DNA of 51,611 nucleotides from a bacterium (GTDB lineage Bacteria > Bdellovibrionota_C > UBA2361 > SZUA-149 > JAEUWB01). A program made the position numbers and the translations under genes. Of the stretch, positions 1 through 51,611 are shown in pieces. Within the stretch, counting starts at the first letter, position 1. Each line of letters opens with the position of its first letter. The stretch covers positions 1-51,611 of the forward strand of contig JAEUWB010000052.1 of NCBI GenBank assembly GCA_016786595.1. Direction: 5' to 3'. Below the pieces are notes generated by a model that saw only the letters and a list, made by a program, of their open reading frames with translations, had not been told where the DNA came from and ran no database searches.

Positions 1-90
1 TTTTCTTTCTCGCGCTGAGTTGGTTGGTTGCGCTATACGCGCAACGGTCAAAACTACCCAAACAAAGCTTACCGCTTTCTTTGGGCCTAC
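1..90 (+). repeat. 90-bp direct repeat, copy 1
   Basis: These bases recur at 214-303 with a spacing of 213 bases. The unit contains the stem-loops at 27-45 and 57-85. An open frame runs through both copies and translates the same peptide twice, which fits a repeated non-coding unit rather than a gene. Confidence 0.85.
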
Positions 91-213
91 ATGACCTAGT
101 CCTTGATGGACTAGGTCCAGCTAACACTGCTTTCTCGCACCCTATGACTGTCGTCCTCTCGGACGACAGTCAAAGTTACAAAAAGCAAGCTTACCGCTTT
201 CTTTTTGCTTACT

Positions 214-303
214 TTTTCTTTCTCGCGCTGAGTTGGTTGGTTGCGCTATACGCGCAACGGTCAAAACTACCCAAACAAAGCTTACCGCTTTCTTTGGGCC
301 TAC
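214..303 (+). repeat. 90-bp direct repeat, copy 2
   Basis: This is the second copy of bases 1-90, with the same two stem-loops at 240-258 and 270-298. The 123 bases between the copies hold three further, unrelated stems. Confidence 0.85.
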
Positions 304-330
304 CTTTCTTTCTCGCGAAAGAAAGGTAGG
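299..330 (-). terminator. Perfect 14-bp stem-loop after yajQ
   Basis: The arms at 299-312 and 317-330 are fully complementary around a 4-base loop, and the structure ends one base before the yajQ stop codon. It would fold in the yajQ transcript and may end it or protect its 3' end. No T-run follows on the minus strand, so it is not a standard intrinsic terminator. Confidence 0.45.
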
Positions 331-816
331 TTAATCTTTGAAGTTTTTGAATTGGAGTTCGCGGTCACTTTTATCGCGGAGTAGTTGCATTGCTGCCTGG
401 AGGTCATCTTTTTTGGGGCCTGAGATGCGGACGTGGTCGCCCATGATTGAGGCCTGGACTTTTTTAAGGTCGGCTTCTTTGATTAATTTTGCAACTTTTT
501 TGGCATCATCACCTTCTAGGCCTTGTTTTAGCTTGATTTTGATACGTTGTGCGCCACCTGTTGCTTGTTCAACTTGGCCGAGATCGAGTGCTTTGAGGCT
601 GACTCCGCGTTTGGCGAGTTTTTGGTTAAAGATGTCTTGCAGGGCTTTCATTTTCATTTGGTCTTCGGCGAAAATGGAAATTTCAGATTTTTCAAGGTCA
701 ATTGAACTTTTGCTGCCGCGAAAATCGTAGCGACCTTCGAGCTCCTTTTTGGCTTGATTTACGGCATTATCTACTTCCTGAAGATTGACTTCAGAGACAA
801 CATCAAAACTTGGCAT
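331..816 (-). CDS. yajQ: YajQ family nucleotide-binding protein
   Basis: This is a 161-residue cytoplasmic protein of the YajQ (UPF0234) family, close in length to the E. coli protein (about 163). It begins MPSFDVVSEVNLQEVDNA, carries the conserved segment YDFRGSKSSIDL near residue 30 and ends in ELQFKNFKD, all typical of the family. Members bind nucleotides, and cyclic di-GMP binding is reported for some, which act as effectors for transcription factors. The exact role here is unknown. The ATG at 816 has a GGAG ribosome site about 8 bases upstream. The gene stands alone, divergent from the complex I operon across a 202-base gap, and a strong stem-loop follows its stop codon. Confidence 0.95.
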   Translation of the reverse strand: MPSFDVVSEVNLQEVDNAVNQAKKELEGRYDFRGSKSSIDLEKSEISIFAEDQMKMKALQDIFNQKLAKRGVSLKALDLGQVEQATGGAQRIKIKLKQGLEGDDAKKVAKLIKEADLKKVQASIMGDHVRISGPKKDDLQAAMQLLRDKSDRELQFKNFKD

Positions 817-1018
817 TCTACGTCTCCGTGCTAGTTAATTATATGCTTCTTACTAAACTATTGTTATTAAAGCATTCTTTAGTCGAAGTATTTTTATACG
901 GCAAAAATCATCGCAGAATTTTAAAAAAACCTCAAGTTATTGGACACTTGCGAATTGTGCACACGAAAGCTAGTTTCACGAGCTGAATATCAATTGCAAT
1001 TGGAAGAGGAGAACGACT

Positions 1019-1645
1019 GTGCCTGAAGTGCAAAGTTTGCCCTTAGTTCAAATCGAACTCGAAAAATCTGTTGAAGAAGTATTTGGAAATACGTTTAAGC
1101 GTGAAGAGCCTCAGCGCTGGGTGGAGTACGGTTTGACTTTTCGTGTTGCCCCAGAAAGTTTGCTTAGTTGCTGCCAAACATTAAAAGAGCACCGTAAATT
1201 TTTATTTAACATGTTAATCGACATCACTGCGGTTGATTTCCTTGATAGTCGCAGGGAGCGTTTTGACGTTGTCTATCAGTTTTTAAGTTTAACCTATCAG
1301 AGCAGGCTTTGTTTAAAGGTTGCTGTGACTGAAGAGCAGCCGGCTGTAGCTTCGGTGCGCTCGCTTTGGGCTGCAGCTAATTTCCTCGAGCGCGAAGTTT
1401 GGGACATGTACGGAATTGATTTTCCGGGACATGGAGATTTGCGCAGGATCTTGATGTATGACGAATTTGTCGGGCATCCGCTAAGGAAGGATTATCATAT
1501 CCAACACAAGCAACCACGTGTGCCGCTGAGGCTGCCTGAGTTACGCAATGAGTCGGTTGATATGAATAAAGCTGAGCTTGTAAGCTTGCCAAGCAGGCAG
1601 AAAAGTCTTGAAAAACAGTCTGTTAATGAGCAGGGAGCGTCCTAG
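1019..1645 (+). CDS. nuoC: NADH-quinone oxidoreductase subunit C
   Basis: NuoC (30 kDa subunit) is part of the peripheral arm of respiratory complex I, on the cytoplasmic face of the membrane. The 208-residue protein shows the family signature EREVWDMYGIDFPGH followed by DLRRIL and GHPLRKDY. The start is a GTG, supported by AGGAG about 8 bases upstream. It is the first gene of the operon, with nuoD 2 bases downstream. The usual upstream partners nuoA and nuoB are absent; the neighbour is the divergent yajQ. The 202-base gap upstream should hold the operon promoter, but I cannot pick convincing -35 and -10 boxes. The C-terminal 40 residues after the core are polar and poorly conserved. Confidence 0.96.
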   Translation: MPEVQSLPLVQIELEKSVEEVFGNTFKREEPQRWVEYGLTFRVAPESLLSCCQTLKEHRKFLFNMLIDITAVDFLDSRRERFDVVYQFLSLTYQSRLCLKVAVTEEQPAVASVRSLWAAANFLEREVWDMYGIDFPGHGDLRRILMYDEFVGHPLRKDYHIQHKQPRVPLRLPELRNESVDMNKAELVSLPSRQKSLEKQSVNEQGAS

Positions 1646-1647
1646 TC

Positions 1648-2865
1648 ATGGCTGAAGTTTCTACTGATTGGAAGGGGCGTGAGATTGGAGATTCCTTGCA
1701 TTCGCGCACGATGGTTCTCAACCTCGGGCCTTCGCATCCATGCACGCACGGCACGGCGCGACTTGTTGTTGAATTGAACGGTGAGCGGATTGAGCGCTGT
1801 GATGTGGATGTCGGATATTTACATCGTGGCTTTGAGAAGCAGTGTGAAAATGTCACTTATCTTCAGGTCATTCCCTACACTGATCGGCTTAACTATGTTT
1901 CCCCGATTATTAATAACGTGGGCTATTGCCTTGCCGTAGAAAAGCTTTTTGCTGTGGATGTGCCGGAGCGCACTAAACACATCCGCGTGATTATGAGTGA
2001 AGTTTCCAGGCTCTGCGATCACTTAACTTGTCTTGGCGCGTCAGCGATGGAGCTTGGAGCGTTTACTGTGTTTCTTTACATGGTGCAGGCGCGAGAACTG
2101 CTTTGGCAGTTGATTGAGTCTGTGACGGGGGCGCGCTTAACGATTTCTTATGTTCGTCCAGGTGGACTGGCCCATGATTTGCCCACAGATTTTACACCAC
2201 GAATGCGTGAAGCGCTGACGAAAATCCGCAAGTTACTTGATGACTGTGACAAGTTGCTGGAGAAAAACCGTATTTTTATTGACCGCATGTGTAATGTCGG
2301 CGTGATTAGTCCTGAGGAGGCGGTGTCATATGGTTTAACCGGCCCGATCTTAAGAGCATCGACTGTTAACTATGATGTGCGCAAAGTTTTCCCGTATTCG
2401 GGCTACGAGTGGTTTGACTTTGAAGTTCCCTTGGGAACCAAGGGTGACAATTACGATCGTTACGTTGTGCGTTTCCAGGAAATGTATCAATCGATGCGGA
2501 TCATCGAGCAGAGCCTAAAAAATATGCCCGATGGCCCGATTAATATTGATAACCCACACGTGATCATGCCCCCTAAGGACCAAGTTTATGGTTCAATTGA
2601 AGGTATGATTAGCCAGTTTGAAATTGTCTTCAAAGGGATTGAGCCACCCAAAGGGGAAGTTTATTTCCCGGTTGAGGGTGGAAATGGGGAACTTGGATTT
2701 TATCTTGTCTCGGATGGGACGGGAGTGCCGTATCGCTGTCGCGTGCGTCCGCCTGCTTTTATTTCGATGGGCGTGATGGGGCCATTGGTGGAAGGGCATA
2801 TGGTGGCAGACGTTGTGCCAATATTTGGGATGATTAATATGATTGGGGGCGAATGCGACAGGTAA
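1648..2865 (+). CDS. nuoD: NADH-quinone oxidoreductase subunit D
   Basis: NuoD (49 kDa subunit) forms much of the quinone site of complex I together with NuoB. The 405-residue length is normal. Diagnostic segments are GPSHPCTHGTARLVVEL near the N-terminus (the HPxxHG motif of the quinone pocket), DVGYLHRGFEK, and a C-terminus ending MINMIGGECDR, where the family has an ExDR ending. The gene follows nuoC by 2 bases, so the two are probably translated together. Unlike most junctions in this operon, the gap to nuoE is 253 bases and holds a fold-back element. NuoB, its essential partner, is not encoded in this window. Confidence 0.97.
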   Translation: MAEVSTDWKGREIGDSLHSRTMVLNLGPSHPCTHGTARLVVELNGERIERCDVDVGYLHRGFEKQCENVTYLQVIPYTDRLNYVSPIINNVGYCLAVEKLFAVDVPERTKHIRVIMSEVSRLCDHLTCLGASAMELGAFTVFLYMVQARELLWQLIESVTGARLTISYVRPGGLAHDLPTDFTPRMREALTKIRKLLDDCDKLLEKNRIFIDRMCNVGVISPEEAVSYGLTGPILRASTVNYDVRKVFPYSGYEWFDFEVPLGTKGDNYDRYVVRFQEMYQSMRIIEQSLKNMPDGPINIDNPHVIMPPKDQVYGSIEGMISQFEIVFKGIEPPKGEVYFPVEGGNGELGFYLVSDGTGVPYRCRVRPPAFISMGVMGPLVEGHMVADVVPIFGMINMIGGECDR

Positions 2866-2887
2866 ATCGTTTTATGGAGCGACTTTT

Positions 2888-2979
2888 GGACAAATACTTC
2901 GTTACGGAAAATTGCTCCGGTCCGCACATATTTCAATATGCTTACGGTCCTCGCAATTTCCGTTCCTCGTGTTTGTCTC
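2888..2979. repeat. Fold-back element between nuoD and nuoE
   Basis: The arms at 2888-2915 and 2953-2979 are inverted copies with a few mismatches and a 37-base centre that can pair further. The element starts 22 bases after the nuoD stop, inside an otherwise compact operon. A short perfect stem (3015-3020 with 3026-3031) lies further downstream. It may be an inserted palindromic repeat, a processing site or an attenuator. An open frame across the region resembles no known protein. Confidence 0.6.
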
Positions 2980-3118
2980 AAAATCCACTCTATAAAATCG
3001 ATTTATGTATGAGCGATCCTGGTCGAGGATCAAAAAAATTCCCGCGCCTTGTCTTCGGCCAAAACCACAATTTTACCACCTGTCTTTTTAATTTAGAATC
3101 TATATCTAGTAGGATTTC

Positions 3119-3679
3119 ATGTTAAGCGAAGAATATCGGTCGAGATTAAAAGAAATTAAAGCTAAATACCCTGACACGCGTTCGGCCGTAATGCCGGCCT
3201 TATATCTAGCGCAAGAAGCGCTTGGGTCAGTCACTGATGAGGCAATTAGTTGGGTTGCAAAGGAATTAGCTTTACCTCCTGCGCATGTTCTTGAAGTCGC
3301 AACCTTTTACACCATGTATTACAAAAAACCTGTTGGGCGTTATCACATCCAGGTCTGCCGAACGCTTTCATGTATGGTTTGTGGTGCGCGTCAAATTACA
3401 GCTTACATCAAGGAGCGCTTCAAGATTGCTGCTGGACAAATTACTGCTGATGGCATGTGGAGTTATGAGGAAGTTGAGTGTTTAGGTAGTTGCGGCACAG
3501 CTCCAATGCTGCAAATTAATGACGTTTTTTTCGAAAATCTGACTACTGAGAAATTCGCTCAATTGCTTGATCGCATTGAAAGAGAACAACCCGACCTAAG
3601 ATATTCAACGCTCAGGGCTGAGCTTGGTAATGGGCTAGTAGGTTGTCCAAAATCCGAAATTGCTGAGGCACTGAAATAG
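3119..3679 (+). CDS. nuoE: NADH-quinone oxidoreductase subunit E
   Basis: NuoE (24 kDa) is a thioredoxin-fold subunit of the NADH dehydrogenase module and binds the 2Fe-2S cluster N1a. The four ligands are visible as C80-x4-C85 (CRTLSC) and C121-x3-C125 (CLGSC). The 186-residue length is slightly above the E. coli protein because of a polar C-terminal tail. The ATG has AGGA 5 bases upstream. The 253-base spacer before it may provide separate expression of the E-F-G module. nuoF follows 38 bases downstream. Confidence 0.96.
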   Translation: MLSEEYRSRLKEIKAKYPDTRSAVMPALYLAQEALGSVTDEAISWVAKELALPPAHVLEVATFYTMYYKKPVGRYHIQVCRTLSCMVCGARQITAYIKERFKIAAGQITADGMWSYEEVECLGSCGTAPMLQINDVFFENLTTEKFAQLLDRIEREQPDLRYSTLRAELGNGLVGCPKSEIAEALK

Positions 3680-3717
3680 AAACTAGGCTGTAAAGTGTAA
3701 TACTGCGAAGTGTAATT

Positions 3718-5049
3718 ATGAGCGATCATTTGATTCTGACAAAAAACATCCATCATGCAAATCAGGCGAGCTTAGCTGGCTATGAGTCACGTGGTGGTTA
3801 TGCTGCGATTCGTAAGGCGCTGCAACTTAAGGCTGAAGATCTGATCACTGAGGTAAAGAACTCGGGTCTGCGTGGGCGTGGTGGCGCGGGTTTTCCTACG
3901 GGAACGAAGTGGGGCTTTGTTCCAAAAAATACAGGCAAACCAATTTATCTTTTAAATAATGCTGACGAAAGTGAGCCGGGAACGTTTAAGGACCGCTTGC
4001 TGATGGAGCGTGACCCACATCTTTGCATTGAAGGAATGATGATTGCGGCATTTGCTTTAGGCTCGCACTGGGCAGCTTTCTATATTCGTGGCGAGTATGC
4101 TTATCCCACCCGACAAATTGACCGGGCCCTCGAGGAGGCCTATGCCAAAGGATATTTAGGAAAAAACATTTTTGGATCTAGCTATGACCTCGAGATCGTC
4201 ACGCATCGTGGTGCTGGTGCCTACATTTGCGGTGAAGAAACAGCGCTGATTGAGTCACTTGAGGGTAATAAAGGACAGCCGCGGATTAAGCCGCCATTTC
4301 CTGCAGTAAGCGGACTTTATGCTTGCCCGACAGTTGTGAATAATACTGAAACTTTGGCAGCACTTCCCTATATTATTCAAAATGGGGCCCAGGCCTATCG
4401 TAAATTTGGTACAGAAAAATCTCCAGGCACAAAACTTTTTAGCGCCTCCGGGCACATCAATAAGCCGGGAGTTTATGAAGTGCCGCTGGGGTATCCTTTA
4501 CTCGAGTTTATTGAAAAAGAATGTGGCGGAGTGCGCGGCGGTAAAAAACTCAAGGCTGTTATTCCTGGTGGATCCTCTGTGCCGGTCTTAAGGGCAGATG
4601 AGCTTGCTGGGGTGAAGCTCGACTACGAATCGATTGCAGCTGCAGGCAGTATGCTCGGGTCTGGTGGTTTTATTGTGTTGGATGAGACTACCGATATGGT
4701 TGATGCCTGTTTAAATTTGCAGCATTTTTATACACACGAATCTTGCGGTCAGTGTACCCCATGTCGAGAAGGGGCGCGCTGGGTTGAGAAAATCGTGAAA
4801 CGTATTGGCTCAGGGCAAGGTAAGACAGGGGATCCTTTATTACTGGAGGATGTTACTAGGCAAATTGCTGGACACACAATTTGTCCTTTTGGGGATGCCT
4901 TAGTAACGCCAGTTTTGAGTTTTATGAAAAAATTCCCTGAAGAGTTTAATTCGAAAATTGAAAAAGCTGTTTCGCGTCCACTGCTCAAGGTGCTGAGTCC
5001 TCAAGGCGAAGGGGAGGAGACGGCAGCAGAATTTGGGGTCCAAGGGTAG
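3718..5049 (+). CDS. nuoF: NADH-quinone oxidoreductase subunit F
   Basis: NuoF (51 kDa) oxidises NADH with FMN and passes electrons to 4Fe-4S cluster N3. The glycine-rich GLRGRGGAGFPTGTKW segment binds FMN/NADH and is followed by NNADESEPGTFKDR. GAGAYICGEETALIESLEG lies in the middle. The N3 ligands are C343, C346, C349 and C389 (CGQCTPC and CPFG). The 443-residue length is typical. The ribosome site is weak. The ORF runs about 10 bases from the nuoG start, so the two are probably translated together. Confidence 0.97.
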   Translation: MSDHLILTKNIHHANQASLAGYESRGGYAAIRKALQLKAEDLITEVKNSGLRGRGGAGFPTGTKWGFVPKNTGKPIYLLNNADESEPGTFKDRLLMERDPHLCIEGMMIAAFALGSHWAAFYIRGEYAYPTRQIDRALEEAYAKGYLGKNIFGSSYDLEIVTHRGAGAYICGEETALIESLEGNKGQPRIKPPFPAVSGLYACPTVVNNTETLAALPYIIQNGAQAYRKFGTEKSPGTKLFSASGHINKPGVYEVPLGYPLLEFIEKECGGVRGGKKLKAVIPGGSSVPVLRADELAGVKLDYESIAAAGSMLGSGGFIVLDETTDMVDACLNLQHFYTHESCGQCTPCREGARWVEKIVKRIGSGQGKTGDPLLLEDVTRQIAGHTICPFGDALVTPVLSFMKKFPEEFNSKIEKAVSRPLLKVLSPQGEGEETAAEFGVQG

Positions 5050-5059
5050 AGGAAGGCAT

Positions 5060-6787
5060 ATGAGCACTGAAGCAAAAAATTCTGAAACCTTAGTTAATCT
5101 CACGATTGATCAACGGCAAGTGAGTGTTCCGAAGGGCACGAACTTGATTGAAGCGGCAAAGTTGGCAGGGGTTGAAATCCCCTATTATTGCTATCATCCG
5201 CATCTTTCTGTCGCCGGCAACTGTCGGATGTGTCAGTGTAAGGTTGGAGGTAAAATTGGTGATGGTGGTAAGCTCAGCATCGCCTGTAATACACAAGTGC
5301 AAGAAGGCATGGTTGTGTATACCCAGCAATCTGCACCAGAAGTTGCCGAGGCACAGCGTGCAACCTTGGAATTTATCTTAATTAATCACCCATTAGATTG
5401 CACAGTCTGCGATCAAGCTGGCCACTGCAAGTTGCAAGATTACTACTACGACTATAACGCTGAGCCTTCGCGATTTACCGAGGAAAAAGTTCACAAGGTT
5501 AAGGCTGAGCCACTTGGACCAGAAGTAATGCTCGATGGGGAGCGTTGCATTCTTTGTTCGCGTTGCGTCCGCTTCTGCGATGAAATTACAGAAACATCAG
5601 AATTGGGCATGTTTAATCGTGGAGATCATACAGTGATTGGCGTTGTTCCTGGTAAAGAACTGACTAATCCGCTTGCTGGGTCAGTTGTTGATCTTTGTCC
5701 AGTTGGCGCTTTAACGCATCGACGTTGGAGATTTAACACGCGAATTTGGTACACCGACCAAGTCGATACTATCTGTGTCGGCTGTTCGACGGGCTGTAAC
5801 GTTAAAGTTGCCACACGGGACGGTGAGTTTGTGCAGATCAAATCGCGCTTGAATTCGGCGGTAAACCAGGAATGGCTCTGTGATGAGGGGCGTTATGGTT
5901 TTGATCGCTTCCAACCCAAGACGCGAAGCTTAACTCCGACCGCTGCAGGGCAAAGTATTAATCTTGAGCAGGCGCTAAAGCTTGCGCAGCAGGCACTGTC
6001 AGGACAAGGAGCACTTGCAGTTTTTCTATCACCACTGCTTACTGTAGAAGATATTTTTGCGATTAGTCAGCTTGTCACAAAATCGCTTGGTGGGAATTTA
6101 GCAGACGTTGCAGTGCAAATTCGCGAACGATCGCTTACGGCGGTTGAAGCTAAACTTGTTAGTCCAGATTATGCCCCGAATGCTTACGGCGCGCAGTTGA
6201 TACTGAATCCAGCAGCGTCGGCCAAGTATGTAGAAAATTTTAGAGCAGAATTAGAAAAGCGCTACCTCGAATTACTTGAGCGTGTGCGCAGTGGCGGAAT
6301 CAGTCGTATTCTCCTTGTTGGGCATGAAGCAATTCGTGACGTTGATATTGATGCAAAGCTTCGTGAAGTCTTACGGGCGAGTTCAACGGTAGTGCTCTCG
6401 GCCAAGGCCCCAGTCGGAGAGAATTTTGAAGCCCTCGCAAAAGTAGTTTTTCCGACGCGTAGCGTTTACGAGAAAGATGGCACGATGATTAATTCAAGCG
6501 GACGAATTCAACGCTTGAAAACGGTCTTAAAAGCTTCCCAGAATTTGCTGCCAATTTGGGAAATTGTAAAAAAACTAAGTGCCGAGATCGGCGCACCTGC
6601 AATTTCTAATAATGTCACAGATGATCGCTCGTTTTTTAGGTCAATGGTCGAGCAACTGAGCCTGCTTGAAGGTTTGACGCTTGCAGAGATTGGCGATCAA
6701 GGTGTGAGCATTTATGACCGTAGTGTAAAGGCCTCTGATCGCAGAGATGCTACAGCTAAAAATTTCGCCAGCAGCGCAGTAATTTAA
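5060..6787 (+). CDS. nuoG: NADH-quinone oxidoreductase subunit G
   Basis: NuoG is the largest peripheral-arm subunit and carries several Fe-S clusters. The ATG at 5060 is chosen because GAGGAAGG lies just upstream; an in-frame TTG at 5033 would overlap nuoF. The N-terminus has a ferredoxin-like 2Fe-2S domain (CYHPHLSVAGNCRMCQCKV), the HPLDCTVCDQAGHC block and the CILCSRCVRFC 4Fe-4S site. C239, C242, C246 and C274 match the ligands of the off-path cluster N7. At about 575 residues it is shorter than many homologues (roughly 700-900), so the molybdopterin-oxidoreductase-like region is reduced, and its end shows little similarity that I recognise. nuoH starts 9 bases after the stop. Confidence 0.95.
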   Translation: MSTEAKNSETLVNLTIDQRQVSVPKGTNLIEAAKLAGVEIPYYCYHPHLSVAGNCRMCQCKVGGKIGDGGKLSIACNTQVQEGMVVYTQQSAPEVAEAQRATLEFILINHPLDCTVCDQAGHCKLQDYYYDYNAEPSRFTEEKVHKVKAEPLGPEVMLDGERCILCSRCVRFCDEITETSELGMFNRGDHTVIGVVPGKELTNPLAGSVVDLCPVGALTHRRWRFNTRIWYTDQVDTICVGCSTGCNVKVATRDGEFVQIKSRLNSAVNQEWLCDEGRYGFDRFQPKTRSLTPTAAGQSINLEQALKLAQQALSGQGALAVFLSPLLTVEDIFAISQLVTKSLGGNLADVAVQIRERSLTAVEAKLVSPDYAPNAYGAQLILNPAASAKYVENFRAELEKRYLELLERVRSGGISRILLVGHEAIRDVDIDAKLREVLRASSTVVLSAKAPVGENFEALAKVVFPTRSVYEKDGTMINSSGRIQRLKTVLKASQNLLPIWEIVKKLSAEIGAPAISNNVTDDRSFFRSMVEQLSLLEGLTLAEIGDQGVSIYDRSVKASDRRDATAKNFASSAVI

Positions 6788-6796
6788 GGGACTTGC

Positions 6797-7906
6797 ATGT
6801 TAATTGATATTTTAATTGTAATTTTGAAGGCTGCAGTTGTGCTTGGAGCACTTTTGCATTTGGCTGCACTGACAATTTGGGTGGAGCGCAAAGGAGCCGC
6901 ACTAATACAAGACCGCCAAGGAGCAAATCGCGCGGCAATCTTTGGTTTTGACCTTGCAGGTATTTTAAATACCTTAGTTGCAGATCCGGTGAAGGCGCTT
7001 TTTAAAGAAGATTGGGTTCCGCGTGGGGCCAGTCCGTTTCTACATGCGATGGGACCATTTCTTGCAGTGTTTCCTGTTTTGATTTCTTTTGCAGTGATTC
7101 CCTTTGGACCTTCACTTTTCATCGGTGGAGAAGAGTATCGCTTACAGCTTGCCAATTTGAATGTGGGCATTCTTTATGTTTTTGCCATGGGATCGCTTGC
7201 TGTGTATGGCGTTGTTTTGGCGGGATGGGTTTCCGAAAATAAATTTTCGCTTTTTGGGGGCTTACGCGCCAGTGCCCAAATGATTTCTTATGAAGTCACA
7301 CTGGGTCTAAGTATTATTGCCGTGCTTTGTATTTACGGCACGCTCGATCTCTATAAAATCGTACACTTACAAAACGGAACTTTTCTGGGAGTGCTTCCCA
7401 ATTGGGGGGTATTTTTAAATCCAATCGGCTTTTTGGTCTTCTTCTTCTCAATTATGGCCGAGACCAAGCGTGCACCTTTTGATTTACCGGAAAGCGAGAG
7501 CGAATTAGTGGCGGGCTATCTTACTGAATATTCGGGAATGAAGTTTTTGCTTTTTTGGCTGGGAGAATTTGCTGAGATTGTCGTGGCTTCGGCCCTCGTG
7601 GTACTACTCTTCTTTGGTGGATACGAACTGCCCTATGTTTCGATTCATAATCTACCGTCTGACCTCTGGGGGATCCTCCCGCAGTGGTTTAATCAAGTAA
7701 ATTTTCAATGGGCGCCCTTAGTTGGAGCGTTGATTTTTGGAGCAAAAGTTTCTGTATTCTGTGTCTTGCAGGTAATTATCCGTTGGACTTTGCCACGGTT
7801 TCGTTACGATCAACTCATGGATTTGTGTTGGAAAATCATGCTGCCAATTACTTTAGTCAATATTGTGATTACGGCGGCTTTAGTTGTTGCTGGATTTTAT
7901 AACTAA
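6797..7906 (+). CDS. nuoH: NADH-quinone oxidoreductase subunit H
   Basis: NuoH is the membrane subunit that links the peripheral and membrane arms and helps form the quinone chamber. The 369-residue protein has about eight hydrophobic segments. Signature stretches are WVERKGAALIQDRQGANRA near residue 30 and AETKRAPFDLPESESELVAGY in the middle, rich in the conserved acidic residues of this subunit. In most bacteria nuoI follows directly; here nuoJ follows after 27 bases and nuoI is absent. Confidence 0.97.
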   Translation: MLIDILIVILKAAVVLGALLHLAALTIWVERKGAALIQDRQGANRAAIFGFDLAGILNTLVADPVKALFKEDWVPRGASPFLHAMGPFLAVFPVLISFAVIPFGPSLFIGGEEYRLQLANLNVGILYVFAMGSLAVYGVVLAGWVSENKFSLFGGLRASAQMISYEVTLGLSIIAVLCIYGTLDLYKIVHLQNGTFLGVLPNWGVFLNPIGFLVFFFSIMAETKRAPFDLPESESELVAGYLTEYSGMKFLLFWLGEFAEIVVASALVVLLFFGGYELPYVSIHNLPSDLWGILPQWFNQVNFQWAPLVGALIFGAKVSVFCVLQVIIRWTLPRFRYDQLMDLCWKIMLPITLVNIVITAALVVAGFYN

Positions 7907-7933
7907 GCTTGTAAACAAGGCGGGTGAGTAAGC

Positions 7934-8536
7934 ATGGATTTTTGGATGATTATTTTAGGGCTACTGACAGTGATTGCAGGACTAGGTGTAGTCTTAGCGC
8001 GTAAACCCCTAAATAGTGCACTCTGCCTGGTTGTCACATTATTCCTACTCGCCTGTCACTTTGCTTTGCTTGACGCGCACTTTGTCGCTGCAATCCAAGT
8101 TCTGGTTTATGCGGGCGCGATTATGGTCTTAGTGATTTTCGTGATTATGCTGCTTGGTTTAAATAGCCCTGGTGACGAGAAAATTTTGAAATCACCTTGG
8201 ACTTGGGTTTATGGAGCATTTGGTTTTGGCTTAGTCAGTTTAATTGTTGCCTATAGTTTGCTGGAACATCGGCTCACACAAAGCGCCCAAGTGGCAAGTG
8301 CTGTGCAGCAGGATTTAGCTAGTTATGGATCGACCGAGCAAATCGGCAAACTACTTTTTGAAAAATTCATCTTTCAATTCGAGATTACCTCAGTTTTACT
8401 TTTAGCTGCAATTGTTGGTGCCGTGGCACTAGCACTTGAAGCAAAGCAGGGACTACCTGCGGGACGCGGACTCAGTGCGGTTCGTAAAACAAACCATGGG
8501 AAAAAGGAGCAGCCGAGTGAATCCAGTAATCGCTAA
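7934..8536 (+). CDS. nuoJ: NADH-quinone oxidoreductase subunit J
   Basis: NuoJ is a small membrane-arm subunit of complex I. The 200-residue protein has five hydrophobic segments and the typical run FVAAIQVLVYAGAIMVLVIF in the third, followed by MLLGLN. The C-terminus is a basic cytoplasmic tail (KTNHGKKEQPSESSNR). Its last 20 bases overlap the nuoK start. It directly follows nuoH, where nuoI would be expected. Confidence 0.95.
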   Translation: MDFWMIILGLLTVIAGLGVVLARKPLNSALCLVVTLFLLACHFALLDAHFVAAIQVLVYAGAIMVLVIFVIMLLGLNSPGDEKILKSPWTWVYGAFGFGLVSLIVAYSLLEHRLTQSAQVASAVQQDLASYGSTEQIGKLLFEKFIFQFEITSVLLLAAIVGAVALALEAKQGLPAGRGLSAVRKTNHGKKEQPSESSNR

Positions 8537-8849
8537 TTCGTTTTTGTTGACACCACTTACTTTTTACCTCGGTCTGGGTGCCGTACTTTTTAGTCTAGGG
8601 GCGATTGGTGTTTTAATTCGTAAGAACGTGATTGTTATTTTGATGTGCATCGAATTAATGCTTAACGGTGTTAACCTGACCTTTATCGCTCTTGGTCGAC
8701 ATTTCCAAGACTTAGACACGCATATTTTTACAGTCATGATTATGGCTGTCGCGGCGGCAGAAGCTAGTATTGGTCTAGCAATTGTTGTTTCGATTTTTAG
8801 AAATTTTCTTTCCACTAATGTGGCAGATGCAAATGAGCTTAGAGGTTAG
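8517..8849 (+). CDS. nuoK: NADH-quinone oxidoreductase subunit K
   Basis: NuoK is a three-helix membrane subunit in the proton-translocating arm. I choose the GTG at 8517 because AAGGAG lies about 8 bases upstream and the resulting 110 residues match the usual length of about 100. An upstream ATG would add a hydrophilic leader encoded inside nuoJ. Conserved features are the glutamates in MCIELMLNGVNL and in MAVAAAEASIGLAI, both part of the proton path. The gene overlaps nuoJ by 20 bases and nuoL begins within 3 bases of its stop, indicating coupled translation. Confidence 0.95.
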   Translation: MNPVIANSFLLTPLTFYLGLGAVLFSLGAIGVLIRKNVIVILMCIELMLNGVNLTFIALGRHFQDLDTHIFTVMIMAVAAAEASIGLAIVVSIFRNFLSTNVADANELRG

Positions 8850-8851
8850 TG

Positions 8852-10792
8852 ATGGATTTTAATTTAAGTATGTGGGGCCCACAGTCAACGCACTTGATGT
8901 GGCTAATTCCTTTAATCCCCCTCTTGGGGGCAGCATTTGTTTGGCTTTTTTGCTCAGCTCGACCTGGTCGACATGCGCTTGCCGGCTGGATTGCTACAGC
9001 TGCTGCGCTAGGTAGTTTTGCTATTGCCCTTCAGTTTTTCTTTGCACTACCTGCTAACGGCGAAATTTTAAGTCCACTCTGGCATTGGTTTACAATTGGT
9101 GGCGCTTCGATTGAGTTTGCACTGCGTTTCGACCGACTCTCGGCCCTGATGTGCTTAATTATCACAGGTGTGGGCTCGCTGATTCATCTCTATGCGATCG
9201 GCTATATGGCTGAAGATCAAAGCAGACCGAGATTTTTCAGTTATTTAAATCTATTTTTATTCGCGATGTTGGTACTTGTGCTCGGAGACAGTTTGCCCTT
9301 GATGTTTGTCGGTTGGGAGGGAGTGGGGCTTTGTTCATATTTACTGATTGGTTTTTGGTTTGAAAATCCAGAAAATGCCAAAGCTGGGCAGAAAGCTTTT
9401 ATCGTAAACCGGATTGGAGATGCTGGCTTTATTATCGGAATGTTTACGCTTTTGGCTGCCACAGGCTCACTTACCTTTAGTGAGCTTGTAGGTGGTCCAA
9501 AGTTAGATAGCTGGACTTATGAGCTTGCTGCATTTTGCCTATTCATTGGTGCTATGGGTAAAAGTGCGCAAATCCCACTTTATGTTTGGCTACCCGATGC
9601 GATGGCCGGTCCTACGCCAGTTTCTGCATTAATTCATGCGGCTACAATGGTGACAGCAGGCGTATATATGATGGCGCGGATGGAGTTTGTCTACTCCAAT
9701 GCGCCAATTACTTCGACTCTGATTATGTCCATTGGTGCGTTAACGGCTTTTTTTGCTGCGACGATTGCGCTCGTGCAAAATGATATTAAAAAAGTTTTGG
9801 CATATTCAACTGTCAGTCAGCTGGGCTACATGTTTATGGCAATGGGTGCGGGTGCTTATAGCATGGGCATGTTTCATGTTACGACTCATGCCTTCTTCAA
9901 GGCCTGTCTTTTCATGGGCGCCGGGTCGGTAATCATTGGCTGTCATCACGAACAGGATCTGCGACACTTTGGCGGACTCTGGAAAAAAATGCCCCTGACT
10001 TTTATTACTTATTTGGTAGCAACACTTGCTATTGCAGGTATTCCGCCACTGTCTGGATTTTTCTCTAAAGACTTAATCCTCTGGAGTGTTTTTTCTGATC
10101 ATAGCTATGCTTCGAAAGTCATGGTGTTTGAGGGGCTTGCACTGAATCAATTACTATGGGGACTTGGCTTACTGACGGCTTTTCTTACCGCGTTTTATAT
10201 GACGCGTTCCTTAGTCTTAACTTTCTTTGGAAACTACCGTGGGCACGCACATCCGCATGAGTCCCCCTGGGTGGTGACGCTTCCACTAATTGTCCTAGCT
10301 TTTTTATCCGCTGGATTTGGTTATTTAGCGGGGCATGATTTTCTCCACTATCTAGAGCACTGGACGCGTAAAGATCTAGTACAGATCGATCACCATGATG
10401 AGACCTATCACCAATTAGAGTTGATTTCGATTATTGTGGCAGCCGCTGGTTTTCTTCTAGCGTTTTTACTTTACGCTTTTGTGCCACAATTAGTAGCCGG
10501 ACTGGCACGCTCATTTAGACAGATTTATCGGTTGTTACTGAATAAATGGTGGGTCGATGAATTCTACGAAGCAGTTATCGTTCGGCCATTGACGTTTCTA
10601 GCTAATCTGAGTTTTGCAGCGATCGATCGCGGTGCGATTGATGGCACAGTTAACGGGGTCGGTAATTTTGTTGACGCAAATGGTGAGGCCTTACGGGCTG
10701 TGCACACCGGACGACTGCAGCAATATGCAGCTTTTATGTTTGTCGGACTCTTGCTTTTAGCAGTCGTCTATTTATTGTTTTCAGGAATCTAA
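8852..10792 (+). CDS. nuoL: NADH-quinone oxidoreductase subunit L
   Basis: NuoL is the distal antiporter-like proton pump of complex I with a long lateral helix. The 646-residue length is normal. It shows DSLPLMFVGWEGVGLCSYLLIGFW with the key glutamate, KSAQIPLYVWLPDAMAGPTPVSAL with the key lysine, and HAFFKACLFMGAGS. The ATG at 8852 has AGAGG 6 bases upstream; a GTG at 8849 is a possible alternative. The end, near residue 555 onward, carries the lateral-helix region and a final hydrophobic anchor. nuoM starts 3 bases after the stop. Confidence 0.97.
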   Translation: MDFNLSMWGPQSTHLMWLIPLIPLLGAAFVWLFCSARPGRHALAGWIATAAALGSFAIALQFFFALPANGEILSPLWHWFTIGGASIEFALRFDRLSALMCLIITGVGSLIHLYAIGYMAEDQSRPRFFSYLNLFLFAMLVLVLGDSLPLMFVGWEGVGLCSYLLIGFWFENPENAKAGQKAFIVNRIGDAGFIIGMFTLLAATGSLTFSELVGGPKLDSWTYELAAFCLFIGAMGKSAQIPLYVWLPDAMAGPTPVSALIHAATMVTAGVYMMARMEFVYSNAPITSTLIMSIGALTAFFAATIALVQNDIKKVLAYSTVSQLGYMFMAMGAGAYSMGMFHVTTHAFFKACLFMGAGSVIIGCHHEQDLRHFGGLWKKMPLTFITYLVATLAIAGIPPLSGFFSKDLILWSVFSDHSYASKVMVFEGLALNQLLWGLGLLTAFLTAFYMTRSLVLTFFGNYRGHAHPHESPWVVTLPLIVLAFLSAGFGYLAGHDFLHYLEHWTRKDLVQIDHHDETYHQLELISIIVAAAGFLLAFLLYAFVPQLVAGLARSFRQIYRLLLNKWWVDEFYEAVIVRPLTFLANLSFAAIDRGAIDGTVNGVGNFVDANGEALRAVHTGRLQQYAAFMFVGLLLLAVVYLLFSGI

Positions 10793-10795
10793 ATC

Positions 10796-12301
10796 ATGTA
10801 TCCAACTAGTCTCGACTACACAAATCCTGGTCTCTTAACGATGCTCATGCTTTTGCCATTCTTTGGCGCCTGCTGCATGTTTTTTGTGCCTGTTAAAGAG
10901 GAGCGCTTTGCTCGACTGTTTGCCTCAATTTTTGCCTTTTCCAGTCTATTGCTGAGTTGTTTGATTGCATCAGACTACACGATTAAGTCTAGTGGTTATC
11001 AGTTTGTAGAAAAATTACCTTTTATTACAAATATCGGAGCAGATTACGTTGTAGGGATCGATGGGCTAAGCCTGGTGATGCTGCTGTTGACAACAGCAAT
11101 TTGTTTTCTTGTTATTCTGGCCTCAAGTAGCGTGCATAAGAATATCCGCTCGTACCTGGGCTGCATACTATTTCTCGAGACTGGAATGATTGGTACCTTT
11201 ATAGCCTTAGATGCCTTAACGTTTTACGTCTTTTGGGAAATTATGCTCGTGCCGATGTATTTTATCATCGGTGTCTGGGGTGGAGAGCGGCGAGTCTACG
11301 CCGCAATTAAGTTTGTACTCTATACAGCAATCGGCAGCATCTTGATGTTGGTAGCAATGGTTTATGTCGCCTACCAAAGTCAACTTCAGTTTGGGCAGAT
11401 GACTTTTTACTTGGGAGACTGGCTGCGCTTGAGTTTTTCTCCGACTGAGCAGTTGTATTTGTTTATTGCATTTGCGCTTGCCTTTGCCATTAAAATTCCA
11501 GTTTTTCCATTTCATACCTGGCTGCCGGATGCGCACGTTGAAGCACCAACTGGTGGTTCTGTAATACTAGCTGCAGTCATGTTAAAAATGGGTGTCTATG
11601 GACTTGTGCGCTACGCCATTCCGCTTTTCCCTGAGGGCTTTACATATTGCTTGCCGGTAATCTTTTTGCTCGGAGTCGTCGGGATAGTGCTTGGAGCATT
11701 ATTTGCCTGGGTGCAGACCGATATCAAGAAGCTCATTGCCTATTCTTCTGTCAGTCACCTCGGGTTTTGTGTAGTTGGACTCTGTGCTTTTAATTTTGAC
11801 GGCATTCAAGGAGCGCTTTTGCAGCTTGTCAATCACGGAGTTTCAACCGGGGCGCTATTTCTTTTAGTTGGAGTGCTCTATGACAGGCGTCATACACGAC
11901 TGATTTCTGACTACGGCGGCTTGGCCAAGAAAGTTCCGCATTTTGCAACTTTATTTTTAATTTTTACCCTCAGTTCGATTGGGCTTCCACTGACTAATGG
12001 TTTTATCGGTGAGTTTATGGTGCTAGCTGGCAGCTACCAAGCAGATAAAGTTTATGGACTGATTGCAGTGTCTGGAGTTGTGCTCGGAGCGCTTTACATG
12101 CTTTCACTTTACCGGCGCGTTGTCTTCGGTGAACTCGACCAGGCAAAAAACGGGGAACTTACAGATATTACCTTTACAGAAAGGCTGGTGTTTGCGCCAC
12201 TACTTGTAGCTGTTTTTGCTTTGGGACTTTTCCCGACATTGGTGCTTGATCTACTTGAACCGACAAGCCGAAATTTAATCTCAGAGGTTGGCCAACGATG
12301 A
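10796..12301 (+). CDS. nuoM: NADH-quinone oxidoreductase subunit M
   Basis: NuoM is the second antiporter-like proton-pumping subunit. The 501-residue protein has about 14 hydrophobic segments. Motifs include YVFWEIMLVPMYFIIGVWGG with the conserved glutamate, AIKIPVFPFHTWLPDAHVEA with the conserved lysine, and LKMGVYGLVRY. The stop codon overlaps the start of nuoN (ATGA), so their translation is coupled. Confidence 0.97.
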   Translation: MYPTSLDYTNPGLLTMLMLLPFFGACCMFFVPVKEERFARLFASIFAFSSLLLSCLIASDYTIKSSGYQFVEKLPFITNIGADYVVGIDGLSLVMLLLTTAICFLVILASSSVHKNIRSYLGCILFLETGMIGTFIALDALTFYVFWEIMLVPMYFIIGVWGGERRVYAAIKFVLYTAIGSILMLVAMVYVAYQSQLQFGQMTFYLGDWLRLSFSPTEQLYLFIAFALAFAIKIPVFPFHTWLPDAHVEAPTGGSVILAAVMLKMGVYGLVRYAIPLFPEGFTYCLPVIFLLGVVGIVLGALFAWVQTDIKKLIAYSSVSHLGFCVVGLCAFNFDGIQGALLQLVNHGVSTGALFLLVGVLYDRRHTRLISDYGGLAKKVPHFATLFLIFTLSSIGLPLTNGFIGEFMVLAGSYQADKVYGLIAVSGVVLGALYMLSLYRRVVFGELDQAKNGELTDITFTERLVFAPLLVAVFALGLFPTLVLDLLEPTSRNLISEVGQR

Positions 12302-13761
12302 CAACAAAAGACATAATTGCGTCAGCTCCGTATGTTGCGATGGTACTTGGTGCCATTAGTTTAATGATTTTTGGGGATCGATCGGCAAAAGACAAGGACG
12401 CTGTCAGTATTCGGGCGGCACTCGGATCGTTTTGGTGTCTGATTGCCTTGATCTTGACTTTCCCGGCGATTGCTAATCCTGGGTCGACCTTCTCTGGGTT
12501 GATTATGTTTGACGGGTTTACCTTCGTCTTGGTCTTAATTTTGCTTTTAGGAACAATGCTGAGTTTGCTTTTAACTGATGGGACTCTAGCGGCTCAGCGT
12601 TTGGAGCGGACTGCTGATCTCGAGGCGCTGATGATTTTCGCCACACTTGGCGGGATGGTCATGGTTTCTGCTGCCGAGTTAATTACACTGTTTATTGGCC
12701 TAGAGCTTTTATCAATCTCGGTCTATGCGCTTGCCGGAATGGCTCGCACGGAGCGTGCGTCGGCTGAGGCCGCACTGAAGTATTTTGTGCTCGGATCTTT
12801 TAGCTCGGCATTTATGCTCTATGGCATCGCGCTAATTTATGGAGTGACTGGCTCGACTGAATTGCTTGCGATTGGTAATGCCTTGCATGGACAGCCTTCT
12901 GTGCTCTTACTTTTAGGCTTTGCTTTTCTCGTCTTTGGTTTTGGTTTTAAAGTCAGCTTAGTGCCATTCCACTTTTGGACCCCAGACGTTTATCAAGGCT
13001 CTCCATTATCTGCTACCGCGTACATGGCAGTAGTGGTGAAGACTGCAGCATTCGGAGCATTCTTGCGCGTGATGCTCACCAGCTTTAGCCAGCTTGATTA
13101 TTACACAGGTCCTTTTATCTGGACTTTAGCTGTGGCTACAATGAGTGTTGGAAATTTACTGGCACTTCGTCAAGATAGCGTTAAGCGCATGCTTGCCTAT
13201 TCAAGCATCGCACACGCTGGCTATTTGTTAATGGGCGTTCTCGTATTAGCTAATCAATTCGGCGGTGCAGAATCAATTGTTTTTTACTTACTGACTTATA
13301 CCTTAATGACTATTGGTTCATTCGGAGTGGTTTTGCTTTTAACCTTAGGCTCTACGCGGCAATACAGCGCAGATAGTATTCAGAGTTTACGCGGTAAGGG
13401 TTGGACCAGCCCATTTTTAGCATTGTGCTTAACGATTAGCTTGCTCTCCCTGGGCGGGATTCCACCGCTGGCTGGCTTTATGGGCAAACTTTACATGTTT
13501 AAGGCTGCAATCACTGGTGGTTATACAGGCTTAGTGATTATTGCAGCGCTAAATTCTGTGATTTCACTTTATTATTACCTGCGGATTGTGGTTGTGATGT
13601 ATTTTCAGGAGGCCAAGGCTAACGAGTCGATTGTGCATGTGCAATTACGCTTTGCGCCAGTAGCAGCAATTGCAATTGTCAGTGCTGGAATGTGCTACAT
13701 CGGCATTTTTGCCAGCCAGTATTATGGATTAGCTGAATATGCTATAGGGTCAGTCAGATGA
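12298..13761 (+). CDS. nuoN: NADH-quinone oxidoreductase subunit N
   Basis: NuoN is the third antiporter-like subunit, next to NuoK and NuoJ in the complex. The 487-residue protein shows TLFIGLELLSISVYALAGM with the conserved glutamate, GFKVSLVPFHFWTPDVYQG with the conserved lysine, and GGIPPLAGFMGKLYMF. It overlaps nuoM by four bases at its start and purB by four bases at its end, so the last respiratory gene is coupled to a purine gene. Confidence 0.97.
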   Translation: MTTKDIIASAPYVAMVLGAISLMIFGDRSAKDKDAVSIRAALGSFWCLIALILTFPAIANPGSTFSGLIMFDGFTFVLVLILLLGTMLSLLLTDGTLAAQRLERTADLEALMIFATLGGMVMVSAAELITLFIGLELLSISVYALAGMARTERASAEAALKYFVLGSFSSAFMLYGIALIYGVTGSTELLAIGNALHGQPSVLLLLGFAFLVFGFGFKVSLVPFHFWTPDVYQGSPLSATAYMAVVVKTAAFGAFLRVMLTSFSQLDYYTGPFIWTLAVATMSVGNLLALRQDSVKRMLAYSSIAHAGYLLMGVLVLANQFGGAESIVFYLLTYTLMTIGSFGVVLLLTLGSTRQYSADSIQSLRGKGWTSPFLALCLTISLLSLGGIPPLAGFMGKLYMFKAAITGGYTGLVIIAALNSVISLYYYLRIVVVMYFQEAKANESIVHVQLRFAPVAAIAIVSAGMCYIGIFASQYYGLAEYAIGSVR

Positions 13762-15077
13762 TTCCCCGCTATACACGAAAAGAAATGGCGCAAATTTGGA
13801 CCGATGAAAGCCGGTTTAAGATTTGGCTTGAGATTGAAACCTATGCACTTGAAGCCATGGTCGCAAAAGGCCTGGCGCCGCAGAGCGCACTTGATGCCGT
13901 AATTAAGCAGGCAAAATTTGATGTTGCCCGGATTAATGAACTTGAGCGCGAACTTAAGCACGACGTAATTGCATTTTTGACTAACGTGTCAGAGTCTGTC
14001 GGGGAGTCTTCGCGCTATTTGCATTTGGGCTTAACTTCCTCGGATGTGCTTGATACCTGCCTTTCTGTGCAACTGACTCAGGCAACTGATTTGATTATTA
14101 CTGGGGTTAAGGCGCTTCTTGAGTCAATTAAGCAGCGTGCCTTAGAGCATAAATTAACTCCTTGCATCGGACGATCGCACGGGATTCATGCAGAACCTAC
14201 GACATTTGGACTAAAACTTGCGCTTTATTATGCTGAACTACAGCGCCACCTTGTGAGGCTCAAAGCTGCGCGCGAGGACATTGCAGTTGGCGCAGTCTCT
14301 GGTCCGGTTGGAACTTTTGCTCACTTAGGCACCTATGTAGAGGCACACGTCTGCAAACGCTTAGGCTTAAAACCAGAAACAGTCTCTACGCAAGTGATCC
14401 AACGCGATCACCATGCGCGAATTTTTAATGCCTATGCTGAAGTTGGGGCAACCTTAGAAAAGCTTGCGATTGAAGTCCGCCATCTGCAACGCACCGAGGT
14501 GCGTGAGGCGGAGGAGCCATTTACTGTCGGACAGAAGGGTTCAAGTGCCATGCCTCACAAGCGCAACCCAGTGCTTTCCGAAAATGTCACTGGCTTGGCA
14601 AGATTACTTCGTCACTGGGCTGGGGCTGCACTTGAAAACGTAGCGCTCTGGCATGAACGCGATATTAGTCACTCCAGTGTTGAGAGAGTGATTGGGCCAG
14701 ACGCGACAATTACACTGGATTTTATGTTGCACAGAATGCGCAGTGTAATTGACGGGCTAGTTGTTTACCCCGAGAACATGCAACGCAACTTAGACCTAAC
14801 TAAAGGGCTTTATTATTCCGCGCAGTTACTGGTTGAGCTTGCTGCGGCGGGCACTTCACGCGATGAAGCTTATCGCAAAGTTCAAGCTATCTCAATGCAA
14901 CTCTGGGACGAATTAAGCAGTGCTACAGAACGCAGTAAGGTTAAGTCCCTGGCCGAACGCATCCAAGCCGAAAAGTTTTTCGTCGATAAGCTGGGCAGTG
15001 AAAAACTTGCACAGATCTTTTCTTTAGATTCATACACTGAATATGTCGATGAAATTTTTAGGCGAGTTTTTAATTAG
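13758..15077 (+). CDS. purB: Adenylosuccinate lyase
   Basis: PurB splits fumarate from SAICAR and from adenylosuccinate in purine synthesis, in the cytoplasm. The 439-residue protein shows the fumarase/aspartase superfamily signature SSAMPHKRNP, the TSSDVLDT block with a catalytic-region serine and threonine, and GRSHGIHAEPTTFG with the active-site histidine. Its length matches the B. subtilis-type enzymes. The start overlaps the nuoN stop (ATGA), and purS begins 2 bases after its stop, so nuoN-purB-purS-purQ is one transcript segment. The link of complex I to purine genes is probably positional rather than functional. Confidence 0.97.
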   Translation: MIPRYTRKEMAQIWTDESRFKIWLEIETYALEAMVAKGLAPQSALDAVIKQAKFDVARINELERELKHDVIAFLTNVSESVGESSRYLHLGLTSSDVLDTCLSVQLTQATDLIITGVKALLESIKQRALEHKLTPCIGRSHGIHAEPTTFGLKLALYYAELQRHLVRLKAAREDIAVGAVSGPVGTFAHLGTYVEAHVCKRLGLKPETVSTQVIQRDHHARIFNAYAEVGATLEKLAIEVRHLQRTEVREAEEPFTVGQKGSSAMPHKRNPVLSENVTGLARLLRHWAGAALENVALWHERDISHSSVERVIGPDATITLDFMLHRMRSVIDGLVVYPENMQRNLDLTKGLYYSAQLLVELAAAGTSRDEAYRKVQAISMQLWDELSSATERSKVKSLAERIQAEKFFVDKLGSEKLAQIFSLDSYTEYVDEIFRRVFN

Positions 15078-15079
15078 TT

Positions 15080-15322
15080 ATGAAAGCAACAATTTTAGTC
15101 CGTTATAAAAAGGAAGTTCCTGACCATGCGGGTAGTGTGCTGCACGAGCGCTTGCATACTTTGGGCTATACGGAAGTCAAAACTGCTGCGCTGGGTAAAC
15201 TGATTGAGCTTGAAATTGAATCAGCAGATCGTGGCAATGCTCAAGAGCGCGTGCGACAAATTGCCTCGCAGATTCTAGCAAACCAATTAACTGAAGAATT
15301 TGAAATCTTAAGCCTCGACTAG
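15080..15322 (+). CDS. purS: FGAM synthase subunit PurS
   Basis: PurS is the small structural subunit that bridges PurL and PurQ in the multi-protein formylglycinamidine ribonucleotide synthase. The 80-residue protein has the usual ferredoxin-like pattern and length, starting MKATILVRYKKEVPDHAGS and containing the family motif LGYTEVKTAALGKLIELEI. Organisms with PurS use a small PurL and a separate PurQ, in contrast to the fused enzyme of E. coli. PurL is not in this window. purS sits between purB and purQ with very short gaps. Confidence 0.92.
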   Translation: MKATILVRYKKEVPDHAGSVLHERLHTLGYTEVKTAALGKLIELEIESADRGNAQERVRQIASQILANQLTEEFEILSLD

Positions 15323-15339
15323 AGCCGAGTTTGGCGATT

Positions 15340-16023
15340 ATGCGTATCAGTATTATCGAATTCCCTGGTTCTTATGGTGCAGCCGAAGCGCTGCATAGCT
15401 TCAAGACGGTGCTTGGCTTAGATGCGCGTATCATCGACCACGGGGCACAGGGGCTTGAGCAGCCAGAGGTAGTGATTCTACCCGGTGGGGCTGCCTATGG
15501 AGATTTCCTTCGACCCGGGTGCTTAGCGAAAGTTTCACCGATTGCCATGCCTCTACGACGTTTTGCCAGAGAAGGCGGCAGAATTTTTGGTTTTGGTAAT
15601 GGATTCCAAATCCTTTGTGAAATGGGCTTACTGCCTGGAGCATTTTTACCAAATCAAGGTTTAAGTCGGTTTATTGGCAATGCGAGCCTCAAGTCTGCGG
15701 CCTCAGTCTATGCCGGTGGGGCAAGTAAGTTGGCTAGTGATTTGACTTTCAAGCTTCCTGTGTCTGCTTCGCATGCAGCCTACTATGTTTCTAGCCGTGC
15801 TCTGCAAGAGCTTAAGGAAGATAAAATGATTGTGCTTCAATACACTAACAAGCACGGTGAAGTTGATCCAAAGCAGGCATTTCTTGGTTCGGTTGAGTCA
15901 ATTGCCGGTGTTTGTAATAAGCAAGGAAATATTTTAGGTCTGATTCCTCAGCCCGAAAGGGCAGTGGAGGAGATTATGGGTTCGCTTGAAGGCAAGCGCT
16001 TCCTTGATTTGGCTTTAAGTTAA
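15340..16023 (+). CDS. purQ: PurQ-like protein lacking glutaminase residues
   Basis: By position and overall sequence this is PurQ, the class I glutamine amidotransferase subunit that feeds ammonia to PurL. The fold is recognisable: FPGSYG near the start, ILPGGAAYGDFLRPG, GNGFQILCEMGLLPGAF and GLIPQPERAVEEIMGS. However the nucleophile position (Cys86 in B. subtilis, in GVCNGFQIL) is Gly86 (GFGNGFQIL), the catalytic His of PHPERA is Gln204, and the AHGEG loop is replaced. Only Glu206 of the triad remains. The frame is intact over 227 residues, so it is not a simple pseudogene. It may act as a structural subunit of an ammonia-dependent enzyme or have a new role. The ATG at 15340 is preferred over a TTG at 15331 by alignment. 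Confidence 0.85.
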   Translation: MRISIIEFPGSYGAAEALHSFKTVLGLDARIIDHGAQGLEQPEVVILPGGAAYGDFLRPGCLAKVSPIAMPLRRFAREGGRIFGFGNGFQILCEMGLLPGAFLPNQGLSRFIGNASLKSAASVYAGGASKLASDLTFKLPVSASHAAYYVSSRALQELKEDKMIVLQYTNKHGEVDPKQAFLGSVESIAGVCNKQGNILGLIPQPERAVEEIMGSLEGKRFLDLALS

Positions 16024-16088
16024 ATTTTCTCCGATAAATCTAGTTGCGTTTCGTGTGATGTATGGACCTTTCAATCATTATACTAATC

Positions 16089-16225
16089 GGCCTGGGTGGG
16101 GAGAAGTTTTCAGAAATGGCTCGCTCTCGGCCAAACTGCTCTGCTAACTACCAGCAGTACAACTCGGGCTGCCCCAAAAAAAGATAACACTGCACTTTCT
16201 TCAAACTTTCCCCTACCCAGGGCCT
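16089..16225. repeat. Structured element family 1, copy A
   Basis: The arms at 16089-16116 and 16195-16225 are inverted copies with few mismatches, enclosing about 78 bases that include a further CTGCT/AGCAG stem. It shares the inner motifs TTTTCAGAAA, GGCTCGC and CTTTCTTCAAA with the element at 21681-21763, while the outer stem bases differ between the copies but pair within each. This suggests a conserved RNA or DNA structure. No known RNA family is recognised. Confidence 0.6.
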
Positions 16226-16332
16226 CAGCTACACAAGGTATTAATTCTAACTAGCTCTCTTTCTATAATTATTGGCGTTTAAAGTATCTTTAATAGAGCA
16301 CAGAGTGGAGGCCTCGGTGCGCCTTCGACTCG

Positions 16333-16389
16333 AGCGTTCGACCGAGCTCGCGCCGAGGGCTCAGGCCGAGAGTAGCTCGGTCGAACGCT
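16333..16389. repeat. 16-bp perfect inverted repeat
   Basis: The arms at 16333-16348 and 16374-16389 are perfectly complementary, and the 25-base centre carries GCTCAGGCCGAGAG. The words CCTTCGACTCGAG and CTCAGGCCGAGAG recur near 36287-36325, so this is a dispersed intergenic repeat. Confidence 0.65.
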
Positions 16390-16427
16390 TGGCGGAAATT
16401 TTTCGAGGGCCTACGCAGGTCAGTAGT

Positions 16428-16606
16428 CACGGCCATTAAGTTAAGGGAAGCAGGTAAGTCCTCGTCATTTCGAGCGAAACGAAGTGTAGTCGAGAGATCT
16501 CCAAATTCTTCAAGAAATACACTTGGAGATCTCTCCACTTCGCCCTGAGTAAACTCAGGACTTCGGTCGAGATGACGGCCTTATAATCCTTAACTTAATG
16601 GCCGTG
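16428..16606. repeat. 179-bp nested fold-back repeat
   Basis: The outer arms at 16428-16446 and 16588-16606 are perfect 19-bp inverted copies. Inside, GTCATTTCGAGCGAA and TTCGGTCGAGATGAC pair loosely, and GGAGATCTCTC pairs with GAGAGATCTCC. Similar words (GAAAGATCTCC and GATGAC) occur at 33800-33850 and 49791-49943, which makes this a member of a repeat family scattered between genes. Confidence 0.7.
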
Positions 16607-16843
16607 GGACAGTAGTAGTTTATTCAGTTAATAACTGAAGTTAGCATGGCCGAGTACGGCCGAAGAAAAATTGCCAGCAAGAGCACTCGGAGCGTATAAT
16701 AAAGAGGAAATTAAATATCTATTTTATAGTGTGAATGAGATCGAAGCGATTTGCTTACTGCTGCAATCTGTTAACCGAAAAAGCTCTTGTCAACGGGTGC
16801 AATCCTGGCGGGGCGTGCATTAGCGACGCCCCTAGAAAATACA

Positions 16844-17161
16844 TTAATTCGTGCGCATCGTCTTCATTTCTTGATTTGCATTGACGACCATTTTTTCTAG
16901 CTCGGCACGTTCTTCAGGAGTGGCAATCCCATCTGCAAGAGCAGCTTTCTTTTGTGTTTGAATGGCTTCGAGCGCGGCCTTGGCCTTTTCGTATTCTTCT
17001 TGATTTAAAGTGCCATCTTTCTTCCCACGAGCAAGCCGCTGTTTGAGCTGAAACTGCTCTTTAGAAATTTTCGGCAGATAATGCTTACGCTCCTGAGCAA
17101 TTCCTTGCCCAGCAGCATTGGCAAAAAATATTGCTACTAGAACTACGAGAAGTCTTTTCAT
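16844..17161 (-). CDS. Small secreted protein, unknown function
   Basis: I do not recognise this protein. The ATG at 17161 is favoured by GAGG about 9 bases upstream and gives 105 residues. The N-terminus MKRLLVVLVAIFFANAAGQG is a Sec signal peptide, with likely cleavage after the alanine-rich stretch, so the product is periplasmic. The mature part is charged and helical, with two similar segments, KKDGTLNQEEYEKAKAALE and ADGIATPEERAELEKMV, each with a DGxxxxxE pattern that resembles a short EF-hand or SHOCT-like unit. It stands alone 58 bases downstream of pepP on the same strand and could be co-transcribed with it. Confidence 0.7.
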   Translation of the reverse strand: MKRLLVVLVAIFFANAAGQGIAQERKHYLPKISKEQFQLKQRLARGKKDGTLNQEEYEKAKAALEAIQTQKKAALADGIATPEERAELEKMVVNANQEMKTMRTN

Positions 17162-17234
17162 AAAATTAATCCTCACTCACTGAAAGCAGGTCTACAGAAC
17201 AACTACCCGTTACAAATTGTAAATTTCGCAAATT

Positions 17235-18551
17235 TTACCTAAACAGTGATTCGATGTCACTACGTTTTTTAGGCATTGCTGCGGTAAGCACTTCAGCACT
17301 ACGTTTTGTAATTAAAATATCATCTTCGATTCTGATACCAATACCGCGAAATTCACTGGGAAGATCGCGATCGGAGGCGTCAAAATATAATCCTGGCTCG
17401 ATTGTGAGCACTGCTCCTTCAGGTAATTTGCGCGTATAGCCATGCAATGGAGCTTGCTTGGCTTGAAAATTAAGTGGGGTGATATCATGCGTATCTAAGC
17501 CCAAAAAATGTCCGGTGCGATGCATGTAGTATTTCTGATAACGCTTAAGTTTGATGGCCTTATCCAACGGCCCTCGAATGATTCTGAGCTGAATCAAGCC
17601 CTTTGTGATTTCGCGAACACATAAAGCGTGTAATTGATCTAAAGTTACCCCGGGTCGCGCAGCGCGAATGCATGCATCTTGTGCTCCGAGCACAAGATCA
17701 TAAATTTCTGCTTGTCTTGAGTTAAAGCGCCCAGAAGCTGGAAAAACGCGCGTTAAGTCCGCCGCGTAACCTTGATACTCAGCGCCGGCGTCAACAAGCA
17801 CTAAGGCGTTTCGGGGAAATGCTTGTTGGGACGGAGTGTGATGAAGCGTTGTGGCGTTTTTGCCTGAAGCAATAATTGTCGAAAACGCAGTGCTATCAGC
17901 GCCAAATTTTTTGAAGTAACTCTCCAGTAGAGCTGCTCCATGTGCTTCGCTCGTCACGCTTGGAAGTGCTGCTGCCAAAGCCTTAAAAGACTGAGTTGTA
18001 ATTGCTGCAGCCTTGCGCATGAATTTAATTTCGTGGCGATCTTTACTAAAGCGCATCTCACTTAATAAGACACGGGCATCACGCAGTGTGTGCGGAAAGT
18101 TCGCACGCGGCGCAACTTCTGATTTAAACATTCTGATCACAAGTTCATCAATTTCAGGATTTGCCCCGATTGAGTAGTTCAGTACTTCGGCTCGAGTAAG
18201 GAATTGTGGGAGCTCTTGCGCGAGGCTTTCGTAGGATTTGAAGTCATCACAGGCAATCGTTCGTTTTGCCGATTGTAAAGTTAAGCGACTACCATCAAAG
18301 CGCACTTTGGCTGGGTCTGGAGTTGCGACAAAAAGTACAGACTCTGGACCAAAGCCAGTGCCATTTAAGAGTAGCGCAACTTTTGCATCGCTGATCCCGG
18401 TGAGATAGAAAAGATTTCGGTCTTGCGCGTAGGGATAGTGTAAATCGCGGCTTTTTGTTCGCTCCGGTGCCGCAGTAATGAGCATAGCCTCGCCAGTTAA
18501 ATGTTTTAAGAGAGCCTTTCTGCGTTGTTTGTAGATCGATTCATTTAACAT
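17235..18551 (-). CDS. pepP: Xaa-Pro aminopeptidase
   Basis: PepP removes an N-terminal residue that precedes proline, using two metal ions. The C-terminal pita-bread domain shows all metal-ligand regions: VDAGAEYQGYAADLTRVFP (first aspartates), GHFLGLDTHD (histidine), EPGLYF (glutamate) and GIRIEDDILIT (last glutamate). The N-terminal domain begins with YPYAQDRNLFYLTG, as in E. coli PepP. The ATG at 18551 gives 438 residues, close to the E. coli enzyme (about 441); a TTG at 18599 would add 16 residues with no support. No adjacent gene suggests a pathway. Confidence 0.93.
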   Translation of the reverse strand: MLNESIYKQRRKALLKHLTGEAMLITAAPERTKSRDLHYPYAQDRNLFYLTGISDAKVALLLNGTGFGPESVLFVATPDPAKVRFDGSRLTLQSAKRTIACDDFKSYESLAQELPQFLTRAEVLNYSIGANPEIDELVIRMFKSEVAPRANFPHTLRDARVLLSEMRFSKDRHEIKFMRKAAAITTQSFKALAAALPSVTSEAHGAALLESYFKKFGADSTAFSTIIASGKNATTLHHTPSQQAFPRNALVLVDAGAEYQGYAADLTRVFPASGRFNSRQAEIYDLVLGAQDACIRAARPGVTLDQLHALCVREITKGLIQLRIIRGPLDKAIKLKRYQKYYMHRTGHFLGLDTHDITPLNFQAKQAPLHGYTRKLPEGAVLTIEPGLYFDASDRDLPSEFRGIGIRIEDDILITKRSAEVLTAAMPKKRSDIESLFR

Positions 18552-18685
18552 AAGTAATATTTCTGCTTGTTTGACTGTCCTAGTATGCTTAAAAGCCAAT
18601 TTAGTCTTGATTATTAAATAGACTTAAGACTATACGAAGTGTTAGTTTTTTGCAGTAATTATATACACTTCAGATAGAGTTTTAT

Positions 18686-19084
18686 ATGAAAAGATCCACA
18701 TTGATTTTGCTAAGTTTTGTGATTGTCTCTAGCGCCTGCGGCAAGAAGGCTCCACCGAGCTACCCCGGGGAATTTGTGCCGCCTCCAGTCAGCAGCGCGC
18801 AATCTGAGCATCTCGGTGAGAAAGTTGTTTTAAGCTGGACAGCACCCGCAATGCCCGCTGGACAGGAATCTTCCTTGGCTGGATTTGTGATTAAACGCCG
18901 CGATTCAATTGTCGGCGAATTCAGAAAGCTTGATGAAGTTGAATACGCTCCGGGCAAATCTAGCTATCAATATGTTGATACTAATCCTCCTGCTAAGCAA
19001 GTCGGGGAGTATGTAATCGTTGCTGTCAATCCAGGTGGGCTTGAAAGTAGCTACGATAAGTTACTTCGCGTGGATTTTAAATAG
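18686..19084 (+). CDS. Lipoprotein with FN3-like domain, LptM-like N-terminus
   Basis: The 132-residue protein starts with a lipoprotein signal peptide and a lipobox (VSSAC), followed by GKKAPPSYPGEFVPP. A cysteine followed by a short G-K-x-P-rich stretch resembles LptM/YifL, which lies directly upstream of dapF in E. coli. The rest looks like one fibronectin type III-like beta domain (VVLSWTAPAMPAG, then FVIKRRD and GEYVIVAVNPGG). The gene is 4 bases from dapF, so the E. coli gene order is kept. The role is unknown; assistance to lipopolysaccharide transport assembly is a possibility by synteny only. Confidence 0.75.
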   Translation: MKRSTLILLSFVIVSSACGKKAPPSYPGEFVPPPVSSAQSEHLGEKVVLSWTAPAMPAGQESSLAGFVIKRRDSIVGEFRKLDEVEYAPGKSSYQYVDTNPPAKQVGEYVIVAVNPGGLESSYDKLLRVDFK

Positions 19085-19088
19085 ACGA

Positions 19089-19931
19089 ATGCAAACTAAA
19101 TCAGTGAAAAAAAACTTAAGCTTTGTCAAAATGCAGGCTGGTGGAAACGATTTTGTAGTCCTTGATGGTCGTCACGGTTTGCCGCTAGCAGAAGAGAAAT
19201 TGACAGTGCAAATTCTTGATCGGCACTTTGGAGTTGGCGGCGATGGTCTATTAATTCTCAAGAATCCAAAGACAGCTGACTATGCTGTAACCTATCGTAA
19301 TGCTGATGGCTCGGAGACGATCTGTGGTAACGGATTTCGCTGCATTTCTCGCTATATCTATGACCTTTACCCGGGAGTTAAAGAGTTTGAGCTTGAAGTC
19401 TTTACTGGAAAAATCGCTGTCAAAATTATTGGTTCTGGGGAGCGAGTACGCACTGATATCGGACATCCTAGTTTCCAAGGTATTGATATTCCAACAGCTC
19501 GACCGGGAGAATTTATCGACCACAAGCTCCCTGTGGACACTGATCAAGTGCAAATTACTGCACTAAGTGTGGGAAACCCGCATTGCGTGATTGAAGTTGC
19601 AAAAGTTGACCTTGCGCCAGTTACGACCCTCGGTCCGCAGCTTGAGTGTCATCCATTTTTTCCAGAGCGGACAAATGTTGAGTTTGTTGAACTTTGTAGT
19701 GATTCAAGGGCAAAAATTAGAATTTGGGAACGTGGCGTAGGTGAGACGCTTTCTTGCGGAACAGGCGCTTCAGCTGTGGCAATTGCCCTCATGCAAAAGG
19801 GTAAAATCTCAAATCCAGCCACAATTGAGACGCGCGGCGGGGTGCTTGAAGTTTTTTACGACAAGGAGCAGAATCTAGTAAAACTAACTGGCCCTGCTGA
19901 TTATGTTTTCAGAGGCGAAATCCAGCTTTAA
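19089..19931 (+). CDS. dapF: Diaminopimelate epimerase
   Basis: DapF converts LL- to meso-diaminopimelate for lysine and peptidoglycan synthesis. Both catalytic cysteines are present, in SETICGNGFRC and in ETLSCGTGASA. The N-terminus has the family segment KMQAGGNDFVVLD. The ATG at 19089 gives 280 residues, near the usual 275; longer starts would overlap the lipoprotein gene. It lies in a cluster with dapA (21 bases downstream) and dapB, so three steps of the pathway are co-transcribed. Confidence 0.96.
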   Translation: MQTKSVKKNLSFVKMQAGGNDFVVLDGRHGLPLAEEKLTVQILDRHFGVGGDGLLILKNPKTADYAVTYRNADGSETICGNGFRCISRYIYDLYPGVKEFELEVFTGKIAVKIIGSGERVRTDIGHPSFQGIDIPTARPGEFIDHKLPVDTDQVQITALSVGNPHCVIEVAKVDLAPVTTLGPQLECHPFFPERTNVEFVELCSDSRAKIRIWERGVGETLSCGTGASAVAIALMQKGKISNPATIETRGGVLEVFYDKEQNLVKLTGPADYVFRGEIQL

Positions 19932-19952
19932 CCCCTGCTTGAGGAGGTCGCA

Positions 19953-20816
19953 ATGTTTACTGGTAGTTATACTGCACTAGTTACACCTTTTACTGCTGAT
20001 ACTTCAGCAATCGATTATGCTTCACTTGAAAAGCTTTTAGACTGGCAGCTGCAAGCCAAGGTTTCTGGCTTTGTTGTCGGTGGGACGACAGGTGAGTCGG
20101 CAACACTGACCAAGAGCGAACGTGCAGAAATGCTTGCATTCGTAATTAAGTTTTGCTCAGGGAAAGTTCCTGTGATTGCAGGCACTGGCACTAATAACAC
20201 TAGTACTTCAATTGAATTAACACGCGAAGCTAAGTCGCTTGGGGCAGCAGGAGCGCTTTGTGTAAACCCGTACTATAATAAGCCTACGCAAGAAGGTCTC
20301 TATCAGCATTTTAAAACAATTGCTGAACAGGGAGGTCTGCCAGTTATTGTCTATAATATTCCGGGCCGAACTTCGGTGGATATTGGAATAGAAACTTTTA
20401 GTCGCTTAGCGACTGTCCCCGGCATTGTTGCGGTGAAAGAAGCTTCCGGATCAGCTAATAAAATCATGTGGCTGGCACGTGAGATTGGCGCGAAGGTTAA
20501 TTTGCTTTCAGGTGAAGATGATTTGACGTACATGCTGATGTCGGTTGGCGGTAAAGGCGTTATTTCTGCGGCAGCAAACGTAATTCCACAAGCTTTTGTT
20601 ACAATCTGCGATACGGCCCTTAAAGGAGACTTAAGTGCTGCTTTAAATGCGCAACTTAAGGCACTCCCCATGATCAAGGCGCTTTTTTTGGAGACGAATC
20701 CAGCACCAGCCAAGCGTGCGCTAAAACATTTAGGATTAATTGCCCATGATACTTTGCGCTTACCGCTTGTGCAAGTCAGTGAGGCAACAGATAAAGCTCT
20801 TAAGGACTTATTGTAG
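19953..20816 (+). CDS. dapA: 4-hydroxy-tetrahydrodipicolinate synthase
   Basis: DapA condenses pyruvate with aspartate semialdehyde, the first committed step to diaminopimelate and lysine. The 287-residue TIM-barrel protein shows GGTTGESATL (substrate-binding threonines), VYNIPGRTSVDI (catalytic tyrosine) and VAVKEASGS (Schiff-base lysine). A strong GAGGAGG ribosome site lies 6 bases before the ATG, the best in this operon. dapB starts 2 bases after the stop. Confidence 0.97.
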   Translation: MFTGSYTALVTPFTADTSAIDYASLEKLLDWQLQAKVSGFVVGGTTGESATLTKSERAEMLAFVIKFCSGKVPVIAGTGTNNTSTSIELTREAKSLGAAGALCVNPYYNKPTQEGLYQHFKTIAEQGGLPVIVYNIPGRTSVDIGIETFSRLATVPGIVAVKEASGSANKIMWLAREIGAKVNLLSGEDDLTYMLMSVGGKGVISAAANVIPQAFVTICDTALKGDLSAALNAQLKALPMIKALFLETNPAPAKRALKHLGLIAHDTLRLPLVQVSEATDKALKDLL

Positions 20817-20818
20817 CG

Positions 20819-21589
20819 ATGAAAATTTGCTTGATTGGCGCAACTGGCAGGTTGGGTAAGGAAATTATTCAGGCCTGCAGAGAACATGCTTTCGAAGTAG
20901 TCTACGGAGTTGTTTCTAATCAGAGCTTGAATCTCTCGCAGGAAGTTTCAGGAGTAACCACGCTTGTTAGCGCCAGTCACTCAGGGTTTACTGAAAAATT
21001 CGACGTAGTTATTGACGCTTCAAGTCCTGTTGGTGCGCGCACAGCCTTAGAAATTGCCTTAAAATATCAGCGACCATTACTTGTTTGCACGACTGGCCTA
21101 GATCGCTCACTGACTTCTGAGATCGAGTCTGCAGGTACAAAAATTCCTGTGATGATTTGTAGTAATACTAGTGTTGGAATGAATACGCTTTTTGAGCTTT
21201 CCAGGCAGGCTACAAAGCTGCTTGGACCTGGCTTTGATGTGGAAATTGTTGAACTTCATCATCGTGGCAAGAAGGACGTGCCCAGTGGTTCTGCCTTATC
21301 AATTGCGCAGAAAATTCATGAAGAGCGTGACCTAAATATTACAGCGCGCGCTCATGGCCAGCATGATTCTCGTCCGGAAAACGAGTTAGTAATTCATGGC
21401 CTACGTGGTGGAGATTTCCCTGCCGAACATCAAGTTTATTTCCTGGGCAAGGGGGAGCGTTTAGAACTTACTCATCGAGTATGGAGTCGCTCGATTTATG
21501 CGCATGGCGCTTTAAGCATTGCTCAGTGGTTGTCGCAGCAAAAAGCACAAAAGTATGCAATTTCGGATTACTTTAGTGCAAACTCCTAG
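20819..21589 (+). CDS. dapB: 4-hydroxy-tetrahydrodipicolinate reductase
   Basis: DapB reduces the DapA product with NAD(P)H. The 256-residue protein has the N-terminal nucleotide-binding GATGRLGKEI and the signature ELHHRGKKDVPSGSAL with the catalytic histidine and lysine. Its length is typical. It is the last gene of the lipoprotein-dapF-dapA-dapB operon. A weak 7-bp stem-loop follows at 21601-21621, then the element at 21681-21763. Confidence 0.96.
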   Translation: MKICLIGATGRLGKEIIQACREHAFEVVYGVVSNQSLNLSQEVSGVTTLVSASHSGFTEKFDVVIDASSPVGARTALEIALKYQRPLLVCTTGLDRSLTSEIESAGTKIPVMICSNTSVGMNTLFELSRQATKLLGPGFDVEIVELHHRGKKDVPSGSALSIAQKIHEERDLNITARAHGQHDSRPENELVIHGLRGGDFPAEHQVYFLGKGERLELTHRVWSRSIYAHGALSIAQWLSQQKAQKYAISDYFSANS

Positions 21590-21954
21590 GTATCGTAAGA
21601 AGTTAAGTAACCTCCTTAACTGAGTTATTCGCTTGGCATTAATGAAGAAATAGACCCTTAGAGAATTGAGCTTACTAAGTCTGGGGCGAATAGAGATTTT
21701 CAGAAAGGGCTCGCCCTTCTGCATCGCTGTGCTGTACTTTCTTCAAATCTCTATTCACGCCAGGCTTATGGCAACCAACAAAGCTAGTTCTAGCAAGGTG
21801 TTTTACTGGTAGTTTATATGCCATTGCAGACTTCAGCGAAGCAGAGTGCAGTTTGGTGAAAATTTTTAGCAGGAGCCTAAGGTTCTAAAGAAAAGCTCCA
21901 TTTCATTAATGACAAATAATTCACTAAGAAATTGGGCTTTTAATCAGAGCTTGC
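21590..21954. other. 365-base gene-free region
   Basis: Apart from a weak stem at 21601-21621 and the structured element at 21681-21763, I see nothing that looks like a gene or known RNA. The region lies between two convergent operons (dapB on plus, the J-domain-like operon on minus), so it should hold both terminators. Confidence 0.6.
21681..21763. repeat. Structured element family 1, copy B
   Basis: The arms at 21681-21707 and 21737-21763 pair along 27 bases with a few mismatches. The inner part (TTTTCAGAAA, GGGCTCGCCC, then CTTTCTTCAAA) matches copy A at 16089-16225, while the outer stem sequence is different yet still paired. The centre has its own short GGGCTCGCCC palindrome. Both copies lie after the last gene of a plus-strand operon, which may point to a role at transcript ends. 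Confidence 0.65.
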
Positions 21955-23478
21955 CTAGTCAAGCGGCTTAATGCGTTTAGCAACTAGACGTTTGGCTTCA
22001 TTGTAATCATCCATTAAATCTTCATACAAAAAACTTTCATTATCATTGCGCACGTCCTTGGCATGAGCACTAGCTAATTTCTGAAAGCGCCTGCCTAGAG
22101 CCTCCTCGTCGGCATCAATTGCTAAGCCAAACTTACTAAAGATGATTTTTAGTCTAGCGCGTTCTTCGCGGTTAAGTCCGAAATTGACCTTATCTAGATC
22201 GAGTTGCATTTCCTGGTATCTTCGCAAAGAAACTAGAGCTGATAAAAATAAAAACAAGCACATCGCGCAAAGCATTAAAACCGGCTCTGAAGGCATTCCA
22301 TATGTATTAGAACTGAGCCCTCGGCCGTCCGCAGTTAGTTGGGAACGTTCTAAGAAACGATTGCGCTGGTCGATCTCGCCCGAGTAATAGCGATAGGAAA
22401 GCTTGAGATAGCGATCAAATGCCTCAGTGTTGTTGCTACGAAAGGAATAGTCAGCAAGTGCAGAATAGAAGGCTGCGGTCTGCTCAGGATAGCGTCGACT
22501 GATGCTTTTGACAAAATCATGCACAGTGGCATCATTTTCAAGGCTACTTAAATCACTAAGTGAGCTTACTTGTTGCAGGACTGTGCCAATCTTCTCCGTT
22601 AGTTTTTCATTCTGCGTCTCTAGAAAACAACTATGAGCAATCCATGTGAGCGACTGGAGTGAATTGAGAGATTTGCTTTCCAGTCGGATGGCAATTAGTT
22701 CGGACTGAAATTTCTGTAAAAAAGCAGAAAATATATTACGTTGCTGATAGAAGTTCTTACAACTACAGTTCTTAGGAAAAAGATCTGCACTTAAAATCGA
22801 CTCGCACTCAATTGCAGAATTGATTAAATTATGCACACTTGGTGATAAAGCAGAATCTGCACTGACTGTTTGACGGATGGCTCTTAAGACTTCGAGTGTT
22901 TTTACATGATCGCTCGGATCGAGCAGGGCTCTTAAATCCTGCTCTCGATACTCTGAATCATGAGCAATAATTAAATTACGTAATTTGATTCTATACTCTG
23001 AGTTGCCAGACTGGATTTCCGGCCAAAGTGCCCGTAGTAAGCCCTGTGAGAGTAAGGGCGCTCTAAATAATGCCTCTGGCAGCAGTTGCTCATAGAGTTC
23101 AACGATTTTTTTAACTCGCGTAATCAGCACCAGCTGATTTGCCTCAGTCTGAGTAAGGATTTGTAAAATTCTCGAGGCTTTCTCGTCACTCACGCGCTCA
23201 CTCGTGAGATAATTCATAAGTTCAGATGCATTAAGTGCAGTAGGTTCGTTTGTCTGCAGTAAAATTTCAATTGCCTCATCGCACCAAATTTTCTTACGCA
23301 CGCCTTCGACAGGTATCTCGCAGGATAGATCGCCGTTATTCAGGCAATCCTGACAGTTAAATTTAATCCCCTTAATCGTCAGAGTTGTGTCAGCTTGAGC
23401 AGCTCGGCTACAAAAAATAAAATTGAGCAGAGCGCAGCAGAAAATGACTAGAGGTTTGCTTGGCATCGTTCTGAACAT
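21955..23478 (-). CDS. Membrane protein with degenerate J-like tail, paralogue 1
   Basis: I do not recognise a named family for the full protein. A signal peptide (ending near AAQADTT) is followed by a module with four cysteines (FNCQDC, LSC and IWC near residues 40-70), a long helical region containing LLRALWPEIQSG, one membrane segment near residue 405 followed by basic residues, and a cytoplasmic tail of about 75 residues. The tail aligns with the J-domain-like tail of the gene at 23929-25440, but HPD is replaced by HAKD (KLASAHAKD). It is the last gene of a coupled operon; its ATG overlaps the stop of the kinase-like gene (TAATG). An in-frame ATG at 23466 is a possible later start. It is 507 residues long. 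Confidence 0.8.
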   Translation of the reverse strand: MFRTMPSKPLVIFCCALLNFIFCSRAAQADTTLTIKGIKFNCQDCLNNGDLSCEIPVEGVRKKIWCDEAIEILLQTNEPTALNASELMNYLTSERVSDEKASRILQILTQTEANQLVLITRVKKIVELYEQLLPEALFRAPLLSQGLLRALWPEIQSGNSEYRIKLRNLIIAHDSEYREQDLRALLDPSDHVKTLEVLRAIRQTVSADSALSPSVHNLINSAIECESILSADLFPKNCSCKNFYQQRNIFSAFLQKFQSELIAIRLESKSLNSLQSLTWIAHSCFLETQNEKLTEKIGTVLQQVSSLSDLSSLENDATVHDFVKSISRRYPEQTAAFYSALADYSFRSNNTEAFDRYLKLSYRYYSGEIDQRNRFLERSQLTADGRGLSSNTYGMPSEPVLMLCAMCLFLFLSALVSLRRYQEMQLDLDKVNFGLNREERARLKIIFSKFGLAIDADEEALGRRFQKLASAHAKDVRNDNESFLYEDLMDDYNEAKRLVAKRIKPLD

Positions 23479-23927
23479 TAACTTTTTACCCTTTCTACTA
23501 CAAGCAAAACACCTTGGCTCTCTAGTAAATACAGTCCATAGAGTGCAGAGATGCTAAAAATGCCTTGATCTTTAACAATAAAGTCAAGTAAGTTATTGGC
23601 TTCAAACCCCTTCAGATAACAAATTAACTTGCGATCTTTAACGATAAAATGATCAAGCATTATGTCACGTCGTTTTAAGTAGTCCGCGATTAGTGTAGCC
23701 GCAAAATTAATTTTTTGATCAGCGCTAGGCTTAGGATCTCCAGACCCTAGTGATTTAAGATAGTCCAAATTTGCAACTATTTTGCTAAGGCTTGCGCGGG
23801 CGTCTGAAAAATCCTCCTGCGAGAGTTCCATTCCGGCAGCAGCATCATTTAGCGTCTGCTGGGCTACTCCCAATGGACTACGCAGGCTGTGCGAAATGCG
23901 TTCAAAGATTTGTTGTAAATAATCCAT
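23478..23927 (-). CDS. Short histidine-kinase-like protein (DHp helix only)
   Basis: The first third resembles a HisKA dimerisation domain: RISHSLRSPLGVAQQ carries the H-box histidine with the usual S-x-LRSPL context, followed by a second helix ending NLDYLKSLG. The remaining 80 residues (from PSADQKI on) do not show N, G1 or G2 boxes, so ATP binding is doubtful. There is no signal peptide or membrane helix. It lies 1 base after the middle J-domain gene and overlaps the next by one base, so it is surely made with them. It could be a phosphotransfer or adaptor protein that docks on a membrane partner or on a response regulator. It is 149 residues long, unusually short for a kinase. Confidence 0.6.
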   Translation of the reverse strand: MDYLQQIFERISHSLRSPLGVAQQTLNDAAAGMELSQEDFSDARASLSKIVANLDYLKSLGSGDPKPSADQKINFAATLIADYLKRRDIMLDHFIVKDRKLICYLKGFEANNLLDFIVKDQGIFSISALYGLYLLESQGVLLVVERVKS

Positions 23928-23928
23928 C

Positions 23929-25440
23929 TTATTGACTTACTTCCACAGTGCGTTTTTTCATGATTTCTCGGGCACGATTATAGTGTTGAGTGAGTTCGCT
24001 AAATTCGTGCGTCTTATTGCCTAGTTGCTTTGGGGCATGCTGCTTAGTGTCAGGGTGTTCCAAACGTGCAAGTTGATGGTACTTGCGTTTGAGTTCAACT
24101 TCAGAGGCATATGCCGGCAAGCGAAAATAAGAAAGTGCGATGCGAAGTTCCATTCTGTCATCTGCGCTGAGCAGTGCGTTGATTGATTCACGCTCAAAAT
24201 TTTCGGTGTCGATCCGTTTTTTAATCATTGCGCCAAGTAGCCCAATTAAGGTGAGGAGCACGGGGAATAAATAAAATGCGCTGGGAACTACTTCTGCAAT
24301 TTGCTCAATTAGATCCTTCTTGTCGTAGACTTCACGAATTTTGGTGATTAATTCTAGGCGTGAAGCGATATCTGCAGGATATAAAATAAATGAGTCATTG
24401 ATCAGTCGGTCACACTCGGCACGATTGCCGGCTGCAAGGAATTGCTCGGCGCGGGCGATATAATAGCGCGCAACGTCCTCGGGAAAGCTGCCTGAAAGTT
24501 TTACAATTAATTGATTAATTTCCGGAGTGTTGGGAACTGCGCCAATACCCGTTGGAGTCGCTACAATACTGAGTGCTTTTTGTGTGGCCTCAGCGATGCG
24601 ATCAAATGGAAAACGTAAAAAACTACTCTCGGCGACCCATTGCAGTAATTGCGGAGCAGGAAGTTTCTTTGTCTCAATACGCTTGAGAAGCATTTCAAGT
24701 TGAAGTTGCCGTAAGAACTTCCGTGCCTCTTGTGGTTGTTGCATGATCGCAGCTTCATTGCATGCTACTGGAAACTTCTCTGTTTCCAGAATTTCTCGGC
24801 AATTACGGATCTGGTTTAGGATTCCTGAGGCAAAGGGCGACTTAATTTGTGCCAACTCCTCTTCAGCCTTGTCGTATTCATGGGCATTCAGTAGGCCGAT
24901 AATATCGCGGTCACGCCCAACTGGGTCACGTTCAATAATTGCTCGCCTCATTTTGGCACGCACGAGTGATTCGCCACTGCGCACATAGGGCCAGAGAGCT
25001 TTTAAAAAATTAGTATCAATCGTTTGAGTGTTTTCTAGACTTGCACTGATTTGGTCTTCGTAAATTGATAGTAAACGCTTAATTGAATCGGTCACAGACT
25101 TGGCGCCAAGCTCAGTAATTAGTAACTTCGTAATTACTGCTTGAGCTCGACTACTTTCGACTTTTGCGCCTAGTAAATAATTTTTTAGTTGATCAACTTT
25201 GAGTTGCTCGATTGGCGTAGCGGAGAGCAATTTATCAAAGGCTTCATTGCAGCTTAACGCCCAGGCTTCACCGTTGAGGTTGATTTCACAGGAAAAAGTA
25301 TCCTTATTGCGGCAGTTCGCGCAGGGAAAATCCACACCATTAATATTAATCAATTCCTCAGCAACTAAGTCGTTTGCGGGCATTCCCAGTGCAAAAAAGC
25401 TAAGTATTAACAAACTGCGTAAAAAATATTTAGTTCCCAT
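23929..25440 (-). CDS. Membrane J-domain protein with four-cysteine domain, paralogue 2
   Basis: The 503-residue protein has a signal peptide (LLILSFFALGMPANDLVA), the four-cysteine module (FPCANC, FSC, LSC), a helical region with LKALWPYVRSGES, a membrane helix near residues 387-406 followed by KKR, and a C-terminal J domain. In the J domain SEVELKRKYHQLARLEHPD holds helix II and the HPD triad at 462-464, and FSELTQHYNRAREIM matches helix III. J domains stimulate Hsp70 (DnaK), so the tail should recruit DnaK to the inner membrane, while the cysteine module faces the periplasm. That split topology is unusual. Its start overlaps the preceding paralogue by 11 bases. Confidence is high for the architecture and low for the role. 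Confidence 0.82.
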   Translation of the reverse strand: MGTKYFLRSLLILSFFALGMPANDLVAEELININGVDFPCANCRNKDTFSCEINLNGEAWALSCNEAFDKLLSATPIEQLKVDQLKNYLLGAKVESSRAQAVITKLLITELGAKSVTDSIKRLLSIYEDQISASLENTQTIDTNFLKALWPYVRSGESLVRAKMRRAIIERDPVGRDRDIIGLLNAHEYDKAEEELAQIKSPFASGILNQIRNCREILETEKFPVACNEAAIMQQPQEARKFLRQLQLEMLLKRIETKKLPAPQLLQWVAESSFLRFPFDRIAEATQKALSIVATPTGIGAVPNTPEINQLIVKLSGSFPEDVARYYIARAEQFLAAGNRAECDRLINDSFILYPADIASRLELITKIREVYDKKDLIEQIAEVVPSAFYLFPVLLTLIGLLGAMIKKRIDTENFERESINALLSADDRMELRIALSYFRLPAYASEVELKRKYHQLARLEHPDTKQHAPKQLGNKTHEFSELTQHYNRAREIMKKRTVEVSQ

Positions 25441-27103
25441 GTGGGTCTGCCTTTTTCTTAATCAGATCAATTGCACGGTGCAGATCTGTTGTAAGTTTAT
25501 GAAAAGATTCTACTGTGGATCCCGGGTGGGTTGCATCGGATTGGATTTGCTTGGCAAGAATTTTAAAACGCTCCCAAAGTTGTAATTCAGTTGCATCCTC
25601 AGGTAACGCAAATTTCTTGAGTAAGTTATGGAGTTCAGAGCTTTCGCCATGCACCAACGAATGCGGGCGTTGTTTGCGGTGGCGTTTTTCTTTATGCTTG
25701 CGTACAATGATATGAATGACCAGGAACAAAACTAGCGCTATCAGTAGCGGTACCCAGTAAAATTCAGCCAGTAAGTCAAAAAATTTATCAATTGCAGGTT
25801 TGTTTGCATCGGGTAGGGCGACACTTTTCAGTAGGGTGTTTCGTTCTGCAATTTCTAGAGGGTAAATCAAATATGACTCATTCAGATAACGCTCAACCCC
25901 ACCAGGATCATTTTTATTTGAAGCGGCTTTGGCCATTGCTGCGTAAAGCAACGCTACGTCTTCAGGGTAAAGGGAAGAAATGCGCGTCAACGCATGTTTT
26001 ACGTTTCTGGTGAGTTTGAAAATATTTAAATCCGAGGCATTTTTGGCTTGCGCAATTTTGTCGCGTAGTACACTCGATACCCTACCAATTGGGAAGACCA
26101 AATAGCTGCTGTTGGCAATCAATTGGATCGCTTTGGTGGCAGACAGATCGTCGGTCATGACGCGTTTTAGTAGAAACTCTAGCTGTATACCACGTAGGAA
26201 TTTACGGCTAAACTCAGGAAATTTTTGGATTTCAATTTCACTACATTCAAGTGGGAATTTATCTGCAGTTAATAGTGGTTCGCAGCGGGTGATAAAATTT
26301 AATATTTTAAAACCAAAACTGCAGACTGGATTGTTACGAAAGCGCTGATCTGTGCAGAGCGACTTAACTTCCGCTGTGACCTGCAGTGGATTTGTGGCGT
26401 CAAGTAGGCTGAGTAAGTCTACCTCGCGATTATCTGTGTCACGTTGCAGGACTAAGCGACGTAGAATTTTTTGATATTCAGAACGACCCGAACTGACTTG
26501 GTTCCAAAGCGCTCTTAGCACCGTCCGGCTTGGTGGCGGTTCAAGTCCATTGATTACTTCAGAAAGAGGGCGCTCGAATTTTTCCACAATTAGCTTCATC
26601 GAGTTAGCCAAATTCTGCGATTCGCTTTCGCTCTGCAGCAGCTTAGTAAGTATTAATTTAGCTCGAGTGTCTGAAATTTGTGAGGAGAGGGCGTAAATGC
26701 GTAGCTGTGAGAGGCTAATTTCGCTGCCCGCTGTCGACTCAAGTAGATAATCAAAGAGGTCTTCGCAGGATTTCTTTTCGACTTGTCCATTTAGAAAGAT
26801 GCTGCAGGTAAGTCCATCATGAAGATCGCACCCACTGGGGCAGGGAAAATTAATGCCATTAAGCGAGATCGACTTTTGGAAGTTTGCAGCTGAATGAAGT
26901 CCCCGATCTGTTTGAATCGGCACCTCTGGGGCCTGTCCAGGAGTGGCAACGATAGTTCCTCCGGTAGCAAGTTCTTGATTACTAGTAGTGCGAGGATTTT
27001 CTAAGGGGACAAAGTTTTTTTCTTGAGCGTACGCAACAACGACCCCGAATAGGCCGATAATATAGAGGGGAAGGGAATAACTTAAAGTTCTTAACTTTCT
27101 CAT
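25430..27103 (-). CDS. Membrane protein with degenerate J-like tail, paralogue 3
   Basis: This is the first gene of the operon. The ATG at 27103 starts a clear signal peptide (MRKLRTLSYSLPLYIIGLF, cleavage near AYA) and gives 557 residues; a TTG at 27202 is the longer alternative. A linker of about 50 residues precedes the cysteine module (FPCPSGC, LTC, KKSC), the helical region with LRALWNQVSSGRSEY, a membrane helix (FYWVPLLIALVLFLVIHII) followed by basic residues, and a tail that aligns with the J domain of the next gene but has QSD instead of HPD (LAKQIQSD). The three paralogues share pattern and order but are divergent, so the duplication is old. No clear ribosome site is seen. The divergent neighbour is the Tad operon. 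Confidence 0.78.
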   Translation of the reverse strand: MRKLRTLSYSLPLYIIGLFGVVVAYAQEKNFVPLENPRTTSNQELATGGTIVATPGQAPEVPIQTDRGLHSAANFQKSISLNGINFPCPSGCDLHDGLTCSIFLNGQVEKKSCEDLFDYLLESTAGSEISLSQLRIYALSSQISDTRAKLILTKLLQSESESQNLANSMKLIVEKFERPLSEVINGLEPPPSRTVLRALWNQVSSGRSEYQKILRRLVLQRDTDNREVDLLSLLDATNPLQVTAEVKSLCTDQRFRNNPVCSFGFKILNFITRCEPLLTADKFPLECSEIEIQKFPEFSRKFLRGIQLEFLLKRVMTDDLSATKAIQLIANSSYLVFPIGRVSSVLRDKIAQAKNASDLNIFKLTRNVKHALTRISSLYPEDVALLYAAMAKAASNKNDPGGVERYLNESYLIYPLEIAERNTLLKSVALPDANKPAIDKFFDLLAEFYWVPLLIALVLFLVIHIIVRKHKEKRHRKQRPHSLVHGESSELHNLLKKFALPEDATELQLWERFKILAKQIQSDATHPGSTVESFHKLTTDLHRAIDLIKKKADPHGN

Positions 27104-27162
27104 GCAGGACAAGGTGTTAGCACAGCTAAAGCAGATTGACACATGAATTTTGCCAGCTTTGC

Positions 27163-27191
27163 TTGATCTTTTTCTGATAAGAGTATAGATA
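27163..27191 (+). promoter_or_regulatory. Possible sigma-70 promoter for the Tad operon
   Basis: TTGATC (27163-27168) and TAGATA (27186-27191) are 17 bases apart, in the 188-base gap between the divergent J-like and Tad operons. The -35 box is fair and the -10 box is weak, so this is only a candidate. Confidence 0.25.
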
Positions 27192-27291
27192 CAATTCGCC
27201 AATTAGGTCAGTAGCTATCATGCACGTGGGGCCTGGGGCGGAGCTAGATTTCCGGCGGAATATTGATATAAGTCGGAGGGATGGAGTGCAA

Positions 27292-28860
27292 ATGAGGATT
27301 GCCTGCGTAGATAAAACAGCAGCTGACCGCCTAGCCTTGGAGCAGTTTTTTGATGCTGCTTTCGAGCGTTGCCGAAACTCAATCGGCCACTTAACGGTTG
27401 GACGTTGCTACCCTGCCTCTCGCGAGGAAGTACTATTGAATAGTGCTCCTGATATCGTGGCAATCGGTCCACAGCTTTCCGTTGAAGAAGTTCAAACATT
27501 TGCCACAGAATTTCGTAAATCATTTCCTACAGCCGCAATCTTTGTCATTCTCAAGCAAGAAAATTACTCACTTCGTGCCCTCAAGCGTCTTGAGGCAGTC
27601 TCTGCGGAGGTCTTTTCCGTTGATGACTCACCTGTGCGCATTATTCACGCGGTCTCTGTCGTTGAAACAACAAAATCTAATGCCTCGCTTGGAAAAATTG
27701 TAACAATCCATGGCGTAAAGGGCGGAGTAGGCTCGACCACGATAACTGCAGCCCTGGCACATGCTGCTCAAGCCTTGGGGAAAAAGCCACTCGTGCTGGA
27801 CCTGTCACTCAGCGGCTCTCTGGCGCATTACCTGAACGCCGACAAGTCTCAGTCTGCTGACTATGCAGCACTCTTAATAGATTTTCTCTATCCAGACGAT
27901 CAACTTGCAAAGCGACTGATCACAACTGCGCCAAACGGAATTGACCTAGTGATGCAACCTGCTGGTGGCACGGATGTGCGTGAGTATTGGCTGCGCGATC
28001 AAAGACGTTTTGAGCTCACGCTTAACTTATTAGAGTATTATCAAAGCGTTTATGACGTAGTTTTAATTGATACTTCGCGCATTGAAGGAGTTTTATATTT
28101 TGCCCTAACAACGCGGGCGGATGTGCGTTTACTTGTGACTTCAAATGAGGCCGCCTCAGTGCACTTACTGAGCACAGCTTTGACTACTGTTGCTGACTAT
28201 CCTGGACAAGGCAAAATTAAAATTATCATGAACATGCTGCAAGAGCGCGGCTTAACTCGGGACGACATCTTGGATTTCTTGTTTGTGAATGATGCCTTCG
28301 AGGAGCAGATGACTTCAGTTGGGACTTTGCCATTTGATCTCAAGTCTAGAAATTGGATTGGTACGGGAAATACTTTTTACACTGAGGCTTCAAAACACAC
28401 TCAAGATCTATTAGAACGTGCATTAGCAGATTTAATCGAACTAAAATTAGATCGCCCATCTTTAGCTGAGAACGCAGTCAAGAAGTTTGATTTTTCAAAA
28501 CTCATTCCTGGCATTTGGAAGAAAGAAAGAATGGAGCGTAAAGGTTTGCCACTGCCACAAGCCAAACTGCCAGCTTCGACTGAAACTTTAGTTGGTGCTT
28601 CAAATAACAAAATCAAGCAATTACATCCGATTTTAATGCCGCTTGGTGAGTCAATTCAAGTTGAACATGTTTCGAATCACGGCCAAAGGGCATTTGTGAA
28701 AGTGCCTGAGGCTGCGCAGCTTACTGCTCAAGTTGCAGCAGAAGTTACTACGGAAAATTCCGTCGCGCCTACGCTAGATAATTTAGCTGATTTATATCAG
28801 GCCCCAGAAATTCAGGAAGTAAGTGAGATCATCGGTAATGTTGCAGGAGGAGCTAAGTAA
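27292..28860 (+). CDS. tadZ: TadZ/CpaE-like pilus localisation ATPase
   Basis: TadZ/CpaE proteins place the Tad (Flp pilus) secretion machine at a cell site. The first 120 residues resemble a receiver-like domain without a clear phospho-acceptor. Then comes a ParA/MinD-type ATPase with VTIHGVKGGVGSTTITAAL, a P-loop lacking the usual lysine before TT, as often seen in this family, and VLDLSLSGSLA and VVLIDTSRIEG as further nucleotide motifs. The ATG at 27292 has GGAG upstream; a longer start at 27220 is unsupported. The last 100 residues are a low-complexity linker with the end EIIGNVAGGAK. It starts the Tad operon and the first pilin gene begins 1 base after its stop. Confidence 0.88.
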   Translation: MRIACVDKTAADRLALEQFFDAAFERCRNSIGHLTVGRCYPASREEVLLNSAPDIVAIGPQLSVEEVQTFATEFRKSFPTAAIFVILKQENYSLRALKRLEAVSAEVFSVDDSPVRIIHAVSVVETTKSNASLGKIVTIHGVKGGVGSTTITAALAHAAQALGKKPLVLDLSLSGSLAHYLNADKSQSADYAALLIDFLYPDDQLAKRLITTAPNGIDLVMQPAGGTDVREYWLRDQRRFELTLNLLEYYQSVYDVVLIDTSRIEGVLYFALTTRADVRLLVTSNEAASVHLLSTALTTVADYPGQGKIKIIMNMLQERGLTRDDILDFLFVNDAFEEQMTSVGTLPFDLKSRNWIGTGNTFYTEASKHTQDLLERALADLIELKLDRPSLAENAVKKFDFSKLIPGIWKKERMERKGLPLPQAKLPASTETLVGASNNKIKQLHPILMPLGESIQVEHVSNHGQRAFVKVPEAAQLTAQVAAEVTTENSVAPTLDNLADLYQAPEIQEVSEIIGNVAGGAK

Positions 28861-28861
28861 G

Positions 28862-29035
28862 ATGCGTAGTTTTTTGACTACAAATTGTCGTGGCACTTTA
28901 TCGCTTGAGCAAGTTTTACTTATTTCTGGCGTAGGCTTGGTCATTGCTGGGCTTACTTATTTCATGCAAGCAATGGGCAGCTACGCAGAAAGATATAACG
29001 ATAGTTACACAACCAGCAGTGGAAGTGGAAATTGA
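28862..29035 (+). CDS. flp: Flp-like pilin 1
   Basis: The 57-residue product fits a Flp-type prepilin: a short basic leader, a prepilin peptidase site CRGTLSLEQ (glycine, four residues, then glutamate) and a hydrophobic helix VLLISGVGLVIAGLTYFM. Canonical Flp pilins have EY after the site; here it is EQ. The tail is short and ends SYTTSSGSGN. AGGAGG is 12 bases before the ATG. It sits between tadZ and a second pilin gene. Short size and family divergence keep the confidence moderate. Confidence 0.7.
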   Translation: MRSFLTTNCRGTLSLEQVLLISGVGLVIAGLTYFMQAMGSYAERYNDSYTTSSGSGN

Positions 29036-29066
29036 TTTTTTATTAACAACCAAGGAGGAAAACAAA

Positions 29067-29285
29067 ATGAAACGTAATAGAAAAAATGAAAGAGGAAGTT
29101 TGTCGCTTGAGCATGTGTTGTTTATTGCGGCAATTGTAGTAATCGGCGGGGTTATATCACAGTTTTTCGGCGCGATCGGAACTTTCTTCACTGAAGCGAC
29201 TGAGTTCGTAGGAGGGCATAATGGTAATCCTGGCACTAGTACTTCGTCTTCCGGAACATCGTCGAGTTCGGGAACTGGTGGTTGA
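29067..29285 (+). CDS. flp: Flp-like pilin 2
   Basis: The 72-residue product resembles the preceding pilin: NERGSLSLEHVLFIAA has the same G-x4-E prepilin cleavage pattern, with EH in place of EY, and a hydrophobic helix (VLFIAAIVVIGGVISQFF). The tail of about 25 residues is almost only Ser, Thr and Gly (GTSTSSSGTSSSSGTGG), which is unusual for a pilin and might be glycosylated or flexible. AAGGAGG lies 8 bases before the ATG at 29067. Being two tandem copies, one may be a minor pilin. Confidence 0.72.
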   Translation: MKRNRKNERGSLSLEHVLFIAAIVVIGGVISQFFGAIGTFFTEATEFVGGHNGNPGTSTSSSGTSSSSGTGG

Positions 29286-29324
29286 TCGCTAGTGATTAAG
29301 CTCTAAAAATGGAGGATTTAAGCT

Positions 29325-30404
29325 GTGAAAACAAATAAACGCCCGAAGAAATTACGATCACGCACATCTACTATGGTGCCTGTGGCCGTTGCACTAATGT
29401 GCCTCTCTGGCGGGATGGTTTACATGGCAATGAAAAAAACAAACCCTCCTTTGGCTGTTACAAAAGAACCACCACAAGTGCTCTCAACTGAGGACACTGT
29501 GGTGGTTCCTACTCCGGAACGGCCAATTGCTCGCGGAGAAAAGCTTAGTGACGTAAAATTCTCTTACACTAAGTGGCCCAAAAGCAAACTCACCGGGGAC
29601 TATGTAATCGACATTAATTCTTTCGGTGACGCAGTCGCACTTGCTCAGCTCCCAGAATATCTACCAATCCCGGTTAGCGCTGTGAGTAAAGGTGCAATCG
29701 ACATGAACGCAGTCGTCGAAGGCATTCCTGAAGGAATGCGTGCAATCACAGTACGCGTCGATGCTGAGTCTGCCGTTGAAGGCTGGGCCAGATCGGGAAA
29801 TTTCGTCGATGTGATCCTCATTCGCGGTGGAAACGATGGACTCGAAGCTAAAGTTATTGCCGAGAATGTGCGAATCTTATCGGCAGAACGCCAGGCAAAA
29901 CCTGTAAACTCAGGAGCGACCGCCCCCGAAGCCCCGCGAACCGTAACACTGCTGACAACTCAAGAAGACGCCCTAAAGATTAAAGCCTCCTCGAATATTG
30001 GGAAATTAACCTTCGCGCTACGCGGGGAAGGGGATGCGGAACCAACAGCCATCACCGGGCTTTCTCAAAAAAATCTCCTCGGTGAAGCGCCAAATACACG
30101 CGCCGTGTCGGACTTGGTTAAAGGTTACGCCAAGGATTCTACGGGAAAAGTGTATCTTTTAAATGATAAGTCACGCTGGCTACGTGCTGCAGATGCAGAA
30201 AAAAGCCCTTTTGCAGCAGTAAGTAAGCCAGAAACGAATAGCGCAGAAAAAAGTAATACTGTGCAAAATAACACCGAGAAAAGTAATATCGAAAAGCCCG
30301 CGCACGAGGCATCTGCTCTCAATACCCTTTCACGTGCTCAACTCGAGCAAGACAAAATCAAAGCTAGCGAGGCCAAGTCAGATGAAAGAAACACTATCAA
30401 CTGA
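29325..30404 (+). CDS. cpaB: Flp pilus assembly protein CpaB/RcpC
   Basis: CpaB (RcpC) is a periplasmic Tad component with SAF and RcpC domains that works with the outer-membrane secretin. The 359-residue protein starts with a GTG, supported by GGAGG 9 bases upstream, and has one N-terminal membrane helix (VPVAVALMCLSGGMVYMAM). The SAF-like part carries PIARGEKLSDVKF and GAIDMNAVVEGIPEGMRAITVRVD, followed by GNFVDVILIRGG, the family's beta-clip pattern. The last 80 residues are low-complexity and charged, with a repeated EKSN word. The secretin gene usually next to it is missing. The frame overlaps the ATPase gene by 23 bases. Confidence 0.85.
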   Translation: MKTNKRPKKLRSRTSTMVPVAVALMCLSGGMVYMAMKKTNPPLAVTKEPPQVLSTEDTVVVPTPERPIARGEKLSDVKFSYTKWPKSKLTGDYVIDINSFGDAVALAQLPEYLPIPVSAVSKGAIDMNAVVEGIPEGMRAITVRVDAESAVEGWARSGNFVDVILIRGGNDGLEAKVIAENVRILSAERQAKPVNSGATAPEAPRTVTLLTTQEDALKIKASSNIGKLTFALRGEGDAEPTAITGLSQKNLLGEAPNTRAVSDLVKGYAKDSTGKVYLLNDKSRWLRAADAEKSPFAAVSKPETNSAEKSNTVQNNTEKSNIEKPAHEASALNTLSRAQLEQDKIKASEAKSDERNTIN

Positions 30405-31800
30405 TGAAATTCTAAAACGCTATTTCGGTTCAACTGAGCAAGTTGCAGCAACACTGAAAACTGCCCCAGTCGATCTTAAAACAGAAGCTAACGAAAGACC
30501 AAATCCTGGCCCAGAAAAATCTAATGACCTGACACCGACAGGTAAATTTATTGTGCGTGAAGCCAAGCGTCGCTTAGGTGAGCAGTCAGCATTCGGATCA
30601 AAAAAAGCACTCGATGAAACTGAGCTTTTAAGACTGGTGCAGACAATTGAAACAACAAGCGGTGACGAATTACACGAGCGCGAACGCACAGCTGTTGTCG
30701 CGGCACTTAGTGCCTCACTCGATCACTACGATATTATTAGCCCCCTAATTCAAAACCCAGAAGTAAACGATATTATCATCCGCAACTGGCGTGATATTAG
30801 TATTCAAAGTGGTCGTCGTAATATTCAAACTGATTTACGCTTTCCCGATGAAATTTCTTATAAGTCATTTGTGGAAAATCTACTTAAGCGCTGCGGCAAA
30901 TCTTGCACCACAGCAACTCCCGTAGTCGATGCGGCAATTGACCCGCATGTGCGAGCCTGCGTAACCCATGAATCCTTTTCACCGCCTGGCTCTGGACCGA
31001 TGATGACCTTGCGTATCGCGCGTCACCGCGCGATTTCACTTGATGCCTTAGTGCAGTACGGCCTTGCCCCGCGGGTGATTCTTGAATACCTAGCGACAAT
31101 TGCGCACTCAGGCGATGCGACAATTTTAATTGCCGGAGAAGTTGGTTCGGGAAAAACAACGCTGATTAAAGCCCTGACTTCAAGGATTGATGTTAACGAA
31201 GCGATTTTAGTGATCGAAGACACGCATGAACTTGTACTTGAAAGAAAATTTGTGCGCACACTCTTAACTCGTGAAGCAAATACCGAAGGGGCGGGGAGAA
31301 TATCACCAGCGCAAGCGATTCGCACAGGTATGCGTATGGCAATGAACCGCGTGATTCTCGGAGAAATGCGCGATGCTGAGGCGGCTGAAGCATTTATTGA
31401 CGTTTGTGCCTCGGGCCATGCTGGGATGTCGACAATTCACGCACGCAGTGCGCGTGACGCGATTTATCGTCTTGAAATATTTCTCGCACGGGCGCAAGGA
31501 AATGTCACAATTGAGACAATTCGTCGACAGATCGCAAACGCAATTTCGGTGATTGTTTTTATTAATGTCGACCCTAAAACTTCAAAGCGTCGCATCTATG
31601 AAGTGCTTGAAGTTGGCACTTCCTCTGATGGCGCAGTACAAGTATCACCAATGTTTTCTTTTAAAGGTATTAAGGGGCAAGAAGACAACCCACGCTGGAA
31701 AAGAGATTCCGGAATTTCTAAGTTTCAGGACTTACTTAAGACGGAAGATCTACAAATTGGCTTAGGTGGGGAAACTATTGACCTTGATACGGAAATGTAA
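30382..31800 (+). CDS. tadA: Tad secretion ATPase TadA/CpaF
   Basis: TadA/CpaF is the cytoplasmic hexameric ATPase that drives Flp pilus assembly. The core has Walker A AGEVGSGKTTLI, the Asp-box EDTHELVLERKFVRTLLTREAN, the GRISPAQAIRTGMRMAMNRVILGEMRDAEAAEAF Walker B region described here only by its ends, and a His-box around ASGHAGMSTIHARSA. The ATG at 30382 gives 472 residues and has a GAGG nearby; the longer start at 30334 overlaps cpaB further. The N-terminal 100 residues are a polar arm typical of CpaF. tadB follows 15 bases downstream. Confidence 0.93.
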   Translation: MKETLSTDEILKRYFGSTEQVAATLKTAPVDLKTEANERPNPGPEKSNDLTPTGKFIVREAKRRLGEQSAFGSKKALDETELLRLVQTIETTSGDELHERERTAVVAALSASLDHYDIISPLIQNPEVNDIIIRNWRDISIQSGRRNIQTDLRFPDEISYKSFVENLLKRCGKSCTTATPVVDAAIDPHVRACVTHESFSPPGSGPMMTLRIARHRAISLDALVQYGLAPRVILEYLATIAHSGDATILIAGEVGSGKTTLIKALTSRIDVNEAILVIEDTHELVLERKFVRTLLTREANTEGAGRISPAQAIRTGMRMAMNRVILGEMRDAEAAEAFIDVCASGHAGMSTIHARSARDAIYRLEIFLARAQGNVTIETIRRQIANAISVIVFINVDPKTSKRRIYEVLEVGTSSDGAVQVSPMFSFKGIKGQEDNPRWKRDSGISKFQDLLKTEDLQIGLGGETIDLDTEM

Positions 31801-31815
31801 ATTCAAATTAAGACC

Positions 31816-32742
31816 ATGGCAGTTGCAAAATTAAACACAACAAAGCTTGCTAACTTCTTTCGTCCGGAAAGGCGTGTGGCACTTGAGCGCATGGTTGCAC
31901 TTAAAGATACGCAAAATTCAAACCCGGCAGTCAAGCCTGTAGTGCTAGTTAAGGATAAAGCAAACGAAAGCGCAGAGCCTCTGCGTGAAGAAATCCCCGA
32001 CCGGGGCCTTAAGCTTAGTCTTTATCAAGCCAAATTATCGATTAACCCTCTGGCTTTTAGATCTCTGGCGGCGCTTATAGCTGCTGTTGTTGTGTTTTTT
32101 ACAAGTAAAATTTTATCATTTTATGTAATTCCTTTGATCGCCTACGGGGCATATACTTTGCCTTTTTCTTACTTAAGAAACCGCGCGCAAAAGCGTGCTG
32201 CTCAGTTCAACGAAGATTATCCCACAGTATTAATGGCGATGGCGTCAAGTCTAAAAGTGGGGATGAATCCCTATATGGCTTTGGAACGCGCTGTAAAGCT
32301 TTTACAAAAGACAAGCCCAATTCGTGTTGAAGTGGAAAGGCTTTTACTTGAGCTGCGTAAAGGTACGTCCCGCGAAGAAGCAGTTCGCTATTTTGCTGCA
32401 GACATTGCACTACCTGATTTAGATCTCTTTCGTGCTGCGTTTTTACTAGTGCTTGAGAATGGTGGACGCTTTGCGCCAACTTTACAGCGCCTAGCTCAAG
32501 TCAGCCGCGACAGGGAGACCTTAACTTCAAGTGCATTAGTCAGCACAACAACGATGCGTATGACTGCAAATATTTTGCTTTTAGTTACGCCCTTTGTCGT
32601 GGGCATGATTGCAGTACGCACCAAGGATTTCTGGGAGATTATTTTACATCACCCAGTTGCAAATGGCATGGCAACTGCGGGTGTTTTAATTATTATTGTC
32701 GGCTATGCAGCACTTAGACGGATGAGTGATTTTCGACCATGA
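31816..32742 (+). CDS. tadB: Tad inner-membrane protein TadB
   Basis: TadB is one of two inner-membrane platform proteins of the Tad system, with a type II secretion F domain. The 308-residue protein has two hydrophobic segments near residues 85-130 and two at the end. The conserved F-domain helix reads VLMAMASSLKVGMNPYMALE, followed by ALPDLDLFRAAFLLVLENGG. The N-terminal 70 residues are hydrophilic. It overlaps tadC by four bases (ATGA), as expected for a protein pair made in equal amounts. Confidence 0.88.
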   Translation: MAVAKLNTTKLANFFRPERRVALERMVALKDTQNSNPAVKPVVLVKDKANESAEPLREEIPDRGLKLSLYQAKLSINPLAFRSLAALIAAVVVFFTSKILSFYVIPLIAYGAYTLPFSYLRNRAQKRAAQFNEDYPTVLMAMASSLKVGMNPYMALERAVKLLQKTSPIRVEVERLLLELRKGTSREEAVRYFAADIALPDLDLFRAAFLLVLENGGRFAPTLQRLAQVSRDRETLTSSALVSTTTMRMTANILLLVTPFVVGMIAVRTKDFWEIILHHPVANGMATAGVLIIIVGYAALRRMSDFRP

Positions 32743-33656
32743 ATCTAAGTATAATCTTAATTGCCTTAGCTGTTGTTGCACTAATCGCAGCGGGCTTGAT
32801 GATTGCTAACTCCCGGCGCGAGAAAATCCGTGCGCAAGTTTACGATTTGATTATCCGGGATTTAGAGGCGAAAAATGAAGACGATAGCCCGGTTGATTGG
32901 ACTAAAACAAGCCAAGCTTTAAATACTCTCACTGATAAACTTGGTCAGGCAGGGTTTATTACTCCTGAGGATCGTGTCCGGGCAAAGAATTTAAAATATT
33001 GCTTTATTTTTATGCCTGCGCTCTCAGGTTTTACGCTTGGTGCTTTAAAGGGCTCAGTGCCACTTGCCTTTGGGCTGAGCTTACTTGGGCTTTATCTCGG
33101 ATTAGTTGCCTGGGTTTTTTATTTAAAAAATCAAGTTAAGGATTTCCGCCGTGAGCTCATGTATCAGATCCCACTTGGTCTAGAGAGTATTATTCTTTTA
33201 GTTGAAGCGGGACTTGGAATTTTACCTGCGATGGAGCGTGTCGTGACACGGTCAAAATCAAGTTATGCGGGAAAGCACGAGAGTTTTAGTCGCATCCTAG
33301 CCTTAGTCTATGAACTTACAGCCCACGGCATGCCCTTTAGTATGGCCTTAGAAGCAGTTGCCAGTGCTACAAATATCAAGCTTTTACGACACGTCTTATT
33401 GCACCTTGATATTTCTGGGAGTGAAGGAGGGGAGTTGATTCCGTCGCTACGAAGTTTAAGTGACCATGCGCATACGGAGTGGCGCCTATCGGTTGAAAGG
33501 CGGGTGAAAAAACTGGAGAATTATGTGGTGTTTCCAGTTTTTGCCTCTGTGATTGGACTAATGATTTTAACTGCCGCGGTGCCGATTGTGCCGCTACTAA
33601 ATCTCCGTCAGGAATTAAGTCAAAAACGCAGCATGGATAGCTCGCCGCTAAAGTAA
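32739..33656 (+). CDS. tadC: Tad inner-membrane protein TadC
   Basis: TadC is the second platform protein of the Tad secretion machine. The 305-residue protein starts with a membrane helix (IILIALAVVALIAAGLMIA) and contains another pair near residues 90-130. The F domain shows YQIPLGLESIILLVEAGLG and SLSDHAHTEWRLSVERRVKKLE before a last hydrophobic pair. It ends the recognisable Tad block; secretin, prepilin peptidase and TadE/TadF-type genes are not seen nearby. Confidence 0.87.
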   Translation: MNLSIILIALAVVALIAAGLMIANSRREKIRAQVYDLIIRDLEAKNEDDSPVDWTKTSQALNTLTDKLGQAGFITPEDRVRAKNLKYCFIFMPALSGFTLGALKGSVPLAFGLSLLGLYLGLVAWVFYLKNQVKDFRRELMYQIPLGLESIILLVEAGLGILPAMERVVTRSKSSYAGKHESFSRILALVYELTAHGMPFSMALEAVASATNIKLLRHVLLHLDISGSEGGELIPSLRSLSDHAHTEWRLSVERRVKKLENYVVFPVFASVIGLMILTAAVPIVPLLNLRQELSQKRSMDSSPLK

Positions 33657-33733
33657 AATATCTGCGGTGAAATGACTGAGGTAATATTTCAAATTATGCT
33701 CAAACGAAAAAATGTTAAATATAGTCAGATCGC

Positions 33734-33850
33734 AAGCCCTGGTTACTTGAGATCCCTCCTTCTCGGGCTTATTTATGTATTCAGTTGCTGAGGTTCGGGA
33801 TGACGGGAGCTTACAAGCGAGGAATGAAGTCGAAAGATCTCCCAAAAAGG
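33734..33850. repeat. Stem-loop and half copy of the AGATCTCC repeat
   Basis: AAGCCC (33734-33739) pairs with GGGCTT (33765-33770) and is followed by ATTTAT, which may serve as a weak terminator of the Tad operon. The next bases, up to GTCGAAAGATCTCCC, share words with the repeats at 16428-16606 and 49791-49943, so this is probably a degraded member of that family. Confidence 0.4.
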
Positions 33851-33859
33851 AAACTACGA

Positions 33860-34468
33860 ATGAAATATAGAATTTTATCTATTCTTTTTCTGCTGACAAG
33901 TTGTACGGCAACTAGCCGTGAGTCGCTAACTAGCGCCCTCGGCATTACGTCAACTGCAACTCACAATGCATTAACACCGGCAGAGGAACAAAAGACTGTT
34001 AGCTTACCCGAGATCAATTGTGCAAACAATGAACGCGGCATCATAGTCTGCGAATTTGATTCACTCCGACCGCACATTGAATCAGTTGCTAAGACGCATG
34101 GACTAAACCCGCAAATCATTGAGGCAATTGTCAGAAAGGAAAGTGGCGGAAATCCTAAGGCGATTCGCCGGCATGGGTTTTTAAAGTCAAAATTTAAGCA
34201 CTTAAATGCAAATGACCGTAAACTTGCTGATGCAAGTTTAGGTTTAGGTCAAATTCTTTATGGCTTTCACAAAACTAATTGTGAGCTGACAAAGCCCGAA
34301 GATCTTTTCGATCCCAAGACAAATCTAACTTGTCTAGCAAAGGTCTTAAGCGATTGTTACGCGCGTGCTAAACGTACTACAAATGCCACAAACACAGATC
34401 GCAGCGCCCTTAAGTGCTATAACGGTAGTTACGCTTATGCGGACTCAATTTTGCAGGCAATACGCTAA
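33860..34468 (+). CDS. Lipoprotein lytic transglycosylase (SLT-like)
   Basis: Lytic transglycosylases cleave peptidoglycan between MurNAc and GlcNAc. The ATG at 33860 (AAGGAA upstream) starts a lipoprotein signal peptide with lipobox LLTSC. The mature protein has an SLT-type domain: LNPQIIEAIVRKESGGNPKA holds the catalytic glutamate, and ASLGLGQILYGF replaces the common GLMQ segment, with a C-terminal CYNGSYAYADSILQAIR where the family has YN-G. At 202 residues it is a single-domain enzyme. Lying 200 bases after tadC on the same strand, it may open the cell wall for the Tad apparatus. A strong double stem-loop follows. Confidence 0.85.
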   Translation: MKYRILSILFLLTSCTATSRESLTSALGITSTATHNALTPAEEQKTVSLPEINCANNERGIIVCEFDSLRPHIESVAKTHGLNPQIIEAIVRKESGGNPKAIRRHGFLKSKFKHLNANDRKLADASLGLGQILYGFHKTNCELTKPEDLFDPKTNLTCLAKVLSDCYARAKRTTNATNTDRSALKCYNGSYAYADSILQAIR

Positions 34469-34536
34469 TCTACGCCCGATAACTTTACTTATCGGGCGTA
34501 GATTAAGCCCAATTACGATCTCTCTTTAAATTGGGC
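34467..34536 (+). terminator. Two stem-loops ending the transglycosylase gene
   Basis: A perfect 16-bp stem (34467-34482 with 34489-34504, 6-base loop) begins inside the TAA stop codon. A second, 8-bp stem (34507-34514 with 34529-34536) follows after two bases. There is no T-run after the first, so termination may rely on the structure or on Rho. Confidence 0.5.
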
Positions 34537-34603
34537 AATATTTAATATCTCTATCACTCAGAGCCTAACTCAGCTAATCTCATGCGCTATTGAATTTAGC
34601 TTT

Positions 34604-35779
34604 ATGTCTTCAGTTCTTGATTCCCCAGATATTTCAACTCTTAGTCTTCTCGACAAGACAATCTATCTGCTTGGAACAGCTCACGTAAGTCCTAAGAGTG
34701 TCGAACTTGTAGATCAAGCAATCCGTGAGCTTCGCCCAGACACTGTCGCTGTCGAGCTATGTAAGCCACGTCTTGATACGGTGCTCGACCCTGACCGCTG
34801 GAAAAAAACCGATATCATTAAAGTGATTAAGGAAGGTAAAATCTATGTGCTCATGGCGCAGCTTTTTCTTGCCTCCTATCAGAAAAAAATCGCTGAAAAA
34901 ATTGGCATCAAGCCTGGAGATGAAATTCGTAAAGCACTCCTTGTAGCCGATGAACTAAAGATCCCGACTGCCGTAATTGACCGAGAAATCAAAGTCACAT
35001 TACGGCGTGCCTGGGGAAAAATGACTTTTAGCTCCCTACTCAAATTACTTTTTGCCTCTATTTTCGAAGGTTCTAAGGCTAGCGAAGTCACCGAAGATGA
35101 AATTGAAAGAATCAAAGAAGAGTCAGAATTAAATAAGCTCACAGATGAATTTGCTCGCTATGTGCCAGACATTAAAGCCGTGCTGCTTGATGAACGGGAC
35201 TCATATATGGTTGAGAAATTAGCAACTACACCTGGCCAGACCATTCTTGCAGTTGTCGGTGCAGCCCATGCTCCAGGAATGAAGAAAAAAATTGGAACGC
35301 GCTATAATCTTGCTGAGCTTGAAACGATCCCCTCGGGTGGATTTTGGACGTGGTTTTTCAAATGGGGTCTCCCCTTCCTACTGGTCTTCTTTTTTGTAAT
35401 GGGTTTTTTCCAATCTGGGTCAGAACTAACCTTCAGAATGGCCCTAATCTGGGTCTTACTGAGTGGAGGGTTAGCAGCGCTTGGTGCAATTGTTTGCCTA
35501 GCGCATCCTTTTACAATCATTGCTGCATTTTTCTCAGCGCCGATTACCACTTTACACCCGATGCTTGCAGTTGGTTGGGTTTGTGGATTGATTGAAGCTG
35601 CCGTAAAAAAGCCACTAGTTTCCGACTTTGAAACAATCAGCGATGACTTAAATTCGTTTAGATCGTTTTTAAAAAACAGATTGGGTAGAATTATTGCAAT
35701 CATGTTATTTACTAACTTAGGTGCTGCGGCTGGTGCGATGATTGGTATCGGTAAAGTTGCAGCCTTATTAAAGTGGTAG
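34604..35779 (+). CDS. TraB family protein
   Basis: The 391-residue protein belongs to the TraB/PrgY family (named after the Enterococcus pheromone inhibitor). It has the N-terminal motif IYLLGTAHVSPKSVELV, then RPDTVAVELCKPRLD, a central LDERDSYMVEKL and AVVGAAHAPGMKK, the GTAHVS and GAAH blocks which place it near metalloprotease-like ChaN/Tiki folds. The C-terminal third has about four membrane helices, so the protein is bound to the inner membrane. Bacterial family members have no well-defined function. It has its own start 135 bases after the transglycosylase and is followed 27 bases later by a small membrane protein, probably in the same transcript. Confidence 0.87.
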   Translation: MSSVLDSPDISTLSLLDKTIYLLGTAHVSPKSVELVDQAIRELRPDTVAVELCKPRLDTVLDPDRWKKTDIIKVIKEGKIYVLMAQLFLASYQKKIAEKIGIKPGDEIRKALLVADELKIPTAVIDREIKVTLRRAWGKMTFSSLLKLLFASIFEGSKASEVTEDEIERIKEESELNKLTDEFARYVPDIKAVLLDERDSYMVEKLATTPGQTILAVVGAAHAPGMKKKIGTRYNLAELETIPSGGFWTWFFKWGLPFLLVFFFVMGFFQSGSELTFRMALIWVLLSGGLAALGAIVCLAHPFTIIAAFFSAPITTLHPMLAVGWVCGLIEAAVKKPLVSDFETISDDLNSFRSFLKNRLGRIIAIMLFTNLGAAAGAMIGIGKVAALLKW

Positions 35780-35806
35780 AAATCCTAGAGTAATTTCGAT
35801 CATTCT

Positions 35807-36250
35807 ATGGTCAAATTTCATGCATTCATCACGGGCCTTCCCGTTATCACGATTTTAATCTTATGCTGCTATGAGCTGTTTCGCCTAACGATTAAGCAAG
35901 ACCGCAGTCCAACAGCCGCAACTTTAGTGCTTGGTAATTTCTATCTTTTAGGCTTAATTGTTTCCTATCTTTCAGGGCTAATTATGTTTCAGACCATGCC
36001 CGAACTAAGTTCTGAGCTAGTTGCACAAGTTGAAATCCACGAAACACGCGCGAAATTAACACTCTTAACTGCCCTCCCCTTTGTTGCGCTCTTTTATCAG
36101 CGCTTGAAATTGAGCCCAGACAAGCTTTCAGCTAGGATTTATTATTTATATCTCGCCGCACTTTTTTTCGTCCTGATCATGACTCTTCTAACTGGTCAAC
36201 AGGGCGGCGCCCTTGTTTTTGATTATGCTGTTGGGGTGACTAAGAAATAA
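35807..36250 (+). CDS. DUF2231-like membrane protein
   Basis: The 147-residue protein has four hydrophobic segments, beginning FHAFITGLPVITILILCC. An EIHETRAKLTLLTALPF helix and an end of GGALVFDYAVGV resemble the DUF2231 family, whose members keep the final GG-x-LV-x-x-x-x-GVGV pattern and histidines that may bind haem. That assignment rests on pattern only. It follows the TraB-family gene by 27 bases. The downstream 500 bases are gene-free and contain repeats. Confidence 0.6.
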   Translation: MVKFHAFITGLPVITILILCCYELFRLTIKQDRSPTAATLVLGNFYLLGLIVSYLSGLIMFQTMPELSSELVAQVEIHETRAKLTLLTALPFVALFYQRLKLSPDKLSARIYYLYLAALFFVLIMTLLTGQQGGALVFDYAVGVTKK

Positions 36251-36286
36251 AATGCAAAGACGGCGCTAACTAAACAATTGCCATCT

Positions 36287-36356
36287 TGCCTTCGACTCGA
36301 GCCCTCGCTCTCAGGCCGAGAGGAGGGAATTGAATGCGAATATTATGAGCATTCAA
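36287..36356. repeat. Dispersed CTCGAG/GGCCGAGAG repeat
   Basis: GCCTTCGACTCGAG and CTCAGGCCGAGAG are shared with the element at 16321-16389. CCCTC and GAGGG close a small stem around the second word, and an 8-bp stem follows at 36330-36356. Confidence 0.5.
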
Positions 36357-36502
36357 TGAGTTGAAAGATAACCAATGATGGTAACTGGCAGGGCGTGGTC
36401 TACCTAGCTAGTACCATGCAAATCTTGGGTTTTTGATGTTTTCTGTCTGAAGTCCAGATTCTCTTGATTTCGTGGCTCTGTATACAAGATGAATTATATG
36501 CA

Positions 36503-36569
36503 TATAATAGTGCAAATAATAAATGAATGATTGCAATATGTTACAAATTCTAGTCATAATATTTGTAAC
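36503..36569 (+). promoter_or_regulatory. Consensus -10 box and palindromic operator candidate
   Basis: TATAAT lies at 36503-36508 without a clear -35 box. Downstream, GTTACAAAT (36540-36548) is mirrored exactly by ATTTGTAAC (36561-36569) across 12 bases, a typical spacing for a dimeric repressor. If transcription starts near 36515, the palindrome lies in the early leader. Confidence 0.4.
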
Positions 36570-36782
36570 AAACCTTGTATTCATGGCAATAAGTGACGCT
36601 ACATGAGTGGTATTGGGTAGAAGGTTTGTAAAGTTTAAACGTTAATTTTTTAACAAACTTTGCACGGGAAATTAAGGCTTAGAGTCTTTGGGAGATTCGT
36701 GTGTACACATGTCTGCCAAAGACCCTGAGCCAAGGACGGTAACTCGTTTACAAGGATGGGGTTGGAGGAAAAAGTAGAAACA

Positions 36783-37226
36783 ATGAATCTAATTGCACTA
36801 ATCATGGCGATGAACATCGCTGTTGTCATCAGCGACTCTGGGGAAATTAAAGGTGATGCCTTGCTGACATCCGACATGATCAACTCAATGGTTGCTTCAA
36901 GCAATACAGGAGTGGGAGTTAAGTTTAAACTCCCCGAGGGCGACATTAAGCTTGAAGTTGCTTGCGTTTCCATTGATGGAGGCAGCCAAATCGAAGGCGC
37001 ACCAAAGCGAGCCATAATCATTCGTGGCAATAACGGAACAATACTTCGTTATCAAGTCGAAGGCTCGGAACGACCGCTTGAGGCCACGCACATCGCTATC
37101 GTTGAGTCAGGATCAAACCAAGCGCGTTGGTCCTTCGAATCTGGCACACCAGAAGAATCGAAGCTATACGACATGCTATTGACCGAAGCTTGGGTGCCTG
37201 ACTGGCAAGAAGCTGTCGTCGCCTAA
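36783..37226 (+). CDS. Protein of unknown function
   Basis: I do not recognise this protein. From the ATG at 36783 it has 147 residues; GGAGG lies 14 bases upstream, a little far. An ATG at 36756 adds nine residues but has no spaced ribosome site. The N-terminus MNLIALIMAMNIAVVIS is hydrophobic, yet lacks positive charges, so it need not be a signal peptide. The rest is mixed beta-like (VGVKFKLPEGDIKLEVACV, then AIIIRGNNGTILRYQVEG) and the end LTEAWVPDWQEAVVA is acidic. It has a long AT-rich leader with a palindrome, which suggests that its expression is regulated. An inverted repeat follows at 37239-37295. Confidence 0.6.
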   Translation: MNLIALIMAMNIAVVISDSGEIKGDALLTSDMINSMVASSNTGVGVKFKLPEGDIKLEVACVSIDGGSQIEGAPKRAIIIRGNNGTILRYQVEGSERPLEATHIAIVESGSNQARWSFESGTPEESKLYDMLLTEAWVPDWQEAVVA

Positions 37227-37238
37227 TCGTCCATCTGT

Positions 37239-37295
37239 CCAACCCGTGCAAAGTTACTAGTCAACAAAGACCAAGTTTTCAATGCACGGGTTTGG
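37239..37295 (+). terminator. Inverted repeat after the unknown gene
   Basis: The arms at 37239-37250 and 37283-37295 pair over 12 bases with one bulge. The 32-base loop is long and no T-run follows, so a terminator role is only possible. Confidence 0.35.
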
Positions 37296-37388
37296 ACCCC
37301 TACCACTCATCTCTATTTTCCCTGATTAAATTTTAATTTATTTTTCGAGATCCACTCGACACTACGCTAGCATAGCTTTAGAACCGCG

Positions 37389-37970
37389 CTAGCCTCTCTC
37401 CGCTTTCTTCACCCAAAGAACTTCAGGCACATTCTCAGACTTAAGTAAGAAACGTACAAGTATGAAAAGTAAATCACTTAAACGATTGAGGTATTGAATT
37501 GCCTCAAAACGAACTATCTCCCCAGAATCTAAGAGCGCTGTAACGGTCCGCTCAGCACGCCTCGTCACGACTCGGGCCAAATGCGCAGCATTTCCTGCGG
37601 GAGACCCGCCTGGAATAATAAAACTTGTAAGCTCAGTGAGCCCTGCACCGTAAAAATCACATAACTCTTCCAAGCGAGTGACATCTTTGGCATCAATCAA
37701 GGCCATGCCGGGAAAGGCTTGACTGGCTTGGCAGGCAAGTTCGGCACCTAAATCAAATAAATCGTGTTGAATTACTAAAAGCTCGGCGGCAAGTTTTTGC
37801 TGCTTTGTGGAAATTAAATCACGTAAGGCACCAACTGCGACATTGGCCTCATCAAGTTCCCCGTAAGCTGAAACTCGAAGATTTGCCTTAGAAGTCTCCT
37901 CTCCACCTACAAGACTTGTTTTTCCCTTGTCGCCTCGCTTGGTATATACGCGGTTAATCTTAAAGCCCAT
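37389..37970 (-). CDS. PduO-type cob(I)alamin adenosyltransferase
   Basis: This 193-residue enzyme of the PduO/MMAB family transfers the adenosyl group of ATP to cob(I)alamin to form coenzyme B12. The N-terminal ATP-binding motif reads YTKRGDKGKTSLVGG, followed by VSAYGELDEANVAVG. The helical core has IIPGGSPAGNAAHLARVVTRRAER and ends with YLNRLSDLLFILVR, all diagnostic. Adenosylcobalamin is the cofactor of the acyl-CoA mutase encoded at 49354-51611, about 11 kb away. The gene follows the membrane protein at 37980 by nine bases on the same strand, so it is likely the last gene of the minus-strand block from miaB on. Confidence 0.94.
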   Translation of the reverse strand: MGFKINRVYTKRGDKGKTSLVGGEETSKANLRVSAYGELDEANVAVGALRDLISTKQQKLAAELLVIQHDLFDLGAELACQASQAFPGMALIDAKDVTRLEELCDFYGAGLTELTSFIIPGGSPAGNAAHLARVVTRRAERTVTALLDSGEIVRFEAIQYLNRLSDLLFILVRFLLKSENVPEVLWVKKAERG

Positions 37971-37979
37971 GATAATTGA

Positions 37980-38801
37980 TTATTCTAGCGGAGCTTCAAA
38001 TCCAAGTTGCTTAAGTTCTGTGCCAATAAGCTTAGCTGCGGTGGCATCACGCTGTGCAAGTTCCTTGGCAAGCTTGTCAATTCTACTGCGATCGACAGCG
38101 CTCACAGCAACTCGAGCAAGACTAATTAACGCTGGCGCTGAAGTAATACGCCCTTCACGAATCAATGACTCTAATACTCGCTTAGCCTCAGTATCATTAT
38201 TCTCCTCGAGTAAGACCCGCCCGAGTAAGAGCGTAGCTTGCTCAGTTAAAAATCGATCCGGAGTTAGCTTATCAGCTATGCCGATTGGGCCAGTAACGCC
38301 AAAAGCTGTAGCAAGTGCTTCCTTTGCTGCAACGTAATCTTTCTTTTCTACTTTGGCACGAGCTGCATATAACTTCGCAGCTTGTGCATAGAAATGCTTT
38401 GTCGCCTGAGCACTTAAATTCTGCACACGTGATTCAAGCTCACTCATTGCCTTATCCTCTTCAGCTTTAGCCTCAGGGCTTGCTGGGGTCGAGCTTTTAC
38501 TAATGAGTGCCTGAAAGCTCTCCTGAATTGACTGAAACTCTTCAGAAGACTTGGCGTGCTTTTTCTGAATTGCGGATCGATAAAGATCAACCACCCACAT
38601 CAATGCCATTGCCACAACAAGTGCCATGACAAGTTGACGCCAGCTCTCAGCAAGAAATTGTGACAAATCCTTATTACTGCCCTCAACAAATTTAAGCCGC
38701 TCAGCAAGCTCCTTTAAACGCGCCTCGCTCTGTGCAGAGTCTGGGCTTGGTTCCGGTGCGGTAGAACTCTTAGTGATTGGTGTATTTGCTTGTGTATTCA
38801 T
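37980..38801 (-). CDS. Single-pass membrane protein with helical repeat domain
   Basis: I do not recognise a named family. The protein (about 273 residues) has a polar, coiled-coil-like N-terminus (EARLKELAERLKFVEGSNKDL), one membrane helix (LVMALVVAMALMWVVDLY) and a C-terminal helical domain of repeated alanine-rich helices (KLYAARAKVEKKDYVAAKE, then ATLLLGRVLLEENNDTEAK), in the manner of tetratricopeptide repeats and YfgM-like periplasmic chaperone partners. The ATG at 38801 is taken as start; an in-frame GTG at 38810 overlaps the preceding stop (TAGTG). It lies between the BFN and adenosyltransferase genes. Confidence 0.65.
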   Translation of the reverse strand: MNTQANTPITKSSTAPEPSPDSAQSEARLKELAERLKFVEGSNKDLSQFLAESWRQLVMALVVAMALMWVVDLYRSAIQKKHAKSSEEFQSIQESFQALISKSSTPASPEAKAEEDKAMSELESRVQNLSAQATKHFYAQAAKLYAARAKVEKKDYVAAKEALATAFGVTGPIGIADKLTPDRFLTEQATLLLGRVLLEENNDTEAKRVLESLIREGRITSAPALISLARVAVSAVDRSRIDKLAKELAQRDATAAKLIGTELKQLGFEAPLE

Positions 38802-38809
38802 CTTTTCCA

Positions 38810-39382
38810 CTACTGTTTATACTTAAAATCATCTGGGTCCATTTCAGCAAGAATTTCGGCCCATTTATCTTTTTCGATCGCGCTAAAATCCGTAGCCCCT
38901 TCGGTGCTTGCTGTAAACTCCTCATCTTCGGCACGTATTTCCCCGCCCTCTCCACCGATCGCGCTACTAAGTGTAACTTGAGCCTGTTTTAAAACTTCTT
39001 CGCTAACAAAAATCTTGGCATTAACGCGCACAGCTAAGGCAATTGCATCACTTGGACGTGCATCCATCAGCTTAAGCGCATCCCCGGCAGTTAACTCAAT
39101 CCGCGCCAAAAAAGTATTATCTTGAATTGCGTGAATAATCACACGTGTGACTTTGGCGCCAAACATATTAATTGAGTTGGCCAGTAAGTCATGTGTCATT
39201 GGACGAGTTAAAGTGACCTGTTTAAGCGCAGAAGCAATCGCAGTAGCCTCGGGAAGGCCAATCCAGATTGGCAGGCAGATTTTACCGGTTTGCTCCTTGA
39301 GCAGCACGATTGGCGCATTTGTATTTTGGTCTAAAACAAGACCAGCCACAAACATTTCCATTTCAGTTGTAATCTCACTCAT
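38810..39382 (-). CDS. Bifunctional nuclease family protein (DUF151)
   Basis: The 190-residue protein has the BFN (DUF151) domain: APIVLLKEQTGKICLPIWIG, followed by EATAIASALKQV, RPMTHDLLANSI, and ARPSDAIALAVRVNAKIFV. Some members have RNase and DNase activity, others are linked with stress or plant defence, so the substrate is uncertain. The last 50 residues are acidic and low in complexity. It lies 11 bases from miaB and overlaps the membrane-protein gene, so these genes form an operon. Confidence 0.9.
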   Translation of the reverse strand: MSEITTEMEMFVAGLVLDQNTNAPIVLLKEQTGKICLPIWIGLPEATAIASALKQVTLTRPMTHDLLANSINMFGAKVTRVIIHAIQDNTFLARIELTAGDALKLMDARPSDAIALAVRVNAKIFVSEEVLKQAQVTLSSAIGGEGGEIRAEDEEFTASTEGATDFSAIEKDKWAEILAEMDPDDFKYKQ

Positions 39383-39393
39383 GCACGTAATTT

Positions 39394-40767
39394 CTAGATG
39401 ATCTGACCTCTCAGTCCATAGGGTGTGGCATGTTCTATTTTAACCTGAATAATTTGTCCAAGTTTTATGCGTTCACGCTGGATTGTTGATTGGGGCAGGC
39501 ACTCTACCCAGGTATTATACTCGGAGCGACCCCGTGGGTTTTCGCCTTTAAGACTCTCAATCAACACGGCCAAGTTTTGACCTAGATATTGTTGGTGTAA
39601 CTCTCTGCTGATGTTGTCTTGCAAATCTTGTAGACGGTATAAGCGATCACGCGCCACATCTTCAGCAACAAGCTCGAGGTTTTCCTGAGCACTGTCTGCA
39701 GTATGCGGACGCAGTGAATAGCAAAAAGAGTACACCAAATGGTAGCGCACGCGTTGGAGTGCTTCCAAAGTATCCTGGAAGTCTGCCTCTGTTTCTGACG
39801 GATATCCGACAATCATATCAGTGGTAATAGCAATCGTGGGCACTTTGGCGCGAAGCTCGTCAATAATTTCGAAATAGCGCTTGCTGCGGTAATTGCGGTT
39901 CATCAGTTTTAAGATTCGATCTGACCCGGCTTGCAGTGGCATGTGAATGTGCGGCACAAGCTGTGGGACCTCTGCGTAGAGATTGATAAAGTCTGATTTA
40001 ACCTCCTGGGGATGGGGGCTAGTAAAGCGAATGCGTTTTAAGTCTGGAATTTCTGCAATGCGCTTAATCAAATCAACAAAACTAAGGCGCGGGTTTAAAT
40101 CACGGCCGTATGAGTTTACAGTTTGCCCGAGGAGCATTACTTCCTTTGCGCCCATGCGAACTTTGAGACTGATTTCGCGGATGATTTCCTGGGGGTCGCG
40201 ACTGACTTCAGGGCCACGGGTGTTGGGTACAACACAGTAAGAGCAGTTTTTATTACAACCACGCTGAATTGAAACAAGCGCGCGAATTGGAGTGACTTGC
40301 TCGCCGGTCTCTGTTAACTCACGAAACCCTAGTGGTAGATCTTCCCACTCATCGCGATAATCGACGACAACTTGTTTGGACTTTCCAGCAAGTGCGCCTG
40401 TTACTAATGAGGGCACGAGCGACAAATTGTGAGTGCCGACGACAAAATCTACTTCAGGAATGGCTTTGATAAGTTGTGTGCCTTCTTGCTGGGCAACGCA
40501 GCCGCCAACGCCGATAATCGTCTGTGGGCGCTTTTTCTTAATCAAATTATATTCGCCGATGATGCTGCGCATTTTATGTTCGCCTTTTTCACGAACACTG
40601 CAGGTATTAACGAAAATAAAGTCGGCCTCCTCAGCATTAGAGGTAAGACTGTACTGATCCTGCATTAGAGCAGAGATTTTTTCAGAATCATACTCATTCA
40701 TCTGACAACCAAAAGTCTTGATAAAAAGCTTTGGCTTGTCTGAATTTTTTTCAGCTGTAAGGGGCAT
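39394..40767 (-). CDS. miaB: tRNA methylthiotransferase MiaB
   Basis: MiaB adds a methylthio group to N6-isopentenyl-adenosine at position 37 of tRNAs that read codons beginning with U. The N-terminal cluster ligands are C21 (TFGCQMNEYDSE), C56 (NTCSVREK) and C90 (GVGGCVAQQ); the radical SAM motif is C171-x3-C175-x2-C178 (CNKNCSYC). The RFTSPHPQEV and AITTDMIVGYPSETEADF blocks and a C-terminal TRAM domain complete the pattern. The 457-residue length is typical. The miaA partner is not in the window. It is followed by BFN, the membrane protein and the adenosyltransferase gene. Confidence 0.96.
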   Translation of the reverse strand: MPLTAEKNSDKPKLFIKTFGCQMNEYDSEKISALMQDQYSLTSNAEEADFIFVNTCSVREKGEHKMRSIIGEYNLIKKKRPQTIIGVGGCVAQQEGTQLIKAIPEVDFVVGTHNLSLVPSLVTGALAGKSKQVVVDYRDEWEDLPLGFRELTETGEQVTPIRALVSIQRGCNKNCSYCVVPNTRGPEVSRDPQEIIREISLKVRMGAKEVMLLGQTVNSYGRDLNPRLSFVDLIKRIAEIPDLKRIRFTSPHPQEVKSDFINLYAEVPQLVPHIHMPLQAGSDRILKLMNRNYRSKRYFEIIDELRAKVPTIAITTDMIVGYPSETEADFQDTLEALQRVRYHLVYSFCYSLRPHTADSAQENLELVAEDVARDRLYRLQDLQDNISRELHQQYLGQNLAVLIESLKGENPRGRSEYNTWVECLPQSTIQRERIKLGQIIQVKIEHATPYGLRGQII

Positions 40768-40792
40768 TGAAAATGCTCAATAAAAAATTAAA

Positions 40793-41671
40793 TTACTCAG
40801 TCACTATTCTTAAGACCGGGACAAATTTACCGCCTGGAATTTGCGGGACTGGCCGATCAACGGTGAGTTTAATTACACGTTTTTGTCCGGAGTCGATAGT
40901 GACACCAGAAAGCTCAACAATTTCCTCTGTGCTCGGGTCTGCAGCTGTCGGTGTTGGGCGCCCGTCTGGGGCATAAGCCAGTCCTAGGGCCAATTTAGGG
41001 TCTTTAATGGTTGTCGCTGTGGGGTTGTAGATTTTACCGCTGACGACAAGTTCTAGATCGCATGGCGGAACCGAACAAGCGATTGTGTTAGAAATTGTCT
41101 CAAGCTCGACAAGGGCCAGGGCATCTAGTTTTTCCTTTAATTCTTCTTTTGTCGCTGTTTGTGGAGCGCTGCCTTGGTCGGTAGTATTTGCGGCTGAGCT
41201 TTGGGGTTTAGTTGTTTCGATCTTTGCCTGACTTTGGTCTGAGATTTCATTAGTATTATTTTTTGCAAATTGCTTTGTCTCTGCGCCCCAGAGTAGACGC
41301 ATTTGATAGTCTGTTGCGCCCATACTTTCGATGCTTAAGGCGAGAATGTCTTTTGAATTACGCTTTAACATTTCTTTCCCTAAGGCTTGATCGAGATAGA
41401 CGTATTTGGAGGCTTTTCTTTCGCCGTTAACGAAAGTGCTAAGTTCAAGCACGGCATTATTTGTGGGCCAATCTGTTTTTGCTGTGATTGAGCCGGTGAC
41501 AGATAGGAGTCCTTGGGGGGTAAGTTTAGAGTCCAGGACTTCGTAGCTTAAGGGGTCTGTAATTGTGGTCGAATTTGCAAGCTGATTTTGTCCAGTGCTA
41601 GCCTGCTTAGTAGTGCAAGCTGAAAATGAAAGACAGAGAATGAGGGCCAGATTAAATGCGTTATTTTTCAT
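40793..41671 (-). CDS. Lipoprotein of unknown function
   Basis: The ATG at 41671 starts a lipoprotein signal peptide with lipobox SFSAC (292 residues); an upstream start adds five residues. The mature protein has two beta-rich parts joined by a long Thr/Ser/Gln linker (NTNEISDQSQAKIETTK). The second half has a pair of cysteines (ACSVPPC) and a beta-sandwich-like segment (LELVVSGKIYNPTATTI) typical of domains that compare with LEA or FxLYD folds. It probably sits on the inner leaflet of the outer membrane. It follows the small lipoprotein gene by 23 bases and precedes miaB. Confidence 0.72.
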   Translation of the reverse strand: MKNNAFNLALILCLSFSACTTKQASTGQNQLANSTTITDPLSYEVLDSKLTPQGLLSVTGSITAKTDWPTNNAVLELSTFVNGERKASKYVYLDQALGKEMLKRNSKDILALSIESMGATDYQMRLLWGAETKQFAKNNTNEISDQSQAKIETTKPQSSAANTTDQGSAPQTATKEELKEKLDALALVELETISNTIACSVPPCDLELVVSGKIYNPTATTIKDPKLALGLAYAPDGRPTPTAADPSTEEIVELSGVTIDSGQKRVIKLTVDRPVPQIPGGKFVPVLRIVTE

Positions 41672-41694
41672 GGTTTTTGCGATCAATTCAGAGC

Positions 41695-42090
41695 TTAACT
41701 ATCGGCTGCAAGGCGTGATTCGACGAAGTACCATGCGCCTGAGTCTTCAATCCAAGCTTGCACTTCGGTGCGTGTGTTAACGACTAGTGAATTCTGTGCG
41801 TAGGACTTGATATCGACGAGCACTCGAGCTTCGCTTTCCTTAATTGATACGTCGCGGACTTCATAGCTGATAATTTTCTCCTTATCGAGTCGCCCTTTCA
41901 TGGCTTTATAGAAGGCTTCGCGTTCCTTAGGTTCGACGAGAACAGTTGCCTTATCGGCATCGTGCCAGCGCAAGGCTTCGTGGAAACTTACGACAGAATT
42001 TCTAAGTGTCTGGCCGTCATCGAGTGTGGCAGAACATGCTGTTAGTAGTAATAATCCGCTCAGGGCGAGTATGAAGGCAGTGAGTTTCAT
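41695..42090 (-). CDS. Small lipoprotein, NTF2-like
   Basis: The 131-residue protein has a lipoprotein signal peptide (LSGLLLLTAC). The mature part begins SATLDDGQTLRNSVVSFHEALRWHD, reading into a beta-rich region (EVRDVSIKESEARVLVDI) and ending with TEVQAWIEDSGAWYFVES. This alternation of helices then beta strands, with a tryptophan-rich end, looks like an NTF2-like fold, which in lipoproteins usually binds small ligands or partners. It lies between a small membrane-protein gene and the larger lipoprotein gene on the same strand. Confidence 0.7.
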   Translation of the reverse strand: MKLTAFILALSGLLLLTACSATLDDGQTLRNSVVSFHEALRWHDADKATVLVEPKEREAFYKAMKGRLDKEKIISYEVRDVSIKESEARVLVDIKSYAQNSLVVNTRTEVQAWIEDSGAWYFVESRLAADS

Positions 42091-42106
42091 GAATTTTTCC
42101 TAGTTG

Positions 42107-42364
42107 CTAGTGGTCATTCTTAGTATCAGCTTGTGGGATTTGCTCGAAGTAGTGATCGAGGGACTGTTTGTCGGAGTTTGAGAGTTCATGATCGACTGCC
42201 TGGCGTTGGTCAGACTTGATGGTGACGGAGTTTGATTTGAGGCTGGAAATAAATTGGCGGTCCCAGCCAGTTTGTCGAAGTTCTTTGTAGGCGATCATCA
42301 CGATTCCAGTCGCGTAGGCTGCGATGAGGAGTCGTTGCCAGAATGTGTTTGCGGAATCAGCCAT
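42107..42364 (-). CDS. Small membrane protein
   Basis: I do not recognise this 85-residue protein. It has one N-terminal membrane helix (LLIAAYATGIVMIAYKEL) and a polar tail rich in Ser, Asp and Gln (HELSNSDKQSLDHYFEQIPQ). It is upstream of, and probably co-transcribed with, the two lipoprotein genes (16-base gap). The tail may be cytoplasmic. Confidence 0.55.
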   Translation of the reverse strand: MADSANTFWQRLLIAAYATGIVMIAYKELRQTGWDRQFISSLKSNSVTIKSDQRQAVDHELSNSDKQSLDHYFEQIPQADTKNDH

Positions 42365-42476
42365 TTAATATCTAACTAGTCGGTAACTTATTAGTAGCGA
42401 AATGCTCACTATTGGACAAAGACTATAACGTAACTTTTTTAACAGGCATAGAGCCCCCTTTTCGACACCCCTCGAT

Positions 42477-42494
42477 AGGTACGGGGTTACTTTT
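42477..42494 (+). repeat. Direct repeat GGTACGGGGTTACTTTTA, copy 1
   Basis: The 18-base word at about 42477-42494 is repeated without change about 158 bases downstream, and CGATA/TATCG flank it as a short stem. Confidence 0.6.
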
Positions 42495-42634
42495 ATCGGT
42501 GTTTCGGGGATTTTCTATATTTTGATATTCCTGGCGATATTCAAGGCTCGAACTACTGCCCTCTCTAGGCAAGAAGAACAAATTCAGCTAGGTCTCAGCT
42601 GGGTAGAGGCCCGGATCCTCAAGCCCGACTGAGA

Positions 42635-42652
42635 CAGGTACGGGGTTACTTT
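42635..42652 (+). repeat. Direct repeat GGTACGGGGTTACTTTTA, copy 2
   Basis: This copy lies 26 bases before the SDR start and close after the TGA that ends the gene remnant. A related word, CAGGTACGGGGCTACTATC, occurs within the SDR gene near 42767. Confidence 0.6.
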
Positions 42653-42677
42653 TAAGGGAAAAACATGGGTTTAATGC

Positions 42678-43490
42678 ATGATAACTTATAAGACTGCTAC
42701 AACTGGCCTAGCAATTGTTACTGGGGCTTCTGCCGGTTTAGGCATTGAATTCGCAAAACTGCTCCAGGTACGGGGCTACTATCTCCTACTCGTGGCGAGG
42801 CGTAGAGACAGGCTTGAATCGGTCCTAAATTCACTTGGAGGCTCCGAGGCTGGCAGCATTCTAGTGGCAGACCTTTCTACCCAGGCTGGCCGCGATAGCC
42901 TGATTTCAGCAACACTTAAACTCAACCAAAGCTACCCTCTAAAAGTTCTAATCAATAATGCAGGCTTTGGCCTCGTCGGTAGAACCCTCGAAATGGATGC
43001 CTCAAAACTCACCCAAATGGTCGAACTTAACTGCATAGCGCCGCTAGACTTATCGCGCCAGCTGGCCCCAATGATGGATAAAAATGGCGGAGGCCATATA
43101 CTAAACGTCTGCTCTACTGCCGCCTTTCAACCACTCCCTTACATGGCCTGCTATGCTGCCACAAAATCTTTTCTCAAAAGCTTTAGTCGAGCCCTCAGCG
43201 TAGAATTAGCCGGGTATAACATCTCAGTCCTAGCTCATTGCCCGGGACCCACAAAGACAGAGTTCCATATCGCTGCAGGGCTAGAAGAGAAGATCGACTT
43301 TCTCTCCTCTGTCCCAGCCAGTGGCGTTGCCCGTGAGGCAATCGAGGCGCTCTTTGCCAACAAAAAGCTCCTGATTAACGGGCTTCGTAATCGTTTCCTT
43401 GCCACACTCGCTGGCCTCCTGCCTGAAAATATTGTGCTTCTCATCGGCAAACTTACTCTCGGACAGTATGTCAAAAAAACCTCCGGCTGA
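42678..43490 (+). CDS. Short-chain dehydrogenase/reductase
   Basis: The 270-residue protein is a classical SDR oxidoreductase with NAD(P)H-binding TGASAGLGIEFA, the NNAGFG motif after LKVLINNAGFG, the catalytic serine in NVCSTAAF and the YxxxK motif in YAATKSF. VARRRDRL after the second strand points to NADP preference. The DltE/YqjQ-like subgroup of short-chain reductases fits the end PENIVLLIGKL. The substrate is unknown. There is no clear ribosome site for the ATG at 42678, and the gene uses CTC and CTA leucine codons more than its neighbours, possibly a sign of transfer. It stands alone, 107 bases before the agmatinase gene. Confidence 0.88.
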   Translation: MITYKTATTGLAIVTGASAGLGIEFAKLLQVRGYYLLLVARRRDRLESVLNSLGGSEAGSILVADLSTQAGRDSLISATLKLNQSYPLKVLINNAGFGLVGRTLEMDASKLTQMVELNCIAPLDLSRQLAPMMDKNGGGHILNVCSTAAFQPLPYMACYAATKSFLKSFSRALSVELAGYNISVLAHCPGPTKTEFHIAAGLEEKIDFLSSVPASGVAREAIEALFANKKLLINGLRNRFLATLAGLLPENIVLLIGKLTLGQYVKKTSG

Positions 43491-43597
43491 GCGTCTGCAG
43501 TGAAAAAATATTGTCCCAAGTGTTGCACTTCTTTGCGGTTTCGATTAATTCTCGGTCGCTAAGAAACTAATTTGCTTAGAGGAGAAACGCCGAGTAA

Positions 43598-44521
43598 TTG
43601 AAGACAGAAAATCAAGCGACTACAGAGAGCTCTACGCTTAATTTTTACGGCCTAGAAAGTAATTATTCGAACTACGCCGATTCCCGCATCGCGATCCTCA
43701 GCGTGCCTTACGACGGCACAAGCACATACAATAAAGGTGCCGATCGTGGCCCTCAAGCAATCCTTGAAGCTTCAACTCAAGTTGAACTCTACGACATCGA
43801 AACTGATTTTGAAGTCTATCAACTTGGTATCGTTGGACTTGCTCCAGTGACTGAAAATTCCTCGCCGGAAGAAATGGTTGCTGCTGTAAAAGCTCGCGTC
43901 AGCGCATTACTCCAAGATGGAAAATTTCCAGTAATTCTTGGCGGCGAGCATTCGGTAAGTGCTGGAGCGATTCAAGCCTGCAAAGAATCCTATCCAAATA
44001 TTTCCACATTACAATTCGATGCGCACGGAGATACGCGTGAAGAATATTATGGTTCACGTTATAACCATGCCTGCGTCATGGCACGCGCCCGTGAATGCGG
44101 GCCAATTGTGCAAGTCGGAATTCGCGCAATTGACAGCTCAGAACTTGAGAAAATGGACCGTTCCAGAGTTGTTTTCGCTCATCAAATCAAAGCCACCAAC
44201 AGTGAAAAAAACTGGCCTGAGAAAAATTGGATCGACCGCGTCTCTAAAGGACTGACTTCAGAAGTTTACTTAACGATCGACCTCGACTGTTTCGATTCAG
44301 CAATCATGCCTTCTACGGGAACGCCTGAACCAGGCGGATTAAATTGGTATGACTTACTTGACGCCGTGCGACAAATCGCCGATAGACATAACATTATCGG
44401 ACTCGATATCGTTGAATTATTACCGCGTGAGTCTGACCCCGCCCCAAATTTCTTAGCCGCAAAATTACTCTACCAAGTATTGAGCATTATTTTTAAACCG
44501 CGCCAGCTAGCAGCTGCTTAA
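43598..44521 (+). CDS. speB: Agmatinase
   Basis: SpeB hydrolyses agmatine to putrescine and urea, using two manganese ions. The arginase-family metal motifs are visible: GGEHSVSAG, FDAHGDTREEYYG and TIDLDCFDSAIMPSTGTPEP. The start is a TTG, forced by an in-frame stop just upstream; GGAG lies about 13 bases before it. The 307-residue length is typical. The order agmatinase then arginine decarboxylase, 25 bases apart, makes the arginine-to-putrescine route a two-gene operon. A ureohydrolase for another guanidino compound is possible, but the neighbour favours agmatine. Confidence 0.93.
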   Translation: MKTENQATTESSTLNFYGLESNYSNYADSRIAILSVPYDGTSTYNKGADRGPQAILEASTQVELYDIETDFEVYQLGIVGLAPVTENSSPEEMVAAVKARVSALLQDGKFPVILGGEHSVSAGAIQACKESYPNISTLQFDAHGDTREEYYGSRYNHACVMARARECGPIVQVGIRAIDSSELEKMDRSRVVFAHQIKATNSEKNWPEKNWIDRVSKGLTSEVYLTIDLDCFDSAIMPSTGTPEPGGLNWYDLLDAVRQIADRHNIIGLDIVELLPRESDPAPNFLAAKLLYQVLSIIFKPRQLAAA

Positions 44522-44546
44522 AACTATTTTAAGGGAACCGACGAAA

Positions 44547-46472
44547 ATGACTGAGATTGAAAAATGGAATTCACACAAAAGCGCCGCTCTCTATGGACTG
44601 GACAGCTGGGGACAGCCTTATTTTTCGCCGAATGACAATGGCACAATTACGGTCACTCCCAACGGTAGCGAAGGACCAAAGCTTGATTTGTACGATCTAG
44701 TAAATCAGGTCAAAGCGCGCGGTATTGGGCTGCCGATTTTGTTTCGTTTTAATGGGATTTTACGCAACCAAGTTGATATTATTCACCGTGCCTTTCACAC
44801 AGCGATTAAGGAGCAAAATTATACTGGCCGTTACACACTTTGCTTTCCAATTAAAGTCAATCAGCAGCGCCACGTGGTGGATATTTTGCGCGCCGCTGGC
44901 GAACAATACCAGATGGGACTTGAAGTCGGCAGTAAGCCGGAACTGATTGCAGTGCTTGGATTACAAAATGCAGAAAGCGGTCCGCTACTTTGTAACGGCT
45001 ACAAAGACGCCGAATATATCGAACTTGCCTTAATGTCCAAAAAAGTCGGCCGCCGCCCGATTATCACAATTGAAAAGCTTAGCGAACTACAAACCGTGCT
45101 GGATGTCTCCGAGAAACTGAATGTCACACCTGAAATTGGGTTTCGCATCCGTCTCTCTGGAAAAGGATCAGGTCGCTGGGAAAAGTCTGGCGGTGAGCGA
45201 GCAAAATTTGGCTTAACAATTGGTGAAATCGTTGAAGCATTTGAAACCCTCAAAAAGAAAAACATGCTTTCAATCATCAGCCTGCTACACTTCCACGTTG
45301 GCAGCCAAATCACGGCAATTGATGCGCTTAAGGTTGCATTACGCGAAGCCGTGCAGGTTTACATTCAATTGCGTCGCGACTGTCCGAACCTAACAATGCT
45401 TGATGTCGGTGGAGGATTAGGCGTTGACTACGATGGTTCAAAGACAACTTTTGCTTCATCAATGAACTATACTGTTGATGAGTATGCACGTGACATTGTG
45501 TGGATCCTTGGCGAAGCCTGCGAGCAAGCCGGCGTCCCTGCCCCAGATATTATTTCTGAGTCAGGACGTGCTTTGGCTGCGCACCACGCAGTGCTTGTTT
45601 TTAATGCACTGGGTATTGCTAATAGTTTTTCCTACACCTGTAATATTAATGAGATTCTATCGAAGACAAAGCATAAAACAGTTACTACCTTGTGCTCACT
45701 CTATCAGGAGCTCACACCAAAGAACTGCCAAGAGACGCTGAACGACGCCCTGCAACTGCGACAAGATGTGCTCGATCAATTCAATCTAGGAATTGTATCA
45801 ATCACAGACCGCGCGCTAGTGGATGAAGTGTTCTGGGGGCTGCTCTATCAAATCAAACAAAAAACTGCAGAAATGTTTTATGTTCCTGAGGACCTAGAAC
45901 GCTTGGCTTGGCTTTTGACGGATACTTATTTCTGCAATTTCTCAGTTTTCCAGTCGATGCCAGACAGTTGGGCGATTCAGCAAATTTTCCCCGTGATGCC
46001 GATTCATCGCTTAAACGAGCAACCCACTCGCTCCGTTGTGCTCGCTGATATTAGTTGCGATTCGGACGGTAAAATTGACCGTTTTGCGGACTTAAAAGAC
46101 GTGAAGCGCTACTTACCGGTGCATGCGATTAACGAAACGCAGCCTTACTATTTTGCGACTTTCTTTGTCGGCGCCTACCAAGAAATTTTAGGTGACTTGC
46201 ATAACTTGTTTGGCGATACGAATGCTGTGCACGTAGAAGTTAATAACGATGGCCGCATTCAGTTTTCTGATGTTGTGCTTGGAGACTCAATTCGCGAAGT
46301 GCTGCAGTATGTCCAGTACGACAAGAATGACTTGATTGAGCGTTGGCGAAATTCCGTAGAAGACGCTGTAGATAAGGGTCTTGTTTCAGCAGAAGAGTCG
46401 GCCAGCATTTATCGCAAATATGTTGGCGCTTTTGATGCTTACACCTATCTTGGCTCTGGCCCAGAAGTTTAA
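44547..46472 (+). CDS. speA: Biosynthetic arginine decarboxylase
   Basis: SpeA decarboxylates arginine to agmatine with pyridoxal phosphate. The 641-residue protein is close to the E. coli enzyme (about 658). The PLP lysine lies in LCFPIKVNQQRHVVD, with GLEVGSKPEL behind it, LDVGGGLGVDYDG binds the phosphate, and SESGRALAAHHAVLVF follows. The large insertion and C-terminal helical domains match the family. It follows speB by 25 bases and a terminator-like stem with a T-run lies 44 bases after its stop. Confidence 0.96.
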   Translation: MTEIEKWNSHKSAALYGLDSWGQPYFSPNDNGTITVTPNGSEGPKLDLYDLVNQVKARGIGLPILFRFNGILRNQVDIIHRAFHTAIKEQNYTGRYTLCFPIKVNQQRHVVDILRAAGEQYQMGLEVGSKPELIAVLGLQNAESGPLLCNGYKDAEYIELALMSKKVGRRPIITIEKLSELQTVLDVSEKLNVTPEIGFRIRLSGKGSGRWEKSGGERAKFGLTIGEIVEAFETLKKKNMLSIISLLHFHVGSQITAIDALKVALREAVQVYIQLRRDCPNLTMLDVGGGLGVDYDGSKTTFASSMNYTVDEYARDIVWILGEACEQAGVPAPDIISESGRALAAHHAVLVFNALGIANSFSYTCNINEILSKTKHKTVTTLCSLYQELTPKNCQETLNDALQLRQDVLDQFNLGIVSITDRALVDEVFWGLLYQIKQKTAEMFYVPEDLERLAWLLTDTYFCNFSVFQSMPDSWAIQQIFPVMPIHRLNEQPTRSVVLADISCDSDGKIDRFADLKDVKRYLPVHAINETQPYYFATFFVGAYQEILGDLHNLFGDTNAVHVEVNNDGRIQFSDVVLGDSIREVLQYVQYDKNDLIERWRNSVEDAVDKGLVSAEESASIYRKYVGAFDAYTYLGSGPEV

Positions 46473-46515
46473 TTAAATACGCTGCATTTCCCACTGTTTA
46501 TTGATAGACTTGAGC

Positions 46516-46545
46516 AAAGTCATTCTGTAAAAAATGGACTTTTTT
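46516..46545 (+). terminator. Intrinsic terminator of speB-speA
   Basis: AAAGTCATT (46516-46524) pairs with AATGGACTTT (46533-46542) with a one-base bulge, and six T residues end the structure. This fits an intrinsic terminator 44 bases after speA. Confidence 0.6.
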
Positions 46546-46978
46546 ATATTACTTTAGTATTGAAATAATTCTCATTTTAGCTTCAGGTAGTGATTGATTG
46601 CCACAAGATGCTAGACGCGATGTCTCGTGTATTGTGGCGAAGATTTTTTAGGTTTTACTGGATCGTTCTGAAAAGCTTCGTGTGGGTATTAGTATTTCTA
46701 CATGAAGCCTTTTATGGCTAATCTAGAACGGAGGGTAGAAATGCCCAATATTAATTTTAGTCTTGTCGTAGACGATTGCGCTCGACGTGATCGCATCGGA
46801 AATTGGTTGATCGCCATCGGCAGTGCCTGGTTGATGGGTGTTCCACTGGTCTTCCATCGGCGAGTTCAAGTTTAGAAAAGCGACAGCTGCCTGAAAGTAG
46901 GTATGCCAATAGTATTAGAAAGTGTGCTGTAAGAAGAGCAGTATACTTATTAGTACTATAGAGCTGGGGGGGGTGGTA

Positions 46979-47049
46979 GTTATCCATAACAATCCACAAG
47001 GAAGCGAAGCGTACGTACTTCATTAGCCTTGTGGATTTTTGTGGATAAC
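46979..47049. repeat. Inverted repeat with DnaA-box-like words inside the IS
   Basis: The arms at 46979-47001 and 47027-47049 are 23-base inverted copies that differ at about three positions. The right arm contains TTATCCACA (minus strand, 47040-47048), identical to a DnaA box, and the left arm has the variant TTATCCATA. It lies downstream of the transposase stop and may be its terminator. Confidence 0.5.
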
Positions 47050-47104
47050 TAACTGGGGAGGGGTAAGTTTTGCCACGCTTGAAGATTTTTGATTTAGGAT
47101 CAAT

Positions 47105-48098
47105 TTAAGCAGCCATTTTAGATTCATATTCCAAAGGGGTGAGATAGCCGAGAACTTTCATGGGGCGGTGATTAAACCAGTCTTGAACGTTTTGGACCTG
47201 TTGAGCTGTAACCTCATCAAAATTAGTTTTCTTAGGAAAGAAGCGCCTCAGGATCCCGTTAATAGCCTCAACTGTGCCACGTTCCCAAGCGCAGTAAGGA
47301 TGACAGAAATAGATTTTGAAATCATTGTCTGCAAAGACAGGTTCGAGGAAAGCAAGCTCTTGGTGCTCAGGACCGTTATCGACAGTAAGAGTTTTCTTAA
47401 CCTGAGCTTGCAAAATCGTAAATAGCGCCTGCCTGACTGTGTGAGCTTGGCGGTTAGGTAGTAAGCGTAAATGCAGATGTCTATTCTGACGGTCAACTAG
47501 CACCAATAACGAGCTTTTTCCATGACGTGCAGAAACTATTAGGTCCGACTCCCAGTGCCCCGGCTCGCCTCTTAGATTAGCCTTCACTGGACGAAGCTCA
47601 ATACTACGCTTGGATTCTTCAACAGCTCTCGGTCTTCTGCCGCTAGCTCGATTAATACCTCGACTCTTGCCCTTACGCGGTAAATCCTTAATCAACTCCT
47701 TAGCTTGATGATAAATGTATTGGTAAATCGACTCATGCGAAATACTTTGACCTTGCTTGTCCATGCCAATACGATTGGCAATTATTTGCGGCGACCAGCC
47801 AAGTTCAATTTTCTCACGCACATACACCCGCGTTACTTCGTTTTTCAGTCCCCAGCCATCGACCCGCTTCGATTTGCGCAGCTTCTGGCGTTGACTTTGA
47901 CGAACTTGGGCTTTCTCCAGCGCACTTAAATCTTCATAAAATCTTAGCTGCCTCTTGCCTCTCCTCAGTTCTCGGCATCACCCCACTATGATGCCGCTTG
48001 AGCTTGTAACCAATTCTCCGGGCACTTAAGCCTCGCTCTGATAAACGATAGTTCTCACCCAACTCTTCCTCATCCAGGTCTTTCCCGCGCTTTCCCAT
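47105..48098 (-). pseudogene. IS30-family transposase, frameshifted
   Basis: From the ATG at 48098 the first frame gives MGKRGKDLDEEELGENYRLS, a helix-turn-helix with LSARRIGYKLKRHHSG, and stops at 47934. The conserved protein continues in the next frame from about 47977 as CRELRRG, then RFYEDLSALEKAQ and the DDE domain: GHWESDLIV (first aspartate), TVDNGPEHQEL (second aspartate) and CAWERGTVEAINGILRRFFPKKT (glutamate and IS30-type end). The breakpoint lies near 47970-47985. A single-base change explains it, so the element should be inactive unless frameshifting restores the full protein. Confidence 0.85.
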
Positions 48099-48567
48099 AT
48101 CCACCCAAAATTACTACTCTTTTAGGTGTCGCTTTTCTAATTTGAACTCGCCATCTTTTTGGCCAAGATATCGGAGAGCCGATAGTGGGCCAGATAACTG
48201 TGGCCCTAATCGTCATATTCTTTGCAACTAGCATGATCTATTCCAGTCGCAAAACCTATCTTGAAAGCCGATTTAGTCGGCTCTGCGAAAGACACCCAGC
48301 GCTCGATCAAGCGCGAATAGCCTACGAGAAAACCTGCAAGGAACTCTGGGCCGCCAAAGCCGGAGAAGAGAAAGCAAAGCAAGACGCGAAGCGGAGTGCT
48401 TTAGAAACACTCGATCGCCTTACTGCTGAACTCTCCAAATGACAGTAGGTCAGTTGAAAAACCTCAACTGGCCTACCTCAAATTTTAATTCAGGTTAAAG
48501 TCTTCGCCGCCATTTCGATTTTGTGAGATTTACATGACTTGTTCTGGGTAGATGAATAACTTAGGCG

Positions 48568-48605
48568 CTTAAAAGCTAAAGCTTTTAGTTTTTTAGTGCC
48601 TAAAG
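48568..48605. promoter_or_regulatory. Stem-loop just before the gene at 48606
   Basis: TTAGGCGCTTAAAA near 48562 pairs with TTTTTTAGTGCCTAA ending near 48604. The stem ends at or next to the proposed start codon, so it might end upstream transcription or cover the ribosome site. Confidence 0.3.
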
Positions 48606-49274
48606 GTGCAATCAGGTTTTATTGGATTCTCTGCTTTGAGTGAAGTTGAGTTGCTGCGGCAATTGAATTTCACTCAAACGAGGTTCACACAAATGGCAAA
48701 ATTAACTCCTACAGACATGGGCTGGTCACAAACTCCAGCAGCGTTTATTCGATATCTGTTCAGCTTGCTTGGCGAGCTTGAAAATACACTCAAACAGTCC
48801 AATTGCGACCGTGAGAGAACGATCGAAGCCTTAATTTGGCTATGTTGGCGTCTATCTTTTTCCACCTACAACGAAACACTTGATCCAGGCCGTGCGCGAG
48901 ATGTGGTCACTGACAAAAGCAAAGAGCTTGACTGGTCAATGCGCACACTCCTGAACACGGCTCCGGCAGAAGGTCCCCGCACCAAATATCGCATTCGGGT
49001 GCTCTTGATTTTCGCATATATGGTGAAATCCATTGGGCGCTACGAAAGTGCAGAGGAAATCTTCAAAAATATTCCCGACATGAAGTCTCTACTGGAAATG
49101 CTTCAGGCAGAATCCGTCGACGACTGGCTGAAGACTAAGCGTGAGGAAGCTGGTTTGGAGCATTTCCTACTTGGTGGAAAAGAGGCTGCAAGAGCTCTTG
49201 CGGAGTGCTTCAAAGAGTCAGGTCAGAGCGACTGGGTGGCGCAGTTTGGGCTTAAGTGCCTCGCCGTTCCTTAA
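48606..49274 (+). CDS. Protein of unknown function, helical
   Basis: I do not recognise the family. The GTG at 48606 gives 222 residues; a later ATG at 48693 (MAKLTPTDMG) would give 193, and no clear ribosome site decides. The sequence is helical and soluble (RYLFSLLGELENTLKQSNC, then TIEALIWLCWRLSF and FAYMVKSIGRYESAEEIF), with a tetratricopeptide-like feel in the middle and no signal peptide or membrane helix. The end SDWVAQFGLKCLAVP is hydrophobic. It lies downstream of the disrupted gene and is followed by a terminator-like stem. It may be accessory. Confidence 0.65.
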   Translation: MQSGFIGFSALSEVELLRQLNFTQTRFTQMAKLTPTDMGWSQTPAAFIRYLFSLLGELENTLKQSNCDRERTIEALIWLCWRLSFSTYNETLDPGRARDVVTDKSKELDWSMRTLLNTAPAEGPRTKYRIRVLLIFAYMVKSIGRYESAEEIFKNIPDMKSLLEMLQAESVDDWLKTKREEAGLEHFLLGGKEAARALAECFKESGQSDWVAQFGLKCLAVP

Positions 49275-49301
49275 AAAGTTGCTTGAGTCTTAAGGGTTGA
49301 T

Positions 49302-49334
49302 TGTAAAAATTTGAGGTTTCTTACAGATTTTTTT
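49302..49334 (+). terminator. Intrinsic terminator candidate
   Basis: TGTAAAAA (49302-49309) pairs with TTTCTTACA (49317-49325) with one mismatch, followed within two bases by a run of seven T residues (49328-49334). It lies 28 bases after the stop at 49274. Confidence 0.5.
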
Positions 49335-49353
49335 ACGGCACCTTTGGGACTCT

Positions 49354-49755
49354 TTAAGAAAGTTTTATTTCTCTATCAAGCCACTTCACGATTTCATCCA
49401 TTGAAGCGCCGGGCGTAAAAATCTCCTTAACTCCTGCTTTTTTAAGTGTCAAAATATCGTCTGCTGGAATAATTCCGCCGCCAAAGACAACAACATCTTC
49501 TGCGTTTTCCTTTTTCAAGAGCTCAATTACTGCAGGAAACAAGGTCATATGCGCCCCGGATAAAATACTTAGTCCAATTGCATCGACGTCTTCTTGAATT
49601 GCACTTTTCACGACCATTTCCGGCGTTTGATGCAGTCCGGTGTAAATTACTTCCATGCCCGCATCGCGTAGGGCTCGCGCGATCACTTTTGCCCCACGGT
49701 CATGCCCATCCAGGCCAACTTTGCCGATTAAAATACGCAGTGGTCGTTTGGTCAT
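49354..49755 (-). CDS. icmB: B12-binding small subunit of acyl-CoA mutase
   Basis: This 133-residue protein is a free-standing cobalamin-binding subunit. The B12 motif DxHxxG is in [18 protein letters not shown], with the flexible-loop segment [10 protein letters not shown] and the GGGIIPADD nucleotide-tail region. In methylmalonyl-CoA mutase of many bacteria this domain is fused to the large subunit; separate subunits of about 135 residues are typical of archaeal-type methylmalonyl-CoA mutase and of isobutyryl-CoA mutase (IcmB). The large subunit is next upstream on the same strand, separated by 307 bases that hold palindromic repeats. I infer IcmB because the large subunit carries the isobutyryl-type residues. 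Confidence 0.85.
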
Positions 49756-49790
49756 AAGAACTTATCACTTATTGAAAATTTACTCTTTCA

Positions 49791-49943
49791 GGAGATCTTT
49801 CGACTCAACTTGAGTTCATTAACATTCACTCAAGTTATCGCTCAAGATGACAGTGTCTCTAGTCAATGAAGAAATAAAATGCTGTCATCTTGAGTGGGCA
49901 AGGGTCAAAATTTATTTTGACTCTGCGCAGTCGAAAGATCTCC
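49791..49943. repeat. 153-bp nested fold-back repeat
   Basis: Outer arms GGAGATCTTTCGACT (49791-49805) and its exact complement (49929-49943) enclose inner arms CTCAAGATGACAG (49841-49853) and its complement (49882-49894), with a further loose CTCAAGTT pairing. It resembles the repeat at 16428-16606 in its AGATCT and GATGAC words. It lies between the two mutase genes. Confidence 0.7.
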
Positions 49944-49958
49944 AAATATCACTCAGAA

Positions 49959-50039
49959 CGCTTACAGCTTAGACTTGAACTTCTCCTTACTCTTAAACTG
50001 ATTAAGTTAAAGACTAAGTTCAAGTCTAAGCTGTAAGCG
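49959..50039. repeat. Perfect 23-bp inverted repeat
   Basis: The arms at 49959-49981 and 50017-50039 are perfectly complementary around a 35-base loop. The element ends 24 bases beyond the stop of the large mutase gene (minus strand), so it may fold at the end of that transcript or lower readthrough into the small subunit gene. Confidence 0.7.
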
Positions 50040-50062
50040 TCGCCAAGGTGCTGCTTAGCATA

Positions 50063-51611
50063 TTACAGAAACCCTGGATCAGTATATACACCATAAACTT
50101 CACGGTAAATATCCGAAACTTCACCAATCGTAATCCCGTGGTCAACAGCTGCTAAAAGCACTGGCATCACATTGCGATTCTCCTGACAAGCTTGCCGAAT
50201 TCTTGCAAGTTCACTCTTTACCGTTTGCGCGTCACGCTTTGCCTTAAAGCTTTTCACGCGCTCGATTTGATCAGCCTCAACCCGGTGGTCAATTTTCAAA
50301 GTCGGGATAACGTCTTCGCCGCTGCGATCGTCACTATACTTAGTAATCCCGACAATTGTGCGCTCCCCTCTTTCTAACTGACTTTGAAATACGTATGCCG
50401 ATTCAGCAATCTCGCGCTGTGGAAATCCCTCTTCAATCGCATTTAACATTCCGCCCATACTATCGAGCTTGTTGATATAATCCCAAGCCTCTTTTTCTAC
50501 TCTATCAGTCAATTCCTCAACAAAATATGAGCCTCCGAGGGGATCAACCGTATTTGCCACGCCGCTTTCTTCAGCAATGATTTGCTGGGTTCTTAAGGCC
50601 ACAGTCACAGCAGCCTCGGTCGGAAGTGCCAAGGTCTCATCCATCGAGTTTGTGTGCAGCGACTGCGTGCCGCCTAAAACTGCAGCTAGCGCTTGCAAGG
50701 AAACTCGCGCGACGTTATTCAGCGGTTGCTGCGCAGTGAGTGACACGCCTGCAGTTTGTGCATGTGTGCGAAGTTTTAATGATGCTTCGAGCTTCGCGCC
50801 AAAACGCTCACGCATGAGTTTGGCCCAAATTCGGCGCGCAGCACGAAATTTTGCAATTTCCTCAAAGAAATCATTGTGCACGTCCCAAAAAAATGACAGC
50901 CGCGGAGCAAAACTATCAATTTCCATGCCACGCTTTAAACAAGTTTCTACGTATGTCACGCCATCATAAATCGTAAAGGCAAGCTCTTGAACTGCAGTCG
51001 CCCCAGCTTCACGGATATGGTAACCAGAAATACTTACCGGATTAAATTTCTTTGCTTCCGCAGCACAAAATTCAATTACGTCGCAAACTAATTTTACACC
51101 TGGGCCCGGCGGGCAAATCCATTCCTTCTGGGCAATGTACTCCTTGAGAATGTCATTTTGAATGGTTCCACCCATCTTTTGTAGGTCATAGCCATGGCGT
51201 TTTCCGACCGCGAAATACATCGCCAGCGCAATCGTAGCACTACAATTAATCGTCATCGAGGTCGTAACGTTTTCGAGATTAATTCCCGCAAATAAACGCT
51301 CCATATCATCGATTGTAGAAACGCTTACGCCCTCACGACCAACTTCACCAACTGACATCACATGGTCAGCGTCATAGCCCATCAGTGCTGGCATATCGAA
51401 AGCAGTGGATAAACCAGTCTGTCCGTGTTCGAGTAAATATTTAAATCTTTTGTTTGTATCCTCAGGCGTGCCAAAACCGGCAAACTGTCGCATCGTCCAG
51501 AGGCGACTTCGATACATTGTGTCATGCACACCACGCGTGTAGGGATATTGCCCGGGGAGACCAATTTGGGGGTCTTCTTGGCTTAGTCCACGATCGCGCC
51601 CAGTCACAATG
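50063..51611 (-). CDS. icmA: Acyl-CoA mutase large subunit, isobutyryl type, 5'-partial
   Basis: The gene runs off the window; about 30-40 N-terminal residues are missing. It is a B12-dependent mutase TIM-barrel: [76 protein letters not shown] and [16 protein letters not shown]. Compared with P. shermanii methylmalonyl-CoA mutase, Tyr89 is Phe (codon 51482-51484) and Arg207 is Gln (codon 51128-51130), which are the residues of isobutyryl-CoA mutase. Ser114 is kept, unlike the Asp of 2-hydroxyisobutyryl-CoA mutase. [19 protein letters not shown] is typical of IcmA. So the likely reaction is isobutyryl-CoA to butyryl-CoA; methylmalonyl-CoA mutase is the alternative. Confidence 0.85.

Follow-up and report, generated by a model that had tools for sequence, protein, structure and literature searches.

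A putative pseudo-FGAM-synthase of three subunits in an order of Bdellovibrionota_C

The window, by which we mean the whole stretch of 51,611 nucleotides analysed here (contig JAEUWB010000052.1; GTDB lineage Bacteria; Bdellovibrionota_C; UBA2361; SZUA-149; JAEUWB01), encodes a PurQ-like protein without the residues expected of a glutaminase. Its gene, purQ', lies next to purS, and the genome also encodes a small PurL (PurL') in which the synthase motifs are lost. We consider it fairly likely that PurS, PurQ' and PurL' form a pseudo-FGAM-synthase that became redundant beside a large PurL and was retained for a role other than FGAM synthesis. The trio has probably taken on another job, perhaps in glutamine or nucleotide sensing or in scaffolding.

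Results

The purQ' gene (15340..16023, + strand) encodes a PurQ-like pseudo-glutaminase of 227 amino acids, assigned from its translation, profile matches, alignment and fold. The translation is free of stops over its full length and includes RIFGFGNGFQIL and LGLIPQPERA; translation might begin earlier, at the in-frame TTG at 15331. The product belongs to the PurQ family and fold. It matches GATase_5 above cut-off, falls just under the curated cut-off of TIGR01737 (E 1e-51), and reaches 185 bits against NCBIfam PRK03619 (E 9.5e-55; curated cut-off 212). Its predicted model has a pLDDT of 81 and finds T. maritima PurQ (3d54_D) as the best Foldseek match. Aligned with active PurQs, it has Gly86 (GGT, 15595..15597, +) in the slot of the nucleophile Cys, Gln204 (CAG, 15949..15951, +) under the His of PHPER, with the next Glu206 retained, and S-A-S-H-A at codons 142-146 (15763..15777, +) in place of A-H-G-E-G. 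A first-pass annotation had reported the intact frame together with these three alterations, all of which are borne out by translation and alignment, and we share its expectation that glutaminase activity should be absent, given the residues lost.

The window's order is represented in our collection by 15 genomes from 10 families, including that of the window (G000); all are drafts from uncultured bacteria. Gly86 is found in 10/10 alignable PurQs of the order, so that the nucleophile Cys of G-x-C-N-G-F-Q is missing from the window and from all of these members. At the DNA level, a pattern demanding Gly for Cys was met in 11 genomes, all within the order, and in 0/30 other genomes of the phylum. 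Since Gly recurs in these 11 genomes with differing codons (GGT, GGA or GGC), a sequencing or base-call error or chance at codon 86 can be ruled out. Relatives in the same class outside the order have GICNGFQ and PHPER. The comparison with relatives that had been proposed at first pass thus finds the Cys-to-Gly change conserved order-wide; loss of the catalytic His is restricted to the window (Gln) and to G003 and G006 (Arg), and seven relatives retain His (THPER, HHPER, AHPER or PHPER). In trees, the dead PurQs form one group with full support, as do the dead PurLs. Long acidic C-terminal tails with runs of Asp and Glu were seen in PurQ' of G010 (L080:2570-3328) and G001 (L076:17512-18261).

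The purS gene, encoding 80 amino acids (15080..15322, +; PF02700 E 4.1e-19; TIGR00302 above cut-off), lies directly upstream of purQ'; of the three subunits, PurS varies least across the order. The adenylosuccinate lyase gene purB (13758..15077, +) emerged from the neighbourhood comparison as a conserved neighbour outside the proposed complex; the earlier description of purS and purB as normal neighbours was right as to position. The adjacency of purS-purQ' to purB recurs in several genomes of the order and counts against a pseudo-FGAM-synthase with a non-FGAM role. A gene for an MBL-fold hydrolase is also found near purS-purQ'. The purL' gene is near a DnaK/Hsp70-like gene in five genomes of the order (L005:8831-10729, L076:10094-12007, L087:5203-7095, L088:6212-8095 and L089:12093-13979), near ispH in four and near a gene for LL-diaminopimelate aminotransferase in three. 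No common functional theme was found in the purL' and purS-purQ' neighbourhoods of the order. Positions 8849-16023 of the window hold nuo genes, purB, purS and purQ' in succession, and the association of nuo with purS-purQ' repeats in G012 and G001.

The small PurL' of the window's genome (773 amino acids) is encoded on a separate contig (G000:C33) and scores 324 bits against PRK01213, for which the cut-off is 648. We compared the motifs of PurL' from nine genomes of the order with those of seven active PurLs. Wherever PurL' covers HCSYKS, ESHNHPS and GGILRD, these motifs are lost (one of the nine does not cover HCSYKS as aligned), and all three are intact in 7/7 active controls. The window's PurL' reads DCSQKS in the HCSYKS slot and has lost additional motifs beyond these three, among them HDLSxGG, which most PurL' of the order retain. 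The PurL' of the order are less alike in the N-terminal half (35.5% mutual identity) than in the C-terminal half (45.3%), and the reverse holds for the controls (71.8% and 51.8%); the low value of the N-terminal half, which holds the active site, implies that constraint has gone from the catalytic half of the protein. The fold appears to be kept, in that an AlphaFold2 model built with ten sequences of the order has a mean pLDDT of 77 and superimposes on T. thermophilus PurL (3viu) with a Z score of 49.9 and an rmsd of 2.5 Å over 689 aligned residues. A weak match to tegu_FGAM_synt (E 8e-9) is expected for any PurL fold.

Because the glutaminase and the synthase sites are both dead, the trio should not act as an FGAM synthase. 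This bears on the proposal, made at first pass, that FGAM synthesis might rely on free ammonia, with PurQ' merely structural and PurL' using ammonia directly. Such an enzyme might be suspected from the Gly-for-Cys change that the order has in common with Sporosarcina and others, whose PurL has kept SEHCSYK and most of the remaining motifs. In the order itself, the synthase motifs are missing from PurL' too, so that the proposal fits poorly, and purine synthesis has a complete large PurL at its disposal; we regard ammonia-dependent FGAM synthesis by the trio as scarcely credible and have rejected it for the order.

That large PurL is a fused protein of 1242 amino acids encoded on another contig of the window's genome (G000:C39; PRK05297, 1303 bits). 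Its GATase domain has GVCNGCQ, AHGEG and PHLER, with Cys, His and Glu intact, and its synthase motifs are intact too. Judged by this complete set of motifs, it can serve purine synthesis. Two sources of activity had been suggested in the first-pass annotation: the large fused PurL was found as described, and no second active stand-alone PurQ was detected in the genome, where only the C-terminal domain of the large PurL matched. The large PurL is present in 13/15 genomes of the order. Searches of the class controls returned small PurL only, and the large, E. coli-type protein was probably gained by the order from outside.

The loss of catalytic residues, the long branch of the window's PurL' and raised pN/pS values in one pair of genomes could all be signs of an evolutionary relic in decay. 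Synonymous sites proved saturated in the pairs used with the NG86 method, and pN/pS was hence compared. For PurL' the values are 0.12 in G012-G009 (same genus) and 0.25-0.30 within family f2, and for PurQ' 0.22 in G001-G010; the active large PurL gives 0.18 in G012-G009 and 0.29-0.32 in family f2. Higher values were obtained for PurQ' in G011-G005 (0.42) and for both proteins in G003-G006 (PurQ' 0.45, PurL' 0.53). As the values are mostly as low as those of the active enzyme, the trio does not appear to be decaying, and PurL' and PurQ' are, by this measure in relatives of the window's lineage, under purifying selection. One neutral change per codon should have produced about 33 stops in PurL' and 10 in PurQ'; none was observed, and PurQ' frames are intact in eight families. 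Divergence is greatest in the PurL' of the window's genome (branch 2.24), which had no near neighbour to pair with for pN/pS and has lost further motifs; decay specific to its lineage is therefore conceivable, but 773 codons free of stops argue against it. By pN/pS, decay is largely refuted and in our view very improbable. Across the order, identity to the proteins of the window's genome is 40-51% for PurS, 34-40% for PurQ', 26-34% for PurL', 53-57% for the large PurL and 56-63% for PurB.

The distribution of the trio was compared with that of the purine pathway. G003 and G006, each 92% complete, encode PurS, PurQ' and PurL'. In these draft genomes from uncultured organisms our searches found no large PurL, no PurF above cut-off (only GlmS/AsnB-like matches) and no PurD of normal score. 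The purH gene of G003 lies on a contig of 258 kb with no purD nearby; other members of the order have purH and purD close together. G003 has PurH and lacks PurC, and G006 has a diverged PurC and lacks PurH; from this mixed pattern, the purine pathways of both genomes are partial remnants. The same mixed signal led us to set PurC and PurH aside as markers of auxotrophy. The converse case is G002 (95% complete), which has purF, purD, purH, purC and the large PurL and lacks PurS, PurQ' and PurL'. The trio is thus separable from purine synthesis, being kept even by relatives that apparently cannot make purines. Its co-occurrence is imperfect in incomplete genomes, with PurL' alone in G008, G009 and G013, and PurS and PurQ' without PurL' in G011 and G014.

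These patterns also bear on whether the trio is a regulatory partner of the large PurL or of purine flux, in the way that viral pseudo-FGARATs act with a cellular enzyme. Most genomes with the trio also have the large PurL, purS-purQ' often adjoins purB, and there is a precedent in vGATs that recruit cellular PFAS (PMC10820379). A sole role of this kind is spoken against by G003 and G006, in which the trio occurs without large PurL, purF and purD, and G002 shows that a large PurL can do without the trio. We consider regulation of this type unlikely.

Discussion

The trio seems to fit the description of a pseudoenzyme: it is homologous to an enzyme, has lost catalytic residues, and is retained under what appears, in relatives, to be purifying selection. 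The data favour a structural or regulatory PurQ, an option already listed in the first-pass annotation. In the scheme we propose, the order would descend from an ancestor with a conventional, active PurS-PurQ-PurL, the arrangement that relatives in the class have today. The additional E. coli-type PurL would then have made FGAM, rendering the three-subunit enzyme redundant, and the glutaminase and synthase active sites of the trio would subsequently have been lost. A function without need for FGAM chemistry, whether old or newly acquired, would explain why fold and frame of the assembly were kept. We infer that PurS, PurQ' and PurL' still form a complex and bind ligands.

PurQ' retains PGG-x-(S/A)-(F/Y)-GD-(Y/F)-LRPG and NGFQ, which we take to surround the glutamine pocket, as in class I amidotransferases. 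The solved structures that match the PurQ' model include 4wio, a Cys-to-Ala amidotransferase with bound glutamine. Considered with the retained pocket residues, this structure suggests that PurQ' could bind glutamine without hydrolysing it. As the most likely function we accordingly favour a non-catalytic module that senses or scaffolds: PurQ' would hold glutamine or a similar ligand through the PGG...GDYLRPG strand-loop and NGFQ, and PurL' would bind a nucleotide or a partner through its C-terminal half, the better conserved of the two. A more specific version is a purine-independent sensor, in which PurQ' binds unhydrolysed glutamine, nucleotide binding falls to the C-terminal half of PurL', and some process outside purine synthesis is under the control of the trio across the order; we put this forward tentatively, as possible and yet doubtful.

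Near-invariant new positions were noted in both dead subunits: Arg153 (R153) of PurQ', invariant across 10/10 aligned PurQs of the order, and, in PurL', PM of the FPPML linker and D, W and D of LEDxWLD. From their conservation, R153, FPPML and LEDxWLD are the first candidates for new contacts. They would also suit a trio that has gained a new catalysis, in which another substrate is handled by a remodelled pocket or by PurL' through its C-terminal half, and PurQ' has a structural or gating part; that half of PurL' is conserved nearly as in active PurL, and genomes lacking purF and purD still keep the trio. We recognised no new active-site motif, however, and HDLSxGG, kept in most members, is lost in the window's copy. 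A new catalysis therefore strikes us as rather unlikely.

Pseudoenzymes are usually single proteins, whereas in this metabolic enzyme of three subunits both of the catalytic ones have lost their active sites and the set is retained. Retention of the trio without purF, purD and an active FGAM synthase would separate the structural value of the complex from its chemistry, and the order offers a natural setting in which to test FGAM synthase for moonlighting. Annotation of purQ and purL by homology would falsely predict a purine pathway in such genomes.

Compared with the PurS-PurQ-PurL FGAM synthase of the B. subtilis and T. maritima type (3d54), the trio has the same three subunits, folds and purS-purQ pair, but lacks the glutaminase Cys, the AHGEG loop and all three synthase motifs of PurL, and would be dispensable for purine synthesis where the large PurL exists. 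The large fused PurL of the same genome has domains homologous to those of the trio but is active by motif. Gammaherpesvirus vGATs are pseudo-FGARATs without catalytic residues that work via cellular PFAS (PMC10820379). These members of the viral FGARAT (ORF75) family are, like the trio, descendants of FGAM synthase without the residues needed for catalysis. They are viral, single fused chains of the large PurL type, whereas the trio is bacterial, has three subunits of the small PurL lineage and has no viral link; the resemblance goes no further than kind. Archaea have been described with a Cys-less PurF' and with an extra PurQ that has decayed (PMC3261824). These share with PurQ' the loss of catalytic residues from a purine amidotransferase subunit, but each is a lone protein, one of the two being a truncated fragment, and they differ in this from the order-wide double loss in PurQ and PurL. 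Searches of the open-licence PMC literature turned up neither an account of a bacterial FGAM synthase that has lost both active sites yet kept its subunits nor a paper treating PurQ, PurL and pseudoenzyme together.

A genome scan found Gly-for-Cys PurQs elsewhere, in Sporosarcina, Lederbergia citrea, Armatimonadetes, a Clostridia MAG and a Saprospiraceae MAG. The first four have the same Cys-to-Gly change, but the PurL alongside keeps SEHC(S/G)YK and most motifs. Such PurQs with mostly intact PurLs count against the pseudo-FGAM-synthase reading; the PurQ' of the order form their own group in the tree, apart from the others. At the Gly-for-Cys PurQ locus of the Saprospiraceae MAG (L116) we detected no PurL, and in Armatimonadetes (L127, L132) the gene adjoins a PurL with ESHNHPS. 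In Bacillota, the Gly-PurQ adjoins a PurL with SEHCSYK in which ESHNSPS replaces ESHNHPS; this was seen in Sporosarcina (L117, L119, L125, L128, L143, L148, L160, L166 and L179), in Lederbergia citrea (L173), in the Clostridia MAG (L145) and in a locus labelled Arthrobacter (L118). Among loci readable for both sites, a Cys PurQ goes with His in 29/29, and a Gly PurQ with Ser in 12/14 and with His in 2/14. Pairs of Gly-PurQ and ESHNSPS PurL are possible ammonia-dependent FGAM synthases. Sporosarcina pasteurii is reported to need ammonia and to be without glutamine synthetase and glutamate synthase activity (PMC7775470), and we hypothesize that the Gly-PurQ/ESHNSPS pair is linked to this requirement. 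The pur genes of L118 (NZ_JADHDX010000011.1, titled Arthrobacter beigongshangensis) are Sporosarcina-like, which makes the label or the purity of this entry doubtful.

Follow-up and report, generated by a model that had tools for sequence, protein, structure and literature searches.

A divergent Tad-linked operon of three membrane-anchored J-like paralogues and a small DHp protein

The window, that is, the whole stretch of DNA analysed here (51,611 nucleotides), contains a compact minus-strand operon of four genes. From high to low coordinates these encode J1 (25430..27103, 557 aa), J2 (23929..25440, 503 aa), a small protein with a DHp H-box (23478..23927, 149 aa) and J3 (21955..23478, 507 aa). 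J1 and J2 overlap by 11 bases, J2 and the small protein lie 1 base apart, and the small protein and J3 have 1 base in common, so that the four open reading frames, their strand and their tight junctions are as the initial annotation of this DNA had placed them. The operon is also, as was claimed then, divergent from a Tad locus, from which it is separated by a short intergenic region (27104..27219). The plus-strand genes on the far side encode a CpaE/TadZ-like ATPase of the ParA/MinD type (27220..28860), a probable Flp-type pilin (28944..29285), CpaB/RcpC (29325..30404; Pfam accession PF16976), the CpaF/TadA ATPase (30334..31800; PF00437), TadB (31816..32742; PF00482) and TadC (32739..33656; PF00482). 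The pilin was recognised from the sequence itself (RGSLSLEHVLF...); it has no Pfam match and its true start is probably further in. With CpaE, CpaB/RcpC, CpaF, TadB and TadC all present in the usual order, the set can be assigned as a Tad locus. Elsewhere in the window, a transposase-like open reading frame (IS30-like by eye) occupies 47105-47827.

J1, J2 and J3 are full-length paralogues that share 27-31% identity (pairwise E=5e-70, 4e-57 and 7e-50). Each begins with an N-terminal signal-like segment, followed by a cysteine module (CxxC/CxxxC...C...C) and an all-helical region with the motif ALWxxxxSG, and each ends in one strong C-terminal membrane helix, basic residues and a J-like tail. 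The architecture proposed at the outset for the three adjacent genes (signal peptide, cysteine module, LxALWxxxxSG helical region, membrane helix with basic residues, J-like tail) thus stands, with paralogy over the full length. The predicted topology places the cysteine module and the helical domain outside and the J-like tail in the cytosol. An AlphaFold2 model of J2, built on a shallow alignment of three sequences (mean pLDDT 76), has strands around the cysteine module, a helical solenoid, the membrane helix (about residues 392-421) and then the J helices. Pfam and NCBIfam searches gave no name for the outer domains of J1-J3, and Foldseek with the J2 model returned weak helical-repeat matches only, with no named match for the fold of the outer domain. 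The sole result of a scan of genome contigs, a Photobacterium match (26% over 165 residues), was judged to be a chance hit.

The module of four cysteines that had first been described is present in all three proteins (C88-C113 in J1; C40, C43, C51 and C64 in J2), but the cysteines conserved across J1-J3 number six rather than four, the additional two (C214 and C227 in J2 numbering) belonging to the helical domain. Among relatives these positions vary: the homologue in genome G002 lacks the fourth cysteine and that in G004 the first two. A sensing role for the cysteine domain, which had also been suggested, finds no support in these data. The residues belong to the part predicted to be outside, are partly missing from two genomes, and could equally well form disulphides or bind metal.

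We then considered the tails. Pfam recognises only that of J2 as DnaJ, at 22.3 bits against a cut-off of 27.8. A profile of 14 family members, searched against the PDB, matched solved J-domains over the tail at 8.8e-9. An HMM built from the tails of relatives only, with the window proteins left out, gave scores of 61 bits for J2, 43 for J1 and 27 for J3. The best scores among 1000 shuffles each were 8.6 bits for the J1 tail and 13.9 bits for the J3 tail, so both tails are J-like beyond chance. In the J2 model, helices I, II and III of a J-domain can be traced with HPD between II and III, the HPD loop itself being of low confidence. By profile, and for J2 by structure prediction too, the J fold first proposed for J1, J2 and J3 holds, with J3 the weakest of the three.

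The HPD motif is confined to the middle protein, as had been noted at the start: J2 has HPD at 462-464, and at the same site J1 has QSD and J3 has AKD (the latter originally written as HAKD). Judged by fold and motif, J2 is a J-domain protein of class C, and J1 and J3 are J-like only. HPD is needed for stimulation of Hsp70, and its retention in all homologous tails from relatives (13 of 13) implies an interaction with DnaK. The window's genome encodes DnaK and a general DnaJ. A second full-length DnaK-type protein is encoded on another of its contigs (C33, 16043-17719).

The tails might instead be plain protein-protein interaction modules that act without DnaK as a scaffold for CpaF or CpaE. 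Such a role would suit J1 and J3, which have lost the H and P of HPD yet keep its Asp and the tail as a whole, and would sit easily with a J2 score under the Pfam cut-off. The invariance of HPD in the relatives' tails is hard to explain without DnaK binding, and we regard a pure scaffold as improbable.

Relatives were sought in 46 genomes of the class (the same 46 constitute the phylum set), 15 of which belong to the window's order. Homologues with cysteine module, transmembrane helix and J tail occur in at least 12 of these 15 genomes, and searches of the remaining 31 genomes of the phylum set found none. Outside the order, J tails only were matched, and mostly came from a second family. We observe that this second family of bitopic J-proteins has a signal-like N-terminus, a helical domain, a transmembrane helix and an HPD J-domain, without a cysteine module (contig C26 of the window's genome, 9855-11276, and six other loci). 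Its genes sit in a conserved accB-accC-DUF1573-J cluster, in the window's genome near a secretin gene and aroQ, and the family reaches beyond the order, within the class.

In a maximum-likelihood tree, J1-J3 form one clade with support of 100/99; branches are long in this tree and its deeper forks unresolved. The triplication is thereby confined to the lineage of the window, and the simplest history would be that of a single ancestral HPD-bearing gene which was triplicated there, two copies then losing H and P. Because the HPD losses are lineage-specific, the proposed arrangement of one catalytic and two non-catalytic subunits is no general feature of the family. The loss of HPD from J1 and J3 and their strong divergence (branch lengths 1.1-1.4) could also mark the two as decaying duplicates without a role, J2 alone being functional. 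We consider this very unlikely: the operon is closely packed, the frames of J1 and J3 are intact over their full length, and even after deep divergence both proteins keep the membrane helix, the helices of the tail and all six cysteines.

Comparison of relatives gives strong support to the association between these J genes and Tad loci that had been suspected initially. A J gene is found in or beside a Tad operon in eight genomes, namely the window's (G000), G001, G002, G003, G004, G005, G009 and G010. The divergent arrangement recurs in G003 and G005, in the latter with the N-terminal part of the gene at a contig end. The J gene lies inside the Tad operon in G001, G002, G004, G009 and G010, where the order is TadC, response regulator or its N-domain, hybrid kinase and J. 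In G012 and G014, the J gene is at a contig edge, directly after the kinase that elsewhere sits in the Tad operon. Since a Tad operon takes up a few kilobases of genomes of 2-4.5 Mb, chance does not explain why the two are found side by side again and again in different families, and by homology and gene order J1-J3 belong to a J-protein family of Tad loci. Among the 15 genomes of the order, four have a Tad locus for which we could find no linked J gene (in G007 the gene is elsewhere; G006, G008 and G013 have none, partly owing to contig gaps), so the J protein may not be universally required. Extra J copies away from Tad are present in G009, G010 and G012.

The 149-residue protein embedded in the operon had been described as a short histidine-kinase-like protein. 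The HisKA-like part of this description stands, as the protein carries a DHp H-box (ISHSLRSPLG, with H13), but it is not a histidine kinase: Pfam and NCBIfam searches found no HATPase_c domain, either in this protein or in homologues from three other loci. Its HisKA match is weak (E=0.04), and across eight homologous sequences neither H13 nor R16 varies. A single-sequence model of moderate confidence (pLDDT 69) predicts a two-helix hairpin with a small alpha/beta tail, and Foldseek with this model gave weak matches that include CpxA and Spo0B (1f51, E=0.23). Phosphotransferases of the Spo0B/ChpT type consist of a DHp helical hairpin with an H-box and a C-terminal domain that lacks ATP-binding motifs. 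The 149-residue protein has the same H-box with a phosphoacceptor histidine, in a predicted hairpin, and a C-terminal part that likewise lacks ATP-binding motifs, though this part is very short and only a putative degenerate CA-like domain, and the protein is thus a candidate phosphotransferase of this type.

The DHp protein belongs to a Tad-linked family. In G009, G011 and G012 its homologues are encoded after the J gene, and in G002 before CpaE, while those of G010 and G001 are surrounded by genes for TadE/G-like proteins or T2SS-type ATPases. A hybrid kinase that ends in a receiver domain and a response regulator are encoded in the Tad operon of relatives and, in the window's genome, on the edge of contig C13 (25-2804). 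The N-terminal region of the latter regulator resembles, by eye, the N-domain of type II secretion ATPases. The small DHp protein, though co-expressed with the J proteins, would most likely have a separate task, that of phosphotransfer between the hybrid kinase linked to Tad and the response regulator. As a more general observation, small DHp-only proteins without a detected ATPase domain recur beside Tad, TadE/G or T2SS-ATPase-like genes at four loci, which suggests that pilus-linked phosphotransferases form a family.

Gene order raises the question of whether the J proteins are themselves the input or regulatory arm of a Tad-linked phosphorelay, with an outer domain that sees the state of the envelope or pilus and a J-domain that acts, with or without DnaK, on the hybrid kinase, the DHp protein or the response regulator. 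The J gene directly follows the hybrid kinase in G001, G002, G004, G009, G010 and G014, and the succession of J gene and DHp gene is common to G009, G011, G012 and the window. The argument is purely one of gene order, however, and in G000, G003 and G005 a divergent J gene stands apart from the kinase. The variation of the cysteines in two genomes also counts against an input function, and we know of no established role for J-domains as kinase inputs. We see this as an unlikely alternative.

We give about an even chance to the reading in which the J operon is a co-chaperone unit specific to the Tad locus, where J2 recruits DnaK to the Tad machine, J1 and J3 are non-catalytic partners, and the DHp protein takes part in phosphotransfer. 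Each J protein would be anchored by its one membrane helix, and the outer domain may bind envelope parts of the Tad system. Recruitment of DnaK by J2 is favoured because the J-domain is predicted to be at the cytosolic face, the site where CpaE and CpaF work, and because relatives have kept HPD. At this face of the Tad machine, the HPD J-domain of J2 would dock DnaK and stimulate its ATPase, and DnaK could then act on a Tad component (the pilin, CpaE or CpaF, for example) by assembling it, remodelling it or keeping it competent. As products of the triplication that lost H and P, J1 and J3 would bind or regulate J2, by analogy with the action of Pam16 on Pam18 in mitochondria.

Little is known about the recruitment of Hsp70 to bacterial pilus and secretion machines. 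With a J-protein gene that recurs at Tad loci, a role for DnaK in the assembly of type IVc pili can be tested directly. The sister proteins, two of which have naturally lost HPD, provide a bacterial test of how sets of active and pseudo J-proteins evolve, which has so far been studied mostly in mitochondria. J-proteins and links between chaperones and pili are known as such. A literature search in which subscription journals were thinly covered found no published J-protein encoded at a Tad locus, and what is new, as far as could be searched, is a Tad-encoded family of bitopic J-proteins with an expansion into active and pseudo-J members.

Several known systems invite comparison with this locus. 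Usual Tad (Flp/type IVc) operons have CpaE, CpaB, CpaF, TadB and TadC in the same order as the window. The loci described here differ by the added J-protein and, in the case of the relatives, by a hybrid kinase and a response regulator that regularly lie next to the Tad genes. DjlA is a bacterial membrane J-protein with an N-terminal membrane motif, a TerB-like domain and a cytosolic C-terminal J-domain. J1-J3 resemble it in the membrane anchor and the predicted cytosolic C-terminal position of the J-domain, whereas DjlA has neither the signal peptide and outer cysteine/helical domain nor the Tad linkage. In Nostoc, DnaK1, DnaJ3 and GrpE make up a chaperone system, and PilB, the motor of the type IV pilus, is an interaction partner of DnaK1, the cyanobacterial DnaK/DnaJ pair having been identified by expression and co-occurrence (PMC9239167). 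Both cases tie an Hsp70/J system to a type IV filament machine, but the J protein described here has a membrane anchor, a gene at a Tad (type IVc) locus and degenerate sisters.

The closest functional parallel is offered by Pam18 (Tim14) and Pam16 (Tim16) of the mitochondrial import motor, where a bitopic protein with a C-terminal J-domain on the inner face of a membrane machine is paired with an HPD-less J-like partner. By sequence, the set of J2 with the degenerate J1 and J3 and their predicted topology fit this pattern. J1-J3 differ in their large outer domain with cysteines, in being three subunits and in belonging to a pilus machine, and their pairing is putative. No Pam18 or Pam16 chain was present among the PDB matches up to E=0.1 that would point to a sequence relation beyond the J fold, so the parallel is one of likeness in working and not of descent. 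It is possible, though we hold it rather doubtful, that the operon is a bacterial and separately evolved counterpart of the Pam18/Pam16 motor, in which the Tad machine has its own membrane-bound DnaK recruiter, tuned by two HPD-less sisters, next to a Tad-dedicated phosphorelay of kinase, DHp protein and regulator.
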